A DNA stretch of 64,000 bases. Origin: Pseudoalteromonas sp. XMcav2-N (GTDB lineage: Bacteria; Pseudomonadota; Gammaproteobacteria; Enterobacterales; Alteromonadaceae). How positions within the stretch are numbered: position 1 is the first letter of the stretch; each line of letters opens with the position of its first letter. Where the stretch lies: NCBI RefSeq assembly GCF_024124545.1, contig NZ_JAMXSF010000004.1:62001-126000 (forward strand). The letters are read 5' to 3'. Below, piece by piece: positions 1 through 64,000 of this stretch. A program made the position numbers and the translations under genes. A model generated the notes under the pieces. That model was not told where the DNA came from, did no database searches, and saw only the letters and a list, made by a program, of their open reading frames with translations.

Positions 1-2016
1 TCGGAGGATCGAGAACCACGGGAGTCATGCAACACTGGCGATTCTGAACAGGCAGTAATAGAGATGATCTGTGATGAGCTGAGCACTTTGCTTGGCCACA
101 CTGCTGATACTGTGTTGTCGCAAACTTTTGAGCAGGCAGGGCTGGACTCATTAACGACGCTGGAACTGAGCAATCGTCTGGGCAATATACTTGGTGTAGC
201 TTGTTCCGTGCAGGCAATTTATGAGTTTAATACGCCCCAGCGTCTGGCTCAGCATCTGCTGAGTGTAAGCGCGGGTGAATCATTAACCGTCTATCAGAGC
301 CCACTGCGCGATACACTCGAAGAGTTACAATTTCAATTACGTGCCAGTCATCCCCCCTTTGCTTTGGCTAAGGCCCAGTCGTGGTCGGCCGCGGATAAAA
401 GTAAATTGGTTCAGGCTGCCACTCAGATGGTGAGTAAGCGTCGTGCTAACCCCTATAGCAAGGTGCTGCGCACCGGAAGCGGGACGCGTGGCACGGTAGC
501 CGATGCCCGGCACAGCGATGCACGTGAGGCGATTATCTGGACCACTAACTTATACCTGGGGCTGAATCGCGATGCTGCCGTTATTGAAGCTGCACGTCAG
601 GCTGTGGCAGAGTTTGGCACTGGCATGGGGACCTCCGCGGCGGCGTCTGGTTTAACGGATCTGCACCTGGCATTTGAGCAACAGTTTGCCAGCCTGGTGG
701 GCAAACCCGCCGCTTGTTTGTTTCCAACGGGCTATACCGCCAATGTCGGTGCGGTAGCTGGATTATTGGGTGAAAACGATGTCGTCGTGATCGATCAGCT
801 CTGCCACGCGTCCATCGTTGATGGCGCGCGTTTGTGTGGTGCCAAAGTACGTACTTTTAAACACAATGATGTAAACGATTTGGCCTCTGTGCTTGAGACT
901 GAGGCTTCTCCCTATCGCACCGTATTGGTCGTTATCGAAGGTGTTTACAGCATGGGAGAGGGCGCCGCGCCTGTGGCAGAGATTGTCCGCATGGCAAAGT
1001 ATTATCAGGCACTGGTACTGGTTGATGAGGCACACTCCTTTGGTTTTTATGGTAAGCAGGGTGCCGGGATTTGTGCTGAGCAGGGGATAAGCAAGGATGT
1101 TGATTTTATCATGACCACGCTGAGCAAATCGCTGGGCAGTCTGGGCGGCGTCGTTGCAACCAGTGCTGAGTATGTTGAGCTGCTAAAAGCCTCTTCCAGA
1201 GCCTACATTTTTCAGGCGTCAGTGAGTCCGGCAGATATCGCCGCAGCGCTTACGGCATTGCAGCGGATCAGTCAGGATGACTCACTGCGTAAACGGTTGT
1301 GGGACACCGCCCGTTACATGCGGGCTCAATTCAGTGCTGCCGGGTTTGATTTGGGCAGTGGGGACGGACCGATTGTGACCCCACATTTTGGCGACAAAGA
1401 TAAACTATATGCGATTGTGCAGCGCTTGTTTGAAAAAGGCATTCAGGCTTCAGCCGTGACTTATCCGATAGTCGAAACCGGTCGCGGGCGGCTGCGTTTT
1501 ATCTGCTCTGCAGCGCACACCAAAGACGATGTAGATGCGACCTTGGCGGCATTGCAAGATGCGGTGCAAGAAGTGGAAGTATTGTTTGCCAGGGCACCGG
1601 TATCCGAGCCTAAAAGGTCGATTGAGGCAACGGCGCTGGATAATTGGTGGGCTGAATTTTTAGCCTATCTGCAAAGGTGGCAAAAGACGCAGCCTGGCAA
1701 GGTACCTGACTTACGACTGGAGATCAGCACATCAGCCAGTAAACATACGCTGACTTTGTTGCAGGGCACGGTCAGCGAGGATAGTAAGATTAGGGCGCAG
1801 TTACCCGTATGCCGTATACGTCTTATAACACCTGAGGCGGTCGCTGCTCTGATCTGCGCAGATGTGCAGCAGGTGCTACAGGGCATATGCGACGGTGAAT
1901 GCAACTTGAGCGGCCAGAGCGAAGTGTTCAGCTGGTTTATGGGCCGACTACTGGCATTTTGCGCCAAGTCAGAACCAGTCACTGCCATGTCTGAAACTGT
2001 CGGGATTTCGTCATAA
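1..2016 (+). CDS. ACP / alpha-oxoamine synthase (PLP), 5' end outside window
   Basis: The frame is open to base 1, so the first ATG at 64 is probably internal and the protein begins upstream. Counting from that Met, residues 1-70 form an acyl carrier domain with the phosphopantetheine serine in GLDSLTTLEL (S29). Residues about 110-520 are an alpha-oxoamine synthase of PLP fold type I, with VDEAHSFG and the PLP lysine in TLSKSLGSLGG (K355). This family condenses an acyl thioester with an amino acid with loss of CO2. About 110 C-terminal residues look like an SCP2/sterol-carrier-type fold (inference from the hydrophobic pattern and a GxxxLSGQ-like stretch). PigH of prodigiosin synthesis is ACP-ACP-AOS of about 650 aa, but no pigI-like gene follows, so the end of a polyketide synthase is equally possible. 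Confidence 0.85.
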   Translation, partial: SEDREPRESCNTGDSEQAVIEMICDELSTLLGHTADTVLSQTFEQAGLDSLTTLELSNRLGNILGVACSVQAIYEFNTPQRLAQHLLSVSAGESLTVYQSPLRDTLEELQFQLRASHPPFALAKAQSWSAADKSKLVQAATQMVSKRRANPYSKVLRTGSGTRGTVADARHSDAREAIIWTTNLYLGLNRDAAVIEAARQAVAEFGTGMGTSAAASGLTDLHLAFEQQFASLVGKPAACLFPTGYTANVGAVAGLLGENDVVVIDQLCHASIVDGARLCGAKVRTFKHNDVNDLASVLETEASPYRTVLVVIEGVYSMGEGAAPVAEIVRMAKYYQALVLVDEAHSFGFYGKQGAGICAEQGISKDVDFIMTTLSKSLGSLGGVVATSAEYVELLKASSRAYIFQASVSPADIAAALTALQRISQDDSLRKRLWDTARYMRAQFSAAGFDLGSGDGPIVTPHFGDKDKLYAIVQRLFEKGIQASAVTYPIVETGRGRLRFICSAAHTKDDVDATLAALQDAVQEVEVLFARAPVSEPKRSIEATALDNWWAEFLAYLQRWQKTQPGKVPDLRLEISTSASKHTLTLLQGTVSEDSKIRAQLPVCRIRLITPEAVAALICADVQQVLQGICDGECNLSGQSEVFSWFMGRLLAFCAKSEPVTAMSETVGISS

Positions 2017-2018
2017 AT

Positions 2019-2040
2019 GCACTGTTTACTTATACAGTGC
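2019..2040 (+). terminator. weak hairpin after the oxoamine synthase gene
   Basis: GCACTGT and ACAGTGC form a 7-bp stem with an 8-nt loop directly after the stop codon. No T-tract follows, so it is only a possible terminator or mRNA end-stabilising hairpin. Confidence 0.3.
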
Positions 2041-2087
2041 CCATGCTAGAGTAGCTGCCAATGACGATAATAAAACAAGGGATTACT

Positions 2088-2573
2088 ATGCTTCAATCCA
2101 ATGCACCTGGTGCACCCGGCGACTTCGATTTTATGATTGGCCAGTGGTCGGTACAGCACCGCCGTCTGAAGGACATACTTAATGGCGGCGATGAATGGAT
2201 AGAGTTCACCGGGGAGTCATCAACGCTCAACACGCTGGGCGGATTTGGCAACGTGGAAGACAATTATCTGCATTTTCCAGAAGGCTCTGTGCGAGCAAAG
2301 GCGATCCGTTCATACAACGAGCGCACCGGGCAGTGGTCAATCTGGTGGTTGGATGGGCGCAACCCAGGCATGATGGATACCCCGGTGGTAGGCGAGTTTA
2401 ACGATGGTGTAGGGCGTTTTTATGCGGACGAGGAGTATAACGGTGAAGCCATTAAAGTGCGCTTTATCTGGGACGCGACTAACCCTGAGCAACCAACCTG
2501 GGCACAGGCTTTTTCTAAAGATGGTGGCCAGAGCTGGGAAACCAACTGGGAAATGAGATTTACCCGTCTCTAA
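2088..2573 (+). CDS. conserved hypothetical protein, DUF1579-like
   Basis: A 161-aa soluble protein with no signal peptide. I chose the ATG at 2088 over the upstream ATG at 2061 because AAGGG lies 6-7 nt before it. The sequence is rich in W, G and D and has the look of a small beta-barrel of the DUF1579 type (FDFMIGQWSVQHRR near the N-terminus, SWETNWEMRFTR at the end). No catalytic motif can be seen and no function is proposed. It stands alone between the biosynthetic gene and a convergent folE2, with a terminator between them. Confidence 0.75.
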   Translation: MLQSNAPGAPGDFDFMIGQWSVQHRRLKDILNGGDEWIEFTGESSTLNTLGGFGNVEDNYLHFPEGSVRAKAIRSYNERTGQWSIWWLDGRNPGMMDTPVVGEFNDGVGRFYADEEYNGEAIKVRFIWDATNPEQPTWAQAFSKDGGQSWETNWEMRFTRL

Positions 2574-2580
2574 CCCTTAC

Positions 2581-2620
2581 AGCACATCCGCGCACTATGC
2601 CGCGTGGATGTGCTGTTTTA
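2581..2620 (+). terminator. intrinsic terminator between convergent genes
   Basis: AGCACATCC and GGATGTGCT form a 9-bp stem extended by GCG/CGC, followed by GTTTTA. It lies between the stop of the DUF1579-like gene and the stop of the convergent folE2 gene. Confidence 0.7.
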
Positions 2621-2621
2621 C

Positions 2622-3515
2622 TTATGATTTGCGGTCGTATACGACGGCGTTATGAGCATGTAAGCTTTCCTGATGCTCCACTTTAAACTGATAATCCACG
2701 ACCTCAGAAATGGACTCCAGCGTTGCTTTAATGCGCCTTGCCGCATCCTCACAAAACATCAGATTTTTCGCATTCAATGCAGCAAATGCCTGCTCATCTT
2801 CGCGTTTCACCGCCGTTTGTACAGGTGTTGCCAGCGTTTCTTCAAACAGTGCAAGCCAGTGCGCCAGATCCGGCAAGTGACCGCCAGCCAGATCGGCTTC
2901 AATGTACGCATAAGAGCGCTGGCTGTGTGGCGTAGCGACAGAGCCGAGCGGTCCTTTCAGCCATTCCAGCAGCTGCGCCTTGTCTATATTGTCCTGTGTG
3001 GCAAATTGCTGTGCCACTGTTTCGCTCAGTAACTGGCGAGACAAAGCTGCTGAGCAAGGGCAAGTACTGCTGTAGGTAATGGTACTGATAAGCTTACAGT
3101 GGGTTTTACCTTCAAGGTGCTCACAGTGCAGCTCTATTGGGTAGGCGTTGTAGCCGCTGTAGCTGCTTTTCAAAGCTGGTCTGCTCAATGGCAGCTCAAA
3201 CTTCAGTACTAACTTGGCAGACCGACTGAGGCCTTGTTGAGACGCGACTATCTCTTTGAGTACCTTATCGAGCTGTGCAAAAGTGAGTTCTGTCCCCACC
3301 AATGCTTCGTTGGCAAGCAGGTAAAGGCGCGACATATGGATGCCTTTTGCGCCTGTATCCAGGCTGACAAAAACGTCCATAAGCGTGTTGATGTTGACGC
3401 TGGTCTGATCGCAGCGTACCAGCATCGGCAGTGCAATTTTTTCCATCCCAACCCACTTTAGCGGGCTCTGGCTGTCTGGCTCAAAATGGGTCGCAATATC
3501 GGGAAGTTGCATCAT
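2622..3515 (-). CDS. folE2: GTP cyclohydrolase FolE2 (type IB)
   Basis: A 297-aa protein matching the FolE2/COG1469 family in length and in its active-site STCPCS stretch (C152-C154 region). The reaction is GTP to 7,8-dihydroneopterin triphosphate, the first step of folate (and queuosine-type) pterin synthesis, in the cytosol. Family knowledge: type IB enzymes accept metals other than zinc and replace zinc-dependent FolE in zinc starvation, usually under Zur. It is the second gene of a unit with the dihydroorotase, 16 nt after that stop codon, and a perfect Zur-type core lies upstream of the pair. The start is MMQ; the second Met is an alternative that changes little. Confidence 0.93.
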   Translation of the reverse strand: MMQLPDIATHFEPDSQSPLKWVGMEKIALPMLVRCDQTSVNINTLMDVFVSLDTGAKGIHMSRLYLLANEALVGTELTFAQLDKVLKEIVASQQGLSRSAKLVLKFELPLSRPALKSSYSGYNAYPIELHCEHLEGKTHCKLISTITYSSTCPCSAALSRQLLSETVAQQFATQDNIDKAQLLEWLKGPLGSVATPHSQRSYAYIEADLAGGHLPDLAHWLALFEETLATPVQTAVKREDEQAFAALNAKNLMFCEDAARRIKATLESISEVVDYQFKVEHQESLHAHNAVVYDRKS

Positions 3516-3531
3516 AGGTTATGAGTCTCAC

Positions 3532-4863
3532 TTAACGGTTAAAACGTAATGCCTGTGCGGCATTGTGATGTGTGGTGACCTTGTCACCATCAAATACCAT
3601 TTCGCCATTTACAAAGGTGGCGCGGATCTGATGAGAGAAAGTGGTGTTGTGAAACGGACTCCACTGACATAGGTAACGGGTTTGCTCGTGTTGTACGTGT
3701 GTTGAGTGATTTGGATCAACCAGCACCAGGTCGGCAAAGTAACCTTCTCTGAGATAGCCCCGCTTGTCGATGGCAAAGCGGGTTGCAACGTTGTGTGCGG
3801 TTTTCTCGACCACTTGCTCAAGCGTCATTGTGCCGCGTTTGACCTGCTCCAAAAGAGTTAGCAAAGCATGCTCAACCAGTGGCAGGCCTGCAGGGGCCTG
3901 CGGATAGGGCACGTTTTTCTCTTGCCAGGTATGAGGGGCATGATCGGTGGCTATGATATCAATGCGTCCGTCATGCAGAGCTTTTAGCAAAGCAAGCCGG
4001 TCGGATTCTGCTTTAATGGCCGGGTTACATTTGATCAGATTCCCCAGCGCCGGATAATCTTGCTCGTTAAACCACAAATGATGGACACAGGCTTCTGCTG
4101 TGATGTGCTTTTCTGCCAGAGGGGCAGTACTGAATAAGCTCAGTTCTTTTGCTGTGGTTAAGTGCAGCACATGTAGTTGAGTACGGTATTTTTTAGCAAG
4201 CGCCACAGCATACGAGGATGACTGATAGCAGGCTTCGTCGTCGCGGATCATCGGGTGATGGGTGATTTGCGGCGTGCCGTATTGTTGCTCGATGCGCTTG
4301 GCATTTTGTTGGATCACTGAACCTTGCTCGCAATGCGTGGCAATCAGTGTGGGACACTCTCTGAAAATTGCATCCAAAGCAGCTGGATGCTCGACCAGTA
4401 AATCGCCGGTCGATGCACCCATAAACACTTTAACCCCGCACACTGATTGTGGGTCAACGGCTTTGATTTCATCTAAGTTATCGGGCGTGGCGCCGAGGTA
4501 AAATGCGTAGTTAGCGACTGAATCTCGTTGTGCAATGGCTTGTTTGTCTGCCAGTGCCTGTCGGGTGGTGGTCGAAGGGGAAACGTTGGGCATTTCCATA
4601 AAACTGGTGATCCCACCGGCAACTGCCGCGGCTGATTCGCTGGCAATGGAGCCTTTATGCGTAAGGCCCGGCTCTCTGAAATGGACCTGGTCATCTATCA
4701 TGCCGGGCATCAACCACATGCCCTGGGCATCGATGACTTCTTCATTAGACTTAGCCGATAAGTCCGGGCCAATCTCTGCAATATACTGGTTTTCAATTCT
4801 GAGATCAGAAACGTAAAGCTTACCTTCATTCACTAAGGTGGCGTGTTTTATTAAGCGTGCCAT
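3532..4863 (-). CDS. pyrC: dihydroorotase, class I type, probable zinc-starvation paralogue
   Basis: A 443-aa amidohydrolase of the COG0044 dihydroorotase group, carrying out the reversible ring closure of N-carbamoyl-aspartate in pyrimidine synthesis. Metal-site landmarks are visible: MIDDQVHFREPG near residue 55, VKVFMGAS (lysine that is carbamylated in the family), THCE, VLHLTTA and ATDHAPHT. The usual HxH pair reads QxH here, so one zinc ligand is replaced by glutamine. AGGA precedes the ATG. It is followed 16 nt later by folE2. In pseudomonads a second dihydroorotase (pyrC2/pyrQ) with folE2 belongs to the Zur regulon, and this pair reproduces that pairing. An allantoinase or hydantoinase is less likely. 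Confidence 0.88.
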   Translation of the reverse strand: MARLIKHATLVNEGKLYVSDLRIENQYIAEIGPDLSAKSNEEVIDAQGMWLMPGMIDDQVHFREPGLTHKGSIASESAAAVAGGITSFMEMPNVSPSTTTRQALADKQAIAQRDSVANYAFYLGATPDNLDEIKAVDPQSVCGVKVFMGASTGDLLVEHPAALDAIFRECPTLIATHCEQGSVIQQNAKRIEQQYGTPQITHHPMIRDDEACYQSSSYAVALAKKYRTQLHVLHLTTAKELSLFSTAPLAEKHITAEACVHHLWFNEQDYPALGNLIKCNPAIKAESDRLALLKALHDGRIDIIATDHAPHTWQEKNVPYPQAPAGLPLVEHALLTLLEQVKRGTMTLEQVVEKTAHNVATRFAIDKRGYLREGYFADLVLVDPNHSTHVQHEQTRYLCQWSPFHNTTFSHQIRATFVNGEMVFDGDKVTTHHNAAQALRFNR

Positions 4864-5014
4864 TGGTATCCTGATTAATTATACAGATAAACAAAAACTT
4901 AAGGCGGTTCAACTGGGCCACGACGCAGGCCCAGGCGACATTGCGCATGCCTTTTCTTTTCGTACCCAACTCACATATGGGTCTGTTTAGCGCAACAAAG
5001 ATTGTTGATTGTTT

Positions 5015-5029
5015 TGTTATATTATAACA
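5015..5029. promoter_or_regulatory. Zur box (perfect core palindrome)
   Basis: TGTTATATTATAACA is a perfect 15-bp palindrome matching the core of the gammaproteobacterial Zur consensus TGTTATAnTATAACA. It lies between divergent genes, 35 nt before the M3 peptidase start (5064) and about 150 nt before the dihydroorotase/folE2 pair. Either or both directions could be repressed when zinc is plentiful. Confidence 0.85.
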
Positions 5030-5063
5030 TATCTATTCTATTTTACAGATGAGAGAAACAACG

Positions 5064-7217
5064 ATGAAAAAGTTGCTAGCACTGGCGGTGAGTTCCGCCT
5101 TACTTGTAACGGCCTGCACGGGTGGGGATCGTACTTCAGGCTTGCAAAAAGGCGCAGCCTCTGCGACGGTAACTGAAGGGAACCCACTACAGGTATCAAG
5201 CACATTGCAATATCAATCACCGGATTTTAATACCATCAACGACGCACACTTCGCGCCGGCATTTGAACAGGGCATGGCTGAACAAATGACTGAAGTGAAT
5301 GCAATTATCAGCCAAACTGATCCTGCCAGTTTTAGTAATACCATTGTTGCGCTGGAGCGAAGTGGTGAATTACTAAAGCGGACCCAGGCGATATTCTTTA
5401 ACCTGTCTGGCACCGACTCCAATGCAGAGCGCCGGGCGCTACAGTCTGAATTGGCTCCTAAACTGGCCGGTCACTACGACAACATTTACCTGAATAAAGC
5501 CTTGTATGAGCGTGTAGCCCAGGTTTACGGACAGCTGAATGTGCTTAATCTCGGCGCGGAAGAAAAGCGTCTGACAGAAGTCTTTTACAAGCGGTTTGTC
5601 AGAGCGGGAGCCAAACTCAATGAGACACAACAAAAAGAGATCCGTGAGATCAATGCGTCATTATCGTCATTAACCACGCAGTTTTCACAACATTTGCTGG
5701 CACTGTCGAAAAGTAATGTTGTTTTAGTTCAGGACAAAGCAAAGCTGGCAGGCCTGACAGATGCCCATATCGGGCAGCTGGCACAAGCGGCTGAACAAGC
5801 CGGGCATCCGGGACAGTATCTGATCAAAATTACCAATACCACGCGTCAGCCTATTCTGGCCAAGCTCGAAGATCGTCAATTGCGTGAGCAGGTATGGCGC
5901 GCATCGGCTTATCGTGGTTTAAAAGGTGAAAACAACAATCGTGAAATTGTCGCACAGCTGGCACAGTTGAGAGCAAAAAAGGCGGCGCTATTGGGCTATG
6001 AGAGCTGGGCACACTATGGCCTGGATGAGCAAATGGCCAAGACACCAACCGCGGTTTATGACATGTTTGCCAGTATGGTGCCTGCGTTGTTGAAAAACGT
6101 TGAAGCCGAAGCACAAGCCATCAAAGACAAAGTTCGCGCCACGGGCGGCGACTTTGAACTACAGGCCTGGGACTGGTTATACTATGCCGATAAGGTTCGT
6201 CAGGATAAGTTCGATCTGGATGAGTCACAAGTCAAAGCCTACTTTGAATTTTATCGCGTTCTGGAAGATGGCCTGTTCTTTACGATGGAGCGCTTGTATG
6301 GCGTAACCTTTAAGCCACGTAACGATATTCCGGTTTACCACCCGGATGTGAAAGCCTATGAAGTCTTTGATGCCGACGGTACCAGTCTGGCACTTTTTAT
6401 GGCTGACTACTTTGCCCGAGATGGCAAGCGCGGTGGCGCCTGGATGAGTTCGTTTGTACAACAATCAGGCCTGGATAATCAGCGCCCGGTTGTTATCAAT
6501 GTGATGAACATCGAAAAAGCGCCTGATGGCCAGCCAACATTACTGAGTTACTCTGAAGCGACCACCATGTTCCATGAATTGGGTCATGGCCTGCACGGCA
6601 TGCTGTCTCAGGTGACTTATCCGAGCTTAGCGGGGACGTCTGTATCCCGTGACTTTGTGGAGTTCCCGTCAACGTTTGAAGAAGACTGGGCGATCCACCC
6701 GGAAGTTATCCAAAACTATGCGAAGCATTACCAAACCGGAGAAGCGATCCCACAGGCATTGCTGAACAAAGTCATTGCCAGTCGCAGTTTTAATATGGGT
6801 TTCGATACACTGGAGTATGTAGCCGCTGCGCTTTTGGATATGGAATGGCATGCACTGGCAGCGGATGCGCCTTTGCAGGATCTGGTTGAGTTCGAACAAA
6901 CTGCGCTGAGCAAGCACGACGTGAACATCGATTATGTGCCACCCAGATATAAATCGGCTTACTTTGCTCACTCAATGGGGGGCGGCTACTCTGCAGGTTA
7001 CTATGCCTACATGTGGAGTGAGATCCTGGCGGCCGATGCCTTTGCCTATGTACAGTCACAAGGCGGGCTCAATCGCAAGATTGGCACTCACTATCGTAAG
7101 AATATTCTTGAAGTGGGTAACTCCCGCGACCTGATGGAATCTTACAAAGCTTTCCGTGGTGCAGAGCCGACCACCGAAGCGCTGCTTAAGCGCCGCGGAC
7201 TGAACGTCGCACCATAA
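5064..7217 (+). CDS. dcp: M3 family zinc peptidase, Dcp-like lipoprotein
   Basis: A 717-aa protein starting at MKKLLAL (the in-frame ATG at 5049 would put charged residues before the signal). A lipoprotein signal ends in the lipobox LLVTAC, so it is probably anchored in the periplasm or outer membrane. The zinc motif HELGH (H504, E505, H508) and the C-terminal HSMGGGYSAGYYAYMWSE block are typical of peptidyl-dipeptidase Dcp/oligopeptidase A enzymes, which cut short peptides. The cytosolic paralogue prlC is also in this window. The Zur box ends about 35 nt before the start codon, so expression may respond to zinc. A hairpin follows the stop. Confidence 0.9.
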   Translation: MKKLLALAVSSALLVTACTGGDRTSGLQKGAASATVTEGNPLQVSSTLQYQSPDFNTINDAHFAPAFEQGMAEQMTEVNAIISQTDPASFSNTIVALERSGELLKRTQAIFFNLSGTDSNAERRALQSELAPKLAGHYDNIYLNKALYERVAQVYGQLNVLNLGAEEKRLTEVFYKRFVRAGAKLNETQQKEIREINASLSSLTTQFSQHLLALSKSNVVLVQDKAKLAGLTDAHIGQLAQAAEQAGHPGQYLIKITNTTRQPILAKLEDRQLREQVWRASAYRGLKGENNNREIVAQLAQLRAKKAALLGYESWAHYGLDEQMAKTPTAVYDMFASMVPALLKNVEAEAQAIKDKVRATGGDFELQAWDWLYYADKVRQDKFDLDESQVKAYFEFYRVLEDGLFFTMERLYGVTFKPRNDIPVYHPDVKAYEVFDADGTSLALFMADYFARDGKRGGAWMSSFVQQSGLDNQRPVVINVMNIEKAPDGQPTLLSYSEATTMFHELGHGLHGMLSQVTYPSLAGTSVSRDFVEFPSTFEEDWAIHPEVIQNYAKHYQTGEAIPQALLNKVIASRSFNMGFDTLEYVAAALLDMEWHALAADAPLQDLVEFEQTALSKHDVNIDYVPPRYKSAYFAHSMGGGYSAGYYAYMWSEILAADAFAYVQSQGGLNRKIGTHYRKNILEVGNSRDLMESYKAFRGAEPTTEALLKRRGLNVAP

Positions 7218-7230
7218 AGCCAACGACAGA

Positions 7231-7252
7231 AGGACTGCCATCAGGCAGTCCT
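7231..7252 (+). terminator. hairpin after the M3 peptidase gene
   Basis: AGGACTGCC and GGCAGTCCT form a perfect 9-bp stem with a 4-nt loop, 14 nt after the stop codon. There is no good T-tract because the TAATACCAA repeat begins at its edge, so termination strength is uncertain. Confidence 0.5.
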
Positions 7253-7428
7253 AATACCAATTCACATTAATACATAACCAAATGGAGAGATTAAATTTGC
7301 CGATAACAGGGTTGAAAATTTCTCATTTAGAACCTTTACCTGAGGTATCAGTTCGCAAATTTTTGCCTCGTTATCGGCGAGATTTACTCGTCTCAAGATT
7401 GGCTGCTTAATTATGCGGGTTGGTATTA
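7252..7428. repeat. TAATACCAA-ended intergenic repeat, copy A (MITE-like)
   Basis: A 177-bp non-coding element with 9-bp perfect terminal inverted repeats (TAATACCAA ... TTGGTATTA). Its reverse complement shares blocks with 60982-61195, including TTCTAAATGAGAAATTTT, a CGATAAC block and the ends. It fills most of the gap between the M3 peptidase and DUF1826 genes and has no ORF. It could be a degenerate miniature transposable element. Confidence 0.7.
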
Positions 7429-7448
7429 CCAGCTTAAAATTCTTCGAT

Positions 7449-7463
7449 ATGTTATAATGTATC
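7449..7463. promoter_or_regulatory. Zur-like site overlapping a -10 element
   Basis: ATGTTATAATGTATC keeps the left half of the Zur core exactly and has a degenerate right half. It contains TATAAT, a perfect -10 hexamer, about 55 nt before the DUF1826 start. A repressor site on the promoter is plausible, but the right half is weak. Confidence 0.5.
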
Positions 7464-7510
7464 CTTTGTTGTGAAAGCCGTACAACCAGATACAGATGTA
7501 GGAGAAGATC

Positions 7511-8185
7511 ATGACTAATGCTTTAGCCACCAATGAAAACCCAGAAATCCCAGCCAATCGGTATGCTGCCATATCCTCTGAGCCGAATATTCTGACGGAT
7601 ATTTATCGCGAAGAAATCAACCTGAGTGTCTGGCAATGTACGCTGAGTCAAGCACTTAACTCAGAAGTGGCGGATCTACTTAACGCTGCTAGTGAGTTGC
7701 AGCTGTCGATTGCGGCGACACCTGAGCATACCCTAGGTGAGTTGCACGCGGCGTCTGCTCTGCTTATTGATAAGCCAGCGCTGAGTGAGCATTTGGCAAT
7801 GCTGGTGGATATGTTTTGTACGCTGTTTGAACTCAAACGTACCGGGCTCAGGCTCACGGTACTCAATAAAGCCATGTGTCCTAAATTCCATGTTGATCAC
7901 ATTCCCTGCCGACTGGTGAGTACATTGGGCGGGGTTGCCTCTCAGTGGTTGCCGCATGAAAAAGTGGATCGCAGCAAGCTGGGCGCGGGAAGCAAAGGCA
8001 AAAAGGACCATGAATCCGGGATTTATATCTGTCAGTCGGACATTCAGCAACTCAATACTGGCGATGTTGCCCTGTTGAAAGGATCTGGCTGGCTTGGCAA
8101 TGAAGAGGGAGCCCTGGTACACCGTTCGCCGGCTCCGGCAGCAGGTGAAACGCGCTTATTGCTCACACTGGACTTTATTGACTAA
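7511..8185 (+). CDS. DUF1826 domain protein
   Basis: A 224-aa cytosolic protein recognised as DUF1826, preceded by TAGGAG. Conserved-looking stretches include KFHVDHIPCRLVSTLGG (H and C residues that could bind metal) and the C-terminal LVHRSPAP. The biochemical function is unknown. From recall, DUF1826 genes often stand beside COG0523 metal-chaperone genes under Zur, and a COG0523 gene lies at the far end of this same-strand run. A Zur-like site overlaps its promoter. It is probably the first gene of an operon running to 12173. Confidence 0.8.
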   Translation: MTNALATNENPEIPANRYAAISSEPNILTDIYREEINLSVWQCTLSQALNSEVADLLNAASELQLSIAATPEHTLGELHAASALLIDKPALSEHLAMLVDMFCTLFELKRTGLRLTVLNKAMCPKFHVDHIPCRLVSTLGGVASQWLPHEKVDRSKLGAGSKGKKDHESGIYICQSDIQQLNTGDVALLKGSGWLGNEEGALVHRSPAPAAGETRLLLTLDFID

Positions 8186-8236
8186 GTGGTCGTTACTGTC
8201 TGCTGTTTGAGTGCACTATTAACTTAAGATAATGAT

Positions 8237-10711
8237 ATGAATAATAAAAAATATATATTTCCCTTTATAGCTTTGCTTACTCTGGTCGCGACTGATGCAG
8301 CTAAGGCATCTGTGGTTAACCAGACTAAAGGCAGTTTTGAGGACAAGTTTCGTCAACTTGACGAGGTATTGCCGACACCAAATGGATACAGGAATGCCGC
8401 TGGTGAGCCTGGAGAGCGATACTGGCAGCAGCAGGTTGACTACAAAATTAATGTGACTCTGGATGAAGCGCGCCGTCGTCTCTCTGGCAAGGAAGAAATC
8501 ACTTATCACAATAACTCACCATACACACTGAAGTATTTGTGGGTGCAGTTGGATCAGAACATCTTTAAGCCAGATTCAATGGCGAACCAGAGTAATAATT
8601 TTGGTGGCATTGGGCGCAGGGGACCTAAAACACAAATTGGTAATGGCAAAGAGCCTGCCAAACTGAGTCTGGGGGAACTTCGCCGTCAGCAATTTATGGC
8701 CGATAATGAACTCGGTTATGAGATCCATGGTGTGACTGATAATTTTGGTAAGGCACTGAGTTTCACAACTGTGGGCACACAAATGCGCATTGACTTACCG
8801 CAGCCATTAAAGCCAAACAGCCAGCTCACATTTAACATTGATTTTGCCTTTAATATAGTAGAAGAAGATGCTGTATCAGCGCGTTCTGGATATGAGCATT
8901 TTGCTGACGATGCTCGCCCTGGCGGTAACGACATCTTTTTGCTAGCGCAGTGGTTTCCGCGTTTACATGCCTATACTGATTATGAAGCCTGGACCAATAA
9001 AGAGTTTTTAGGTCGCGGCGAGTTTACCCTGGAATTCGGTAACTACGAGGTGAATATTACTGTGCCTGCAGACCACATCGTCAGCGCGACGGGTGAATTG
9101 GTCAATGCTCAGGAGGTGCTGACTGCAACACAACTTGAGCGTCTTGAACAAGCCAAGCACACTAAGCGTCCGGTCTTTATTGTGACTGAGGAAGAAGCAT
9201 TGGAAAACGAAAAAGCTGGCACCTCGAAACAAAAAACCTGGCAATTCAGAGCAGACAATGTGCGGGATTTTGCCTGGGGTTCATCACGCAAGTTTATGTG
9301 GGATGCCAAGGCATACCATCAGGATAGTGAAGAAACACCGATGGTGATGGCCATGTCTTTTTACCCTAAAGAGGGTGGAGACTTATGGAAGAAATACTCG
9401 ACTGAGTCTGTTATTCATACCATGGAGGTCTATTCTCGCTTCTCTTTTGACTATCCTTACCCAACGGCGCAATCAGTCAATGGCCCGGTTGGTGGGATGG
9501 AATATCCCATGATCACCTTCAATGGCCCGCGTACAGAGCTGCAAGAAGATGGCTCCCGAACCTATTCACAGGCTGAAAAACGCTTTCTGATAGGGGTCGT
9601 GATCCATGAAATTGGTCATATTTACTTCCCTATGATTGTTAATTCTGACGAACGTCAGTGGACCTGGATGGATGAGGGCCTTAACAGCTTTTTAGATGGC
9701 GTTGCTGGCCGGGAATGGGATCCTAATATTCCCTGGGGCGTAGAGCCCAGAGACATCGTGGACTATATGAAATCTGAAATCCAGGTGCCGGTGATGACCC
9801 AGTCTGACAGTGTGCTCCGCTTAGGGCCAAATGCTTATACTAAGCCTGCAGTTGCTTTGAACATTCTAAGAGAAGTTATTTTGGGGCGTGAATTGTTTGA
9901 TTTCGCTTTTCAGGAATATGCACAACGCTGGAAGTTTAAGCGCCCTACGCCTTCGGACTTTTTCAGAACCATGGAAGAAGCGTCAGGTGTTGATCTCGAC
10001 TGGTTCTGGCGCGGTTGGTTTTATACGACAGATCATGTAGATATCGCTATCGACAAAGTATACAAGCTGCGTCTGGATACCCATAACCCGGACATCGACT
10101 TTGCCCGTTTACGCACTATTGAACAGAACAAGCCATCTTCTTTATTTGTTGAGCGTAATAAGGAAGAAGGACGTACTTTGTGGGTTGAGCGTAACCCGGA
10201 TGTCCTTGATTTTTATGATGAACATGACCGCTTTACGGTCACGAATAAGGAACGAAATAAGTATCAGGAGTTTCTGAAGTCTCTTGAACCTTGGGAGCGT
10301 CGTACTCTGGAACGTGCTGTTCAGGAGGATAAAAACTACTATGTCTTAGAGTTTTCTAATCTGGGTGGTTTGGTGATGCCAATTTTGCTGGAGCTGACTT
10401 ATATGGATGGCACCAAAGAGCAGCAATACATACCTGCTGAGATATGGCGTCGGGCCCCGAAAAAAGTACGAAAGCTCATTGTCACCGAAAAAGAGAAAGA
10501 AATCCAGAGTGTGGTCGTCGATCCGGGTTGGGAAACCGCCGATGTTGACGTCGAAAACAACCACTATCCAAGACAGATTGTTCCATCACGGCTGGAAGCG
10601 TTTAAAGCCAAAAAGCGCTCACAAAAAGTGCATCGTGACATTATGCAGGACATTAAAACTGAATTAGCACCTGAGAAAGAAAAGGATGAGACACAAGAGC
10701 GACATGATTAA
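8237..10711 (+). CDS. M1 family (gluzincin) metallopeptidase, exported
   Basis: An 824-aa protein with an N-terminal signal peptide (IFPFIALLTLVATDAAKAS). The zinc site is HEIGH (H457, E458, H461) with the third ligand E480 in MDEGLNSF, the HExxH-x18-E spacing of family M1. The exopeptidase motif reads GGMEYP rather than GxMEN, so aminopeptidase activity is not certain. The last 250 residues are charged and beta-rich, ending in a Lys/Glu-rich tail. It lies 51 nt after DUF1826 and overlaps the next gene, so it is probably in the zinc-responsive operon. Such proteins are annotated only as M1 metallopeptidases and their substrate is unknown. Confidence 0.85.
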   Translation: MNNKKYIFPFIALLTLVATDAAKASVVNQTKGSFEDKFRQLDEVLPTPNGYRNAAGEPGERYWQQQVDYKINVTLDEARRRLSGKEEITYHNNSPYTLKYLWVQLDQNIFKPDSMANQSNNFGGIGRRGPKTQIGNGKEPAKLSLGELRRQQFMADNELGYEIHGVTDNFGKALSFTTVGTQMRIDLPQPLKPNSQLTFNIDFAFNIVEEDAVSARSGYEHFADDARPGGNDIFLLAQWFPRLHAYTDYEAWTNKEFLGRGEFTLEFGNYEVNITVPADHIVSATGELVNAQEVLTATQLERLEQAKHTKRPVFIVTEEEALENEKAGTSKQKTWQFRADNVRDFAWGSSRKFMWDAKAYHQDSEETPMVMAMSFYPKEGGDLWKKYSTESVIHTMEVYSRFSFDYPYPTAQSVNGPVGGMEYPMITFNGPRTELQEDGSRTYSQAEKRFLIGVVIHEIGHIYFPMIVNSDERQWTWMDEGLNSFLDGVAGREWDPNIPWGVEPRDIVDYMKSEIQVPVMTQSDSVLRLGPNAYTKPAVALNILREVILGRELFDFAFQEYAQRWKFKRPTPSDFFRTMEEASGVDLDWFWRGWFYTTDHVDIAIDKVYKLRLDTHNPDIDFARLRTIEQNKPSSLFVERNKEEGRTLWVERNPDVLDFYDEHDRFTVTNKERNKYQEFLKSLEPWERRTLERAVQEDKNYYVLEFSNLGGLVMPILLELTYMDGTKEQQYIPAEIWRRAPKKVRKLIVTEKEKEIQSVVVDPGWETADVDVENNHYPRQIVPSRLEAFKAKKRSQKVHRDIMQDIKTELAPEKEKDETQERHD

Positions 10712-11204
10712 GAGGTTACTAAGTACGCTTGGGGCTCTATTGTTAATGATAGGGCCGGCTTATGCGCATCAGCTAAAAGCTGCCCAGACAACGGTATTGT
10801 TTAACGAACAGACACGTTTGCTGGAGGTAATGCATCGTTTTTATCTACATGATGCTGAGCATGCCGTGGAGCACTTGTTTGGTGGGGGAGCGGATATTCT
10901 CCGCTCTGCTCATACACAGGCACAGTTCTCTCAGTATGTGGCTGGACAGTTTGCTATCAGGTCATTGCAAGATAAAGCCTTACCTCTGGCGGACGTTGGA
11001 TTCGAAGCAGAAGGTAAGTTTTTCTGGGTTTACCAGGAGACAGCAATCCCTGAGCAGGTGAAAGGGCTTAAACTTTTCAATGGCGCATTGCGGGATCTGT
11101 GGCCAACGCAAGTTAACATGGTCAATGTAGAGGGCAAGGGTAAGGTAAAAACCTTGTATTTTGCCGATCAGGCTGACTGGTTACAGGTCACGTTAGAGCA
11201 CTGA
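10704..11204 (+). CDS. DUF6702-like exported protein
   Basis: A 166-aa protein with a signal peptide (MIKRLLSTLGALLLMIGPAYA-H). The ATG at 10704 overlaps the M1 gene by 8 nt and gives a clean signal peptide; the in-frame ATG at 10686 adds six charged residues. The mature part begins HQLKAAQTTVLFN and resembles the DUF6702 family, small periplasmic proteins encoded beside M1 peptidases. There are several His residues (HRFYLHDAEHAVEHLFGG) that could bind metal, which is inference. Function is unknown; overlap with the peptidase gene suggests the two proteins work together. Confidence 0.75.
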   Translation: MIKRLLSTLGALLLMIGPAYAHQLKAAQTTVLFNEQTRLLEVMHRFYLHDAEHAVEHLFGGGADILRSAHTQAQFSQYVAGQFAIRSLQDKALPLADVGFEAEGKFFWVYQETAIPEQVKGLKLFNGALRDLWPTQVNMVNVEGKGKVKTLYFADQADWLQVTLEH

Positions 11205-11270
11205 TTTAGCGTTAGTTGCTTGTTTTTGCGTTTTATTGCCCTACTCAGATAGGGTTTTTCCGGAGGTAGA

Positions 11271-12173
11271 GTGGAACCTATCCTTGTACTGGTAGGCTTT
11301 TTGGGGGCGGGCAAAACCACGCTGTTGAAACGCTTGCTGCTTGAAGCTCAGCAAGCCGACAGGGATCCCTATGTGATCCTCAATGATTATGAGCACGCCG
11401 AACTGGATGCCAGACAACTGGCCGGACAGCTGAGCAAAGGGGCGTTAAAACCGCTTGATGGCAGCTGTATTTGTTGCAGCGGCATCACGGCATTGCGTGA
11501 CAGTATTAATCGCATTCCACAGCGTAAACAGGGGATCACACTGATTGAAGCGAATGGCACATCCGATGCCTGCCGTTTAATGGGGTTTCTTGGCGTGGGA
11601 TTGGATACTCGTTTTAAACCACCGGTACAGATTGCAGTGGTTGATGCCAAAAACTGGCAACGGCGTGGTGAGCACAATGCGCTGGAAGCGAATCAGGTGC
11701 AGGTCTCTTCGCTGGTTGTGCTCACACATACCACAGGGTTATCTGACGTGCGCATACAGGCCGTTAAGGATGAGCTGCACCAGGTCAATCCGAATGCCGC
11801 AATTCAGGATGTCAGTGAATTTGCCACTCTGCAACTGCCAGAGCTGTCGCCGGTATCGGGCAGTGTTGATGCATTTGAGCATCAAAAATCACACTGGGCA
11901 TCCTGCTCTGTGGCGTTACCTTCGTTGCCAGACGAGGCTTGTATTGAGACTTTGTGCGCGCGCATTCCAAAGACCATACTGCGCGTTAAAGGCTGCACCC
12001 GGGTTGGCACAAGTCAGGACTATACCTATTTTGAGCGATGTCCGGATGGTGCTGTGTCGATAAGGCCATTTAAGGGGGAGCCGACCACAGGAAGCAAATT
12101 GCTGGTGGTTGGGCCAGGGAGTGACCCAACCAGACTGGGAGAGATTGTCAGTCTGGTTATGAGCGCGCGGTGA
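11271..12173 (+). CDS. COG0523 family GTPase, putative zinc chaperone
   Basis: A 300-aa P-loop GTPase with a GTG start; CGGAGGT lies 5-6 nt upstream. Walker A is GFLGAGKTT (residues 9-17) and the metal-binding CxCC motif is CICC (66-69), the hallmark of the COG0523/CobW/ZNG1 group. The IEANGTSD stretch matches the family switch region. Family members deliver or allocate metals; the Zur-linked branch is thought to serve zinc enzymes in starvation. Its place after DUF1826 and two zinc-peptidase-type genes, in an area with Zur-type sites, supports zinc rather than cobalt. The C-terminal CobW_C domain is short. Confidence 0.9.
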   Translation: MEPILVLVGFLGAGKTTLLKRLLLEAQQADRDPYVILNDYEHAELDARQLAGQLSKGALKPLDGSCICCSGITALRDSINRIPQRKQGITLIEANGTSDACRLMGFLGVGLDTRFKPPVQIAVVDAKNWQRRGEHNALEANQVQVSSLVVLTHTTGLSDVRIQAVKDELHQVNPNAAIQDVSEFATLQLPELSPVSGSVDAFEHQKSHWASCSVALPSLPDEACIETLCARIPKTILRVKGCTRVGTSQDYTYFERCPDGAVSIRPFKGEPTTGSKLLVVGPGSDPTRLGEIVSLVMSAR

Positions 12174-12199
12174 GTGCAAAGTGCGGCCATGTTGGTTGT

Positions 12200-12589
12200 C
12201 TAATGACAACGACCTGTTTGGCACAGATTGAAATTTTTATAGTGGCTGATCACCAGCAACACGCTGCCCAAAATAGTCAGCAGCTTTTCCCCTTCTTCGG
12301 CCATTAAGTCATGGGCAAAAAAGGCCGCGAAAAATAACACGCCAATGCCTGCCGTACCGTAGCCTAAAATACGCCACTGATTATGTTTTTTGCACCCGAG
12401 GAACAATGCGCTACTGCTGGTGGCCAGCACGCCAATCAGCAACCAGCGATGAAACGCTTCATCTGAAAAGAAGGTGGCACCGAATGCCGGAAGCAGAGCT
12501 ACCAGCAGAGGCACAAACAAGCAATGAATGACGCACATCGCAGACAGGCTGATGGCGTATCTATCTAGCTTTTCAGATAAGTTCTTCAT
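12200..12589 (-). CDS. MerC-like small membrane protein
   Basis: A 129-aa protein with about four transmembrane segments and the MerC-type N-terminal motif SAMCVIHCLFVPLL plus a Cys/His C-terminus (LCQTGRCH). Mercury-resistance MerC is a metal transporter, but no mer gene is nearby. Single MerC-domain genes in marine bacteria are often zinc-regulated (recalled association). A Zur-like palindrome lies about 100 nt upstream. It is convergent with the COG0523 gene, 26 nt apart. A role in zinc uptake or handling is inferred. Confidence 0.8.
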   Translation of the reverse strand: MKNLSEKLDRYAISLSAMCVIHCLFVPLLVALLPAFGATFFSDEAFHRWLLIGVLATSSSALFLGCKKHNQWRILGYGTAGIGVLFFAAFFAHDLMAEEGEKLLTILGSVLLVISHYKNFNLCQTGRCH

Positions 12590-12685
12590 AGGTTCCTCAT
12601 TTCAACAGACTGCTTAGATATTGTAAAAAGTGTGAGAACAACGACACAGATCTGATGGCGCAGATAAGACCTGAGCTGCTGGGTT

Positions 12686-12700
12686 TGTTATGTTATAACA
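12686..12700. promoter_or_regulatory. Zur-like box upstream of merC
   Basis: Read on the minus strand, TGTTATAACATAACA matches the Zur core TGTTATAnTATAACA at 13 of 14 fixed positions. It lies about 97 nt before the merC-like start codon, in a region with no other gene. Confidence 0.65.
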
Positions 12701-12761
12701 ATTTTGGTGTGTTGGAAATATGCAAATGACGAGCTTGTATAGATGAGATATAAGGTAAAGA

Positions 12762-12786
12762 TAAAAAAGGCCTCAGTAGAGGCCTG
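12762..12786 (-). terminator. intrinsic terminator of the repeat-protein gene
   Basis: On the minus strand AGGCCTC and GAGGCCT pair over a 4-nt loop and are followed by six Ts. It lies 25 nt after the stop of the hexapeptide-repeat protein gene. Confidence 0.85.
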
Positions 12787-12810
12787 ATAAGTTGCTAATT
12801 GGCAGCGATA

Positions 12811-13575
12811 TTAATGCCCTGAAGAGTTAGAACAGGACTCGTTATAATAGGCATCAGCCCCTTTATAATATGCACGAACCTCGCCCATGAAATCCTGTCT
12901 TAAATAGGTCTGACCATAAAACTCATACTTACCAGCGCTCGCATCTGTCTTAGTCAGTCTGATCCGTTCCTGTTTGTCGCTACGGAAGTCATTCAGGTTA
13001 AGTTTCAATGACTGAAACTTCTCTCCATTGCTCCCTTTGCCGTAATTGCCTTTCATTATGTAGCGACGATTATGCTGGCTGTAGTCGAAATGAGAGTAAC
13101 CGCCGATAACCATCTGCCTGCTGGATTTTACGCAAACATGCAAATATTCCTGAAAGTCACTGAACGGATCACGCTTTATTTCTAAGTACAGTACGCCGTG
13201 ATGCATAAAGTCACCGGTGAAGAAGTGTGGTTCGTTGGTTGGAAATGGCACGAAGTCGCCTGGACGAGTGGCTGAACCTGATGAATCACCTGCACCGAAA
13301 GAGTCGCTGCCGCCAAATGAATCACTCGCACCGAAAGAGTCGCTACCGCCAAATGAGTCGCTCGCACCAAATGAGTCATTTGCACCGAAAGAATCATTTG
13401 CGCCAAACGAATCGCTGGCCATCAGGGTGTCTTCAAATGCTTGTTGCTCAAACCCCGTTTCGTGATAGGGGGTTTGCTGGCCATCCATAATGGCGTCAAC
13501 GGTATTCGCGATGGATTTACCTGCTGTGGTTGCCGCAAGTGCAACAGGCAGTACGGTCATAATATTGAATTTCAT
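12811..13575 (-). CDS. exported protein with eight tandem DSFGxx hexapeptides
   Basis: A 254-aa protein that I do not recognise as a named family. It has a hydrophobic N-terminus (IMTVLPVALAATTAGKS) that could be a signal peptide, then residues 54-101 made of eight units of D-S-F-G-[AGS]-[NSGA], then a C-terminal region of about 145 residues with aromatic residues and two cysteines (LHVCVKSS and ESCSNSSGH at the end). AAGGAT precedes the ATG. It starts only 26 nt after the stop of the Maf/MptE-like gene, and its own terminator follows, so the two are probably one transcript. The Ser-rich array could be a glycosylation target (inference). Confidence 0.75.
   Translation of the reverse strand: MKFNIMTVLPVALAATTAGKSIANTVDAIMDGQQTPYHETGFEQQAFEDTLMASDSFGANDSFGANDSFGASDSFGGSDSFGASDSFGGSDSFGAGDSSGSATRPGDFVPFPTNEPHFFTGDFMHHGVLYLEIKRDPFSDFQEYLHVCVKSSRQMVIGGYSHFDYSQHNRRYIMKGNYGKGSNGEKFQSLKLNLNDFRSDKQERIRLTKTDASAGKYEFYGQTYLRQDFMGEVRAYYKGADAYYNESCSNSSGH
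13273..13416 (-). repeat. 18-bp coding tandem repeat (8 units)
   Basis: Eight consecutive 18-nt units encode DSFGAN, DSFGAN, DSFGAS, DSFGGS, DSFGAS, DSFGGS, DSFGAG and DSSGSA. DNA units are nearly identical in the middle, so copy number probably varies by slippage; the last unit is degenerate. Confidence 0.9.
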
Positions 13576-13601
13576 TTTCTATCCTTATGTTTTTTTGGAG
13601 G

Positions 13602-15479
13602 TTATTGTCCAAGGGACAATTTTGTTAAAACAGACTCACAGAATGTATCTAAACAGGGTTTCAGCTCAGTGAAATAATCCTGACTGGTTGCTGGTGGCAG
13701 ATGATTAATATGGCTTGCTATCTGGCTATTAAGGTATTTGATTGACCCACTGAGAATGACATGGCTTAGCATCAGTTCAGGTTTATGGGTCAAATCTGTC
13801 AATGTGTTTATCAGGGTATTTTGCACCTCGAGGGTTGAATGGGCACGCAGCAGCGCGTTGCGCAATTGCTGTATTATCGCTATGCCAGGGTGTAATAATG
13901 AAGCGATATCAATGCCGCATGGCGTGTGATCTGAGGCATAAGTCTTTATGGTAGTGCGCGTTGCATCAATCGAGTGTTCCCCAAGTGTGATATCGGCAAG
14001 TCGAATAGTACGAGTGCCTTCAATAAACGCGCCGTGGCTGGTGTTATCGACGCGCAGGCGGGGTTGGGTTCGAAGAAGGGCTTCCTGTGCCAGCCTGGAT
14101 TCATTATAAATCCTTGTTGTATAGACCTTATCACAGAAGTTACCCCGTACACTAAACTCTGCTGCAAACCTGGCCTCAGAGAGTGCACTGTCTGGATTAA
14201 AATACCCCGAGTGCCGGCTATGATGGTGCTGAGCTGTTTCGTAGCCATAATCGCAACCAAGTAAAATAAGGTGCTGAAATCCAAGCCGACACAGCGCAGC
14301 CGTAGCCATATTAGTCACTGTCGGGTTGCAGTGAAAGAGCGGGGTTAACCCAGGTTGTCGACTGGCCAGTGCGTGCGCACCAAGGTCATGACCTTTAGCA
14401 AACAAGATACGGTATTTAAACTGGTCGACAAAAGCCGGGTAGAGTGTATTCAGCCCTATCAGCACGACATCATTGAGTCTGGGGTCGGTCAGTTGCTCCT
14501 TTTTTAAGTAAAAAGTTGCTGCAGTACGTTCCATCTCGATTTGCAGATCGGGCACTATATTGTTGTGCAGCAGTGCGTTTAAGGCCGTACCGCACGATGC
14601 AACCAGCACTCGATTACGCACCGATTTTAAATAGGTGATATCTTGGTCCAGTGAAGGGCCATTACCAACCACAACCACTGGCACTTCCCCAACACCTGAC
14701 AATGCAGCGCCATGGCCTGTGATGCGGTGCTTTTGGCTATTACTTTGGGTGTGCCTGAGCCCCATCAATTCGTCCTCAACAAAGCCCCACATACTTAATG
14801 CACTGTTGCGCCAGGCTTTAAACTCAGCCAAAAGTTGGTCAAACAAGGGGTGTGAGTAATGCCTGAAGACGCTGATGTCTGCAACCAGTTGTGTACCATG
14901 TTGTTTTATCAGTTGTTTGAAGGCTTGCTCAAAGTGTGTAAATTCGCTGCAACTCAGCACTGACAAGGTGCCGCTACGCTGCTGACAGAGGCGCTGTAAT
15001 GCTTGCAGGTCACTGTGTATACAGGTCATTGCCCATTGCTCAGCATGCGGCTCGATCACTATCACATCGCTGTAATTGATGCGCTGAAGTAGTTCACTAA
15101 TGTGATAGCCCGCACCACTTCCTAATATGACTAACGTGCCGCGCTGTGGTTTGGAGTTTGGCCGCCACCCCAGCTTAGTGGCATGTTCATTGAGCCGATT
15201 TATGGCTTGCTGGTGTGCATTATCTGAGTTTGGGGCGCTTTGGAAATGGACACTCAGATGCTGAGGATGCTGTAAGAATACCCCGGTTTGTGCCCGGCAA
15301 CTCGCCTGTGCATCTGCACCGTAAAAGTCATGGGTGAGCTGCTGACTATCGGCCAGACTGAATGAGGTTATCTGCTGATTTAATGCATCGGGCAGTCGGT
15401 CAGCAAGAAAAGCCTGATTGCTTGACAGCAAGCGCTGCTGATCAGACGAAGGGGTGAGTTCCTTTACCGGTGAATGCAC
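13602..15479 (-). CDS. Maf / MptE-like (DUF115) protein
   Basis: A 625-aa protein with a GTG start and AAGGA about 9 nt upstream. An N-terminal Rossmann-like part carries LVILGSGAGYHISELL, and the central DUF115 core carries VVVVGNGPSLDQDITYL followed by ASCGTALNALL and DLQIEMER. Such proteins are annotated as 6-hydroxymethylpterin pyrophosphokinase MptE-like or as motility accessory factor (Maf) glycosyltransferases, which add nonulosonic acids to flagellin Ser/Thr. No flagellar or nonulosonic acid genes are in the window, so the substrate is unknown. The next gene downstream, 26 nt away, encodes a Ser-rich repeat protein. An orphan protein glycosyltransferase is my preferred reading. Confidence 0.8.
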   Translation of the reverse strand: MHSPVKELTPSSDQQRLLSSNQAFLADRLPDALNQQITSFSLADSQQLTHDFYGADAQASCRAQTGVFLQHPQHLSVHFQSAPNSDNAHQQAINRLNEHATKLGWRPNSKPQRGTLVILGSGAGYHISELLQRINYSDVIVIEPHAEQWAMTCIHSDLQALQRLCQQRSGTLSVLSCSEFTHFEQAFKQLIKQHGTQLVADISVFRHYSHPLFDQLLAEFKAWRNSALSMWGFVEDELMGLRHTQSNSQKHRITGHGAALSGVGEVPVVVVGNGPSLDQDITYLKSVRNRVLVASCGTALNALLHNNIVPDLQIEMERTAATFYLKKEQLTDPRLNDVVLIGLNTLYPAFVDQFKYRILFAKGHDLGAHALASRQPGLTPLFHCNPTVTNMATAALCRLGFQHLILLGCDYGYETAQHHHSRHSGYFNPDSALSEARFAAEFSVRGNFCDKVYTTRIYNESRLAQEALLRTQPRLRVDNTSHGAFIEGTRTIRLADITLGEHSIDATRTTIKTYASDHTPCGIDIASLLHPGIAIIQQLRNALLRAHSTLEVQNTLINTLTDLTHKPELMLSHVILSGSIKYLNSQIASHINHLPPATSQDYFTELKPCLDTFCESVLTKLSLGQ

Positions 15480-15805
15480 AGTTAAGCGTCCTTTTATTTT
15501 GTTTTTCTATACAGTTAAAGCCAGCTCATTGTACTCAAATTGATGTTGAGTGTATGCAATAAATTAGAGCAAATGTTATTTTAAGTCAAAATGATATGGA
15601 GCCTTCCAGAGGGGGGAAGGATTGCTTGCAAACGCAATTGTTGCAATTGTTTATTCTTGCGATTGGATAATGAAATAGTATGATATTTGGCTGTAAGCAG
15701 AGTCAGGTAAATAAGAGAAAGCATACCGAGTCAGGTGCACCGTAAATACTCGGATTTGTCGCTATTTTTTAGTTGTAAATGAGGTATTGTGGTGCAGCTC
15801 TAGGC
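15480..15805. other. intergenic region between Maf-like and DUF454 genes
   Basis: This 326-bp AT-rich stretch must hold the Maf-like promoter. It contains a short CCTTCC/GGAAGG inverted repeat near 15602-15619 and runs of CAATTG/TTGCAATTG, but no RNA gene or convincing operator that I can support. The 62-aa ORF beginning at 15779 runs antisense into the DUF454 gene and is not credible. Confidence 0.5.
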
Positions 15806-16291
15806 TTACGGCTGCACGAAATATCCTTGCCATATGATAAGGAGGCAAACCGAGGTGATAGCCAGTGCAAGGTTAATGTATTTGTGTCTCTTTGTATTTA
15901 CCATGTCCGTCACGGCACTTGGTTTGGAAAACAAGTAATTACATATAAAAGCAAACACTATAAATAAGCACACCTGTAGCCAGCTGAAGTTAAACAGTAA
16001 TCCCGTCAAAATCAAGCTGCCAATCATGCTGAACGCGGCAAAATATTTAGCCTTTTTAGGTATTACCTGACATGCGCGCCAGTCACGTAAAATACAGCCA
16101 AATTTAGGGTGGTTAAGTAGCCAGGCTTCTAAAAAATCTGATGAGCGAGTAAAGCACCACAGTGCAATGATCAGGAACACTGTGGTTGGCATGACAGGTA
16201 AAATGGCGCCGATGAACGCCAGTATTAGTGCCACATAGCCACCTAACATATAGCTATATTTGGCGGCATTTTGTTTTAGTTTAAGCAACAT
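15806..16291 (-). CDS. DUF454 (YbaN family) inner-membrane protein
   Basis: A 161-aa protein with about four transmembrane helices, recognised as DUF454/YbaN from the GAILPVMPTTVFLIIALWCF segment and the following HPKFGCILRDW. The biochemical role is unknown; family members often sit in heme or iron uptake operons. Its start overlaps the end of the heme oxygenase gene by 11 nt, so the two are translationally coupled. Confidence 0.85.
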   Translation of the reverse strand: MLLKLKQNAAKYSYMLGGYVALILAFIGAILPVMPTTVFLIIALWCFTRSSDFLEAWLLNHPKFGCILRDWRACQVIPKKAKYFAAFSMIGSLILTGLLFNFSWLQVCLFIVFAFICNYLFSKPSAVTDMVNTKRHKYINLALAITSVCLLIIWQGYFVQP

Positions 16292-16898
16292 CGGTTGTGA
16301 GGTTTGGAGTTTGGTTATAGCTCAACTCAACTAGCTGGTTGGCAAATTTAAAGGCTGCCTGAGCGCCACTGAGCATCTCTTGTTCTTGCTGTTCACTCAG
16401 GGTCAGTGATTCAATGTCTTGCATAAACTGGCGCCAGTGTGAACCCCTGCCTGCACCGGAACCAGAAAGAAAACGCGCGCCAAATGCACTATCCAGGCCC
16501 AATTTTTTAGCCTCTTTAGCCAATACCGCTGCACCCAGTTTTGAGCCTTCAACAACATAGAGCCAGCCCAGGCTTTCATGCAATGAAGCATTGAATTGAG
16601 CATTATTAATTATCTGAGTAGGTTGGGCCATATCCAAATCTTGAAAATCAGCAAGTAGCTGCTCGGTACGGTCTCGTGATTTTAAGTTGTTAATCATCAA
16701 GGCTAGCTGGTCACCCTGATATAAAGACGCAACATAGTTCATCAGGTGATATTGATAGCGTAAGAACAGGCCATAATGTTCTTTGCTGGCAAACGGAGAC
16801 TGATCCATGATCTTTTTATCAAGCTGATCATGCACAGCGGATGTAGATGTTCTCAGTTTACTCATTCGGGGGTAATGCTCTGCTCTTAAGTTACTCAT
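16281..16898 (-). CDS. hemO: biliverdin-producing heme oxygenase
   Basis: A 205-aa protein of the bacterial heme oxygenase family, which opens heme to biliverdin, CO and Fe2+. Landmarks are LRTSTSAVHDQLDKK, with the likely proximal His, and YVVEGSKLGAAVLAKE followed by FLSGSGAGRGSHW on the distal side. I chose MSNLRAEHY at 16898; the longer ORF up to 16958 adds a basic leader without a better ribosome site, and MSKLRTSTS is a further alternative. It lies downstream of exbB-exbD-tonB and overlaps the DUF454 gene, forming a heme uptake and degradation unit. Confidence 0.9.
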   Translation of the reverse strand: MSNLRAEHYPRMSKLRTSTSAVHDQLDKKIMDQSPFASKEHYGLFLRYQYHLMNYVASLYQGDQLALMINNLKSRDRTEQLLADFQDLDMAQPTQIINNAQFNASLHESLGWLYVVEGSKLGAAVLAKEAKKLGLDSAFGARFLSGSGAGRGSHWRQFMQDIESLTLSEQQEQEMLSGAQAAFKFANQLVELSYNQTPNLTTDVA

Positions 16899-16947
16899 TT
16901 TGTCACTCAATAAAAAAGGTCTTACTATAGAGAACGAATGAGTTGGC

Positions 16948-16989
16948 AAAACCCTCAATATTCAGTGAAAAAAGAGTAGTGAGGGTTTT
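16948..16989 (-). terminator. possible terminator between tonB and hemO
   Basis: AAAACCCTCA and TGAGGGTTTT are perfect 10-bp inverted repeats with a 22-nt loop, read on the minus strand after tonB and ending in TTTT. The large loop makes it a moderate terminator, so hemO may have its own promoter as well. Confidence 0.5.
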
Positions 16990-17021
16990 TTGAGCAGTGA
17001 AGGGGTAGGTAAAGTTGTCTG

Positions 17022-17894
17022 TCACTTCTTAATGAAAAAGGCAATGGGAACAGCCATTGTGATAGGGTTGCCCTCAACACTCCCCGGCGGTACTGGTAAT
17101 GGCGCTGCTCTGTTGACCAGCGCGACAGCTTCATCATCCAGGGCGGCAATGCCACTAGCCCGATACAGGCTGACACTGAGCACGTTTCCCTGTCTGTCGA
17201 TACTGAACTTGACCCAGGGCGCACCCTGTTGTGCACGAATTTTGGCACTGCGAGGGTAACGCTTCTTTCGTTCCAGGTGTGCCTGTACCTGGCCCCGCCA
17301 CTGCATTTCAGCCTGCATATGGCTATTATTTTGCGTACCCTGCTGCTTAGCTGAGGTGTTCTGGCTGGCCTGGGCTTGTGCACTGGCCGGACTGCTTTTG
17401 GCACTATTATGGCTACTTTGAGTATCGCGCGGGGTATCTGGTTTTGCTGGTTCTGGTTCCTTTTGAACTTTCGACAGCGCTTTTTTTGGCGGCTTTGGTG
17501 CAGGCTTAGTGTCTGGCTGTTTCTGCTCTTTTGGCTTTTCCTTTGGTTTTGCTAATTTGACAGGAGATTCCGCGGACTCATTGGGTTTGACCTGAGTATC
17601 CGGCTGTGGTTGAACTTCTGGTTGTGGCTCAGTTTGTGTCGGCTGTACAGCTTTGGACTCTTCCTGCTGAGGGCCTTGTAATTCCTGGTTTTGCACCTGA
17701 GTTGATGCCGAAACAATACTAACCTCAAAAGTCTTTGGGCTTGATGCGGGAGGTGGTATCAGTTTAGTCGGAGCGTGCCACAATAGCGCCAGGGCAATGA
17801 ACAGATGCAGTATCAATGCAGCTGCAATGGCAAACACCCACTTTCTGCGTTGTTGAGTATGCTGTGCGTAACTAGGACCTGCGAGCAGACTCAT
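17022..17894 (-). CDS. tonB: energy transducer TonB
   Basis: A 290-aa TonB protein. One N-terminal transmembrane anchor (WVFAIAAALILHLFIALALLW) is followed by a long Pro/Lys/Gln-rich periplasm-spanning region (residues about 55-200) and the C-terminal TonB domain, which contains RYPRSAKIRAQQG and ends in the VPIAFFIKK strand. It passes proton-motive energy from ExbB/ExbD to outer-membrane receptors. Its ATG overlaps the exbD stop by 4 nt. The divergent receptor at 21044 is the probable client. Confidence 0.93.
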   Translation of the reverse strand: MSLLAGPSYAQHTQQRRKWVFAIAAALILHLFIALALLWHAPTKLIPPPASSPKTFEVSIVSASTQVQNQELQGPQQEESKAVQPTQTEPQPEVQPQPDTQVKPNESAESPVKLAKPKEKPKEQKQPDTKPAPKPPKKALSKVQKEPEPAKPDTPRDTQSSHNSAKSSPASAQAQASQNTSAKQQGTQNNSHMQAEMQWRGQVQAHLERKKRYPRSAKIRAQQGAPWVKFSIDRQGNVLSVSLYRASGIAALDDEAVALVNRAAPLPVPPGSVEGNPITMAVPIAFFIKK

Positions 17895-18322
17895 GGGTTT
17901 TGATCTACCTGCTCTTCACCCATCAGGGCGATTTTACTATAGCCAGCCTCAGCCAGTTGATTCATTAGTGCAATAAAGTCGCCATAGGGGACTGTGGTAT
18001 CAGCACGTAATAAAATACTTTTGTTAACATCGACGCCTTGGTTTTTCAGTGTTTCAGCCAATGCACTACGCACAACAGGGGTCTCTTCTCCCAGTGTCAA
18101 AGACAAGTCTTTTTGCAGTGTAAGATATATCGGTTTTTCGTCCTGTGGTGTTGGCTCGCCGGTAACTGCGGGCAGGTTGACTGGCACATTGACTGTGGCT
18201 AATGGCGCTGCCACCATAAAAATGATTAGCAGTACCAGCATCACATCAATAAATGGCGTTACATTGATTTCGTGCTGCTCATCGGGTACTGCCGGGTTTT
18301 TATTGCCGCTCGAAAAAGCCAT
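17891..18322 (-). CDS. exbD: biopolymer transport protein ExbD
   Basis: A 143-aa protein with one transmembrane helix holding the proton-path aspartate in INVTPFIDVMLVLLIIFMVAAP, then a periplasmic domain. It is the second gene of exbB-exbD-tonB; its ATG shares one base with the exbB stop (TAATG), and its stop overlaps tonB. Confidence 0.95.
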   Translation of the reverse strand: MAFSSGNKNPAVPDEQHEINVTPFIDVMLVLLIIFMVAAPLATVNVPVNLPAVTGEPTPQDEKPIYLTLQKDLSLTLGEETPVVRSALAETLKNQGVDVNKSILLRADTTVPYGDFIALMNQLAEAGYSKIALMGEEQVDQNP

Positions 18323-19161
18323 TAGCTCGCCGCCTTTAGGTTAGTTTGCTGATCCTGCGCGGTTATATTAAGCTCTTCGGACATCGCTCTGGCTTGAGGG
18401 TGAGTCCGATCCAGATCTCGACTGATAAGCACCATTACTGCGGTGACAATGTCGGCGGTTTGAGCGCTATAATGGGCGATGGCGCGAGAAAAATGGTTGT
18501 AAATCACTACGGCTGGAATAGCGGCAACAAGGCCTATTGCTGTGGCCAGCAAAGCCTCGGCAATGCCCGGAGCAACAACAGCCAGGTTGGTAGTCTGAGT
18601 CTCTGCGATACCGATAAAGCTGTTCATGATCCCCCAAACGGTGCCAAATAACCCGACGAAGGGCGCAACAGAGCCCACTGTCGCCAGCACACCCGTACCC
18701 TGATTCATATTGCTAGAAAGGCTTGTTTGTACGCGTTCCAGTCGTGCTATTATCCGTTCCTTGAGGCCGTCATCCGACACCACACCAGCACCAGATAGTT
18801 CGAGCTCATGCTTGGTAGCTGCCATCAGTAACATGACTTCGTGATCTATGTGCTCTGCGGCCTTATCAGCGTCTTTGAAGCTCTGACTGTTGACGAGTTT
18901 GGTTAACAATGTACTCGCATGGCTTGTGGCTTTATTCAGTTGCAGCGTTTTGAGTAACCAAATACCCCAGGTTGCAACGGACGCCAGTACAAGTCCTATC
19001 ATTACACTTTTAACAACAAAGTCGGCAGCCATATACATGCCCCAGGGGGATAAATCATGGCCGGCAAAGGCGCTGTCTGTGCTATTTGCCAGCGCAAAAC
19101 CCGGTAAAAACATGCAGGCAAAAAGAGTGAACATAAAACCTTGTATCGGGCGAAGAGACAT
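18322..19161 (-). CDS. exbB: MotA/TolQ/ExbB proton channel protein ExbB
   Basis: A 279-aa protein starting at MSLRPIQG, preceded by CAGGAGC; the open frame extends to 19266 but without a better start. An N-terminal hydrophobic segment (FMFTLFACMFLPGFALA) resembles a signal sequence, as in long ExbB proteins. Three membrane helices follow, with the family core GSVAPFVGLFGTVWGIMNSF and a C-terminal AIPAVVIYNHF segment. With ExbD it energises TonB. The divergent ECF sigma gene and a Fur-like site lie upstream. Confidence 0.93.
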   Translation of the reverse strand: MSLRPIQGFMFTLFACMFLPGFALANSTDSAFAGHDLSPWGMYMAADFVVKSVMIGLVLASVATWGIWLLKTLQLNKATSHASTLLTKLVNSQSFKDADKAAEHIDHEVMLLMAATKHELELSGAGVVSDDGLKERIIARLERVQTSLSSNMNQGTGVLATVGSVAPFVGLFGTVWGIMNSFIGIAETQTTNLAVVAPGIAEALLATAIGLVAAIPAVVIYNHFSRAIAHYSAQTADIVTAVMVLISRDLDRTHPQARAMSEELNITAQDQQTNLKAAS

Positions 19162-19244
19162 GGACAGCTCCTGAATAACTAGAATATTGGTTAATAGAAT
19201 CAAAATATTAAATCTTTTATATGAAAAGTGCTGCTCCATAGCGG

Positions 19245-19260
19245 GCGATAAATTTATCGC
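19245..19260. promoter_or_regulatory. 16-bp perfect palindrome upstream of exbB
   Basis: GCGATAAATTTATCGC is a perfect palindrome about 85 nt before the exbB start. It does not match Fur, Zur or the GntR operator in this window. It could be an operator for another regulator; no function is claimed. Confidence 0.4.
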
Positions 19261-19352
19261 TTCCACTAATATTAGACGGCTGAAAACGCTAAACCCGTAA
19301 AATAAAAACGAAAAAAGTTATCAGAATAATTTATCAAAAATTACGCTTTAAA

Positions 19353-19367
19353 TGAGATTGAATATCA
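19353..19367. promoter_or_regulatory. Fur-like box in the exbB / ECF sigma intergenic region
   Basis: TGAGATTGAATATCA matches the 7-1-7 Fur core TGATAATnATTATCA at 11 of 14 fixed positions. It lies between the divergent exbB and ECF sigma genes and could control either or both. Confidence 0.6.
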
Positions 19368-19412
19368 TTTACACTTTTGCGCTTTCCAGAACATAGTCCG
19401 AGAGAAAACGCT

Positions 19413-19922
19413 TTGTCCAGTAACACTTCAAACAGTCTTGATAGCTTATACCAGGAGCATTATGCGTGGCTGGTAAAGTGGATTTCGCGCCGTACACAAA
19501 ACTGGGGAGATGCCCAGGATGTAGCGCAGGATACCTTTGTAAAATTACTGGGACGCCCAGATAAACTGGAAAACGTAAAAAGTACTAAAGCCTGGCTTGC
19601 AAAAATTGCAGATAATCTGGTTATCGATAAAGTGCGTCGTGAGATCCTGGAAAAAAATTATCTGACCATGCTGGCAAATATGCCAGAGGCACACACGCCT
19701 TCTGCCGAACAGAAGTGGGAAACATTGGAGTTACTTGAGCAGGTAGACCGATTATTGAATGGTCTCAAGCCAAAAGAAAAGTTGGCTTTTTTGTTGGTGC
19801 GCCTAGAGGGGATGGCGTATAAAGACGTGGCAGCTCAGCTGGAAGTGAGCTTGTCTTCAGCTGAAAAGTACGTGGCAAAAGCAATGATGGCTTGCTATGT
19901 CAATATGTATGGCCTGGAATGA
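19413..19922 (+). CDS. ECF sigma factor, FecI type
   Basis: A 169-aa sigma-70 family protein of the extracytoplasmic type. Region 2 covers LDSLYQEHYAWLVKWISRRTQNWGDAQDVAQDTFVKLL and region 4 covers KPKEKLAFLLVRLEGMAYKDVAAQLEVS. No ATG fits: I prefer the TTG at 19413 (GAGAG about 8 nt upstream) over the TTG at 19377, which would fall almost in the Fur-like site. With the following FecR and the STN-type receptor it forms a cell-surface signalling trio. Confidence 0.85.
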   Translation: MSSNTSNSLDSLYQEHYAWLVKWISRRTQNWGDAQDVAQDTFVKLLGRPDKLENVKSTKAWLAKIADNLVIDKVRREILEKNYLTMLANMPEAHTPSAEQKWETLELLEQVDRLLNGLKPKEKLAFLLVRLEGMAYKDVAAQLEVSLSSAEKYVAKAMMACYVNMYGLE

Positions 19923-19932
19923 GAAGACCGCT

Positions 19933-20919
19933 ATGCTTGAATCATCACATACATCTTTAAGCATCTCTGAAGAAGTGGTGCGTCAGGCAATCGCCTGGCG
20001 AGTACGTTTGGAATCACGCGGGCAGGACGGTGACATAGTACGGGCATGTGAGCAATGGCGGCAAGCTGAGCCAGAACATGAACAGGCCTGGCAAAGGCTC
20101 TGTATGCTCGATGCCACGTTTAATAAAGTGACTGACTCGTCCACTGAGTTGGTCAAGCAAACCATTATCAATACCGATAGTGAAGTGAAGCTCAGGGGAC
20201 GCAGGCAAGCTATCAAAACGTTGGGCGGTTCAGCCTTTGCACTGGCTAGTGTCAGCTGGTTGTCGTATGAACAAGGCTTATTAGACCCAATCTATACAGA
20301 TCACTCCACCCGTGGAGAAAAAGCGCATGTGGCGTTGGCCGACAATAGCCAATTGTGGCTCAATCAGCATAGTAGTGTCAGCGTTGATTACAGCGACACC
20401 TGGCGCCGTATCGAAGTACCGCGTGGAGAAATACACCTTAGCGCAGCAAAAGATAAGCGACCGTTCGAAGTACATTCTAGTCATGGAGTGTTGAGCACCT
20501 TATGGGCGCAATTTAATTTGCGTGAGGGCAAAGATGCCTCCGTCATTCAGGTTGATGAAGGTGAGGTATGGATTGCAGCGAATAGTGGTTACGCACAGCG
20601 TGTAAAAGCAGGTGAAGTTGTGCAGTTTAGTCAGTATGACACTGATCAGCTTGTTGCAGAGATGTTTGATTACAGCGCCTGGGTAAATGGTTTTTTATCA
20701 GTGCGTGATATCCCATTGCAGCAATTACTCAGTGAACTGGGGCGCTACCGTACAGGTATACTGCGAAGCGATCCGAAACTGGCAAAGCACCCGATATCAG
20801 GTGTTTTTCAGCTGAATGACCATGATCTTATCTTGAAAACACTCGCACATACCCTAGGTGCAGAGCTTCAATATCGAACCCGTTTCTGGGTTCAACTTTC
20901 TTTAAAAGCAAACGCTTAA
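19933..20919 (+). CDS. FecR family anti-sigma / sigma regulator
   Basis: A 328-aa protein starting at MLESSHTSL (GAGAAG about 6 nt upstream), 10 nt after the sigma gene. The N-terminal cytosolic part (AIAWRVRLESRG...CEQWRQAEPEHEQAWQRL) is the DUF4880 anti-sigma type, followed by a single membrane segment near residues 95-115 (IKTLGGSAFALASVSWL) and the periplasmic FecR domain (GEKAHVALADNSQLWLNQHS). It passes the signal from the receptor STN domain to the sigma factor. Confidence 0.9.
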   Translation: MLESSHTSLSISEEVVRQAIAWRVRLESRGQDGDIVRACEQWRQAEPEHEQAWQRLCMLDATFNKVTDSSTELVKQTIINTDSEVKLRGRRQAIKTLGGSAFALASVSWLSYEQGLLDPIYTDHSTRGEKAHVALADNSQLWLNQHSSVSVDYSDTWRRIEVPRGEIHLSAAKDKRPFEVHSSHGVLSTLWAQFNLREGKDASVIQVDEGEVWIAANSGYAQRVKAGEVVQFSQYDTDQLVAEMFDYSAWVNGFLSVRDIPLQQLLSELGRYRTGILRSDPKLAKHPISGVFQLNDHDLILKTLAHTLGAELQYRTRFWVQLSLKANA

Positions 20920-20959
20920 GTTCACTTACCTCAGTTAGCTCCAGACTCAATTGAAGTAA

Positions 20960-20974
20960 TGAGAATAAATTTCA
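20960..20974. promoter_or_regulatory. Fur-like box upstream of the STN receptor
   Basis: TGAGAATAAATTTCA matches the Fur core TGATAATnATTATCA at 11 of 14 fixed positions. It lies in the 124-nt gap between fecR and the receptor, suggesting a separate iron-responsive promoter for the receptor. Confidence 0.55.
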
Positions 20975-21043
20975 TTTTCTTTTACGGGTTTGGGACCGCT
21001 ATTCGGCTCAGTATATGAGAAACAAATTACGGAACCTAGTTTA

Positions 21044-23740
21044 ATGCACAATCGCACGTCTTTACCTTTTATCCCAACTGTATTGGCCGCAGTCCTGAGC
21101 TGTGTTGGTTTACCTGCCATGGCAAACGAAACCAATATGCTGCCACAAACAGTCGAGTTCCGTCTGCCTGCTGGTAAGCTGGGTGATGTGCTGAACATAT
21201 ATTCGCGTCAGGCTCGGGTGACCTTATCGTTTGAAGAGCAGCTAGTTGAAGGCGTAACAGTACCTGCGATTTCAGGTCAGTTTGACAGTCAGACCATGTT
21301 GCTGACTTTGCTGAGCAATACCAATTTACAGGCCATTCCTGTTGGGGCGGGTGCTTGGGTCATACAGCCTAAATCCACCGAGGGTGTTGTCACCCTAGAT
21401 ACCATCCAGGTTGAAACACGCAGTGACAGTGCCAAAGCCAAAACTTATCAGACCTCAGCATCCGTGAATGTCGTTACAAAAGAGAATATTGAACGCTTTC
21501 GCGGTACCAGTGTGGGGGATGTTTTCCAGGGTATCCCCGGTGTCTTAGTCAGCGAAAATCGTAACTCGGGTGGTCTGGATATTAATATTCGTGGTATGCA
21601 AGGGCAAGGTCGGGTACCGGTTGTGATCGATGGTAGTCGTCAGGAAACAACTGTTTATCGGGGATATTCTGGCGTTTCAAGCCGCAGTTATATCGACCCG
21701 GATCTGATTGGTAACATGCAGATCAACAAAGGCCCTACGATGAGTGCATCGGGTACTGGAGCTACCGGTGGTGTTGTAAATGTTAAAACACTAAGAGCTG
21801 AGGATATTGTAGCCGAGGGAAAGTTAAGTGGTTATAGGGTGCGTCTTAGTGGCATAGGAAATAGCACCGAAGCTCCTGAACCTGGTACATATGCCGGCTA
21901 CTATCTACCGCGTAATGCTTATCGCTCGGATTGCCGTTTTTCGGAATATTGTGAAGAAAAGTATTTAATGCCCGAACGTTTTGCACCGGAAGAGGGCATG
22001 GATCGTCCGTCTCTGTTTGATTTTTCCAGCTATGCCATGAGCCTGGCTGGCGCACAGCGGTTTGAGTGGGGTGATGTGCTGATGGCATATGCACATCGCA
22101 AACAGGGTAACTACTATGCAGGTACAAACGGGCCTGCACCCTCGTTGCACTATAGTGAGCCCCAAAAGCAGGCTTGGTATACCGAAACTGAAGTAGCAAT
22201 GGAGGGGGTGTCACGCTTTCGAGCGAGTGAGCGTATTCCCAATACCAATTTTGCAAGTACCTCATGGCTACTTAGTACCACATTGGTATTACCACACGAC
22301 CAAAGCCTGGAGTTGAGCTACATTCGCTACGATAGTGAATATGGTGAAATGATGCCGTCGCAGATACAGTCATTTGGACACGCTCGACAGTGGTTGAATA
22401 GTGAAGTGCTGAATCAGACCTATACCATCTCATATGGCTGGCAACCAGTGGAACTGGATGGTATCGATTTGGAGGCAAACTTGTGGCACACAGATACTGT
22501 AACAGATTTGAACACGCCTGGCGTTGGGTCGATTGAGCTGGAATCAAACACGGCGCGTACCGATGCATATCAACGTTGGGGGGCGGATGTCTCAAATACG
22601 ATGCGCTTCTACCCAAAAGGTGAGTTGAAGTGGTCTTACGGTATTGCCGGCCAGTGGGAGGATATGGATACAGATACGCCGACAGACAGTGGGTTTTATG
22701 CTGGTTCCAGAAGTGGCTGGCGGGATGAATATAGCGCATTTACCAATGTGCTCTGGCAGCCTTGGCAGGCCTGGACCTTTGAGGCCGGCCTGCGATATAC
22801 CCGCTTTACGTCGAAAGACAATAACCCATTGCCATTGAGCACCGATGATCCGGCCTGTGTAAGTGATGGTACTGGAGGATGTGAGGCTGTTTACTATCGT
22901 AATGAACACTCGGGCGGTGCACCTGTGTTCGCAGTTACGTGGGGATTTGCCAAACATACCCAACTATACGTACGTCATGCCAAAGCACTACGCATGCCGA
23001 GTTTATTTGAAAACACCTCTGGCTGGTCTGTGAGCCCGACATTGGATGTCGCTGTTAAACCCGAGCGTGCACTGAACCGCGAGCTAGGGATTAACTATTT
23101 CAATGAGAGTGCTTTCAAATGGGGGCATCAGGTTGGCGCCAAGTTGGCGGTGTTTAATAACCATGTTGATGATTATCTGACTCGTACTCGAGCTAATGCA
23201 TGGGAGCAATCTCAGGGTTTGCAGGGCTATTTCCGATTGCGCAATATTGACAGTCTGACACTCAATGGAATGGAGGCGAACCTTAGCTATGATGCCAGAA
23301 CCTGGCTGGTTGAATTAAATGGAACCCATTACAGCAAAATTGAAGTATGTAATGTTGCCAGCTACGTACGCTACTACTGCAACGACTGGGGCCTGCCTGA
23401 AAGCTATGTCAATAACATGATACCGCCAAACTGGCATGCCAGCCTGAATCTTGGTTTGCGACTGATGGGAGAAAAGTTGGAGTTAGGTTTGCGTGGTACG
23501 CTAATGGGCAAACGGAACTCTGTACCTGCAAACAATGCGAACCCCGGTTTTATCAAGCCTGTAGAGTGGCACAGCTATCGCCTTATTGATTTTTATTCTC
23601 GCTACAAATTTAACGACATGGTCGCAGTGGACCTGACCATAGACAATATCACGGATCGTTACTACCTCGATGCTTTGAGCCTCGGCTTAGTACCAGCTCC
23701 AGGCAGAACTGCAAAACTCAGCTTAACCCTCGAGTTTTAA
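21044..23740 (+). CDS. TonB-dependent transducer with STN domain, probable heme or hemophore receptor
   Basis: An 898-aa outer-membrane receptor starting at MHNRTSLPF with a signal peptide ending AMA; the longer frame opens at a TTG in the Fur-like region. An STN signalling domain (about 30-100, FRLPAGKLGDVLNIYSRQ) is followed by a plug (SVNVVTKENIERFRGTSVGDVFQGIPGV) and a 22-strand barrel ending in a terminal Phe. Barrel features such as YVRHAKALRMPSLFENTSGW resemble heme/hemophore receptors of the HasR type. Gene order sigma-fecR-receptor plus heme oxygenase and tonB on the other strand supports heme; a siderophore remains possible. No hasA-like gene follows. Confidence 0.88.
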   Translation: MHNRTSLPFIPTVLAAVLSCVGLPAMANETNMLPQTVEFRLPAGKLGDVLNIYSRQARVTLSFEEQLVEGVTVPAISGQFDSQTMLLTLLSNTNLQAIPVGAGAWVIQPKSTEGVVTLDTIQVETRSDSAKAKTYQTSASVNVVTKENIERFRGTSVGDVFQGIPGVLVSENRNSGGLDINIRGMQGQGRVPVVIDGSRQETTVYRGYSGVSSRSYIDPDLIGNMQINKGPTMSASGTGATGGVVNVKTLRAEDIVAEGKLSGYRVRLSGIGNSTEAPEPGTYAGYYLPRNAYRSDCRFSEYCEEKYLMPERFAPEEGMDRPSLFDFSSYAMSLAGAQRFEWGDVLMAYAHRKQGNYYAGTNGPAPSLHYSEPQKQAWYTETEVAMEGVSRFRASERIPNTNFASTSWLLSTTLVLPHDQSLELSYIRYDSEYGEMMPSQIQSFGHARQWLNSEVLNQTYTISYGWQPVELDGIDLEANLWHTDTVTDLNTPGVGSIELESNTARTDAYQRWGADVSNTMRFYPKGELKWSYGIAGQWEDMDTDTPTDSGFYAGSRSGWRDEYSAFTNVLWQPWQAWTFEAGLRYTRFTSKDNNPLPLSTDDPACVSDGTGGCEAVYYRNEHSGGAPVFAVTWGFAKHTQLYVRHAKALRMPSLFENTSGWSVSPTLDVAVKPERALNRELGINYFNESAFKWGHQVGAKLAVFNNHVDDYLTRTRANAWEQSQGLQGYFRLRNIDSLTLNGMEANLSYDARTWLVELNGTHYSKIEVCNVASYVRYYCNDWGLPESYVNNMIPPNWHASLNLGLRLMGEKLELGLRGTLMGKRNSVPANNANPGFIKPVEWHSYRLIDFYSRYKFNDMVAVDLTIDNITDRYYLDALSLGLVPAPGRTAKLSLTLEF

Positions 23741-23769
23741 ACTCTTTAATCCTGACAACGGAGACATAT

Positions 23770-26223
23770 ATGAATCGCGCACTCAGTATTCTGGCTGCAT
23801 TAGGGGTATCTGTTACCTTGACCGCCTGTGGCGGCAGCTCTGAAAACACTCAAACCACAACGCCATCAACGCAGAGGGGCAATGTTGCGAAACCGGTTGC
23901 AACCATCACGACAACATCAGCGAGTGAGAACATCTTTTCCGTTGAGGAAGGTGCCGTCAAAGTGCAATTAAGCGGTTCGCAAAGCTCAGGTGCCGAAAAT
24001 AGTACCTTAACCTATGATTGGCAAATCACGACATTACCAGCCTTTAGTAAGGCTACTCTGAGTAGTAAAGATAGTGTGAATACTGAGTTTGAAGCAGAAC
24101 TGCCGGGTGACTATGTGATCACGTTAGTGGTCAGCGACGGTGAGGTGAGCAGCGAAGTGAGCAAAGTTCAGTTTGAGGCAACCAGTAAAAAGCCGGTTGC
24201 GGTAGTGCCAAAAACACATTACCAGGTCCCTCTGGGCACTTATTCACTGGATCTGGATGCCAGCAATAGTATCTTGCCAACAGGTTCAGAAGGTGAGCTA
24301 ACCTATACATGGAAACTACTCGAAAAACCAGCCGATAGCGCGGGTAAGTTAAACAATGCAGGCAGCGATGTTGCGTCAATTGAGCTGGATGTGACCGGTG
24401 ATTATAAAATGCAGTTGGTGGCTAGCTTGGGCGACAACAATAGTGAGCCAGTTGATATTGTGGTAAGCGTTGAAGCTGCAAATGTGGCACCTGTGGCTAA
24501 GGTAGAGGATGTGACTGTTACTTTGGGTCAGACTGTGGTTTTGGATGCACATGAAAGCTACGATGCGGAAGGCAAGCCATTACAATATCGCTGGCAATGG
24601 CCATCAAGAGCTGTTGAACCGAGCAATGCTCCTGTACCTGAACTGACTGGTGATAAAACCAGTGCTGTGAGCTTTACACCGGTTGCAGCCGGGGAATACA
24701 CCATGACCTTGTTTGTTTTCGATGGTGACCGAAAGAGTGATCTGACGGAAGTTAAAGTGACGGTTGAAGCCAATCCTAATGCACAGACTAATGCCGCCCC
24801 TGTGGGTGAACTACAGGCGACAGGTTACTTCCCATCTTACAGCATTGGTGAGCAAGAGTTAGGCCTGAGAGCCGAGTTTAACTTTGTTGGCTACGATCCT
24901 GAAAACGATGATATGCAAATTGTGGATGCCCAGCTGATCACAAAACCTCAGGGAAGCACCGCAGAATTGGTCGACATTGGGTCTTGGAAGCCACTGGGTA
25001 AAAAGATCCAAAAACTCGATGTTGTGGGTGATTACATTGTCCGCATGACGGTATCTGATGGTGTTAATGAGGTGACACAGGAAGCCAAAATGGTGGCCAA
25101 GATTGGCAATGTAAATGGCCAACCTTCTACACGTAGTGTTGATGCTCAGGCGAAGTCTGTGATTGTCGGTAATGATCTGGTCTTCGACGCTTCCAGCAAT
25201 GATCCTAATGATGACCCTATTACTTTCCACTGGGAGCTGATTGATAAACCAGATGGAAGTAATGCTGTAATTGAGCCAGTTATTGAACCTGAGTCGCAGG
25301 AATATCGCCGTGCTAAGGTGAAGACTGATGTGCCTGGGTCCTATACTGCCCGCTTGATTGTTGAAGATGACCGTGGGCTGCGAGCTAAATCGTATTCACA
25401 GGACAGTGGTTTTGCGAAAGTCTCGAATTCAGTACCAGAGATTAGAACAGTGGTGTGGGCGCGCAACTGGAGTCGATTAAGTGCAGGTGAAGACTACTAT
25501 CAGATCTTGCCATGTATGTCTTTATTGCATCGTCCGGTTGTTGTTGATGCGGATGGTGATGAAGTTTATACCCATGAAGAGCTGATCAGTACGCCAGCCT
25601 CTGGTGGCGAATTTACCAGCTATCCGGACGAAGCAGATTGTCCTGATAGCCGCGGTCAGGTATTCACTAAACCAGGTACTTATGTATTCCGTTATTCGGC
25701 AACTGATCTGATAGATGACGCTGAAGACTACGACTTTGTTGTGAAGGTAGATGCGATGGAAGATGCCAAAGGTGTCCGCCTGCGTAGTCTGAACGAAGAC
25801 AATGAAAGCTTATGGCACCCATTACCATACGAAAATAAACCGCCTTACGCGAGTGACTTCTACGCAAGCTCTAAACCTCATCTGACAGAAGGCGCTGTGC
25901 AGTGGTCATTAACTGCAGTTGATAGTGATTACACGATTGAGAACGTCAAGGTTAGTCACATCAATGGTGGTCTTGCTAGTCTGACTCCTTATTTTGAGGG
26001 GCTGGCCGAAGGCACTGTGATCCCAAAAGGTGGTGATCTGGACTTCCGCACCATCGTACCAGCCGTCCCTTGCGTTCGTACTGAAGACAGAGCTGAAGGG
26101 TTCCACTTCTCTTTCAATATTAAAGAGGTACCTGAAATTACGTATGTATATGAAAGTTGGCGCGCAGCCAGCAATGGTATTTTGAGCGAATGGAAAGAGT
26201 GTGAACCAGGCGAATTGAACTAA
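23770..26223 (+). CDS. large lipoprotein with repeated PKD/Ig-like domains
   Basis: An 817-aa protein with a lipoprotein signal (lipobox LTAC, followed by GGSS). It contains about five PKD/Ig-like units from residue 45 to about 560, each ending in a GDYxxxLxVSDG-like strand (GDYVITLVVSDG, GDYKMQLVASLG, GEYTMTLFVFDG, GDYIVRMTVSDG, GSYTARLIVEDD), and a distinct C-terminal part with cysteines. It begins 29 nt after the receptor gene and precedes a strong terminator, so the two are probably co-transcribed. A surface partner that helps the receptor bind heme-protein is an inference; no known family name fits. Confidence 0.8.
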   Translation: MNRALSILAALGVSVTLTACGGSSENTQTTTPSTQRGNVAKPVATITTTSASENIFSVEEGAVKVQLSGSQSSGAENSTLTYDWQITTLPAFSKATLSSKDSVNTEFEAELPGDYVITLVVSDGEVSSEVSKVQFEATSKKPVAVVPKTHYQVPLGTYSLDLDASNSILPTGSEGELTYTWKLLEKPADSAGKLNNAGSDVASIELDVTGDYKMQLVASLGDNNSEPVDIVVSVEAANVAPVAKVEDVTVTLGQTVVLDAHESYDAEGKPLQYRWQWPSRAVEPSNAPVPELTGDKTSAVSFTPVAAGEYTMTLFVFDGDRKSDLTEVKVTVEANPNAQTNAAPVGELQATGYFPSYSIGEQELGLRAEFNFVGYDPENDDMQIVDAQLITKPQGSTAELVDIGSWKPLGKKIQKLDVVGDYIVRMTVSDGVNEVTQEAKMVAKIGNVNGQPSTRSVDAQAKSVIVGNDLVFDASSNDPNDDPITFHWELIDKPDGSNAVIEPVIEPESQEYRRAKVKTDVPGSYTARLIVEDDRGLRAKSYSQDSGFAKVSNSVPEIRTVVWARNWSRLSAGEDYYQILPCMSLLHRPVVVDADGDEVYTHEELISTPASGGEFTSYPDEADCPDSRGQVFTKPGTYVFRYSATDLIDDAEDYDFVVKVDAMEDAKGVRLRSLNEDNESLWHPLPYENKPPYASDFYASSKPHLTEGAVQWSLTAVDSDYTIENVKVSHINGGLASLTPYFEGLAEGTVIPKGGDLDFRTIVPAVPCVRTEDRAEGFHFSFNIKEVPEITYVYESWRAASNGILSEWKECEPGELN

Positions 26224-26246
26224 ATCATTGAGAGCAAAAGCAAGCC

Positions 26247-26280
26247 AAAGCGCGTTGAGGTAATTTAACGCGCTTTTTTA
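26247..26280 (+). terminator. strong intrinsic terminator of the receptor/lipoprotein unit
   Basis: AAAGCGCGTT and AACGCGCTTT form a 10-bp stem followed by a T-tract, 23 nt after the lipoprotein stop. Confidence 0.9.
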
Positions 26281-26308
26281 TATCTGATAAATATAGAAAG
26301 TAAAGCTG

Positions 26309-26692
26309 TCAGTTTTGACCGTTTACCCCAGCGGTTAAAGTGAGCACACTCACCACAGCAAACAATAGCCAGGACCAATGCTTTCCTTTTGATAGACCTA
26401 ACGCCAGCACGCTGTGAAGCGCAAAGGTCACCGCGGTGATTTTCAGCAGCGCAGCAGCGGTAAATTCAGGTGATGCCAGTGTAATTAACAGTGTGGCAAA
26501 CCCCAGCCAGGCGATGGAAGTCAGATGCCAGGCAAAACGCAGCGTGCGAATGGTAAAATCGCTACTGCCAAACAGTTCAGGCAGGTTATCGCGCTTAAAC
26601 AGCCGAATGAGAATATAGCGCTCACCAAGGTAGGAGTGGGCCAGCGAAACTAAAATTAACAACGCAGCGGCAAGGTAAAGCAGTACAGTCAT
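26309..26692 (-). CDS. small membrane protein, unknown
   Basis: A 127-aa protein with four predicted transmembrane segments (about residues 3-20, 48-70, 75-97 and 104-123) and a basic loop GERYILIRLFKRDNLPELFG after the first. I do not recognise a family with certainty. AGGAG lies upstream of its start. It stands convergent to the receptor/lipoprotein unit across the terminator, and 47 nt separate it from the next gene upstream on the same strand. Confidence 0.65.
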   Translation of the reverse strand: MTVLLYLAAALLILVSLAHSYLGERYILIRLFKRDNLPELFGSSDFTIRTLRFAWHLTSIAWLGFATLLITLASPEFTAAALLKITAVTFALHSVLALGLSKGKHWSWLLFAVVSVLTLTAGVNGQN

Positions 26693-26739
26693 AAATAAAC
26701 TCCTGATTTGTAAGTTATTATATTAATTTTCTTTCGAGG

Positions 26740-27336
26740 CTAAACTCGGCATTGATCAGGTGTCAGCCTCAATAAGGAACACGGTGCTGCTCTGATCATG
26801 TCATCTGTTACCGACTGCGTCTTCGGTGACGGGAAGACATATTCGCTTTGCGCCGTTTGATATAAGTTGAAGACTGAAGTTGTATGGTGTGTTAGTTGTG
26901 TTAACGCTTCTTCCGTCAGGCCATCATAGCTGCAACTAATATTTGCGCTGTGCGTATAGTCTCCCCGGTCAAATCTGGCCTGGATAAGTACTTGGTATGA
27001 TTCAGACGTCGGGCTTTCACGGGTAAGGCTGAACTGTATTGGCGTATTTACACCGGATAACTGAAAGGATTGCTGGTATTCCCTGTCTGTTGTTCGAATG
27101 GTCGTTAACTCGCTGAAAGCAGAGCTGTCTGCCAGGCCTGTCATGGTTGGCCAGTCTCCTGTCAATACGTGATTTCTGCAAGTGCGCCAGATCAATTGGT
27201 AACTGGGCATCACCACCTGGGTACGAATAAAAGATTCAGTGTAGCGTTCGGTGTCTGGTTGATTGACGTGTGCTGGTGAGGTCATGCACCCACAGAGCAA
27301 AGCAGGGAGCAGGCAATATCCGGGGTGGGCGTTCAT
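26740..27336 (-). CDS. hypothetical lipoprotein
   Basis: A 198-aa protein with a short hydrophobic leader ending in LCGCMTSP, a plausible lipobox with Cys17. Four further cysteines (RTCRNH, ISCSYD, APCSLL, DQCRV) suggest disulfides in the periplasm. No family recognised. It may share a transcript with the membrane protein gene 47 nt downstream. Confidence 0.6.
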   Translation of the reverse strand: MNAHPGYCLLPALLCGCMTSPAHVNQPDTERYTESFIRTQVVMPSYQLIWRTCRNHVLTGDWPTMTGLADSSAFSELTTIRTTDREYQQSFQLSGVNTPIQFSLTRESPTSESYQVLIQARFDRGDYTHSANISCSYDGLTEEALTQLTHHTTSVFNLYQTAQSEYVFPSPKTQSVTDDMIRAAPCSLLRLTPDQCRV

Positions 27337-27466
27337 AGGGTCACAATCCTTGGCTCAACAGGCTTTCTTTGTACCTTATTTATTCGGATATGGCTATGTT
27401 TTACAGGCCTGAATGCCAGAACACATGTCTCTGGCTGGCGTCCCTGCCAGTGAGAACAAAGCGTGA

Positions 27467-28966
27467 TTAACTACAGCTAATAGAGTCACCACTGCTGTTA
27501 TAACAGGTCTCAGTTTGCTGAATAATGTGACGGCACATATAGGCCACATTGTTTTCCATGCAGTTGAAGTAAGTGCCATAAATGCCTGAGCTTCCGACAT
27601 TATAATCAACCCGCCATTCATAGTAAGAATACGGCAGAGTCGATTGGTCGCTCAGCCAGCGCGCAAAGACGGCACCGGATACAATGTCGTATAACGGAGT
27701 CGGGCGGACACCCAGGCTACGCCAGCCATTGTTATAGCCAGAGTATTCACCGGACATTTCAACCACCGCGTTGGCCGCCTCGTAATAGGGGTTATTAAAG
27801 TTACTGCGGTTATCCACCTTAGACAACAAGCCCTGATAGTCTTTTACCCAGGTGGTGCCTTCACAGCTGTTCAGAAACACCATACCCTTGTCATCGCCTT
27901 TACCACAGGTGCCCTGAGGCGCAGCGTCGGCACTCCAGATGTAGTCGGCACTTTTTCCGCCATGAATTTTTGCTTCATAGCCACTCGAAGAAGTGATGAT
28001 CACATCATTGTCTTTACCGCCTTCCTGGTTGGAGTTTTCGCCATTGGTAAAGAGGATATCGTCACCATTGTTACCCCAGGCTTTGTGCCAGCGCAGGCTG
28101 TTTGGATTACCATCGCCATTTTCGAACAAGGCATCGTTGCCATTGCCGCCATGTAAGCGATCTTCGCGGCCGCCATTGCCGGTCAGGTAGTCATTGCCAT
28201 CTTCGCCATACAGGGTGTCATGACCGTTGTCGCCGCTGAGTACATCATGACCCGCGCCGCCGTAGAGTTTATCGTTACCATCGCGATTACTGTTACAACT
28301 GCTCTGCTCATAAATATAGCCATTGTTGGCATTGGCCAGACGACAGCCACCGCCCAGATAGTCGTTGTCGTTGCCACCATAGAGTACATCGGTACCCTGG
28401 CCACCCATCAGCAAGTCGCCGCCATTATCACCCCATAGGGTGTCGTCGTTATAGTCACCAAACAGTTTGTCATGATGGTTGCCGCCCTTGAGCTGGTCGT
28501 TACCCCAGCCACCGTGAAGCGTGTCGCTGCCATCTTCACCGAACAGCTGGTCATTACCACTATTGCCCTTGAGGGTATCGTTGCCCCGGCCACCGTAGAG
28601 CCGATCGTTCTGATTACCCGAGATCAGGGTGTCATTACCATATTGACCGTACAAGGTTTGCGGCACCGAAATATTGCTGGCATTGAACGAATCGGCCCCA
28701 TTGCCCAGGCGGGCTTCAAGCGCACTGATCTGGCTCATAAAGAAGGTTTCACAGCTACTGTTGCTACCCAATTTACGGGTCACGGTCAGAGTATCGCCAG
28801 ATTTACTGAGGGTGAACTGTTCGCTGTGACCTGAGCCCTTAACTTTCAGTGTTTCGCCATCCAGGTATGCTGAAGCGCCGCCCGTAAGCCCGCTACAGGC
28901 TGCCATTGCCTGCCCAGAGGTGCCCAGCGTAACCGCCAGGCAGAGCGCATTTAACTTGGTGTTCAT
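27467..28966 (-). CDS. RTX-repeat (calcium-binding) protein with Sec signal peptide
   Basis: A 499-aa protein with a clear Sec signal peptide (LNALCLAVTLGTSGQAMA-A). Residues about 105-290 hold some fifteen RTX nonapeptide-like units (GGxGNDxLx: LYGGRGNDTLKG, LFGEDGSDTLHG, LYGGAGHDVLSG), which in the family bind Ca2+ and fold outside the cell. The C-terminal 200 residues have paired cysteines and aromatic residues and no recognised catalytic motif. Most RTX proteins lack a Sec signal and leave by a type I exporter; none is nearby, so this one probably uses Sec plus type II secretion or stays in the periplasm. Confidence 0.85.
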   Translation of the reverse strand: MNTKLNALCLAVTLGTSGQAMAACSGLTGGASAYLDGETLKVKGSGHSEQFTLSKSGDTLTVTRKLGSNSSCETFFMSQISALEARLGNGADSFNASNISVPQTLYGQYGNDTLISGNQNDRLYGGRGNDTLKGNSGNDQLFGEDGSDTLHGGWGNDQLKGGNHHDKLFGDYNDDTLWGDNGGDLLMGGQGTDVLYGGNDNDYLGGGCRLANANNGYIYEQSSCNSNRDGNDKLYGGAGHDVLSGDNGHDTLYGEDGNDYLTGNGGREDRLHGGNGNDALFENGDGNPNSLRWHKAWGNNGDDILFTNGENSNQEGGKDNDVIITSSSGYEAKIHGGKSADYIWSADAAPQGTCGKGDDKGMVFLNSCEGTTWVKDYQGLLSKVDNRSNFNNPYYEAANAVVEMSGEYSGYNNGWRSLGVRPTPLYDIVSGAVFARWLSDQSTLPYSYYEWRVDYNVGSSGIYGTYFNCMENNVAYMCRHIIQQTETCYNSSGDSISCS

Positions 28967-29224
28967 TCGCGTTCCTTAGTTTCTTATTTTAGGTACTTTT
29001 ATGCTGAGGGTAGCGGACAAATCTGCATGGAATATGGAGTGACTGGTCTGTACTGTTTTGTTTTTACTTCTTTTTAATGAAAAAGCACTATGCAGCCAGT
29101 GAACAATACCAAGTACCCGTACAGTCGTTTGTGCCACGCCGAAATGCCACCTGCCCATTAATATCAGTTTCAAAAATGCGACACACCTTTGTCATACATG
29201 CCCCATAAACTGTTTCTCAAAATC
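28967..29224. other. promoter region between divergent RTX and TonB receptor genes
   Basis: No gene is seen. The stretch must hold the RTX-protein promoter on the minus strand and the upstream part of the receptor promoter; the GntR-type operator begins at its right end. I see no other convincing motif. Confidence 0.5.
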
Positions 29225-29236
29225 TGGTCTAGACCA
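29225..29236. promoter_or_regulatory. GntR-type operator TGGTCTAGACCA before the receptor
   Basis: A perfect 12-bp palindrome 40 nt before the receptor ATG. The same 12 bp occur in the phnW promoter at 38132-38143. The probable ligand-responsive repressor is the UTRA-type GntR protein encoded at 36264-36956. Confidence 0.85.
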
Positions 29237-29276
29237 AATGATTGCTAATTATTAAATAACTTTTCTTGGGGATGAC

Positions 29277-32114
29277 ATGAACAAACTGACACCGATAGCC
29301 GCGGGCATATTGGCCATGACAAGTTTTTCTGCGCTGGCAGATGGCTCAATTACAGGCTTAATTACGGATGCATCAGGCACGCTATCAGGCGCTAAAATTT
29401 CAGTGGTGGGTACTAAATCAACCACATCGACCGATTATCAGGGGCAATTCAATTTATCGCGCCTGCCTGCGGGCACACACACGCTGCGTGTGGAGTATCT
29501 GGGCTATCCGTCTGCTGACTTTGATATCACGGTCGTGGATGGGGAGGTTGTGGATTTGGGCAGTTTAAGCCTTAATCGTAACGACAATACACTGGAAGAA
29601 GTGGTCGCCGTGGGCCATATGCGCCGTGGTGCTATGAAGGCCATCAACATTCAAAAAGAGTCCGACAATATTAAAAATGTACTGTCGGCGGATGGTATAG
29701 GTAAATTGCCGGATCGTAATGCGGCGGAAGCCGTGCAGCGTATGCCGGGCGTATCCATTGAACGGGATCAGGGGGAAGGTCGCTTTGTGGCTGTTCGTGG
29801 CTTGCCGGCTCAATGGAACTCTACGTCGATAAACGGTGATCGCTTACCGACCGCGGAAGAAGAGACGACCAGCCGTGCGGTGGCCTTTGATTTTTTCCCG
29901 ACCGATATGATTGAGCTGGTGGAAGTATCCAAAGCCATTACGCCGGATATGGAAGGAGATGCGATTGGCGGTAACATCAATTTTGTGACACGCCGGGCAC
30001 CAGATGAGCGCCTGCTTTCTGTGAATGTGGGCGTGGGAGATTCTGAGAAAGCCGAAGGCGGCAGTCATTCCTTTAACCTGCTCTACGGTGACCGCTTAGC
30101 CAATGATAAGTTTGGCTTTTTAATTAACGCCACCGCCTGGGAACGTGACTGGGCGACTGACAACTATGAACCACGCCGCGAAGTAGATGAAGAGGGCGTC
30201 GCAGGTGTACACAGATTAGAACTACGTGACTACACAGGAACGCGCAAAACCTACGGTCTGAATATGTCGGGCGAATACCTGCTGGATAAGGGAGTTGTCT
30301 ATGCTAAAGCCATGTATGGCACCTTGTCGGACGTGGAAACCCATTACAAGCATCGAGTGCGCTACAACAAAAATCGCGTAGAGCTTCAGCATATTCATGA
30401 TGAACTGATCACCGAGATGACGGGGTTTGAGTTTGGTGGTGAGTTCGACATCGACTTCAATACGCGTCTGGAATGGAAGCTGAGCACCTATGAGAATCAG
30501 TTTGAGTATGGTGACATTCCTAATGGTAAAGACAATGCCTATTATGTGGTTAAGTTTAAACAAGGTGTCGAGTTTGATGCTGATGTGGGCATGCGCGATG
30601 GCGAAAACAAAGAAACCGGCCTGATCTATAACACCATAGATGGCGGCACCGATCCGGCGCACCAGATTGGCATGCATCTGCCGGATGACTGGGTGATGGA
30701 TCCCAACAAAGCCGTGCTGGCAGATGTTGAGCTCTATGGGGTAGATATTAAAGAAAAAGACAAAATCGTCGCCCAGTTTGACCTGATCCACACATATTCA
30801 GACCAGCTTGAGTTTAAAACTGGCTTTAAATACCGAGACAAAGAACGTAATGCCAGCTTCTTCGATAAGTTTTACAGCTGGAACGACGACGAGTTTGGAC
30901 CAACGCCGACACTGGCGCAGGTAGCAGATGAGTTAGGCGTCAGCTTAGTGGATCAACCTGGTCGACGTGACTACCTCGATAACTATGAGATTGACTATCA
31001 AAAGCACTTCTCAAAAGTGATCCCAGTGAATGATCTGAAGCGCTGGTGGGACGAAAATAATCACAAGTTAAATTACGACCTGGACGACTCTGAGGTGGTA
31101 GAAAACGGCGGTGGTTTAAGTCGTAACTTTGACCTGGAAGAAAGCCATTTATCTGTCTACGGTATGTCGACTTACACGCCTTCAGAGCGCTGGACAATCT
31201 TAGGTGGCCTGCGTGCAACGCAGACCAAAACGGATGTATTTGGTTATGTGGCGGTGAAGAATGATGACGGAACCCGCGTTGAACCAGAGCATGGCGGTAA
31301 AGACTATTGGTCCGTGTTGCCTTCAGTACATGTTACCTATCATCAGGACGAAATGACCAATGTACGACTGGCGTTGACTCGTACGTTCGCCCGTCCTGGT
31401 TTTGGCCAGCTATCACCGGGCAGCACGTACCTGGAAATTGAAAACCAGTTGCGCTCAGGCAACCCTGAGCTGGACCCGACTTACTCAAATAACCTTGATT
31501 TGATGTATGAGCACTACTTTGATAATGCTGGCGTTATCTCCGCAGGGTACTTTTATAAACAGATCATCGATCCGGTTTTCTCTCAGAGCTATCAGGGCAC
31601 TTATCGGGGCAATTCCGTGACGGTGAAAAGCCCGCTGAATGGCGATGATGCCTGGTTGCATGGGATTGAGTTCAATGCCAACTCCAGTCTGGCATTTGTC
31701 AATGAGTCATTCGATAACTTTGGTATGAGCGTGAACTTTACCCTGATGGATTCAGAAATGGACATCCCGGGTCGTGACGATAAAGTGAAGATCTCCCGTC
31801 AGGCCGATGCGCTGTATAACGTTGCTTTTTACTATGACAATGGTGACTTTGCGGCGCGTATTGCAGTGAACCATAAGGGGGAGTACATCGAAGATCACGG
31901 CGATAACACGACGCTGGACACGTATTATGGAGATTATACAAGCGTCGATGCCACCGCGTCTTACTACCTCAACGACAATGCCATGATTTATCTGGAACTC
32001 AACAACCTGACCGATGAGCCGCTACAGTATTTCACTGGATCGGAACAGCGTCCGAACCAAATCGAATACTACGGTATCCGTGGTCAGATTGGTTTTAAAT
32101 ACGATTTCTTTTAA
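29277..32114 (+). CDS. TonB-dependent receptor, first gene of the phosphonate unit
   Basis: A 945-aa outer-membrane receptor with a signal peptide (GILAMTSFSALA), an N-terminal carboxypeptidase-regulatory-like domain (about 22-100, GSITGLITDASGTLSGAKISV), a plug (LPDRNAAEAVQRMPGVSIERDQGEGRF within 140-170) and a barrel ending GQIGFKYDFF. It resembles the Caulobacter/Xanthomonas type of receptor that takes large substrates. GGGG precedes the ATG. The operator 40 nt upstream is shared with phnW, and AEP catabolic genes follow, so the cargo is inferred to be a phosphonate-bearing molecule. Nothing in the sequence names the ligand directly. Confidence 0.87.
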   Translation: MNKLTPIAAGILAMTSFSALADGSITGLITDASGTLSGAKISVVGTKSTTSTDYQGQFNLSRLPAGTHTLRVEYLGYPSADFDITVVDGEVVDLGSLSLNRNDNTLEEVVAVGHMRRGAMKAINIQKESDNIKNVLSADGIGKLPDRNAAEAVQRMPGVSIERDQGEGRFVAVRGLPAQWNSTSINGDRLPTAEEETTSRAVAFDFFPTDMIELVEVSKAITPDMEGDAIGGNINFVTRRAPDERLLSVNVGVGDSEKAEGGSHSFNLLYGDRLANDKFGFLINATAWERDWATDNYEPRREVDEEGVAGVHRLELRDYTGTRKTYGLNMSGEYLLDKGVVYAKAMYGTLSDVETHYKHRVRYNKNRVELQHIHDELITEMTGFEFGGEFDIDFNTRLEWKLSTYENQFEYGDIPNGKDNAYYVVKFKQGVEFDADVGMRDGENKETGLIYNTIDGGTDPAHQIGMHLPDDWVMDPNKAVLADVELYGVDIKEKDKIVAQFDLIHTYSDQLEFKTGFKYRDKERNASFFDKFYSWNDDEFGPTPTLAQVADELGVSLVDQPGRRDYLDNYEIDYQKHFSKVIPVNDLKRWWDENNHKLNYDLDDSEVVENGGGLSRNFDLEESHLSVYGMSTYTPSERWTILGGLRATQTKTDVFGYVAVKNDDGTRVEPEHGGKDYWSVLPSVHVTYHQDEMTNVRLALTRTFARPGFGQLSPGSTYLEIENQLRSGNPELDPTYSNNLDLMYEHYFDNAGVISAGYFYKQIIDPVFSQSYQGTYRGNSVTVKSPLNGDDAWLHGIEFNANSSLAFVNESFDNFGMSVNFTLMDSEMDIPGRDDKVKISRQADALYNVAFYYDNGDFAARIAVNHKGEYIEDHGDNTTLDTYYGDYTSVDATASYYLNDNAMIYLELNNLTDEPLQYFTGSEQRPNQIEYYGIRGQIGFKYDFF

Positions 32115-32126
32115 TCGCACTGTCAA

Positions 32127-32158
32127 CTGGGAAGGTTAGCCTTCCCAGTCTTCTTTTT
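32127..32158 (+). terminator. terminator within the phosphonate unit
   Basis: CTGGGAAGG and CCTTCCCAG form a perfect 9-bp stem with a TTAG loop, followed by TCTTCTTTTT. It lies between the receptor and the transporter genes and may reduce transcription of the downstream enzymes relative to the receptor. Confidence 0.75.
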
Positions 32159-32172
32159 CAGGTAATAGTGTT

Positions 32173-33486
32173 ATGTCATTCATCAATCGCGTTATTCAGC
32201 GCAGCCACACCTGGGTGTTTGTTGTGTATGCTTCTTCGGCGGCATTTATGACTTACTTCTGCATGTATGCGTTTCGTAAACCCTTTTCTGTTGGCAAGTT
32301 CGAGCAGGTTGAGGCGTTTATTGGCGTGCTTGATTTTAAGATAGCGCTGGTGCTGGCTCAGGTGTTTGGCTATTTGTTGTCTAAATTCATAGGTATCAAG
32401 GTGGTATCCGAGTTAACTGCAAATCGCAGAGCGCTGGCCATACTGACACTGGTGATGGCCGCGCAGTTAGCGCTGGTGTTATTCGCACTGGTACCGGAGC
32501 AACTCAAACCGCTGATGATGTTCTTAAATGGCGTGCCGCTTGGCATGATCTGGGGGATTGTTTTTAGCTTTTTAGAAGGGCGAAAAACCTCTGAGATCCT
32601 CGGTGCGTTTTTAAGTGTGACCTTCATCGTGGCATCGGGTTTGGTGCGCACTGTGGGGCAATGGCTGATAGTCGATCTGAACGTAACAGAATACTGGATG
32701 CCAGCCACAACCGGGGCCATTTTCACGGTACCTTTATTTGTATCGGTGTATTTGCTGGCGCAAACCCCGCCGCCTTCGCTGGACGACCAAAGTGCAAGGC
32801 AAGCCCGTGCGCCTATGAATGCTCAGCAGCGTCTGGCGTTTTTCCTCCGTTATGCGCCGGGCATTTTACTGCTTATCACTAGTTTTTTGCTGTTTACCGG
32901 TTTGCGAGATTTTCGCGATAACTTCTCTGCGGAGATCTGGCAGGCACTCGGTCACGGCGAAGAGCCTGCGATTTTTGCCTATGCGGGCATTCGCATCGCC
33001 GGTGTCGTGTTGTTTGTGCTCGCTGCTATGGTGATGATTAAGAACAACACCAGTGCGTTTTTAAGTAATCATGGCTTTATTTTGTTGGGTTGCGTGCTGC
33101 TTGGAGGCACCACCTATGCGTTTGAGCAGCACTGGATAGACGGCAAAAGCTGGATGGTGTGGCTGGGTGCCGGACTGTATATCGCTTACATCCCTTATAA
33201 CTGCTTTTTGTTTGATCGCATGATTTCAGCCGTAGGCTCAACGGCGAATGCGGGTTTTTTAATTTACCTCGCCGATTCAGCGGGTTACCTGGGGAGTGTC
33301 AGCATCTTGTTGTATCGCACATTTGCCTCCCCGGAGATCAGCTGGCTCGCGTTTTTTATTCAACTTTGTTACCTGGTAGCAATCCTTGGTGGCGCGCTGG
33401 TGGTTGGCTCTATGGTGTATTTCAGTATCCGCCTGTTACGCCGGGGCCACATGCCACTGACCAACTCGCCTTCACGGCCGGCATAA
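32173..33486 (+). CDS. MFS-like transporter (DUF5690 family)
   Basis: A 437-aa inner-membrane protein with about twelve transmembrane segments, related to organophosphate/hexose-phosphate type MFS carriers; the YFCMYAFRKPFSVGKF stretch after the first helix and NGVPLGMIWGIVFSFLEGRKTSE are typical of the DUF5690 group. AGGTAATAGTGTT precedes the ATG. Its place between the receptor and phnX makes it the probable inner-membrane carrier for AEP or a related compound, since no phnSTUV or other ABC phosphonate importer is in the window. Confidence 0.82.
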   Translation: MSFINRVIQRSHTWVFVVYASSAAFMTYFCMYAFRKPFSVGKFEQVEAFIGVLDFKIALVLAQVFGYLLSKFIGIKVVSELTANRRALAILTLVMAAQLALVLFALVPEQLKPLMMFLNGVPLGMIWGIVFSFLEGRKTSEILGAFLSVTFIVASGLVRTVGQWLIVDLNVTEYWMPATTGAIFTVPLFVSVYLLAQTPPPSLDDQSARQARAPMNAQQRLAFFLRYAPGILLLITSFLLFTGLRDFRDNFSAEIWQALGHGEEPAIFAYAGIRIAGVVLFVLAAMVMIKNNTSAFLSNHGFILLGCVLLGGTTYAFEQHWIDGKSWMVWLGAGLYIAYIPYNCFLFDRMISAVGSTANAGFLIYLADSAGYLGSVSILLYRTFASPEISWLAFFIQLCYLVAILGGALVVGSMVYFSIRLLRRGHMPLTNSPSRPA

Positions 33487-33514
33487 GCGCCGCACATTAT
33501 CATAAGGAAACCAC

Positions 33515-34321
33515 ATGAATCATATTGAAGCTGTCATTTTAGACTGGGCTGGAACTGTCGTGGATTATGGCTCTGTTGCCCCCACTACCATTTTTGTTGA
33601 GGCCTTCAAGCAGGCTTATGACTTTGATATTTCTCTAGCAGAAGCCCGTGTACCAATGGGCATGGGCAAGTGGGATCACATAAAAACACTTGGTCAGCTG
33701 CCTTCGGTTGATGCGCGCTGGCAGGCACAGTTTGGCCAGGCCATGAGCGATGACACGGTCGATACTATTTACAACACTTTTATGCCGTTGCAAAAAGCCA
33801 AGGTGGCGCAACATGCAACGCCGATTGCCGGTGCACTTGATACCATCGGCTGGTTACAGGCGCAGCAGATCAAAGTGGGTTCTTGCTCAGGCTATCCACG
33901 CGAAGTGATGGAGATCCTGGTACCAGAAGCGGCAAAGCAAGGGTATAGCCCGGACTGCTGGGTCGCCAGTGACGACACCATAGGGTCAAGACCGGGTCCC
34001 TGGATGGCATTAGAAAATGTACAGAAGTTGGGGATCAATGACGTGGCCAACTGCATCAAATTTGACGACTCAGCGCCGGGTATTACAGAAGGGCTACGTG
34101 CAGGTATGTGGACTGTGGGTCTGGCGGTCACTGGCAATGCCATCGGTTTAACCGAAGCTGAGTGGCGGGACCTGACGGCTGAGCAGCAAAGTGTGCTGAA
34201 AGAAAAAGCTTATTCTGAGCTGTATCAGGCTGGCGCCCATTTTGTGGTCGACTCTTTGGCGGATGCCATTCCCGTGATCCAGCAGATCATGGCGAAACGA
34301 GCCAGACACCAGCGCCCATGA
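33515..34321 (+). CDS. phnX: phosphonoacetaldehyde hydrolase
   Basis: A 268-aa HAD-superfamily enzyme; the nucleophile motif is [13 protein letters not shown] near the N-terminus, and the Schiff-base lysine region [10 protein letters not shown] and the CSGYPREVM and [14 protein letters not shown] stretches match phosphonatase. It splits phosphonoacetaldehyde into acetaldehyde and phosphate, the C-P bond-breaking step of AEP use. AAGGA precedes the ATG. Its stop overlaps the next ATG by 4 nt. Confidence 0.95.
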
Positions 34322-35712
34322 GCCACAGTCAGCCATTTTGGTTCAGGCAGGCGCAGGCGTTGACGGACGACAAAACAACCAAGCCATTAACTGCCCATAT
34401 TCACAGTGATGTGTGTATTGTCGGTGGCGGTTATACCGGGCTTTGGAGTGCCATTAAAATAAAGCAACAGTCGCCCAACACCGATGTCACCCTGGTTGAG
34501 AAAGGCCGCTGTGGCGAAGGGGCATCCGGGCGCAACGGCGGTTGTATGCTGACCTTTGCGACTAAGCTGAATACCTTGCTCAGGCTGTTTGGTGTTGAAG
34601 AAGCCATTCGTCTGGTACAGGCATCCGAGCAGGCGGTATTCGATATTCAGCGATTTTGTCATCGCTACAATATTGACGCTGAGGTGCGCGCTGAAGGCGC
34701 GCTTTACACTGCCACCAATGCGGCACAGGCGCAATCTTTGTCACATCCAGTGTCTTTGCTTGAACAGCATGGTATCAATCGCTGGCAGGCGTTAGCGCAG
34801 GCTGATGCCATCAGGCTTTCAGGCAGCACACAAACCCGTGCAGCGATTGCCACTGATGCCGCAGGCAGTGTGCATCCGGGCAAGCTGGTGCTGGGCCTCA
34901 AAAAAGTGGCCCAGTCGCTGGGCGTGAAGATTTATGAGCAGTCACCTATGACGGGGTTGCAGGGCAGCACTAATCCGACGGTTGAAACACGCCTCGGTAG
35001 CGTGAAAGCAAAGAAAGTGGTTATCGCCATTAATGGCTGGATGGGGCAATGTTTCCCGCGCTTTAATCGCCACTATGTACTGGTGTCTTCCGATATGATG
35101 ATCACCCGGCCGATGGGGCAAGCCCTGGCCGACATAGGCCTGTCCCACGGTAAAGCGGTGGCTGATTCACGTATTTTTGTACACTATTACAGAACCAGTG
35201 CGGATGGCCGCCTGATGCTGGGTAAGGGCGGTAATCTGTTTGCTTATGGCAATAAAATGCTCAGCGCATTCGACAAACCCAGTGGTTTTGAAGCCATGCT
35301 CAAAGCCAGCTTTCGGCATCTGTTTCCTGCACTGGGTGGCGCGTTTGAAACGAGCTGGACAGGGGCGTCAGACAGGTCTGCTACCGGCCTGCCATTTTTT
35401 GGCCGACTGAATGGTAACCCCAATGTATTTTATGGGCTGGGTTATTCGGGCAATGGTGTTGTACAAAGCTATCTGGGTGGTGAGATCTTGTCGTCGCTGG
35501 TATTGGGGTTAGACAATGCCTGGGCACGCAGCGGTCTGGCACAAGGACCGCTGGGCACATTCCCGCCTGAGCCAATACGTTATTTAGGGGCGCAACTGGT
35601 AAAACAGTCGGTGCAGCGTAAAGAGCGGTGTGAAGATGCCGGCCACTCCCCCTGGTGGCTTGATATGCAGTTATCAAAGCTGGCGGCCGCCGCCGGTAAG
35701 GCTGATAAATGA
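34318..35712 (+). CDS. FAD-dependent amine oxidoreductase of phosphonate clusters
   Basis: A 464-aa DAO-type flavoprotein with the dinucleotide motif [17 protein letters not shown] near residue 30 and [10 protein letters not shown], then a C-terminal [14 protein letters not shown] and [16 protein letters not shown]. Enzymes of this type in AEP clusters oxidise AEP or N-methyl-AEP to phosphonoacetaldehyde (family knowledge, recalled), giving a transaminase-independent route to the PhnX substrate. It is coupled by ATGA overlaps to phnX before it and the HD protein after it. Confidence 0.85.
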
Positions 35713-36257
35713 CAGACACCATAGATGAAATTGCCTGTTTGTTTAGACTGTTCGGTGACAATACTTACGGCGAAGCATGCACACAGATCAGCCATGCAGT
35801 CAGCAGCGCCTGGCATGCACAACAGCATCAGGCAGCGCCTGACATGGTGTGCGCAGCATTTTTGCATGATATTGGCCACTTTATCGCGGACAAAGCTCAG
35901 TTAGAGGGGCTGGACCAATGGGGGCACAGTGAGCATGCTGACATTGCCAGTCACTGGCTCGCACAAAAGGGGTTTCCCGCTAGCGTTTATTTGCCAATTC
36001 GCTATCATGTGCAGGCAAAACGCTACGCTGCCAGAATAGCTGGAGCCCGGTGCTTATCTGACGCAAGCTGGCAGACCTTGCAACAGCAGGGCGGAGCAAT
36101 GACTGACAGCGAAGCGCGTGCGTTTGAAGCGCTCGGCTGTTTTGCTCAGGCGATGGAACTGCGCCGATATGACGACTCAGGCAAACCCAGCCACATCATC
36201 GACACAGACATTGCACCCTGGCTGGCGCTGACCACTCAGGTGTTAACAGGACAATAG
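35709..36257 (+). CDS. HD-domain protein, PhnZ-like
   Basis: A 182-aa HD-domain protein with the metal motif AAFLHDIGHF, a following WGHSEHADI and YLPIRYHVQAKRY, as in the phosphonate-associated HD group that includes the di-iron oxygenase PhnZ. PhnZ cleaves 1-hydroxy-AEP to glycine and phosphate, but it needs PhnY to make that substrate, and no PhnY-type dioxygenase is in the window. It overlaps the FAD gene stop by 4 nt. Activity on another alpha-hydroxyphosphonate is possible. Confidence 0.82.
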   Translation: MTDTIDEIACLFRLFGDNTYGEACTQISHAVSSAWHAQQHQAAPDMVCAAFLHDIGHFIADKAQLEGLDQWGHSEHADIASHWLAQKGFPASVYLPIRYHVQAKRYAARIAGARCLSDASWQTLQQQGGAMTDSEARAFEALGCFAQAMELRRYDDSGKPSHIIDTDIAPWLALTTQVLTGQ

Positions 36258-36263
36258 GGACTT

Positions 36264-36956
36264 ATGCTGCTTTATAAAGAAATCAGGCAATATTTATTTG
36301 CGTTGATCGCCGATCATCCCGAGCTGAAAAAGCTGCCTTCCGAGCGCGAGCTACAAGATACGTTCCGCTCCACCCGGATCACTGTAAGAGAAGCGCTTAT
36401 CAGGCTGGAAGCCGAAGGCGTGATTTATCGTCAGAACCGTAAAGGCTGGTTTATCTCTCCACCCCGGCTGAAGTGGGATCCGGTTAAAAAGGTGAACTTT
36501 TACCAGCTTGCACAGGAGCAGCAGTTTACGCCATTAACCCAGGTGGTGTCCTTTGAGACAACCCTGGCTTCGAATGTCGTCAATCAGGCATTTGCAGTAC
36601 AAAGCCCGGCAACGTTCCATGCCATTTGCCGGGTGCGCTCTTTGGATGAACGTCCTGTGATGGTTGAAGAGATCTACTGTTTGGCCGCCCAGTTTGATGA
36701 TCTGGCGTCTAAGTCCTTAGAAGGCTCGGTGACCACCATTTTTGAACGAGATTATGGGATTAACGTGACCCATGAACGCAGCAGCCTGGTTGTCACAGCT
36801 ATTCCCGATGACAAAGCTGACCTGCTTAACGTGAACAGTGGCGCGTTATGCCTGAAGATAATTCGCCATCGCTTTAATCAGGCCGACAAGTTGGTCGATT
36901 ACAACATAGAATACTGGGTACACAGTGCGATAGAAATCGAAGTGGACAGTCAGTAG
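36264..36956 (+). CDS. GntR/UTRA transcriptional regulator of the phosphonate genes
   Basis: A 230-aa regulator. Residues 1-70 are a winged helix-turn-helix of the GntR type (LPSERELQDTFRSTRITVREALIRLEAEGVIYRQNRKGWFI), and residues 80-230 are a UTRA effector domain (RVRSLDERPVMVEEIYCL, HRFNQADKLVDYNIEYW). It is the last gene of the unit, 6 nt after the HD gene. The obvious target is the TGGTCTAGACCA palindrome present in the two promoters of the cluster. The effector may be AEP or phosphonoacetaldehyde (inference). Confidence 0.88.
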   Translation: MLLYKEIRQYLFALIADHPELKKLPSERELQDTFRSTRITVREALIRLEAEGVIYRQNRKGWFISPPRLKWDPVKKVNFYQLAQEQQFTPLTQVVSFETTLASNVVNQAFAVQSPATFHAICRVRSLDERPVMVEEIYCLAAQFDDLASKSLEGSVTTIFERDYGINVTHERSSLVVTAIPDDKADLLNVNSGALCLKIIRHRFNQADKLVDYNIEYWVHSAIEIEVDSQ

Positions 36957-36977
36957 GTTGACTCGCTGTTTGACCCA

Positions 36978-37005
36978 TAAAAGGCCGCACATTGCGGCCT
37001 TTTTA
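36978..37005. terminator. bidirectional terminator between gntR and phnW
   Basis: AAAAGGCCGCA and TGCGGCCTTTTT form a long GC-rich stem with a 3-nt loop and A/T tracts on both sides, between two convergent genes. Confidence 0.9.
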
Positions 37006-37022
37006 GTGGCTTATGGTGGAGT

Positions 37023-38114
37023 TTATTCCCAGTATTTGACCTCAGCAATCGCGCTGATAAGTCGTGCTATGTCTTCGGGGTACACGGCGCCGATATTGCC
37101 AATTCGAAAGCAGTCTGCGTCGGATACTTTACCGGGGTAAATCACAAAGCCCTTAGCCTTCAGAGCTTCATAAAAGCGTTTAAAGTCATAGTTAGGTGCC
37201 GTGGGGGAGTAGAAAGAAGTGATGATGGGCGAGTGCAAATTAACCGGTAACAAAGGCTCAAATCCTAATTCCTGCATGCCCTGACATAACAGCTGCTGAT
37301 TTTGCATATAGCGCGCCTGTCTGGCTGCTACGCCGCCTTCATCGGCCAGCTCAGTGAGTGCCTGAGCAAAGGCCCTGACCACATGGGTTGGTGACGTAAA
37401 GCGCCACTTGCCATTCGATACTTCCATGGTATGCCACTGATCATACAGATCCAGGCTGAGCGACTTTGCATTGCCTTTACAGCGCTCAATGGCTGCTTGC
37501 TTGCCGATCACAAAGCCAAAGCCTGGGACACCCTGAATACACTTATTGGCGGAGCTGATTAAAAACTCAATATTCAGCTTTGCCACATCCATAGTGATGC
37601 CGCCAAAACTCGACATAGCGTCAAGGATAAAACGCACCTCATAATCGCTACATAGTTGTGCTACGGGCGCCAGGGGGTTGAGCATACCTGTGGTGGTTTC
37701 GCAGTGCACCATTGCCAGGTGACTAAACCCGCCAGTAGCCAGCTTTACAGCAATCTGTTCTAAATCTGGCAGCTGGGTTTCTTTAAAGCTCAGCACTTCA
37801 TGCGCCAGGCCAAGTATCTGACAGATCTCTGCCATGCGTTTGCCATATGCGCCATTGTTGATCACCAGTATTTTGTCTTCGGGCAACAGGGCGCTGCCAA
37901 GCACAGATTCAACAGAGGCGGTGCCGCTGCCTTGCATCAGTACGCTGGTGTAACCGGCTGAGGGGGTTGCCAGCTTAATTAATGTACGGCGGATTGTTTG
38001 GACTACGTCCAGGTTATAGTCATCATCCCAGGTGCACCAGTCTTTCAGCATTGCTTGTTTCACTGTATCTGAGGTGGTTAACGGGCCAGGTGTTAAGAGT
38101 AAGTAGTGAGTCAT
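37023..38114 (-). CDS. phnW: 2-aminoethylphosphonate--pyruvate transaminase
   Basis: A 363-aa class V aminotransferase; typical family length. It starts [29 protein letters not shown], which matches PhnW, and has the PLP lysine in [18 protein letters not shown]. It turns AEP and pyruvate into phosphonoacetaldehyde and alanine, feeding PhnX. It is on the opposite strand to the rest of the cluster but shares the operator, which lies 17 nt before its ATG at the expected transcription start. Confidence 0.95.
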
Positions 38115-38131
38115 AATGGGTATACCTCTGT

Positions 38132-38173
38132 TGGTCTAGACCAAATTGTATGAAGCCCAAAGTGTTTAAACAA
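38132..38173 (-). promoter_or_regulatory. phnW promoter with GntR-type operator
   Basis: On the minus strand a -35 TTGTTT (38168-38173), a 17-nt spacer and a -10 TACAAT (38145-38150) are followed at once by TTGGTCTAGACCAA (38131-38144). The operator covers the start point, the position of a repressor. Its 12-bp core is identical to that before the receptor at 29225. Confidence 0.8.
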
Positions 38174-38544
38174 TATGGCACCGTCACCTTTCACAGAAAT
38201 GTCATGTTAAAGGGGCAAGCACGCGCTGTGTGCGAGGTCGCTTAAAGCAGGATAATTATCTGTATTTATAATTGGTTACATTTATTTCAGCGCACAGGTA
38301 TCGCCCTACCTGAAGTGCTATGTTGTTTTATTACTAAATCCCTAAAAAAGGTAAAAGTAACGCGCAGTTAGTCACTTAGGGCTTACCGGGCCGTCAACGG
38401 TGTCACTTCAGTCAGAAGCAGGTATGCACTTTTGTCAGCTCAGGCTCATTGAGAATATCTTGGTTAGTAAAATAGATTGTTGAAATTTCATCAAAAATGA
38501 GACAAGTTTGGGCCCGATGTATTGGAAGAAAAAGGAAGGAACGG
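38174..38544. other. intergenic region before the FG-GAP protein
   Basis: About 370 bp without a gene. It must contain the promoter of the FG-GAP protein; AAGGAAGGA at 38531-38539 is its ribosome site. No palindrome of operator quality, repeat or RNA gene stands out. Confidence 0.5.
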
Positions 38545-39837
38545 GTGAAAATACAATCAACTATGAAATATACCCTGTGTGCCATGCTAACAGCACTGGC
38601 TGGTCATAGCTTTGCGGCGCCAGACCGATTGCTTGCCAATGACGGCAAGGCGGAAGACTATTTTGGCTATGGTGCAGCGATTGACGGCAACACGGTTGTG
38701 GTGGGCGCGCACAAAGCGGATATCAATGGGATTAATGACGGCGGCGTGGGCTATGTCTACGTATTAGGGGAGAAGGGCTGGCAGCAACAAGCTAAGCTGG
38801 TTGCAAAGCCTCTGTCTGCTGATGACACCCTGGGTGGTAAGGTGGTCTTAAAGAATGACATCGCCATGCTCGGCGGTATGAGACGAGATGACAAAGGCAA
38901 AGATGCCGGTGCGGTGGTGGCCTTTGCGCGTAAAGCAGACACATGGACACAAACTGAGATTTTCACCGCGCCAGATGCCAAACCGGGCGATGCCTTTGGC
39001 CAGAGTGTGGCATTTACTGACAAAGTGCTGGTGATCGGTGCTCCACGTAACGATGCAAAGGCGAATGATGCCGGTGCTGCATATATTTATATTCGCTCTG
39101 GTGATATCTGGCGCTATCAGAGCAAAATCATGGCCAGTGATGGCGCGGCAGGCGATCTGTTTGGCATCGACGTCGCAGTTGATGGCAATACCATAGTCGT
39201 TGGCGCTGACTTGCATGATAAAACGGCAGAAAACGCCGGAGCCGTATACATTTACGTGCAAGACGGGGAGCAATGGCATCAGCAGGCCAAGTTGATGGCG
39301 TCCGATGGCGGTGATACCGATATCTTTGGCGTCAGGGTCGCAATTTCAGGAGATACGGCACTCATCTCGGCACGACGCGATGACGTAGAGGGTCTGGGCG
39401 TGGATGCCGGCTCTGCCTATATTTTTGAGCGCAACGGCACACGCTGGACCGAGGCGCAAAAACTGACTTCTCCTGATGGTGCAGCTGATGATCGCTTTGG
39501 CCGCGGTGTGGCACTCAGTGGTGACATGGCGATCATCAGTGCGATGAACCATGACGCACAAGGCAAAGACACCGGCGCGTTATATGTTTATAAAAAGCGC
39601 GCTGATGGCTGGCACTATTCATTCAAAGTGGTCGCTAAAAATGCGCAGCCAGGCGATCAGCTCGGCTGGAATGTCGGCCTCTCCGACGGTAAAGCTGTGA
39701 TAGCCACTCCACATCATGACGCCAATGGTAAAGAGTCCGGTGCGGTCTACGTACAGGACCTGAACCAGTACAGCGCATTTCATATTGAAAACCATATTTC
39801 TGTCGCGGAGAAAGGGAAAGTGAAGTCTACGCGGTAA
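38545..39837 (+). CDS. secreted FG-GAP / integrin-type repeat protein
   Basis: A 430-aa protein with a signal peptide (YTLCAMLTALAGHSFAA). I chose the GTG at 38545 because AAGGAAGGA lies 5-6 nt upstream; the ATG at 38563 has none and the ATG at 38497 adds a basic leader. About seven repeats of the form DxFGxxVAxxGxTxVVGAxxxDxxxxxAGAxYIY fill the mature protein, as in FG-GAP beta-propellers. The DG(A)AGDxFG units are calcium-site-like. It stands alone after phnW, with a terminator. A role in adhesion or carbohydrate binding is only a family guess. Confidence 0.82.
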   Translation: MKIQSTMKYTLCAMLTALAGHSFAAPDRLLANDGKAEDYFGYGAAIDGNTVVVGAHKADINGINDGGVGYVYVLGEKGWQQQAKLVAKPLSADDTLGGKVVLKNDIAMLGGMRRDDKGKDAGAVVAFARKADTWTQTEIFTAPDAKPGDAFGQSVAFTDKVLVIGAPRNDAKANDAGAAYIYIRSGDIWRYQSKIMASDGAAGDLFGIDVAVDGNTIVVGADLHDKTAENAGAVYIYVQDGEQWHQQAKLMASDGGDTDIFGVRVAISGDTALISARRDDVEGLGVDAGSAYIFERNGTRWTEAQKLTSPDGAADDRFGRGVALSGDMAIISAMNHDAQGKDTGALYVYKKRADGWHYSFKVVAKNAQPGDQLGWNVGLSDGKAVIATPHHDANGKESGAVYVQDLNQYSAFHIENHISVAEKGKVKSTR

Positions 39838-39905
39838 TGTGATTTCACTATATGGGGGGAGTAAATCGCTACAGTAAGAAATAGAATCTTAGGTTATTTT
39901 CGACT

Positions 39906-39932
39906 GGGCTTCAGGGTGAAGCCCTTTCTTTC
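39906..39932 (+). terminator. intrinsic terminator of the FG-GAP gene
   Basis: GGGCTTCA and TGAAGCCC form an 8-bp stem with a GGG loop, followed by TTTCTTTC. Confidence 0.85.
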
Positions 39933-39949
39933 AGAGCTGAATCGAAAAA

Positions 39950-40840
39950 TTAATTTTTTTCTGAGATACAGTCTTTTAAGTATGAGAGCAATTCATCTTT
40001 GTTACACGGCTTAGATGAAAAATATGTTCGAGCTTTTGCTAATAGTTTACCTACCTCAGGTCCGGGAGCCAATCCTAATATGGTAATAATATCATTTCCC
40101 GTTATGGGGATAACTAAGGTGCTATCATCAAGCATTGACTTTTCTATGAGCCTGGTAGCTTCGAACTCAAAACTAAAGCCGTCTTCAAGTATTTCTAGTG
40201 CTTTGGTCCATCGGCGTAGGTTTCTGTTTCTGAACTCAACTGTGTTCAATGAGTTTCTTCCCAAACGTATTTTGATATCTTCGATTAGAGGATCAAATTT
40301 TGCTGCTGGCCATGAGCGCTTTAATCTATTGTGCCATTCAGCTGCATAGTATGCACAGTTCTCTGAATCCTGTTCTAAGCTTCTAACTACTTCTTCTATT
40401 TTTTTTAGTAAAGAAGTCGCTTCAAGAACTAATTGTGTGTAGCAAGCTGCCCAGTCTTCATCTTTATTTGGTATTGAAGTGCTACATGCCCCTCTACACC
40501 AACTCTCTGCTACACGCCTAGTTTCGGCATCGGAGTTTTCAAAACCTAAGTTGTGATGCAGTTCTGTCCTGAGTGAACGAACAACCTCAAGATGCTCGTC
40601 TATGATACTTTTATCTACAACTGAATAAGTTTGCCCTAAGTCTTTTAGAAATTTTATACTTACACGACCACTCTCAAAATACAGGCAATATAACCAAGAA
40701 GTAGCCCTAATAAACGATGGCTCCGGACTATTTCGGTTAGGTAAAGCTACATTTTGTTCCTGAAACGCATGAGTATGGATAATGCTTTGAGATAGCCGAT
40801 TAATACGTTGGCTAATAATAAGGATTTCTTCAAAACTCAT
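39950..40840 (-). CDS. HEPN-like partner of the SIR2-like/NTPase protein, unknown
   Basis: A 296-aa, mostly helical protein that I do not recognise. Residues 84-97 read LEVVRSLRTELHHN; R91-x4-H96 fits the R-x4-6-H motif of HEPN ribonucleases, and the surrounding helices (about 60-165) would fit a HEPN bundle. The last 90 residues (LVIPITGNDIITILGLAPGPEVGKLLAKAR) look like a poly(A)-polymerase/tRNA-nucleotidyltransferase C-terminal helical motif. Its ATG shares one base with the upstream stop (TAATG), so its synthesis is coupled to the 1141-aa protein. Composition is AT-richer than neighbouring genes, a sign of transfer. Confidence 0.65.
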   Translation of the reverse strand: MSFEEILIISQRINRLSQSIIHTHAFQEQNVALPNRNSPEPSFIRATSWLYCLYFESGRVSIKFLKDLGQTYSVVDKSIIDEHLEVVRSLRTELHHNLGFENSDAETRRVAESWCRGACSTSIPNKDEDWAACYTQLVLEATSLLKKIEEVVRSLEQDSENCAYYAAEWHNRLKRSWPAAKFDPLIEDIKIRLGRNSLNTVEFRNRNLRRWTKALEILEDGFSFEFEATRLIEKSMLDDSTLVIPITGNDIITILGLAPGPEVGKLLAKARTYFSSKPCNKDELLSYLKDCISEKN

Positions 40841-43800
40841 TACCTTACTCCTCTTCTTCGTACAGGTTCAGCGACTGGGCCGATAAAGTTAAATGCGATG
40901 TAAAAGCCTCCTCTGATTTGGGCTCCACGCCTAAATTCTTGCTCTGGAAAATCTTTTTGAAAAATATCGATCTGTTGTCGAGTACCCTCAACTTGCACGC
41001 GAGCTTTCCCTGAGTTATTTCTATCATTTTGCGTTATTTTTCCATAAAACAGCTTTGGTTTTCCATCGGAACCAGTCCATAGGTGATGCTTAATTATCCT
41101 CCTTGGGTCGCTAAAAGCTGTATCACGGCTCAAGTCTCGCCAAATTTCAATAGCTAGGTTCTCTCGATTTGATCTCCAACGAATAACTGCTTGTAAGTAT
41201 TTGAAACGATTATCCCCATTATCGCCCTCTATACTCTGCAAGTGCTCTAGTATGTTAGATATACTTTGCAAGTCTTGGGCGTCATTTGGTATGGCGGATT
41301 TTTCTTTATCAAATAGATAGCTACGTGTTGCTACTAGCCAATGCGCGCGCAGCAAATATCTAAGGCTACGAGAGTCAAACTTAATATCCTCCCAGTTGCT
41401 TTCTAGGAATGGAATAACTTTACCTGCTCGGTCAATATCCTGTTGTTTTTCTTCTTTGTTTCGCAGTGAACCGCCCAGCTTATGGGCCCTTAGATAAAAT
41501 CCAGCTGGAGAATTCATTAAGTCCAATTGCTCAAGTGCGTGCTCTTCGAGCTTTTTGTCTTCCAGTACTAATGAGAGTTTATGTTGACGCTCTAAATATT
41601 GTTGTCTTTGGACTGAGTCTAGTTGCGTGTCATCGACCTGTTCTAAACTATCTAGAATATCGGCTACTAATTCCGCGTGATGAGTGAGCTCCCATGTTCT
41701 TTTTTTTAGCAAGTCATGAGGCACCCACAAGCTGACATCAATTGCATGGTATGTGTCTGCCACATTTCTAGCGGATTTCGCTGAAGCTCGGGCTGCTTCG
41801 TAAAACCCCCAAATTTCATGTTCTGCCATAGGCTCTTCGATTTGTTGTACAGCCCTAAAACCATAAATTGCTGCCCTCTCAACTCTTAGGTTTGCACAAG
41901 CTCGCTTTAAACCCGGAGAGCTACTATCACCAAATTGAGCTAAAGCAAGATCAATTATTTGGCGAGCATCGTCCAGTATTTCGCTAGTATCTAATTGATC
42001 AACTGCACTTGGTGCCTTTATTGCTCTACGCCGAAGAGTTGCTTCTTGCAACATCAAACTAGGATCTGCAAATCTCCGTTGATTTCTCATGTCAGTCAAT
42101 GCTAATGCTATATCGTAATACCATTCTTGATATCGCGTATTGAAGAGACCATCGACACCGAGCCGATTAATTAGATCTAACAGAAATCTCTTTTCACTAT
42201 TTGAATTTGAAACTGATGTCGGGTTTGCTGCCTGTATAAGCTCTACAACAATCGCCGCTTCGGCGGCTGTGCTGCCTAACCTGCGTGCAGTTATCAGCTC
42301 TGCTTCGACTTGCAGCCTTGGGTGAATAAATACGTCATCATATTCATTGGAGCTCCAACGAAATAAGTCGATTTCAGAAAATAAGCAGCTAATATCTGTT
42401 TTGTTGTCGCTACCTTCAACTAGTCTCATTAGCAGACTTATTGGGACTGCAACATCTAGCTTTCCTGCCATCATTACACAATCTACTATCTTGGATGCGC
42501 CGTCAGAGACAACTCCCATGAATTCATTTAAACGCTTTGCTAGTAGCTCTATTGGCGGCGATTTGTAGCCTGCATCGATAAAGGCTTGCGCAAATGCGTT
42601 ATTGGACTTTATTGAACTTGTTCTTTTTTGATGTCCTTTTGTGCGCAGAGTGCTTTCCATAACATGGGCTTCTTTACCTAGGCCTTGAGCAAGCTGATAT
42701 CTCGATGTTGGTAAGAGTCTGTATATTGTAGGAAGTAGATAGGACGTGTCTGAAATTTTGTAATCTTGATCTGTATATTCTTTAAGAAGTGTTACAAGAA
42801 TGGTTCTCTCTAATTCATTCAGCTCTGCATCGGCTTCAACTAGCTTCTGACGTGAATCAGATTCGATTTTTATTCGGTAAGTGCTACCAACAACAATAAC
42901 TTTTCTACCTCGACTATAAAAGCCCCGAACAAGGTCTTGGTACCACTTCATTGGAGCATTGGCGTCGCAAACTATGAGTGTACATGCGGCCCCTACGTTT
43001 TCAGATAACAAACAAAAATCATCGAGTTCCTCTACTGAAGGCACTCTTTTTGCCCTGCTAGATAACAGTACGGGAAACTCGTATTCTTTACGAATATTAT
43101 ATGCAAGTTTGGCCAGCGATATGCTTTTCCCTGATCCAGATTGGCCATGAAGTAAAATAGGTTCTTTATTTTTAGTTGGATCAGAAAGCGCACTCTTGAC
43201 TATATGTAAAAGCTCATCGTCAAACTGGCGATCTATGGAGAAGCCTCGTTGTATGCCTTCAATGATGTTTAATGAGCCTTCACTGTGCCCATGGAACTTT
43301 CTAAATTCGGCAAAATTCAAGTCGCTTGCTAGAGGCTCAGGAGCCGCTAACCAAGAATCTTCAATAATGCTAGCGCCTGTAGAAGTTTTAAGCCTAACAG
43401 ATGGGTCAACATCTAGAGTGCGGTCTTTGATAGTAACGCAACTCGGAAGGAGAGTGTGTGCTACATCTTTTAGAGGTAGCTGCCCGAGTTCTTTTAATGT
43501 AGATACAGCAGAAGATAGTCTTTCAGGTATAAATGTTATAGGACCATTTGGTTCAGACAACATCTGCAACAAGCTACTGTTTTTATTTTCACTTGAGGAC
43601 CATCCGAACCACAAAACCTGTCCAGGTTTAAACTTTGCGAGCACACCATAAAGATCTTCTGGATCAAGCCAATCATCTTCTAAACTCACACCATCTATTA
43701 TTAGTGTTCCAATTGACGTTGTTGTATCGTAAAGCCTACTCAGAAGGGGAGAAGCGTTACTAACTCTTCGTTGATAGTATTGCTGAATGCTTGAAGGGGG

Positions 43801-44265
43801 TTTTTCATTATCAGCTAGTTCCCCTGCAACTCCATAAAGGTAAGTCAAATGTAAGTTATTTTTCTGACGAGGAGAAATGAGGGAGTGCGAATTGCACAAG
43901 ACAGACTCAACATCTCTGATTCCTGTTCTGAAAAAAGATGGAAGGGTAGGGCTTATGTGGCTTGTAAATACTGCATTCCAGGGTAATTGAGCAATATTTT
44001 CAAACCAGTCAGGCTCAATTTGCATCTGATAGCGAGCAGCTATCCACTCATAAAATTTATCATCAAGCTGTGTTTTATTTAGGAGCGATGATAGAGAAGC
44101 TGTTTGATTTAAGGGTATCTCCAATTGAAATCTTTCAACAGCTGATTGGATTACTGGGTCTGGGTGTTTACCAGTAGATAGGAATCGTTGACCTGCCAAA
44201 AGGACAAGCGGTCTTTTTTCAAGAACGGTTTCAACTAAAATTTGAAGGTCGGATACTGATCGCAT
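40840..44265 (-). CDS. SIR2-like / STAND-like P-loop NTPase, candidate defence protein
   Basis: A 1141-aa protein preceded by AAGGTAGCT. Residues 1-260 have the SIR2-like layout: LVLLAGQ (20-26), WNAVFTSHIS (96-105), LTYLYGVAG (140-148), TLIIDGVSLEDDWL (187-200), VLWFGWSSSEN. The positions that are N(xD) and H in active SIR2 NADases read SHIS and LYG, so catalysis is doubtful. A P-loop GQSGSGKS (374-381) and Walker B TLIVCDAN (429-436) form a STAND/AAA-type ATPase. Residues 480-1060 are helical, sensor-like; the end (about 1070-1141) resembles a small beta-barrel. It overlaps the HEPN-like gene. AT-rich composition and isolated placement suggest horizontal gain. Confidence 0.75.
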   Translation of the reverse strand: MRSVSDLQILVETVLEKRPLVLLAGQRFLSTGKHPDPVIQSAVERFQLEIPLNQTASLSSLLNKTQLDDKFYEWIAARYQMQIEPDWFENIAQLPWNAVFTSHISPTLPSFFRTGIRDVESVLCNSHSLISPRQKNNLHLTYLYGVAGELADNEKPPSSIQQYYQRRVSNASPLLSRLYDTTTSIGTLIIDGVSLEDDWLDPEDLYGVLAKFKPGQVLWFGWSSSENKNSSLLQMLSEPNGPITFIPERLSSAVSTLKELGQLPLKDVAHTLLPSCVTIKDRTLDVDPSVRLKTSTGASIIEDSWLAAPEPLASDLNFAEFRKFHGHSEGSLNIIEGIQRGFSIDRQFDDELLHIVKSALSDPTKNKEPILLHGQSGSGKSISLAKLAYNIRKEYEFPVLLSSRAKRVPSVEELDDFCLLSENVGAACTLIVCDANAPMKWYQDLVRGFYSRGRKVIVVGSTYRIKIESDSRQKLVEADAELNELERTILVTLLKEYTDQDYKISDTSYLLPTIYRLLPTSRYQLAQGLGKEAHVMESTLRTKGHQKRTSSIKSNNAFAQAFIDAGYKSPPIELLAKRLNEFMGVVSDGASKIVDCVMMAGKLDVAVPISLLMRLVEGSDNKTDISCLFSEIDLFRWSSNEYDDVFIHPRLQVEAELITARRLGSTAAEAAIVVELIQAANPTSVSNSNSEKRFLLDLINRLGVDGLFNTRYQEWYYDIALALTDMRNQRRFADPSLMLQEATLRRRAIKAPSAVDQLDTSEILDDARQIIDLALAQFGDSSSPGLKRACANLRVERAAIYGFRAVQQIEEPMAEHEIWGFYEAARASAKSARNVADTYHAIDVSLWVPHDLLKKRTWELTHHAELVADILDSLEQVDDTQLDSVQRQQYLERQHKLSLVLEDKKLEEHALEQLDLMNSPAGFYLRAHKLGGSLRNKEEKQQDIDRAGKVIPFLESNWEDIKFDSRSLRYLLRAHWLVATRSYLFDKEKSAIPNDAQDLQSISNILEHLQSIEGDNGDNRFKYLQAVIRWRSNRENLAIEIWRDLSRDTAFSDPRRIIKHHLWTGSDGKPKLFYGKITQNDRNNSGKARVQVEGTRQQIDIFQKDFPEQEFRRGAQIRGGFYIAFNFIGPVAEPVRRRGVR

Positions 44266-44581
44266 AGCTACCTTAATAATGTTATTACTATGTCGTATGC
44301 AACACCTTGAATGGCAACTTAAATTTCACAATTTGTATGCAGAAAGAGGCTGTGATAACTAAGTGTTAAGGTATCGGTGAATACTTATTGGTTAAAATAC
44401 TAACAGGCTACACTAAGGTTTTACAGGTTATTTCATCGTAACATTAAAGTTTACCTAAATATTTTCATGATTGAAGTAAACTGTCATATTGACTTAAGTT
44501 TAGCAGTAGCTACTACCTCTGTTGCGATTTAGTTCGAATGAATACTAACAATTCATGTTTAAAGTGGTACCGGAATAGTTA
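44266..44581. other. AT-rich intergenic region upstream of the defence-like unit
   Basis: About 315 bp of AT-rich sequence with no ORF or RNA gene that I can support. It should contain the promoter of the two-gene unit on the minus strand. No att-like direct repeat was found by eye. Confidence 0.4.
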
Positions 44582-44617
44582 ATACATTGTTGAGTTTCTT
44601 TAGGCTCAACAATGTAT
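44582..44617 (-). terminator. long hairpin after gor
   Basis: ATACATTGTTGAG and CTCAACAATGTAT are perfect 13-bp inverted repeats with a 10-nt loop, 33 nt after the gor stop on the minus strand. The following tract is AT-rich but not a T run, so it is a probable terminator or mRNA end. Confidence 0.6.
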
Positions 44618-44649
44618 GCATGTTTGTTATATTGCAGGAATGACTGCGC

Positions 44650-46008
44650 TTAGCGCATAGTAACAAACTCTTCAGACCCTGTTGGGTGAATCGCCACTAC
44701 CGAGTCAAAATCCGCTTTGGTGGCGCCCATCTTCATGGCCACACCAAAGCCCTGGATCATTTCATCTACGGCAAAGCCGATGCCGTGCAGACCGACGATT
44801 TTTTCGTCCTCGCCGGCACACACCAGTTTCATTTTGCAGGGCTGGCGGTGCTGGGTTACCGCGGTATACATGGCCGCAAAGGTGGAAGTGTATACCTTGA
44901 TGTTGTCTTCACCATACTGTTCGATGGCTTCTGGCTCGGTCAGGCCGATGGTGCCGATGGGCGGGTGGCTGAAGACCACGGTTGGGACCAGGTTGTAGTC
45001 CATTTTTGCGTTGGGCATATCCGGATTAAACAGGCGCTCTGCCAGCATACGGCCAGCTTTAACCGCGACAGGCGTCAGCTCAATGCCGCCGTCCATAATG
45101 TCGCCCAAAGCATAAATGCCAGATACCGAAGTGTTCTGATATTCGTCTACTTTGACGTAGCCGCCTTCTGTGATGGTCACATCGGTGGCAGCCAGGTTGA
45201 TTTTATCAGTCACTGGCTCACGACCAATCGCCCAGATCACTTGCTCAACCGTGTGTGATTCGCCGTTTTCTAAGTGCAGGGTTACGCTGCCGTCGTCGTT
45301 TTTGCTCAGTGATTTAGGTACGCTGTGAGTGTGTAGTTTGGGCCCTTCTTTGTCCATGACTTCGGTCAGGGTGTCGACCAGGATAGGGTCAAAGTTACGC
45401 AGCGGGGCATGCTTACGCACAAACAGATGTGTTTCTGTGCCCAGGCTGTGTAGTACGCCTGCCAGTTCAACGGCAATGTAGCCTGCACCAATCACAGCCA
45501 CGCTCTTTGGCTGTGCCTTGAGCTCAAAGAAATCATTAGAATCTATGCCCAGCTCCGCACCCGGGATATTTGGAATCGACGGGCGGCCACCCACGGCGAT
45601 ACAGATATGGTCAGCGGTGTAGTGCTCGCCGTTAACTTCTACCGTGTTGTTATCAACGAATTTGGCAAAGCCGTTGATCACGGTCACGCCATTGCTGGCC
45701 AGGTACTTATTATAGCCCTGGTGAATACGGCCAATGTAGGCTTCGCGGCTTTCAACCAGTTTGCCCCAGTCGAAGTCTTTAACTTCTACATCAAAGCCAT
45801 AATCCGGTGCGTACAGCTTAATGGCTTCGGCCACCTGGGCACCGTGCCACATCACCTTTTTGGGCACACAGCCCACGTTTACACAGGTGCCGCCCATATG
45901 CTTAGCTTCGATGAGTGCCACTTTGGCGCCACGCATTGCAGCGCGGTTGGCTGAGGCAATACCACCGCTACCGCCACCAATGGCGATATAATCAAAATGT
46001 TGTGCCAT
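44650..46008 (-). CDS. gor: glutathione-disulfide reductase
   Basis: A 452-aa flavoprotein starting at [16 protein letters not shown] (AGAGAA upstream); the ORF opening at 46041 adds eleven unlikely residues. FAD motif GGGSGG, redox disulfide [18 protein letters not shown] motif [13 protein letters not shown] with the arginines of VRKHAPLR, and the C-terminal [12 protein letters not shown] with the catalytic His are all present. It reduces oxidised glutathione with NADPH in the cytosol. Confidence 0.96.
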
Positions 46009-46262
46009 GATTAATTCTCTATAAATGCTGATAAATGGCACTAGCTTAACACTATATTAGCCGGGGCAAAGTCCGGTGGGATAAATTTTTCCGATAGAGG
46101 CCATCGCTTTTTTCGATGGCACACGGGTAAGGTCCATCAGGTCAAACTAACACCGACTGAACAAACCCCGGTTTAATTTGTCTGGATTGGCTGGTGTACC
46201 TTGTTTTTTTTAAAGAAACACCCCAAATACAAAAGATAATCAAAGATCAACAGAGAGGCGTT

Positions 46263-48308
46263 ATGACTAACCCGTTAATTGGCATGGAAGGCTTGCCACC
46301 GTTTTCAAAAATTAAACCAGAACACGTTGTGGAGGCACTGAAACAAGCCATCGCACATTGCCGAGACACCATAGACGAGGTGCTGAAAAACGATTCATAC
46401 AGCTGGGAAAACCTGGTGCTGCCACTCGAAGAAGCCGACGATAAGCTGTCGCGCATGTGGTCGCCGGTTTCGCATATGCACTCGGTGGTTAATAACGATG
46501 CATTACGTCAGGCATTCGATGCTTGTCTGCCTTTGATCTCAGAATACAGTACTTATGTAGGTCAACATCAGGGCTTATATCAGGCATACAAGTCGCTCAA
46601 AGAATCAGACACCTTTGCAACACTGAGCACTGCCCAGCAAAAAACCTTAGAAAACGCATTGCGTGACTTCAAGCTGTCGGGCATTGCGCTGGCACCAGAA
46701 CAGCAAAAACGGTACGGCGAGATCAGTGCGCGTTTGTCTGAGTTGTCGTCTAAGTTTGGCAATAATGTGATGGATGCGACACAAGCCTGGACTAAGCATG
46801 TGACCGACGAAGCTGCATTATCAGGTCTGCCTGAGTCCGCACTGGCACTGGCGGCACATACAGCGCAAAGCAAAGAACTTGAAGGCTGGGTGTTCACGCT
46901 GGACATTCCTTCGTACCTGCCGGTCATGACGTATGCCGATAATCGTGAGCTGCGTGAAGAAATGTACCGTGCTTATGTGACCCGTGCGTCTGATCAAGGT
47001 CCGAATGCTAAAGAATTTGATAACTCAGAATTGATGAGCGAAGAGCTGGCACTGCGCCATGAACTGGCTCAGTTACTGGGTTTTGACAGCTATGCGCATA
47101 AATCACTGGCCACAAAAATGGCACAATCTCCTGAGCAGGTATTTACTTTCCTGAACGATTTGGCGCTACATGCCAAGCCTCAGGCCGAAAATGAGCTGGC
47201 TGAGTTAAAAGCATTTGCTGAAAAAGAGTACGGAGCTACAGAGCTGGCTGCCTGGGACTATGGCTATTATGGCGAGAAGCTGAAACAGGCCAAATATGCT
47301 ATTTCTGACGAAATACTGCGCCCTTACTTCCCGGCAGATACCGTATTAAACGGCTTGTTCGAAACCGTGAGCCGTCTGTTCGGCATTAAAGTGACTGAGA
47401 TTCAGGACTTTGATACTTATCATCCGGATGTGCGCTTCTTTGCAATTCACGATGCACAAGGCACTTTGCGCGGTCACTTCTATCTCGACCTGTATGCCCG
47501 TGAGCACAAACGTGGCGGCGCCTGGATGGACGACTGCATGGGTCGTAAAGTACGTGTCAGTGGCGAGTTACAAACGCCGGTTGCCTACCTTGTGTGTAAT
47601 TTCAATAAAGCGGTAGGTGATAAACCTGCGCTGTTTACTCACAACGAAGTAACCACTTTATTCCATGAATTTGGCCATGGTATTCACCATATGCTGACTC
47701 AGGTTGATGCATCAGCGGTTGCGGGTATCAACGGGGTTGCCTGGGATGCGGTAGAGCTGCCAAGTCAGTTCCTGGAAAACTGGTGCTACGAAGAAGAGGC
47801 ACTGGCGTTTATTTCCGGTCATTATGAGACGGGTGAGCCATTACCAAAAGCACTACTGGACAAGTTGCTGGCGGCGAAAAACTTCCAGTCAGCCATGCAG
47901 ATGTTACGTCAGTTAGAGTTCTCGTTGTTCGATTTCCATATCCATGCAGACTTTGACCCGGCTAAGCCATGCCAGATCCAGCATACTTTGAATGCGGTCA
48001 GAGAGAAGACTGCGGTCGTCAAGGCGCCGGAATTCAATCGCTTCGCACACAGCTTTAGCCATATTTTTGCTGGTGGTTACAGCGCTGGTTACTACTCGTA
48101 TAAATGGGCTGAAGTACTGTCGGCTGACGCATTCTCGCGCTTTGAGGAAGAAGGGATCTTTAACGGCCAGACAGGTTCCGACTTTATGCAGCATATCCTT
48201 GAGAAAGGGGGATCTGAAGATCCTATGACGCTGTTCACTCGTTTCCGTGGCCGTGAACCCAGTGTCGACGCACTGCTGCGTCACAGTGGCATCGAAAAAG
48301 CGGCATAA
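46263..48308 (+). CDS. prlC: oligopeptidase A
   Basis: A 681-aa cytosolic M3 zinc peptidase. I chose MTNPLIGMEGLPPFSKIKPEHV at 46263 (AGAGG 5-6 nt upstream); the longer frame from 46194 has no ribosome site. The zinc motif is HEFGH (H468, E469, H472), and the C-terminal HIFAGGYSAGYYSYKWAEVLSADAF is typical. It degrades short peptides, including cleaved signal peptides. Length and start match E. coli PrlC. A lipoprotein relative is encoded at 5064-7217. Confidence 0.95.
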   Translation: MTNPLIGMEGLPPFSKIKPEHVVEALKQAIAHCRDTIDEVLKNDSYSWENLVLPLEEADDKLSRMWSPVSHMHSVVNNDALRQAFDACLPLISEYSTYVGQHQGLYQAYKSLKESDTFATLSTAQQKTLENALRDFKLSGIALAPEQQKRYGEISARLSELSSKFGNNVMDATQAWTKHVTDEAALSGLPESALALAAHTAQSKELEGWVFTLDIPSYLPVMTYADNRELREEMYRAYVTRASDQGPNAKEFDNSELMSEELALRHELAQLLGFDSYAHKSLATKMAQSPEQVFTFLNDLALHAKPQAENELAELKAFAEKEYGATELAAWDYGYYGEKLKQAKYAISDEILRPYFPADTVLNGLFETVSRLFGIKVTEIQDFDTYHPDVRFFAIHDAQGTLRGHFYLDLYAREHKRGGAWMDDCMGRKVRVSGELQTPVAYLVCNFNKAVGDKPALFTHNEVTTLFHEFGHGIHHMLTQVDASAVAGINGVAWDAVELPSQFLENWCYEEEALAFISGHYETGEPLPKALLDKLLAAKNFQSAMQMLRQLEFSLFDFHIHADFDPAKPCQIQHTLNAVREKTAVVKAPEFNRFAHSFSHIFAGGYSAGYYSYKWAEVLSADAFSRFEEEGIFNGQTGSDFMQHILEKGGSEDPMTLFTRFRGREPSVDALLRHSGIEKAA

Positions 48309-48332
48309 GCCGTCTTTCTGGCGGCTTTTTGA
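48307..48332 (+). terminator. prlC terminator
   Basis: AGCCGTC and GGCGGCT (one wobble pair) form a 7-bp stem over TTTCT, followed by TTTTTG, overlapping the stop codon region of prlC. Confidence 0.75.
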
Positions 48333-48366
48333 ACACCTGTTCCCCGCATGCCGCCAGACCTGACTT

Positions 48367-48400
48367 AAAAACACCACATAAGTCGCTTGTGTGGTGTTTT
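48367..48400. terminator. second hairpin between prlC and the response regulator
   Basis: AAAACACCACA and TGTGGTGTTTT form an 11-bp stem with A and T tracts, so it can act in either direction. It backs up the prlC terminator. Confidence 0.7.
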
Positions 48401-48465
48401 CCATTCGCAAATTAGACAGTTCGCGCTATGCTGTTTTAGAGAACCAACCTTGTAGGGACCGCTGC

Positions 48466-49605
48466 ATGAGCAATTTAGTACTGGCCATTGATGACGATAA
48501 ACTGGTACATCACATTGTCGAACAATCCTTATTGCACAGCTGTAAAGTTATCCACGCATACAGTGGCGAAGAAGGGCTGAAAATGGCCCAGGAGCAACAG
48601 CCGGATATTATTTTGCTCGACATAGAAATGCCTGGCCCTTCGGGCTTTGAAGTGTGTGAGCGGCTGAAAGCGAACCCTCAGTTGTGTGATATTCCGGTGA
48701 TGTTTTTGTCGTCTAAGAGTGCCATTTCTGAGCGAATGCGCGGCTACAATGCTGGCGGGGCCGACTACATTGTTAAGCCTTTCGACAGCGATGAAATGCT
48801 GGCGCGTATTAAGGTGTTGGATGAATATCGCCGCCAATCGCTCAAGCTTAAGCAGGATGTGCAAAAAGCACAGATCACTGCCGAAATCGCGATGTCGGAT
48901 TCTGGCGATATGGGTCGGATCATGCGCTATGTGGGTCAGTCATATCATGCTCATGACCTTAATACCCTGTCTGAGTACTTTTTTGAATTTTTTGTACCCC
49001 TGCAATTGCAGGTTGCGGTGGCATTTTGGTATCACGAAGGCGAAGTCTTTTATTCTCAGGAAGGCGCCATTCAGCCACTGGAGCAGGAGCTGCTTGAGAA
49101 ACACCGCGATGGCGATCGCTTTGTGGACTTTGGTCGTCGTACCATTATTAACTATCCCAAAGTATCTCTGCTGATCAAAAACATGCCGATGGACGACGTA
49201 GGGTTATACGGCCGTTACAAAGATTTGTTGCCGCATATTCTCGAAGCCACCAATGCTAAAATCAAGGATATGGAGGTCAGTGAGGTGGCATTGAACAAAG
49301 TAGAGCAAATTGGCCTGGCGTTTGAATCGCTGAGCGATCAACTCGGTGATGTTGCCGCGGCATTTAACAGCAAACTGACCGAGTTTTCAGAGTATGTGGC
49401 CGATGAGCACGTCAATGGCAAGCAGGCTGAAATAAAACAATTGTATGAGCACTTTTCACTGGTTAATGATGAATTCTCGATTATTCGCTATAAACTGGGT
49501 GAAATCACCGAAGTTCGGCATGAACTTATCCAGAGTTTAAATCAGATGGCTAAACCCTGGGGTGAAGAAGACGTGCCAGCACAGACAGATATCGAGCTGT
49601 TTTAA
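48466..49605 (+). CDS. response regulator with unclassified output region
   Basis: A 379-aa protein starting at MSNLVLAIDDD (TAGGGA upstream); the frame from 48391 overlaps a terminator. Residues 1-120 are a CheY-like receiver with acidic pair IDDD, phosphoacceptor D52 in LLDIEMPG, and K in VKPFDSDEM. The remaining 260 residues have no DNA-binding, GGDEF, EAL or HD motif that I can see; they include a region FEFFVPLQLQVAVAFWYHEGEVF and a coiled segment near 280-340 (IGLAFESLSDQLGDVAAAF). It stands alone, so its kinase partner is unknown. Confidence 0.83.
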   Translation: MSNLVLAIDDDKLVHHIVEQSLLHSCKVIHAYSGEEGLKMAQEQQPDIILLDIEMPGPSGFEVCERLKANPQLCDIPVMFLSSKSAISERMRGYNAGGADYIVKPFDSDEMLARIKVLDEYRRQSLKLKQDVQKAQITAEIAMSDSGDMGRIMRYVGQSYHAHDLNTLSEYFFEFFVPLQLQVAVAFWYHEGEVFYSQEGAIQPLEQELLEKHRDGDRFVDFGRRTIINYPKVSLLIKNMPMDDVGLYGRYKDLLPHILEATNAKIKDMEVSEVALNKVEQIGLAFESLSDQLGDVAAAFNSKLTEFSEYVADEHVNGKQAEIKQLYEHFSLVNDEFSIIRYKLGEITEVRHELIQSLNQMAKPWGEEDVPAQTDIELF

Positions 49606-49691
49606 TCGCAGCTCGGCATGTGTAAGACAGAGATTTCATAACCGTGATGATCCAGATATAATCTCTGCGTTACTATTTGCGGAGCCTGCTG

Positions 49692-50447
49692 TTGATCATC
49701 CATACCCCTTTTGCCGAAAACCGTCCTTATTTAGCGCGTATTGAACAACAGTTTGCCTTGCAAACCTGGCAGCAGGACAATCCTAATTTTCGTTTAACCT
49801 TTGATGAGGCCGGATTGCAGCTATTAAAGCTTGATGAGCCTAAGCTGGGGGGGATCAGGGTTGACTTTGTTACGGGAGCGAGCGCACATCGTCGTAAGTT
49901 TGGCGGCGGTAAAGGGCAGGCCATAGCCAAGGCAGTGGGGCTAAATAAAGGGGCTACTCCTGTGGTACTGGATGCCACTGCGGGGCTAGGGCGAGATGCC
50001 TTTGTGTTGGCAGCGCTGGGCTGTGAAGTGATCTTACACGAGCGTCACCCGGTTGTGGCGGCATTGCTGTTTGATGGCCTGGAGCGCGCTTATCAGGACG
50101 CTGAGATAGGCAGCTGGATGCAGCAAAATATGCGTATGGTGTTTGGCTCCAGCCACGACCTGCTGGCACAGAGCGAGCTACAGCCAGATGTGGTGTATCT
50201 GGATCCTATGTTTCCGCATCGTGAGAAATCGGCGCAGGTTAAAAAAGAAATGCGGGTGTTCCAGTCTTTGGTAGGCGGAGATGCCGACGCCGATGCCTTG
50301 CTACCGTTTGCTCATGCACTGGCATCGAAACGTGTGGTGGTCAAGCGACCCGACTATGCGCCATTTTTGAATGAGCAAAAACCCAGTATGCAGATCGAGA
50401 CCAAAAAGAACCGCTTTGATGTTTATGTTAAAGCGGCAATGAAGTAA
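49692..50447 (+). CDS. rsmJ: 16S rRNA (guanine1516-N2)-methyltransferase
   Basis: A 251-aa SAM-dependent methyltransferase. A TTG start at 49692 is preferred because GGAG lies 7 nt upstream and the length then matches E. coli RsmJ (250). SAM motif [18 protein letters not shown] and the catalytic [15 protein letters not shown] stretch are as in the family; [11 protein letters not shown] precedes them. The stop codon TAA is also the first three bases of a TAATACCAA repeat end. Confidence 0.92.
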
Positions 50448-50510
50448 TACCAATCTCCAAAACTTTGCCTGTTATCTCGTATTCGATTTGAGCGCTAAGA
50501 AACAGGCGGC
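50445..50510. repeat. possible partial TAATACCAA repeat, copy C
   Basis: TAATACCAAT begins on the rsmJ stop codon as in copies A and B, followed by an AT-rich stretch with CTGTTATCTCG. I find no matching TTGGTATTA right end, so this may be a truncated copy. Confidence 0.35.
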
Positions 50511-50725
50511 TCATCCGGTCATCCCGTACTTGATGCGGAAACTACCAGCAGACGGCTCAGCAGATCATCCATGGCACTAACCCTAAACCCACCCCCAGTC
50601 ATCCCGCACTTGATGTGGGATCTATCAGCAAGCTGCTCAGCAGATCACTAATGGCACCAACCCCAACCCCACCTCCGGTCATCCCGCACTTGATGCGGGA
50701 TCTACCAGCAAGCGGCTCAGGGGGT
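50511..50725. repeat. 80-bp tandem repeat, three units
   Basis: The block GTCATCCCGCACTTGATG, then CGGGATCTACCAGCAAG and CGGCTCAGCAGATCA, recurs with exact 80-bp spacing (at 50518, 50598 and 50678). Each unit contains a CCCGCA/TGCGGG-type hairpin. The third unit is cut short by unrelated sequence. Confidence 0.85.
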
Positions 50726-50749
50726 ATTGGTGGTCCATATTAAAATGCT

Positions 50750-50835
50750 AATGGTTCCCGGCTCGGAGGCCGGGATGACGAAGGTTCGGAGGCAGGGATA
50801 ACTGAGAGGCCGAGATGACGAAGGTGGTCAATCAT
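50750..50835. repeat. GGGATGACGAAGG repeat cluster, inverted relative to the 80-bp units
   Basis: CCGGGATGACGAAGGT, AGGCAGGGATAACTGA and GAGGCCGAGATGACGAAGGT follow one another. GGGATGAC is the reverse complement of GTCATCCC in the 80-bp units, so the region as a whole forms large imperfect inverted repeats. The rest of the gap to 51148 holds the promoter of the chemotaxis receptor and nothing else that I recognise. Confidence 0.6.
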
Positions 50836-51148
50836 CGATACCGTATGCAACGGTATTGAGCTGGTATATCGGCTGAGTAGCGAGCGGTAGAGCCACACAG
50901 TCAGAACCACAGTCAGAACCACAGGTAAAGTCATAAAAATGGATGTCCAAACAGATTTTGGCTACAACAAAAGACAGCCAAAGCACCTGTCAGATCTGCT
51001 TGTCATTTGTTTGACGTAAAGTTCCTGTAAAAGGTATTCACTTCTTCTACGCCAAAAGTATGTTTTTAAAATTGACTGGTTGATTTCTGAGCAATCTACA
51101 TCAAACTGTCATAAAATGTTAATAGTCTACGCCCGAATTTGAATCAAT

Positions 51149-53089
51149 ATGGCTGTAGTATCTATGCGTGTTTCTACTTTTACTCGGTTGCTTGCCGTGT
51201 TACTGGCCCTGGCCAGTATCGTGCTGGCTGCCACCTTGTTCTGGGCCAGTCAGGTCTTTAGTGAATTAGACAAACAAAACAACGCTTATGTTACGCTGAA
51301 AAACACCATACTGATCGATCTTGCCGGTACGATCGAAGATTATCTGAGCACAGGTGACAGCCAGGAGCTCAGCAAGGCCAGCGAACAAATAGCGACCCTC
51401 AAACAGCATCAATTGACAGCGTTGCCTTCAGTGCTTGCTTCTGACATGACGAATCAACTTGATGCACTCGATAGCGACATTAATGGTAAATACCGTGCCC
51501 TTGGTAAGCTGTCGGGCAATGAAATGGCGCTGCTGGACAACGCCATCAGACAAATGTCGGGCTCGGCGTCCTCTTTAATGAGCTATACGGCCAAAGCCCC
51601 GGATCATCCGCTTGCACCACGCTATTACGCGCTGGCATCAGATTACTATGGGGAAGTCAGCAACCTCAGTATTTACACCTATCAGCTGGTGATCCACTTT
51701 GAGCAGCAAACACGTCAAAACCTGTTAAACAGCGTGCGTCGCCTTCAGGATTTGGCACAGCAGATAGACCGCCTGGCCGACTTAGGGGTAATGAGTGAAA
51801 TTGACGAAGACGAGTTATTTCTGGGGGCTGAGGCAGAAGACTTAGCACTGGAGATCAAAGCGGAATTGATCAGCTGGCCCAAGCGTTTTAGTCGCGACCT
51901 GGAAAATACCTTGGCTCAGGCTGAACAGCGTCAGCAGGGCATAGCTCAGCTGCGAGGGGATATTAAGGCGATTTCGGCGCTGGTGTTGAGCGCTGAAGAA
52001 GCCCTGCAGGCAGAGCAAAATACGCTTAAGCAAAACGTCTTTACGATTTTTGGTGTGGCCATTGGCTTGCTGGTGCTACTAGCCATTGCTGTATATATCG
52101 TGCAGTTTAGTCAGGTACTGACGCCACTTCGCCAGCTCCGCAATGGCTTTGCGTTCCTGATAGAAAGCAATGAGCTGAAAAACATCGACAGTCAGAATGC
52201 CAATACTGAGATTGGCGAGATAGCCAGTTACTTTAATCAGCTTATTGAACGTCAGCGTGGTGAAGCGCAGGAGCGGGAGCAAATGCTGGCGGTGATCAAT
52301 GACTTTATGCAGGATATGAATACCAACCTGGCCAGTATTAGTGAGCTGGCAGAAACCACCTCCTCTCAGGTGGAGCAGAATCAGCATCAGCTTGACGAGA
52401 TCAAAGCGTTGGGTTCAGAGGCCAGTGAAATCAATCAGCAGGTGTCGGATAACGCCAGTGAAACTTTCTCTGCGATGAAGCAAAGCGTGAGCTATGCCGA
52501 GTCAATGCTCAGCGCAAGTTCCAGTACCCAGCAGCGAGTAGAGCAGGGCTTATCCAGCCTCAACGAACTGTTAAACGGGGTGGCTGATGTGGGCAAAGTG
52601 ATTGAAATGATCCGCACTATTGCAGAGCAAACCAACTTGCTGGCACTGAATGCGGCCATTGAGTCGGCGCGTGCCGGGGAGCACGGGCGAGGGTTTGCAG
52701 TGGTGGCCGATGAAGTGCGCAAGCTGGCTCAGCAAACGCAGGACTCGTTGTCAGACATCAATGAACAGCTGAACATCCTCAGTGACAATTCAAGTAAAGT
52801 GTCGTCGCAGATCAGCGCACTGGCAGACGAAGCACAGCAACAAACTGAACATGCGCAGGAACTGAAGAGTAATTCTGAAGGGGTTGCTGAGCGCGCTCAG
52901 GGAGCCAGCCAGGTGGCTGAGCATGCCATGGAGCTGGCTCAGCAACAAAGTTCGCTGGTAGATAACTTCAGCAGTGCGATGGCCCTGATGAAACAACAGG
53001 TGAACGGCTCAAATCAGCAGGTACGGGATATTCAACACAGTTTGCAGGAGCAGATGATCAAAATTCGTGAAAGTATTGGTATTCAATAA
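51149..53089 (+). CDS. methyl-accepting chemotaxis protein
   Basis: A 646-aa receptor: transmembrane helix at about 10-32, a helical periplasmic sensor with many Asp/Glu (33-298), a second membrane helix at about 300-322 ([21 protein letters not shown]), a HAMP-like region, then the signalling domain with the hairpin tip [38 protein letters not shown]. It signals to CheA/CheW. The ATG at 51149 or 51164 ([10 protein letters not shown]) could be the start. The sensor is of the long helical-bimodular type; its ligand is unknown. Confidence 0.92.
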
Positions 53090-53107
53090 CTCACACAGCT
53101 GTTCTTT

Positions 53108-53140
53108 GCTCGCTGACATGATGTATTGATGTCGGCGAGC
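53108..53140 (+). terminator. hairpin after the chemotaxis receptor gene
   Basis: GCTCGCTGACAT and ATGTCGGCGAGC pair over 12 bp with one wobble and a 9-nt loop. The T-rich tract starts only 12 nt later, so it is a possible terminator. Confidence 0.45.
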
Positions 53141-53229
53141 AGCTGCTCACCTTTTCGTCTATTTCTGGTAACTTGCCGGTATCTTTGCTACAACTTGGCC
53201 ATGCGTTATCTGCTATTAAGGACAGCAAG

Positions 53230-54228
53230 ATGAATTGGTTAGTTAACACGCTAACGGCAAGTTTATTTGCTCTGACTCTGAGCGCCTGCTCCGACAGTGC
53301 ACAACAAGCCGACCCTGACTTTACCCCACAAAACACCGAGCGCAGCTTTTTATCCGACAATAGTCCGGTCGTTTTTATCGATGAAGCCCACCATAACTTT
53401 TTAACTATGAATGGTCGTTTCCGGCCTTTTACGCAGGTGCTGCAAAGTGATGGCTATACGGTTAAAGCAAGCAAGGTTACGTTCAATACAGAGCACCTGA
53501 ATCAGGCTGATATTTTAGTGATAGCCAATGCGCTGGACAAAGACCGGACTGACTGGAATCCCCCCTTTGGCAATGCTCTTACCATGCAAGAAGTCACGGT
53601 CGTGACAGAGTGGGTGAAGCAAGGTGGCGCGTTGTTTTTAGTGGCCGATCATACGCCGTTTCCTAAAGTGATAGAAAACCTGACCCATGCACTAGGATTT
53701 GAATTCAGCCATGGTCACGTAGGTAATGCACAGTTCACAACTCATGCTAATACCTTAGCACAGCATGCAATTACCTTAGCGGTCGTGCCTGCGCTGAGAA
53801 AGCTGCCAGGTGCGTCATCCATGACAGGGTTTGGTCTGACGGGCGCTGTAGGTGGTGCAGCTTCAGCGGCAGCAACAGACCAATCGACAGGTCAAATCGA
53901 ACAGGTTCGCTCGTTTGGTGGCTCGGCATTCAGAGCACCAGAAGGCGCGATTTCACTGCTTACGCTTGGCCCGCAAGCTATGTCGGTTAACCCTCAGGTA
54001 CCTTTTCAGATCACGGCGGACACGCCACGTATGTCTGTGGATGGCTGGAGCCAGGGCGCGGTGCTCGAGTTTGGTAAAGGGCGGGTCGCTGTATTTGCCG
54101 AAGGCATGATGTTTTCCTCGCAAGTGGATACACAATCAGGGCAAAAATATGGGCTGACTTCAGAAGGGGCTGAGCACAACGAAGGTTTTCTGCTCAATGT
54201 GATGCGTTGGCTGGCAAACGCCGAGTGA
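53230..54228 (+). CDS. lipoprotein with a glutamine-amidotransferase-like (DUF4350-type) fold
   Basis: A 332-aa protein starting at MNWLVNTLTASLFALTLSAC (AAGGA 8 nt upstream), with Cys at the lipobox LSAC; the frame from 53173 lacks these. The mature part (VFIDEAHHNFLTMNGRFRPFTQVLQSDGYTV, ILVIANAL, WVKQGGALFLVADHTPFP, GRVAVFAEGMMFSSQ) has the alternating strand/helix pattern of class I GATase-like domains without a clear catalytic Cys. Function unknown; it faces the periplasm. Confidence 0.75.
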   Translation: MNWLVNTLTASLFALTLSACSDSAQQADPDFTPQNTERSFLSDNSPVVFIDEAHHNFLTMNGRFRPFTQVLQSDGYTVKASKVTFNTEHLNQADILVIANALDKDRTDWNPPFGNALTMQEVTVVTEWVKQGGALFLVADHTPFPKVIENLTHALGFEFSHGHVGNAQFTTHANTLAQHAITLAVVPALRKLPGASSMTGFGLTGAVGGAASAAATDQSTGQIEQVRSFGGSAFRAPEGAISLLTLGPQAMSVNPQVPFQITADTPRMSVDGWSQGAVLEFGKGRVAVFAEGMMFSSQVDTQSGQKYGLTSEGAEHNEGFLLNVMRWLANAE

Positions 54229-54349
54229 TCGTCAGGGCATACACTGGGTGACTTGGTGTGTGTCAGTTTGTGAGCCGGTTTAGCAGCGACTATCTTTATC
54301 AGGGTGAGTGTCTTACAAAGAAAAAAGTTGAAAGCAAGCAGGAGTAATA

Positions 54350-55909
54350 ATGAGCGACAGTAACTTAACTGAAAACTTTGAACATAAACTCAATCTGCGC
54401 AGCCTGAAGGTGGAGGATTATGCAGCTCTTAAAGAGGTGATGGGTATTGTTTACCCTGATCTGGGAGGCGCCCCGTCAGAGAAGCAGTTCAAGGCTCAGC
54501 TCAGCAGCTTTCCCGAAGGTCAGATCTGTATTGAAGACCATGGTAAAGTGGTCGCCGCAGCATTCTCCTTGATTGTGGATTACGACAAGTTTGGCGATCA
54601 CCACACTTATGATGAAATTACCGGTGACGCCTACCTCACCACACATGACCCGCAGGGAGATGTGCTTTACGGTGCCGAAGTTTTTGTGCACCCTGACTAT
54701 CAGGGCATGCGTCTGGGACGTCGCTTGTACGAGGCCAGAAAAGAGCTATGCCAAAACCTCAACCTTAAATCGATTGTAGCCGGTGGTCGTATTCCTAACT
54801 ATCAACACCATGCCAGTGAAATGTCGCCACAAAAGTACATTGAGCTGGTAAAGAAAAAAGAAATCTATGACCCCATACTCAGCTTTCAGCTGTCAAACGA
54901 CTTTGAAGTAAAGCGCGTACTCAATAAATACCTGCCGGAAGATAAAGAATCCAAGGGGTATGCAACCTTGCTGGAATGGACCAACCTGTACTACGAGCGC
55001 CATGAATCCCCTTTGTTTGGCGCGGTCAAAAAATCCGCCCGGGTAGGCTGTGTACAATGGCAGATGCGTCCGCCTAATTCCGTTGCAGAGTTGACCCAGC
55101 ATGTGGAGTTCTTTATTGATGCACTGGCTGACTATCAGTGCGATCTGGCATTGCTGCCCGAGTTGTTTAATGCGCCATTGATGGGCATAGAGGCGCACGA
55201 GAACTCGCTGGACTCCATCAAAGCATTGGCGGCATTTTCCAATGAAGTAGTGGAAGCCATCTCCCATCTGGCGGTCAGCTACAACATTAATATTATCGCA
55301 GGGTCAATTCCGGTGATAGAAGACAAAGCACTCTACAATGTGTCTTATTTTTGCCGGCGCGACGGTACCATAGAGTCGCAAACTAAAATTCACCCGACCC
55401 CGTATGAAAAAAGTGCCTGGATCATGCAAGGTGGCGACAGCCTGAGTGTGTTTGATACCGACTTTGGCAAGATTGGTATTCTGATCTGCTACGATGTGGA
55501 GTTTCCTGAGCTGGCGCGCCTGCTGTCAGAGCAGGGGATGCAGATCCTGTTTGTGCCTTTCTGGACAGATACTAAAAATGCCTACCTGCGGGTACGTTGT
55601 TGCGCGCAAGCCCGTGCCATTGAAAACGAATGTTATGTGGTGACGGCGGGCAGTGTGGGGAACCTGCCCAAGGTGGATGGGGCCGATATTCAGTACGCTC
55701 AGTCTGCAGTGTTTTCACCGTCTGATTTTGCGTTTCCCCACGATGCCACTATGGCCGAAACCACCCCCAACACAGAGATGACTCTGATAGTCGATTTGGA
55801 TCTGGAGAAGCTACACGAGTTGCGTCACGAGGGCTCCGTCAGAAACTATCTGGACAGGAGGCGGGACCTGTATCGAATTAACTGGTTGGGCGAACAAAAA
55901 ATTAAATAA
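54350..55909 (+). CDS. fusion of GNAT acetyltransferase and nitrilase-family hydrolase
   Basis: A 519-aa protein preceded by AGGAG. Residues 1-210 are a GNAT domain (YGAEVFVHPDYQGMRLGRRLYEARKEL, the acetyl-CoA loop). Residues 225-510 are a carbon-nitrogen hydrolase with the Glu-Lys-Cys triad: E271 in LLPELF, K346 in KIHPTPYEK and C380 in ILICYDVEFPE. Such fusions are found in many bacteria and are annotated only as bifunctional GNAT/carbon-nitrogen hydrolase; the substrate is unknown. It stands alone in its transcription unit. Confidence 0.9.
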   Translation: MSDSNLTENFEHKLNLRSLKVEDYAALKEVMGIVYPDLGGAPSEKQFKAQLSSFPEGQICIEDHGKVVAAAFSLIVDYDKFGDHHTYDEITGDAYLTTHDPQGDVLYGAEVFVHPDYQGMRLGRRLYEARKELCQNLNLKSIVAGGRIPNYQHHASEMSPQKYIELVKKKEIYDPILSFQLSNDFEVKRVLNKYLPEDKESKGYATLLEWTNLYYERHESPLFGAVKKSARVGCVQWQMRPPNSVAELTQHVEFFIDALADYQCDLALLPELFNAPLMGIEAHENSLDSIKALAAFSNEVVEAISHLAVSYNINIIAGSIPVIEDKALYNVSYFCRRDGTIESQTKIHPTPYEKSAWIMQGGDSLSVFDTDFGKIGILICYDVEFPELARLLSEQGMQILFVPFWTDTKNAYLRVRCCAQARAIENECYVVTAGSVGNLPKVDGADIQYAQSAVFSPSDFAFPHDATMAETTPNTEMTLIVDLDLEKLHELRHEGSVRNYLDRRRDLYRINWLGEQKIK

Positions 55910-56006
55910 ACGGGCTATGCGCTGTACTGATATGGTCGTAGCCTCTGGCGTATCGAATCTCTGTGAGTTGATTAAGGGGGCCTGATTTATTAGGCGTCTT
56001 TGAAGG

Positions 56007-56036
56007 GCGATATCCAGCGCCTGTGCTGGATATCGC
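56007..56036. terminator. perfect 12-bp inverted repeat after the chaperone gene
   Basis: GCGATATCCAGC and GCTGGATATCGC pair fully over a 6-nt loop. It lies 7 nt beyond the stop of the small periplasmic protein gene on the minus strand. There is no T-tract, so it may stop transcription weakly or protect the mRNA end. Confidence 0.5.
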
Positions 56037-56043
56037 GACTGGG

Positions 56044-56469
56044 TTATTCTGATTCTAACCCTTCGATTTCAATGCCGAATTGTGTGCTGGTGACCCCCGC
56101 CAGGCTTGCAATATACGCTTTAAATTCACGCAGCTCAGTGTTGGCGTCGGCAGCGAAGATAGCACGGTTGGCTCTGACATAAACCAGCTTCAGCTTGTGT
56201 GCTGCGGCAAACTCCCGGGCATCAATCAGTGGCTCCAGTTCCGCTACTACCTCACCTGTTAGAATATAGATCGAACCAGACTTGGCATCTGTGATGGTGG
56301 CACCGCTCAGTAATGTCTCGCTGGTGGTGAGGTAATGTTTACCGTTCAGTGTAACGCTGTGACTCAGTGCAGAACTCAGTGGTTGTGCCTCATAAACATC
56401 TGTGGTGGACGCGCTGGCAGTGGATATACCGCAGGCGAGTAGCACGGTCGCGATTAGTTGTTTTTTCAT
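56044..56469 (-). CDS. periplasmic chaperone-like protein of the S8 protease (ORF2 type)
   Basis: A 141-aa protein with a signal peptide (LIATVLLACGISTASAS), preceded by AAGGAG. It lies 11 nt after the protease stop. In Aeromonas sobria the kexin-like serine protease ASP needs a separate downstream chaperone (ORF2) of similar size for folding and export; gene order, spacing and size match here. The sequence (LNGKHYLTTSETLLSGATI, SGSIYILTGEVVAEL, GIEIEGLESE) resembles a propeptide-like fold. The role is inferred from that precedent. Confidence 0.75.
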   Translation of the reverse strand: MKKQLIATVLLACGISTASASTTDVYEAQPLSSALSHSVTLNGKHYLTTSETLLSGATITDAKSGSIYILTGEVVAELEPLIDAREFAAAHKLKLVYVRANRAIFAADANTELREFKAYIASLAGVTSTQFGIEIEGLESE

Positions 56470-56480
56470 GTCAGTACTCC

Positions 56481-58289
56481 TTATTTACGACCGATGAAAC
56501 GAATGTCCCACGATTTCAGCAGGCCATTTTCAAGGTTGTTTCTGTGCACCATATTAACATTAGGTGCGCCTGCAGTACGGGGATCAAAAATATAGTATTC
56601 ATCCTCAGCGGCTGTATCAATAACACGTAAGGTCCAGTCACCTTGTGCCTGTTCCCCATAGAAGTGGTGGGTCAGCATTTGCGTGTTGTCCATACCACTT
56701 TTACCCAGAATTGTACCGGTGCGTGGTGTCATGATGACGCTGCGAGTACCAGCTGGAGAGATCAACTCAATCGCGAGATCTCGGGTGCTGGTGTGGTCGA
56801 TATTGACGCGCACCTGAACAGCGTCAACCGTCATCTCTTCTGTGGACTGGTAAGTGCTTTGTACACCGTTCACATCACCGTCTGGGATCTCAGCGTTAGC
56901 GCTAATCACAAAGCGCTCGGTCTGAGTAAACTGCCCCAGAGTCTGGTTGTAGAATCGCGCCATATTGACCGCCGCGTCTACATCCACGGCACCAAAGCCG
57001 TAATAATTATGGAAGGTATAGCCAGCAGCATTGGTCTGCCAGGCATCAATAGCCTGATAACTGACGGTAGTACCTTGTGCATTATCAAAAGCCAGCGAGA
57101 CACCCGGGTTATCAGCATCAATTTTGCGTGCCGTCGTGGCCAGGATATGGCGCACATCTTGCCATGTTAGCGCGGGGTTGGCCGACATGATCAGGGCGAT
57201 GGCACCGGCTGCACTGGGTGCGGCAGAAGAAGTACCGTTAAAACGTGCGCCATAATCACAGGTCGGATCCAGTGGATGACCGCCGTGCAGATCGTTGCGG
57301 CCGTATGCCGGGTTATAGCCAGCATCACACCCGCTCAGATCAGTGGTGATCATCGCCGGAGAATAGACTCCATACTGTCCGCCTGTGGCAGAGACGAAAA
57401 CGGCAGAGCCTACGGTTGAATATGAAGAGAGCTGACCATCAGCATTATAGGCCGATACAACCAAGTTCCAGAATGACGTATCCATTCGCTCCAGATTGAC
57501 ATTTTGCAGCGGTAAACCATGGTTATCATTGTCGAAACGCAGGTAGCCGGAACCTAAATTAGGGTCCTTAAAGGTTTGTCTGGCATAGCCGTTACCAGCC
57601 GATTTGACGAAGAGTGCACCGCGGCCACCATGTGTTGTACGCGTAATTTCTTCCTGTGCATCTTCATAGGTTTTAAGCCAGGGCTCTTGGTCATAGTCAA
57701 AGCTGACAGGTGAGGACAGTGTACGGCCATAACTTTGGTTAAAAACTCTGGGAAAATCAAAAGAGTGCTTGCTGTAACCATCCGAGTACATGCCGTGTGA
57801 CTGTAGCCAGTTGGCGGTGTTGTAATTACCTGATGAGATCAGATTAAAGCCCACAAGCCCTGCACGAGGGGCAATACCTCTGCCGCCAACGCCATTAAAT
57901 GCACTTGCCGCGATAATACCGGCAACGGCTGTACCATGGCGATCTGTGGGGCCGCTGGGCTCCAGGTTGGGTGTATCAGTGGTAAAATTCCACGAACCCG
58001 GCCGCACATTATCGCGCAAGTCCGGGTGAGTCAGCTCTACGGCTCCGTCAATCACGGCAGTGGTAACGCCGGTGCCCAGAATGCCCAGCGCATGGGTCAG
58101 AGACAGGTTCATATCCTCGCCTGCCTTACCGCCGCGCTCTGAAAAGGCAGCCTGTCCGGTATTTTGTAAATGCCACTGGTGAGATACCAGTGGATCGCCC
58201 AGCATCAGTGGATAGTCGGCAGCCGAGACGGCCACACTGTGCGAAGCCGCGATACATGCAGCCAGTATGGTGAGTTTCGTTTTGATCAT
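56481..58289 (-). CDS. exported subtilisin-family (S8) protease with P-domain
   Basis: A 602-aa protein starting at MIKTKLTILAAC, with a signal peptide ending SAA. The catalytic triad is D81 (AVIDGAVELTHPDL), H118 (DRHGTAVAGI) and S354 (NGTSSAAPSAAGAI), with oxyanion N233 (KSAGNG). Residues about 475-600 are a proprotein-convertase P-domain (VQVRVNIDHTSTRDLAIELISPAGT, GDWTLRVIDTAAED). This kexin-like layout without an N-terminal propeptide matches Aeromonas ASP, which depends on an external chaperone, and a matching gene follows. The longer frame to 58331 lacks a ribosome site. Confidence 0.9.
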   Translation of the reverse strand: MIKTKLTILAACIAASHSVAVSAADYPLMLGDPLVSHQWHLQNTGQAAFSERGGKAGEDMNLSLTHALGILGTGVTTAVIDGAVELTHPDLRDNVRPGSWNFTTDTPNLEPSGPTDRHGTAVAGIIAASAFNGVGGRGIAPRAGLVGFNLISSGNYNTANWLQSHGMYSDGYSKHSFDFPRVFNQSYGRTLSSPVSFDYDQEPWLKTYEDAQEEITRTTHGGRGALFVKSAGNGYARQTFKDPNLGSGYLRFDNDNHGLPLQNVNLERMDTSFWNLVVSAYNADGQLSSYSTVGSAVFVSATGGQYGVYSPAMITTDLSGCDAGYNPAYGRNDLHGGHPLDPTCDYGARFNGTSSAAPSAAGAIALIMSANPALTWQDVRHILATTARKIDADNPGVSLAFDNAQGTTVSYQAIDAWQTNAAGYTFHNYYGFGAVDVDAAVNMARFYNQTLGQFTQTERFVISANAEIPDGDVNGVQSTYQSTEEMTVDAVQVRVNIDHTSTRDLAIELISPAGTRSVIMTPRTGTILGKSGMDNTQMLTHHFYGEQAQGDWTLRVIDTAAEDEYYIFDPRTAGAPNVNMVHRNNLENGLLKSWDIRFIGRK

Positions 58290-58563
58290 GAGTTTGGATT
58301 CTTCTTGTTGATGATTTGTCCCTGTTTTCATGTACCCTATATTGTCACATTTGAAAATGCAAGGTTGCCATATTTAATGTATGGTTAATAGCTTTAGGTG
58401 TTACAAGGAAGTAAGGTCTAAAAATGCGGCTATTTGGCTGATTTATGAAAGACTTTTACCTGAACGGCTAGGTGTGTGTTCTAACTCATGCGCAAAAATG
58501 CACACTTTCTAATTCGCTCAATTTCGCCTACATTTTTAACATAAATTCTTTCTTGATTTCATT

Positions 58564-60981
58564 ATGACCAACTTATCGGATATAAATGGCGTTGATGGAG
58601 GGACATATAGTGAAGCAGACTTAACCGCATTTCCTGCATCGATGAATGAGGCCGAGCTGCTCAGCTTTCTTAAAGTGTCTATGGAATACGCCGCTGATGA
58701 AGTGTTTTGGGTGACATCTGACTCTAGAGTTCTCTATGTGAATAAGGCTGCATGTAAAAAGTTGGGCTATAGGAGAGAAGAGCTGATAGGGATGAGGCTG
58801 TGGCACTGGGACCCTTGTTTTTCTCGGCAGCGATGGCCTGCGTTTTGGCAACAGCTTCAGAAAAACAAGCATATTGATTTTGAAACCCAGCATCAGCATA
58901 AAACAGGGACATATTTTCCTGTCAGAGTGCGCGGTCACTTGATTGAACAAGGCGGTAACGCTTTTTTGCTGGCATTTGTCTCTGATATTTCTGACATAAA
59001 AGCGCGAGAGCATGCGCTTCAAGATAGCAGCGACAAGGTGAAGGTGCTGCTGGAACAAGAAAGGCAGAAGTTTGCAGAGTTTGTAAACCTCGCGCCGGTT
59101 GGTATTGCCATCAACCATCTCGAAGATGGGCGGTTCGATTATATCAATGCAGAATTTAGTCGCTTTACGGGCTACAGTGTTGATGAATTGAACCAGATGG
59201 ATTACTGGCAACTGACTCCCAAAAAATATGCCGAACAGGAGGCGAAACAACTCGCTGATATGGCTGACTCGGGGAGTTATGGGCCATATCAAAAGGAATA
59301 TATCCATAAACTCGGACATACCTATCCTGTGTTGTTATCGGGTGTTCTGATCACTGATGCGAGCGGTCAGGACTTTATCTGGTCCATTGTACAGGACATC
59401 TCAAAGCAAAAAGAAGTTGAAGAGCAGTTACGTGCAGCCAAAGAGAAAGCGGACGTCAGTGCATTCAGAATGCAGTTGGCGAATGACTCGGCCGGGATAG
59501 GTGTTTGGGAGTGGGACTTGCTGAGCAATGCTTTGGTATGGGATGACTGGATGTATAAGTTGTACGGTATATCAGAAGAGGCATTCTCAGGCGCTTATGA
59601 AGCCTGGGAGAATAGTGTTCACCCTGATGATATTACGTCAGCTAAAACTTTGCTTGAGTCGGCCATCGCAGGCACTGGTTACTATGATACTGAGTTTAGA
59701 GTGGTCCACCCAGATGGGCAGATAAGAACAATGAAAGCGACAGCTGAGGTGATCCGAAATGAGCAAAATCAGGCTGTCAAAGTTATAGGCGTTAATTACG
59801 ATATCACTGAAAAAGTGAACGCCATGAAAACTATGGCAAAAGCCAAACAAGTAGCGGAGAATGCTGTTAAGGCTAAAAGTGATTTTCTTGCCAATATGAG
59901 CCATGAGATCCGCACGCCGATGAACGCCATACTGGGTGGGCTGCAGCTTCTTCATCAAGCCAAACTGGAACCTGATTTAAAAGTTATTTTGGATAACGCC
60001 GCTTTTTCTGCTCAGAGCTTGTTGACCATTATTAATGATATTTTGGATTACTCTAAGATCGAATCGAACCAGTTAACACTGGAGCAGGTGCCTTTTTCTT
60101 TGCTTGATGTGCTGGATTCAGTGAAATATGACCTGGATAGTTTGGTGAGCCGAAAAGGTATTGATCTTCTAGTGACCATTGATGAGTCTTTTACTGATGG
60201 GTGGTCTGGGGATCTGGTCAGGGTCAAACAAGTATTGCTGAATCTTGTCTCGAATGCTGTGAAATTTACGGATCAGGGCTGTGTTAAAGTCATTGTCAGC
60301 TGTATAGAGCACAATCGGCAGCAGGCGTTGTGTATAGATGTTATTGATTCAGGTATCGGGATGAGCCCGGAAGCTCAGCAGCGAATATTTGAACGTTTCT
60401 CTCAGGCTGACAGTTCAACGACACGAAAATATGGTGGAACAGGTTTAGGTATGTCCATTACTTTGAGCCTCGTGAAGTTAATGAATGGCGCGTTGGAGCT
60501 AACCAGCCAAGCGGGAAAGGGGACCCAAATCAAAGTTGTATTGCCATTGGCACAAACGGCTCTCAAATCAAACGCGCAACAAAGCGAATCACTGTCGCCT
60601 CCGGATATGAAAGGTCGCCACATTCTAGTTGCAGAGGACAACAAGATTAATCAAATGCTCATTAAGGCATTTTTAAAAGGTACACAGGCAACACTCACGA
60701 TTGTTGAAAATGGCAAGCTGGCGGTTGAGGCGGCAATGTGCACCGAGTTTGATTTAATACTAATGGATATTCATATGCCTGAAATGGATGGCAATGAAGC
60801 TCAGCGACAGATACACGCTCGTAACCCAGGTATTCCGGTCATTGCACTGACGGCGAATGTGATGACGGAGGATGTGAAAGGCTACCAGGCACAAGGCTTT
60901 GTGGCGCACGTTGGCAAGCCTATAGATATGAATAGCTTATATCAAGTTTTGGCACGGTTCTCAGTGCCTGAGAAAGAGTGA
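58564..60981 (+). CDS. hybrid sensor histidine kinase with three PAS domains
   Basis: An 805-aa cytosolic kinase with no membrane segment. Three PAS domains lie at about 35-150, 165-285 and 300-420, each with PAC-like ends (FVSDISDIKARE, SIVQDISKQKEVEEQL, IGVNYDITEKVN). H447 in FLANMSHEIRTPMNA is the phosphorylated His, followed by a HATPase_c domain (VKQVLLNLVSNAVKFTDQG, KYGGTGLGMSI) and a receiver with D735 in LILMDIHMPEMDG. The second PAS-PAC part suggests redox or small-molecule sensing. No cognate regulator is adjacent; it is divergent from the protease gene. Confidence 0.92.
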   Translation: MTNLSDINGVDGGTYSEADLTAFPASMNEAELLSFLKVSMEYAADEVFWVTSDSRVLYVNKAACKKLGYRREELIGMRLWHWDPCFSRQRWPAFWQQLQKNKHIDFETQHQHKTGTYFPVRVRGHLIEQGGNAFLLAFVSDISDIKAREHALQDSSDKVKVLLEQERQKFAEFVNLAPVGIAINHLEDGRFDYINAEFSRFTGYSVDELNQMDYWQLTPKKYAEQEAKQLADMADSGSYGPYQKEYIHKLGHTYPVLLSGVLITDASGQDFIWSIVQDISKQKEVEEQLRAAKEKADVSAFRMQLANDSAGIGVWEWDLLSNALVWDDWMYKLYGISEEAFSGAYEAWENSVHPDDITSAKTLLESAIAGTGYYDTEFRVVHPDGQIRTMKATAEVIRNEQNQAVKVIGVNYDITEKVNAMKTMAKAKQVAENAVKAKSDFLANMSHEIRTPMNAILGGLQLLHQAKLEPDLKVILDNAAFSAQSLLTIINDILDYSKIESNQLTLEQVPFSLLDVLDSVKYDLDSLVSRKGIDLLVTIDESFTDGWSGDLVRVKQVLLNLVSNAVKFTDQGCVKVIVSCIEHNRQQALCIDVIDSGIGMSPEAQQRIFERFSQADSSTTRKYGGTGLGMSITLSLVKLMNGALELTSQAGKGTQIKVVLPLAQTALKSNAQQSESLSPPDMKGRHILVAEDNKINQMLIKAFLKGTQATLTIVENGKLAVEAAMCTEFDLILMDIHMPEMDGNEAQRQIHARNPGIPVIALTANVMTEDVKGYQAQGFVAHVGKPIDMNSLYQVLARFSVPEKE

Positions 60982-61195
60982 TAATACCAATTTGCTTAAT
61001 TAAGTGTTCTATTTTGAGGCGAGAAAATATGGTCGATAACACCGCTCACGCGTCCTGCTATCGCTGAGGTACCTACGTCCATATAGGCAAGGCGAAAATT
61101 TTGCTATTTAGTTGTTCTAAATGAGAAATTTTTAACGCCGTTAGCGTCATATTTGCTCCTTCAAATTGAACAGGTATTAAGTGAAATTGGTATAA
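60982..61195. repeat. TAATACCAA-ended intergenic repeat, copy B (MITE-like)
   Basis: A 214-bp non-coding element that begins at the base after the kinase stop codon. Its ends read ATACCAATTT ... AAATTGGTAT (10-bp perfect inverted repeat). Its interior matches the reverse complement of copy A at 7252-7428, including TTCTAAATGAGAAATTTT and GTCGATAAC. The two copies are diverged, so recent movement is unlikely. Confidence 0.75.
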
Positions 61196-61217
61196 TATTA
61201 TGGTCATTACAAAGAGT

Positions 61218-61250
61218 TAAAAAAAGAAGCCGCTTAGCGGCTTCTTTTTT
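61218..61250. terminator. bidirectional terminator between the kinase and valS
   Basis: GAAGCCGC and GCGGCTTC pair over a TTA loop with A and T tracts on the two sides. It serves valS on the minus strand and the kinase on the plus strand. Confidence 0.92.
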
Positions 61251-61292
61251 CATATTTAACCCAGAGCCAGGTAACCGACTCTGGTTAAACCA

Positions 61293-64000
61293 TTACAGAC
61301 TCTCGATTTTCGCTTTTTGCTCAAGCAGCTTAGCTTTTGCATCGCTGTACTCGGCCAGTTTGGCTTTTTCTTTGTCGAGTACCGCAGCAGGTGCGTTGTT
61401 GACGAACTTCTCGTTTGCCAGCTTTTTCTCGACCTGTGCCAGACCTTTTTCTGCTTTTTCAAGTTGCTTGGCGATACGGGCCATTTCAGCTTCGACGTCA
61501 ATCAGACCCGCCATTGGGATCATGATCTCCAGGTCGCCGATAAAGGCAGTTGCCGATGCCGGCGCATCGTCTTTGCTTGCCAGTACCTTGATGTCTTCCA
61601 GTTTAGCCAGTGAGCTCAAAAATGCCTGGTTGTCGTCAAGACGACGCTGGTCCTGCTCAGATACATTGGCCAGTAACACGCTAAGTGGCTTGCTTGGGCT
61701 AATGTCCATTTCACCACGGATGTTACGAATAGCCAGAATGAATTGCTTAACCCACTCCAGATCTTCCATCGCCTGCGTGTCTACCTGCGATGCATCAAAC
61801 TGTGGGAAGCTCTGTAACATAATGGTATTGGCTTCGATACCGGCCAGTGGTGCAACACGCTGCCAGATGGTTTCTGTGATGTAAGGCATCAGTGGGTGCA
61901 TTACTCGCAACAGGCCTTCGAGCACAGTGATCAGGGTATGACGTGTACCGCGTTGTTGTGCTTCGTTACCCTTGAACAGAATTGGCTTGGTCAGCTCCAG
62001 ATACCAGTCACAGAATTGGTTCCAGGTGAACTCATAAATGGTGTTTGCCGCCAGGTCAAAGCGGTAGTTGTCCAGGTGCTCACTGAAGGTTTTTACTGTG
62101 TTCTGGAACTGGCCCAAAATCCAGCGATCAGCAAGAGACACCTGCATCTCGCCACCGTTGAAGCCACAATCCTGCTCTTCGGTGTTCATCAGCACGTAAC
62201 GGCTGGCGTTCCACAGCTTGTTACAGAAGTTACGGTAACCTTCCAGGCGGTTCATGTCCCAGTTGATATCACGACCGGTTGAGGCCATCGCTGCCAGGGT
62301 AAAGCGCAGCGCGTCTGTGCCGTGTGCTTCAATACCGTCAGCAAAGGTCTTGCGGGTGTTCTTTTCAATCTTTGCGGCCAGCTGTGGCTGCATCATGTTG
62401 CCGGTACGCTTCTGAACCAGGCTTTCCAGATCGATACCATCGATCATGTCCAGTGGATCCAGCACGTTACCTTTGGATTTTGACATCTTGTCGCCATTTT
62501 CGTCGCGGATCAGACCGGTCACGTAAACGGTTTTGAATGGTACCTGAGGTTTGCCTTGGTCATCTTTCACAAAATGCAGTGTCATCATGATCATACGGGC
62601 AACCCAGAAGAAAATGATGTCGAAACCGGTTACCAGCGTGTCTGACGGGTGGAACATTTTCAAATCGTCGGTGTTCTCTGGCCAGCCTTGCGTGGAGAAG
62701 GTCCACAGGGCAGAAGAGAACCAAGTGTCCAGTACGTCGTCGTCCTGGCTCAGAGCCACGTCATCTGCCAGGTTGTTGTCGCGGCGCACTTCGGCTTCGT
62801 CGCGGCCAACGTATACATTACCTTCGTTGTCGTACCAGGCCGGAATACGGTGTCCCCACCACAGCTGACGAGAAATACACCAGTCCTGAATATCACGCAT
62901 CCAGGAGAAGTACATGTTTTCGTATTGTTTAGGCACAAACTGAATGTCACCGTCTTCTACTGCTTTGATTGCCGGCTCAGCCAGTGGTGCAACGCGCACA
63001 TACCATTGGTCAGTCAGCAGCGGTTCGATGACTACACCAGAGCGGTCGCCGTAAGGCACGGTCAGGCTGTGGTCATCGATTTTTTCCAGCAGGCCGGCTT
63101 GCTCAAACTCGTCAACGATCAGTTTACGGGCTTCGAAACGGTCCAGGCCATGGAAGCGCTCAGGCAATGGTGCATCCAGCTCCAGTGGTTTGCCATCAAA
63201 AGTGAAGGTTTCGCCTTCGCTTAAGATTGCCGCATCTTTGTTGAATACGTTAATCATAGGCAGCTGATGACGCTTACCAACTTCGTTATCGTTGAAGTCG
63301 TGCGCTGGTGTGATCTTCACACAACCAGTGCCTTTTTCCATATCGGCGTGCTCATCGGCAACGATTGGAATACGACGGTTGACGATTGGCAATAAGATCT
63401 CTTTGCCGATCAGGTCCTGATAACGCTCATCGTCCGGGTTGACTGCTACACCCGTGTCACCCAGCATGGTTTCCGGACGCGTTGTTGCAACAACTATGTA
63501 GTCTTTACCGTCTTTGGTTTTAACACCATCGGCCAGCGGGTAACGCAGGTTCCACATGTGGCCCTGCTTGTCTTTGTTTTCTACTTCCAGATCAGAAATC
63601 GCAGTGTGCAGTTTCGGATCCCAGTTCACCAGGCGCTTACCGCGGTAGATCAGGTCATCTTTATACAGACGAACAAACACTTCTTTCACCGCTTCTGACA
63701 GGCCGTCGTCCATGGTAAAGCGCTCACGATCCCAGTCTACTGACGCGCCAAGGCGACGTAGCTGTTTTGTGATGGTGCCACCTGACTCGTTTTTCCACTG
63801 CCAGATGCGGTCGATGAATTCATCGCGGCCCAAATCATGACGGGTTTTGCCTTCTTCGGCTGCCAGTTTACGCTCAACCACCATTTGAGTAGCGATACCG
63901 GCATGGTCCGTTCCCACCTGCCATAAAGTATTTTTGCCCTGCATACGCTGGTAGCGGATCAGGGTGTCCATGATGGTGTCCTGGAAAGCGTGGCCCATGT
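61293..64000 (-). CDS. valS: valine--tRNA ligase, 5' end outside window
   Basis: About 902 residues of a class I tRNA synthetase; the frame runs off the right edge and roughly 50 N-terminal residues are missing. The edge falls within the HMGHAF (HIGH) motif. DHAGIATQ, the editing domain with [17 protein letters not shown], the [17 protein letters not shown] block and [14 protein letters not shown] are all present, as is the C-terminal coiled-coil arm ([21 protein letters not shown]). It charges tRNA-Val in the cytosol. Confidence 0.97.

Follow-up and report, generated by a model that had tools for sequence, protein, structure and literature searches.

Avs5 (AVAST type 5, SIR2-STAND) is a single protein that combines a working SIR2 NADase with an nSTAND3 domain. 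According to the portion of the report available to us, the motifs GAGxS and TTNxD are characteristic of it, NG is tolerated instead of HG, and immunity is lost when Asn110, Asp112 or Glu202 is changed to alanine (PMC12931631). Its predicted structure is reported in the same portion to be similar to SAMD9, an animal protein in which a variant SIR2, a STAND-like P-loop, TPR and OB follow one another in this order, with glycine in place of the P-loop lysine and the nuclease in the same chain (PMC5445408, available excerpts). SAMD9 is a tRNA anticodon nuclease (excerpts of PMC5445408 and PMC13245274), and the core architecture of its family, as far as the consulted text goes, includes AlbA_2, which some members have lost. 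In the two-gene nSTAND2 systems an inactive STAND is fused to GT4 or HEPN; both genes encode STANDs, the inactive one being the fusion partner of HEPN (PMC8195603, in the part available). STAND proteins whose N-termini are SIR2, TIR or nuclease domains have been described from the P4 hotspot, and the available part of that paper mentions no HEPN partner with a CCA-adding-enzyme tail (PMC9122126). Cleavage of tRNA is likewise known as an immune output: PrrC and RloC are tightly controlled HEPN-type anticodon nucleases directed against phage (PMC3710099, in part), and Cas12a3, a RuvC nuclease that is guided by CRISPR and has a tRNA-loading domain of its own, cleaves tRNA when triggered by infection (PMC12851939, in part).

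Here we describe two genes, P1 and P2, in a 64,000-nucleotide stretch of the genome of Pseudoalteromonas sp. XMcav2-N (the window), which apparently form an undescribed immune switch. Their features are listed below.

40840..44265, minus strand: P1, 1141 aa, putative STAND-type sensor with a SIR2-like domain, an nSTAND_NTPase5 P-loop, a presumed helical region and a small C-terminal domain
43336..44265, minus strand: SIR2-like N-terminal domain of P1, residues about 1-310, predicted inactive
43951..43968, minus strand: position of the SIR2 TTNxD motif, here FTSHIS, P1 residues 100-105; catalytic Asn and Asp absent
43831..43839, minus strand: position of the SIR2 HG motif, here LYG, P1 residues 143-145; catalytic His absent
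42796..43254, minus strand: STAND-type NTPase domain of P1, Pfam PF25199, residues about 338-490
43123..43146, minus strand: P-loop (Walker A) GQSGSGKS, P1 residues 374-381, conserved
41071..42795, minus strand: presumed helical sensor or arm region of P1, residues about 491-1065
40840..41070, minus strand: C-terminal domain of P1 with a conserved ending, FN[FY]IGP[VI]A; cold-shock/OB-like by eye only
39950..40840, minus strand: P2, 296 aa, with a HEPN-like bundle, a helical middle and a CCA-adding-enzyme tail
40349..40840, minus strand: HEPN-like helical domain of P2, residues 1-164
40673..40675, minus strand: E56, invariant acidic residue in helix 2 of P2
40553..40570, minus strand: predicted HEPN active site R91-TELH-H96, motif RTELHH with R91 and H96 at its ends
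40118..40348, minus strand: helical middle of P2, residues 165-241; in a 405-aa homologue this segment and the tail are both present twice
39953..40117, minus strand: C-terminal tail of P2, residues 242-296, with the fold of the CCA-adding-enzyme tail domain

The initial annotation had described an AT-rich pair of genes joined by a TAATG junction, and both points are borne out. The two reading frames are intact in the ORF list of the window and have base 40840 in common, where the P1 stop TAA and the P2 start ATG read TAATG; the GC content is 0.416 in P1 and 0.384 in P2 against 0.490 in the remaining window, and the six lowest-GC windows among 239 sampled ones of 4.3 kb all overlap the unit. 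Judged from their translations, the flanking genes are of the FG-GAP type (38497-39837) and the glutathione-reductase type (44650-46041). Between the latter and P1 lies an inverted repeat of 16 pairs, G-T pairs allowed, at 44582-44617. No Rfam family matched window positions 36000-48500 at gathering scores, a tRNA scan of the whole window found none, and a promoter scan found 6 where 11.5 were expected.

In layout, Avs5 is the nearest prokaryotic relative of P1, with a SIR2 domain, a STAND P-loop and a helical C-terminal half in the same order (PMC12931631, in part). The pair differs from it in having an nSTAND5 domain, a SIR2-like domain that is predicted to be dead, and its conserved active site in a second gene. 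P1 likewise resembles SAMD9/SAMD9L and the bacterial SAMD9 family, as far as the available excerpts describe them, in the succession of a variant SIR2-like domain, a STAND-like P-loop and a C-terminal region; the SIR2-like domain and the P-loop are present in P1, while TPR and OB are only presumed. Unlike SAMD9, however, the pair has its presumed nuclease as a separate HEPN protein and retains the P-loop lysine (GKS), and no Pfam match to AlbA_2 was obtained in P1 or P2. Lacking both the P-loop glycine and AlbA_2, P1 is therefore better called an analogue of SAMD9 than a demonstrated member of its family. The nearest prior description, judged from the part of PMC8195603 available, is the nSTAND2 two-gene system, which also pairs STAND with HEPN across two genes; here, by contrast, there is a single STAND with an intact P-loop, and the HEPN protein is free and bears a tRNA-tail domain. 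The P4-hotspot proteins share with P1 the SIR2-STAND-repeat layout in defence loci (PMC9122126, in part).

P2 has the C-terminal tail of CCA-adding enzymes (TRNT1 and bacterial class II) in common with them in both fold and sequence, but a HEPN-like N-terminus instead of their nucleotidyltransferase head. PrrC and RloC, as HEPN-type tRNA nucleases under tight control, resemble what we propose for P2; their NTPase is ABC-like, a type other than that of P1, and to our knowledge neither has a SIR2-like domain or a CCA tail. Cas12a3 is comparable only by analogy.

Loci were collected from 84,980 species genomes with a P1 alignment and two short peptide patterns, P2 playing no part in the selection; earlier scans with a single P1 sequence had given no confirmed locus. 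With the alignment, 89 stretches matched and 28 were confirmed by tblastn, yielding 27 distinct loci in Pseudomonadota, Chlorobi, Chloroflexi, Desulfobacterota, Latescibacterota, Gemmatimonadota and other groups (names partly of our own assignment), as well as in a cyanobacterium and one archaeon (Methanosarcinaceae). A P2 homologue stands directly behind P1 in all 27 of these other loci, some of which look closely related to each other (e.g. L020 and L027), so that the pair is conserved in varied genomes, an outcome named beforehand as support for it. Mechanically called gaps between the two genes run from -32 to +4 bases, with a 4-base overlap in 20 of 27. The best 33 of 84 P1 matches (8000 candidates scored) span 94-100% of the query and the best 91 of 110 P2 matches 95-100%. 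With full-length homologues and adjacency in 27/27, the pairing is therefore not a matter of chance, and P1-P2 is a real unit.

The two proteins have also diverged together: their distances correlate at r = 0.925 over 23 pairs, a value reached in 0 of 2000 permutations, to which shared host ancestry may contribute. This comparison was reduced from 28 to 23 by leaving out L007 and L022 (P2 shorter than 285 aa, without the tail), L025 (P1 pieces shorter than 900 aa), L021 (P1 truncated by the contig end) and L027. At L025:9962-13400, in Mesorhizobium hawassense, P1 is spread over three reading frames beside an intact P2, which reflects either decay or sequencing error.

A STAND-type P-loop had been read in P1 from the start, and the conserved GQSGSGKS together with the nSTAND_NTPase5 profile (PF25199) supports this assignment: the profile matches the window's P1 at 6.9e-6 and 26.4 bits, under its cut-off of 34, and exceeds the cut-off in four of the eight relatives scanned (P0059, P0066, P0067 and P0069). 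The nSTAND3 profile (PF20720) was not listed for the window's P1 at E up to 5 but was listed, each time under the cut-off, for three of the eight relatives (P0059, P0069 and P0081). One relative, P0006, is annotated as a TPR repeat protein (JGI name). The last 75 residues of P1 close on the conserved FN[FY]IGP[VI]A; compared with a profile built from 29 of 30 cold-shock loci they gave E 0.25 and a score of 12.4, against a mean of 11.2 and a maximum of 20.1 in 60 shuffles, a result that is not significant, and a search of this domain against the PDB was uninformative on its identity.

The SIR2-like character of the first domain is confined to fold. Pfam SIR2_2 was listed, below cut-off, for 3 of 22 N-domains (L006, 1.5e-4; L023, 9.2e-4; L026, 5.4e-3), the window's P1 not among them, and a SIR2_2 scan of 41 genomes gave 0 matches in the window's own genome. 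PDB profile matches were all weak: a histidine kinase at 0.035, 7uxt ('USG protein', which we take to be a ThsA) at 0.096, ThsA 8wc0 at 0.24, an HNH nuclease at 0.45 and the NAD-dependent deacetylase 9v0g at 0.49. The 7uxt, 8wc0 and 9v0g alignments are concordant: FTSSxD falls on TTNYD, and LFG coincides with the HG motif in such a way that its F faces the His. Compared with the SIR2 proteins of the genus (3 of 14 dropped, as they lacked the motif used for cutting), the domain gave E 0.053 in the expected register in one direction and an unrelated 22 columns at E 0.22 in the reverse. An iSirtuin family scan found 0 in 94 genomes but also 0 in 14 controls, and is therefore uninformative.

At the SIR2 motifs the window's P1 reads GQR, FTSHIS and LYG. 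In an alignment of 46 sequences, 5 retain the catalytic Asn of TTNxD and 41 have lost it, none has the catalytic His in the HG column, and in 38 GAGxS has become GQ; from these degenerate columns the domain is therefore predicted to be inactive. The proposed SIR2-like domain stands as a weak fold resemblance, and a role as working effector, as in Avs5 or SIR2 systems, is not supported. Four of the five sequences that keep Asn, the distant relatives P0070, P0071, P0075 and P0081, still have TTNCD and lack the HG His; they appear to bridge toward ordinary SIR2 motifs.

The putative active site of the pair lies in P2. In HEPN domains the R-x4-6-H motif sits at the end of helix 3 and the start of the loop to helix 4, with an acidic residue in helix 2 (PMC3710099, in part). 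The P2 model is entirely helical and agrees with this layout: R91-H96 falls at the end of helix 77-96, before a loop (98-100) with pLDDT below 50, and E56 within helix 39-57; the Ex3[KR] spacing of HEPN is not exact, R59 giving Ex2R. The R91-x4-H96 motif, already noted in the initial annotation, shows no change in any of the 137 non-gapped rows of a 138-row alignment (110 proteins plus 28 new ones, among the best 120 of 265 matches), and R91, H96 and E56 are invariant down to 21% identity; the locus alignment of the site was made without L027, which resembles L020. This invariance has the pattern of a catalytic site, and the strictest constraint in the pair falls on the HEPN site rather than on the SIR2 site. 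P2 is probably a HEPN ribonuclease.

Absent from the earlier reading is the tail domain of CCA-adding enzymes at residues 242-296 of P2, which matches human TRNT1 with 38% identity and at 1.4 Å. In CCA-adding enzymes this tail grips the T-loop or elbow of tRNA. No Pfam match to a nucleotidyltransferase head was found in P2, its helical middle was matched to neither the neck nor the body of the CCA-adding enzymes, and among the P2 matches listed, 110 in one search and the best 120 of 265 in another, there was no precomputed Pfam domain besides PF13735, fusions much longer than P2 not having been candidates in that search. The homologues P0086, P0087 and P0088 are 405 aa long, and the middle-plus-tail unit is duplicated in P0087 and, by alignment, in P0086. 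R91 and H96 persist in the P2 of L011, L013, L015 and L017-L020, but the PGP motif of the tail has degenerated; these proteins may therefore differ in their substrate or in the way they dock.

Within the genus the pair is sporadic. Full-length P1 occurs in 1 of 36 genus genomes and 1 of 60 genomes in all, in each case the window's own, and is lacking from 35 sampled congeners; P1 as a core gene of the genus, which had been raised as a check, was accordingly rejected. Matches were obtained in 15 of the 60 genomes, 14 of them P-loop matches of 37-51 residues below 19 bits and the other the genome itself. A search of 398 genomes from the phylum found P2 (E up to 1e-5) in a single one, again its own, and no copies of the pair turned up among 72,556 plasmid and 50,697 phage records. 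Among six close congeners, the four with both flanking genes all hold other genes in the interval; a 128-aa protein of membrane type and an AraC-like regulator are among them. No orthologue of this regulator exists in the window's genome, where the best match reaches 35% identity across 154 of 418 residues. In one of the remaining two congeners the sequence stops with an IS3-type transposase at the end of a contig, and the other has other genes and lacks the left flank. Since the congener intervals hold other genes and P1 and P2 are sporadic, the pair was apparently gained by this lineage in an interval of variable content. In congener G086, a second copy of the 307-base window stretch 44656-44962, the end of the glutathione-reductase-type gene, lies beside an esterase-like gene (L069:8497-8781, 84% identity), possibly an insertion footprint at the variable interval.

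Proximity to defence genes was a further check. Up to five ORFs on each side of the 27 loci (213 nearest ORFs) were compared with PADLOC and Pfam, with 25 of 151 and 25 of 99 families listed for PADLOC and 25 of 109 and 25 of 61 for Pfam. Among the matches listed, several of the 213 ORFs strongly match PADLOC models, and a known defence gene is close to the pair in 4 of 27 loci, a raw count that does not amount to enrichment; the Pfam families listed are mostly metabolic, likewise around the window's copy. The four were placed by whole-genome search, with the background counted in the same 27 genomes. An IetS ORF ends 49 bases before the P1 ORF of L007; IetS matches occur in 3 genomes, full length only in this one. 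DpdJ, of a DNA 7-deazaguanine modification system, lies 100 bases before the P1 ORF of L028; DpdJ matches occur in 13 genomes, full length in one piece only in this one, where another and more distant DpdJ-like ORF is encoded elsewhere. AbiEii lies 1.1 kb downstream of the pair in L003, and matches occur in 6 genomes, near the pair in one. An HmaA-like helicase (557 bits) is upstream in L008; HmaA-type matches occur in 24 genomes, and a stronger one elsewhere in the L008 genome makes this case weak. At L007:6267-9921, in Rheinheimera pacifica, IetS and by position probably IetA are directly upstream of P1, as is DpdJ at L028:61-4635 in Coleofasciculus.

PADLOC (2023 release) returned 0 families for P1 or P2 at E up to 1, in keeping with the original remark that the pair is not a named system. 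No description of the pair was found among the open-licence papers searched, and one elsewhere is possible; the available parts of PMC10853773, PMC12839542 and PMC7159879 do not show it.

Given a strictly constrained HEPN site and an adjoining tRNA-binding tail, the simplest account would be that P1 senses and P2 cuts tRNA. P1-P2 would then be a two-gene, translationally coupled immune switch: the C-terminal half of P1 would recognise a sign of infection, its P-loop NTPase would bind ATP and assemble P1, and the SIR2-like domain, devoid of catalytic residues, would serve as an assembly, nucleotide-binding or docking module. The assembled P1 would activate P2, which would dock on tRNA through its CCA-adding-enzyme tail and cut it, halting translation and with it phage replication. 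With a tRNA-gripping tail on a protein that probably cuts RNA, the pair may stop infection by destroying tRNAs. The domain anatomy, the missing SIR2 catalytic residues, the invariant HEPN site, the pairing at every locus examined, the co-divergence, the patchy occurrence and the defence genes beside some copies are observed, whereas contact between P1 and P2, the trigger, the cutting, tRNA as its target and the outcome for the cell are inferred. We put the chances of this proposal, in which translation is stopped by a HEPN nuclease aimed at tRNA and controlled by a STAND sensor whose SIR2 domain is dead, at about even.

The pair might instead be toxin-antitoxin-like or a stress-response module, in which P1 keeps the P2 RNase in check until stress, and not phage, sets it free. 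The overlapping two-gene layout, HEPN being a common toxin fold (PMC3710099, in part) and the mostly metabolic neighbour families among those listed would suit this, but P1 is a large STAND-type NTPase, of a class known for sensing invaders, and defence genes are close by in 4/27 loci; we consider it unlikely. Slightly less probable again is that P2 is a non-catalytic adaptor whose HEPN domain and tail only bring tRNA or other RNA to P1 as the sensed ligand. Its tail is an RNA-binding module, and AbiA keeps R-x6-H yet showed no nuclease activity and can dispense with the motif; such a role, however, would leave P1 without an evident effector and fits poorly with the catalytic-site pattern of residues R91, H96 and E56, which do not change even at 21% identity.

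A housekeeping system for tRNA or RNA quality control, with no link to defence, would explain the CCA-tail homology of P2 and the metabolic families that prevail among the listed neighbours, but such a system would hardly be so rare and patchy (P2 in 1/398 phylum genomes, P1 in 1/36 genus genomes), nor would four congeners be expected to have other genes in the same interval; its probability is slimmer than that of an adaptor. Slimmest of all is that of an active, NAD-consuming SIR2 effector, as in Avs5/SIR2-STAND, with P2 as an accessory. The layout of P1 recalls Avs5, SIR2_2 was listed under cut-off for 3/22 N-domains, TTNCD is kept in four distant relatives, and Avs5 tolerates NG for HG, but mutation of Asn110 or Asp112 abolishes its immunity (PMC12931631, in part), and the window's P1 reads FTSHIS and LYG. 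An active SIR2 NADase as effector was rejected on the aligned columns (Asn 5/46, His 0/46, GAGxS to GQ 38/46).

If P1 does gate a tRNA-cutting P2, the finding would add an immune pair without a match in PADLOC 2023, in which the SIR2 fold has been retired to a structural role and catalysis has moved to a partner. Its HEPN nuclease would carry an RNA-binding domain of its own that suggests the substrate, and the target is therefore directly testable. The pair would also offer a compact bacterial model of STAND-controlled tRNA cleavage of the SAMD9 kind. More tentatively, and with odds clearly on the low side, it may be a prokaryotic counterpart of SAMD9, a dead-SIR2 STAND sensor that on infection switches on a HEPN tRNase in trans, the CCA-adding-enzyme tail measuring like a ruler from the tRNA elbow, with many tRNA species cut at one fixed distance as the result. 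If so, such a ruler-type HEPN tRNase would be a nuclease architecture not found in the literature searched, and would link the Avs5-like immunity of bacteria to the SAMD9 immunity of animals.
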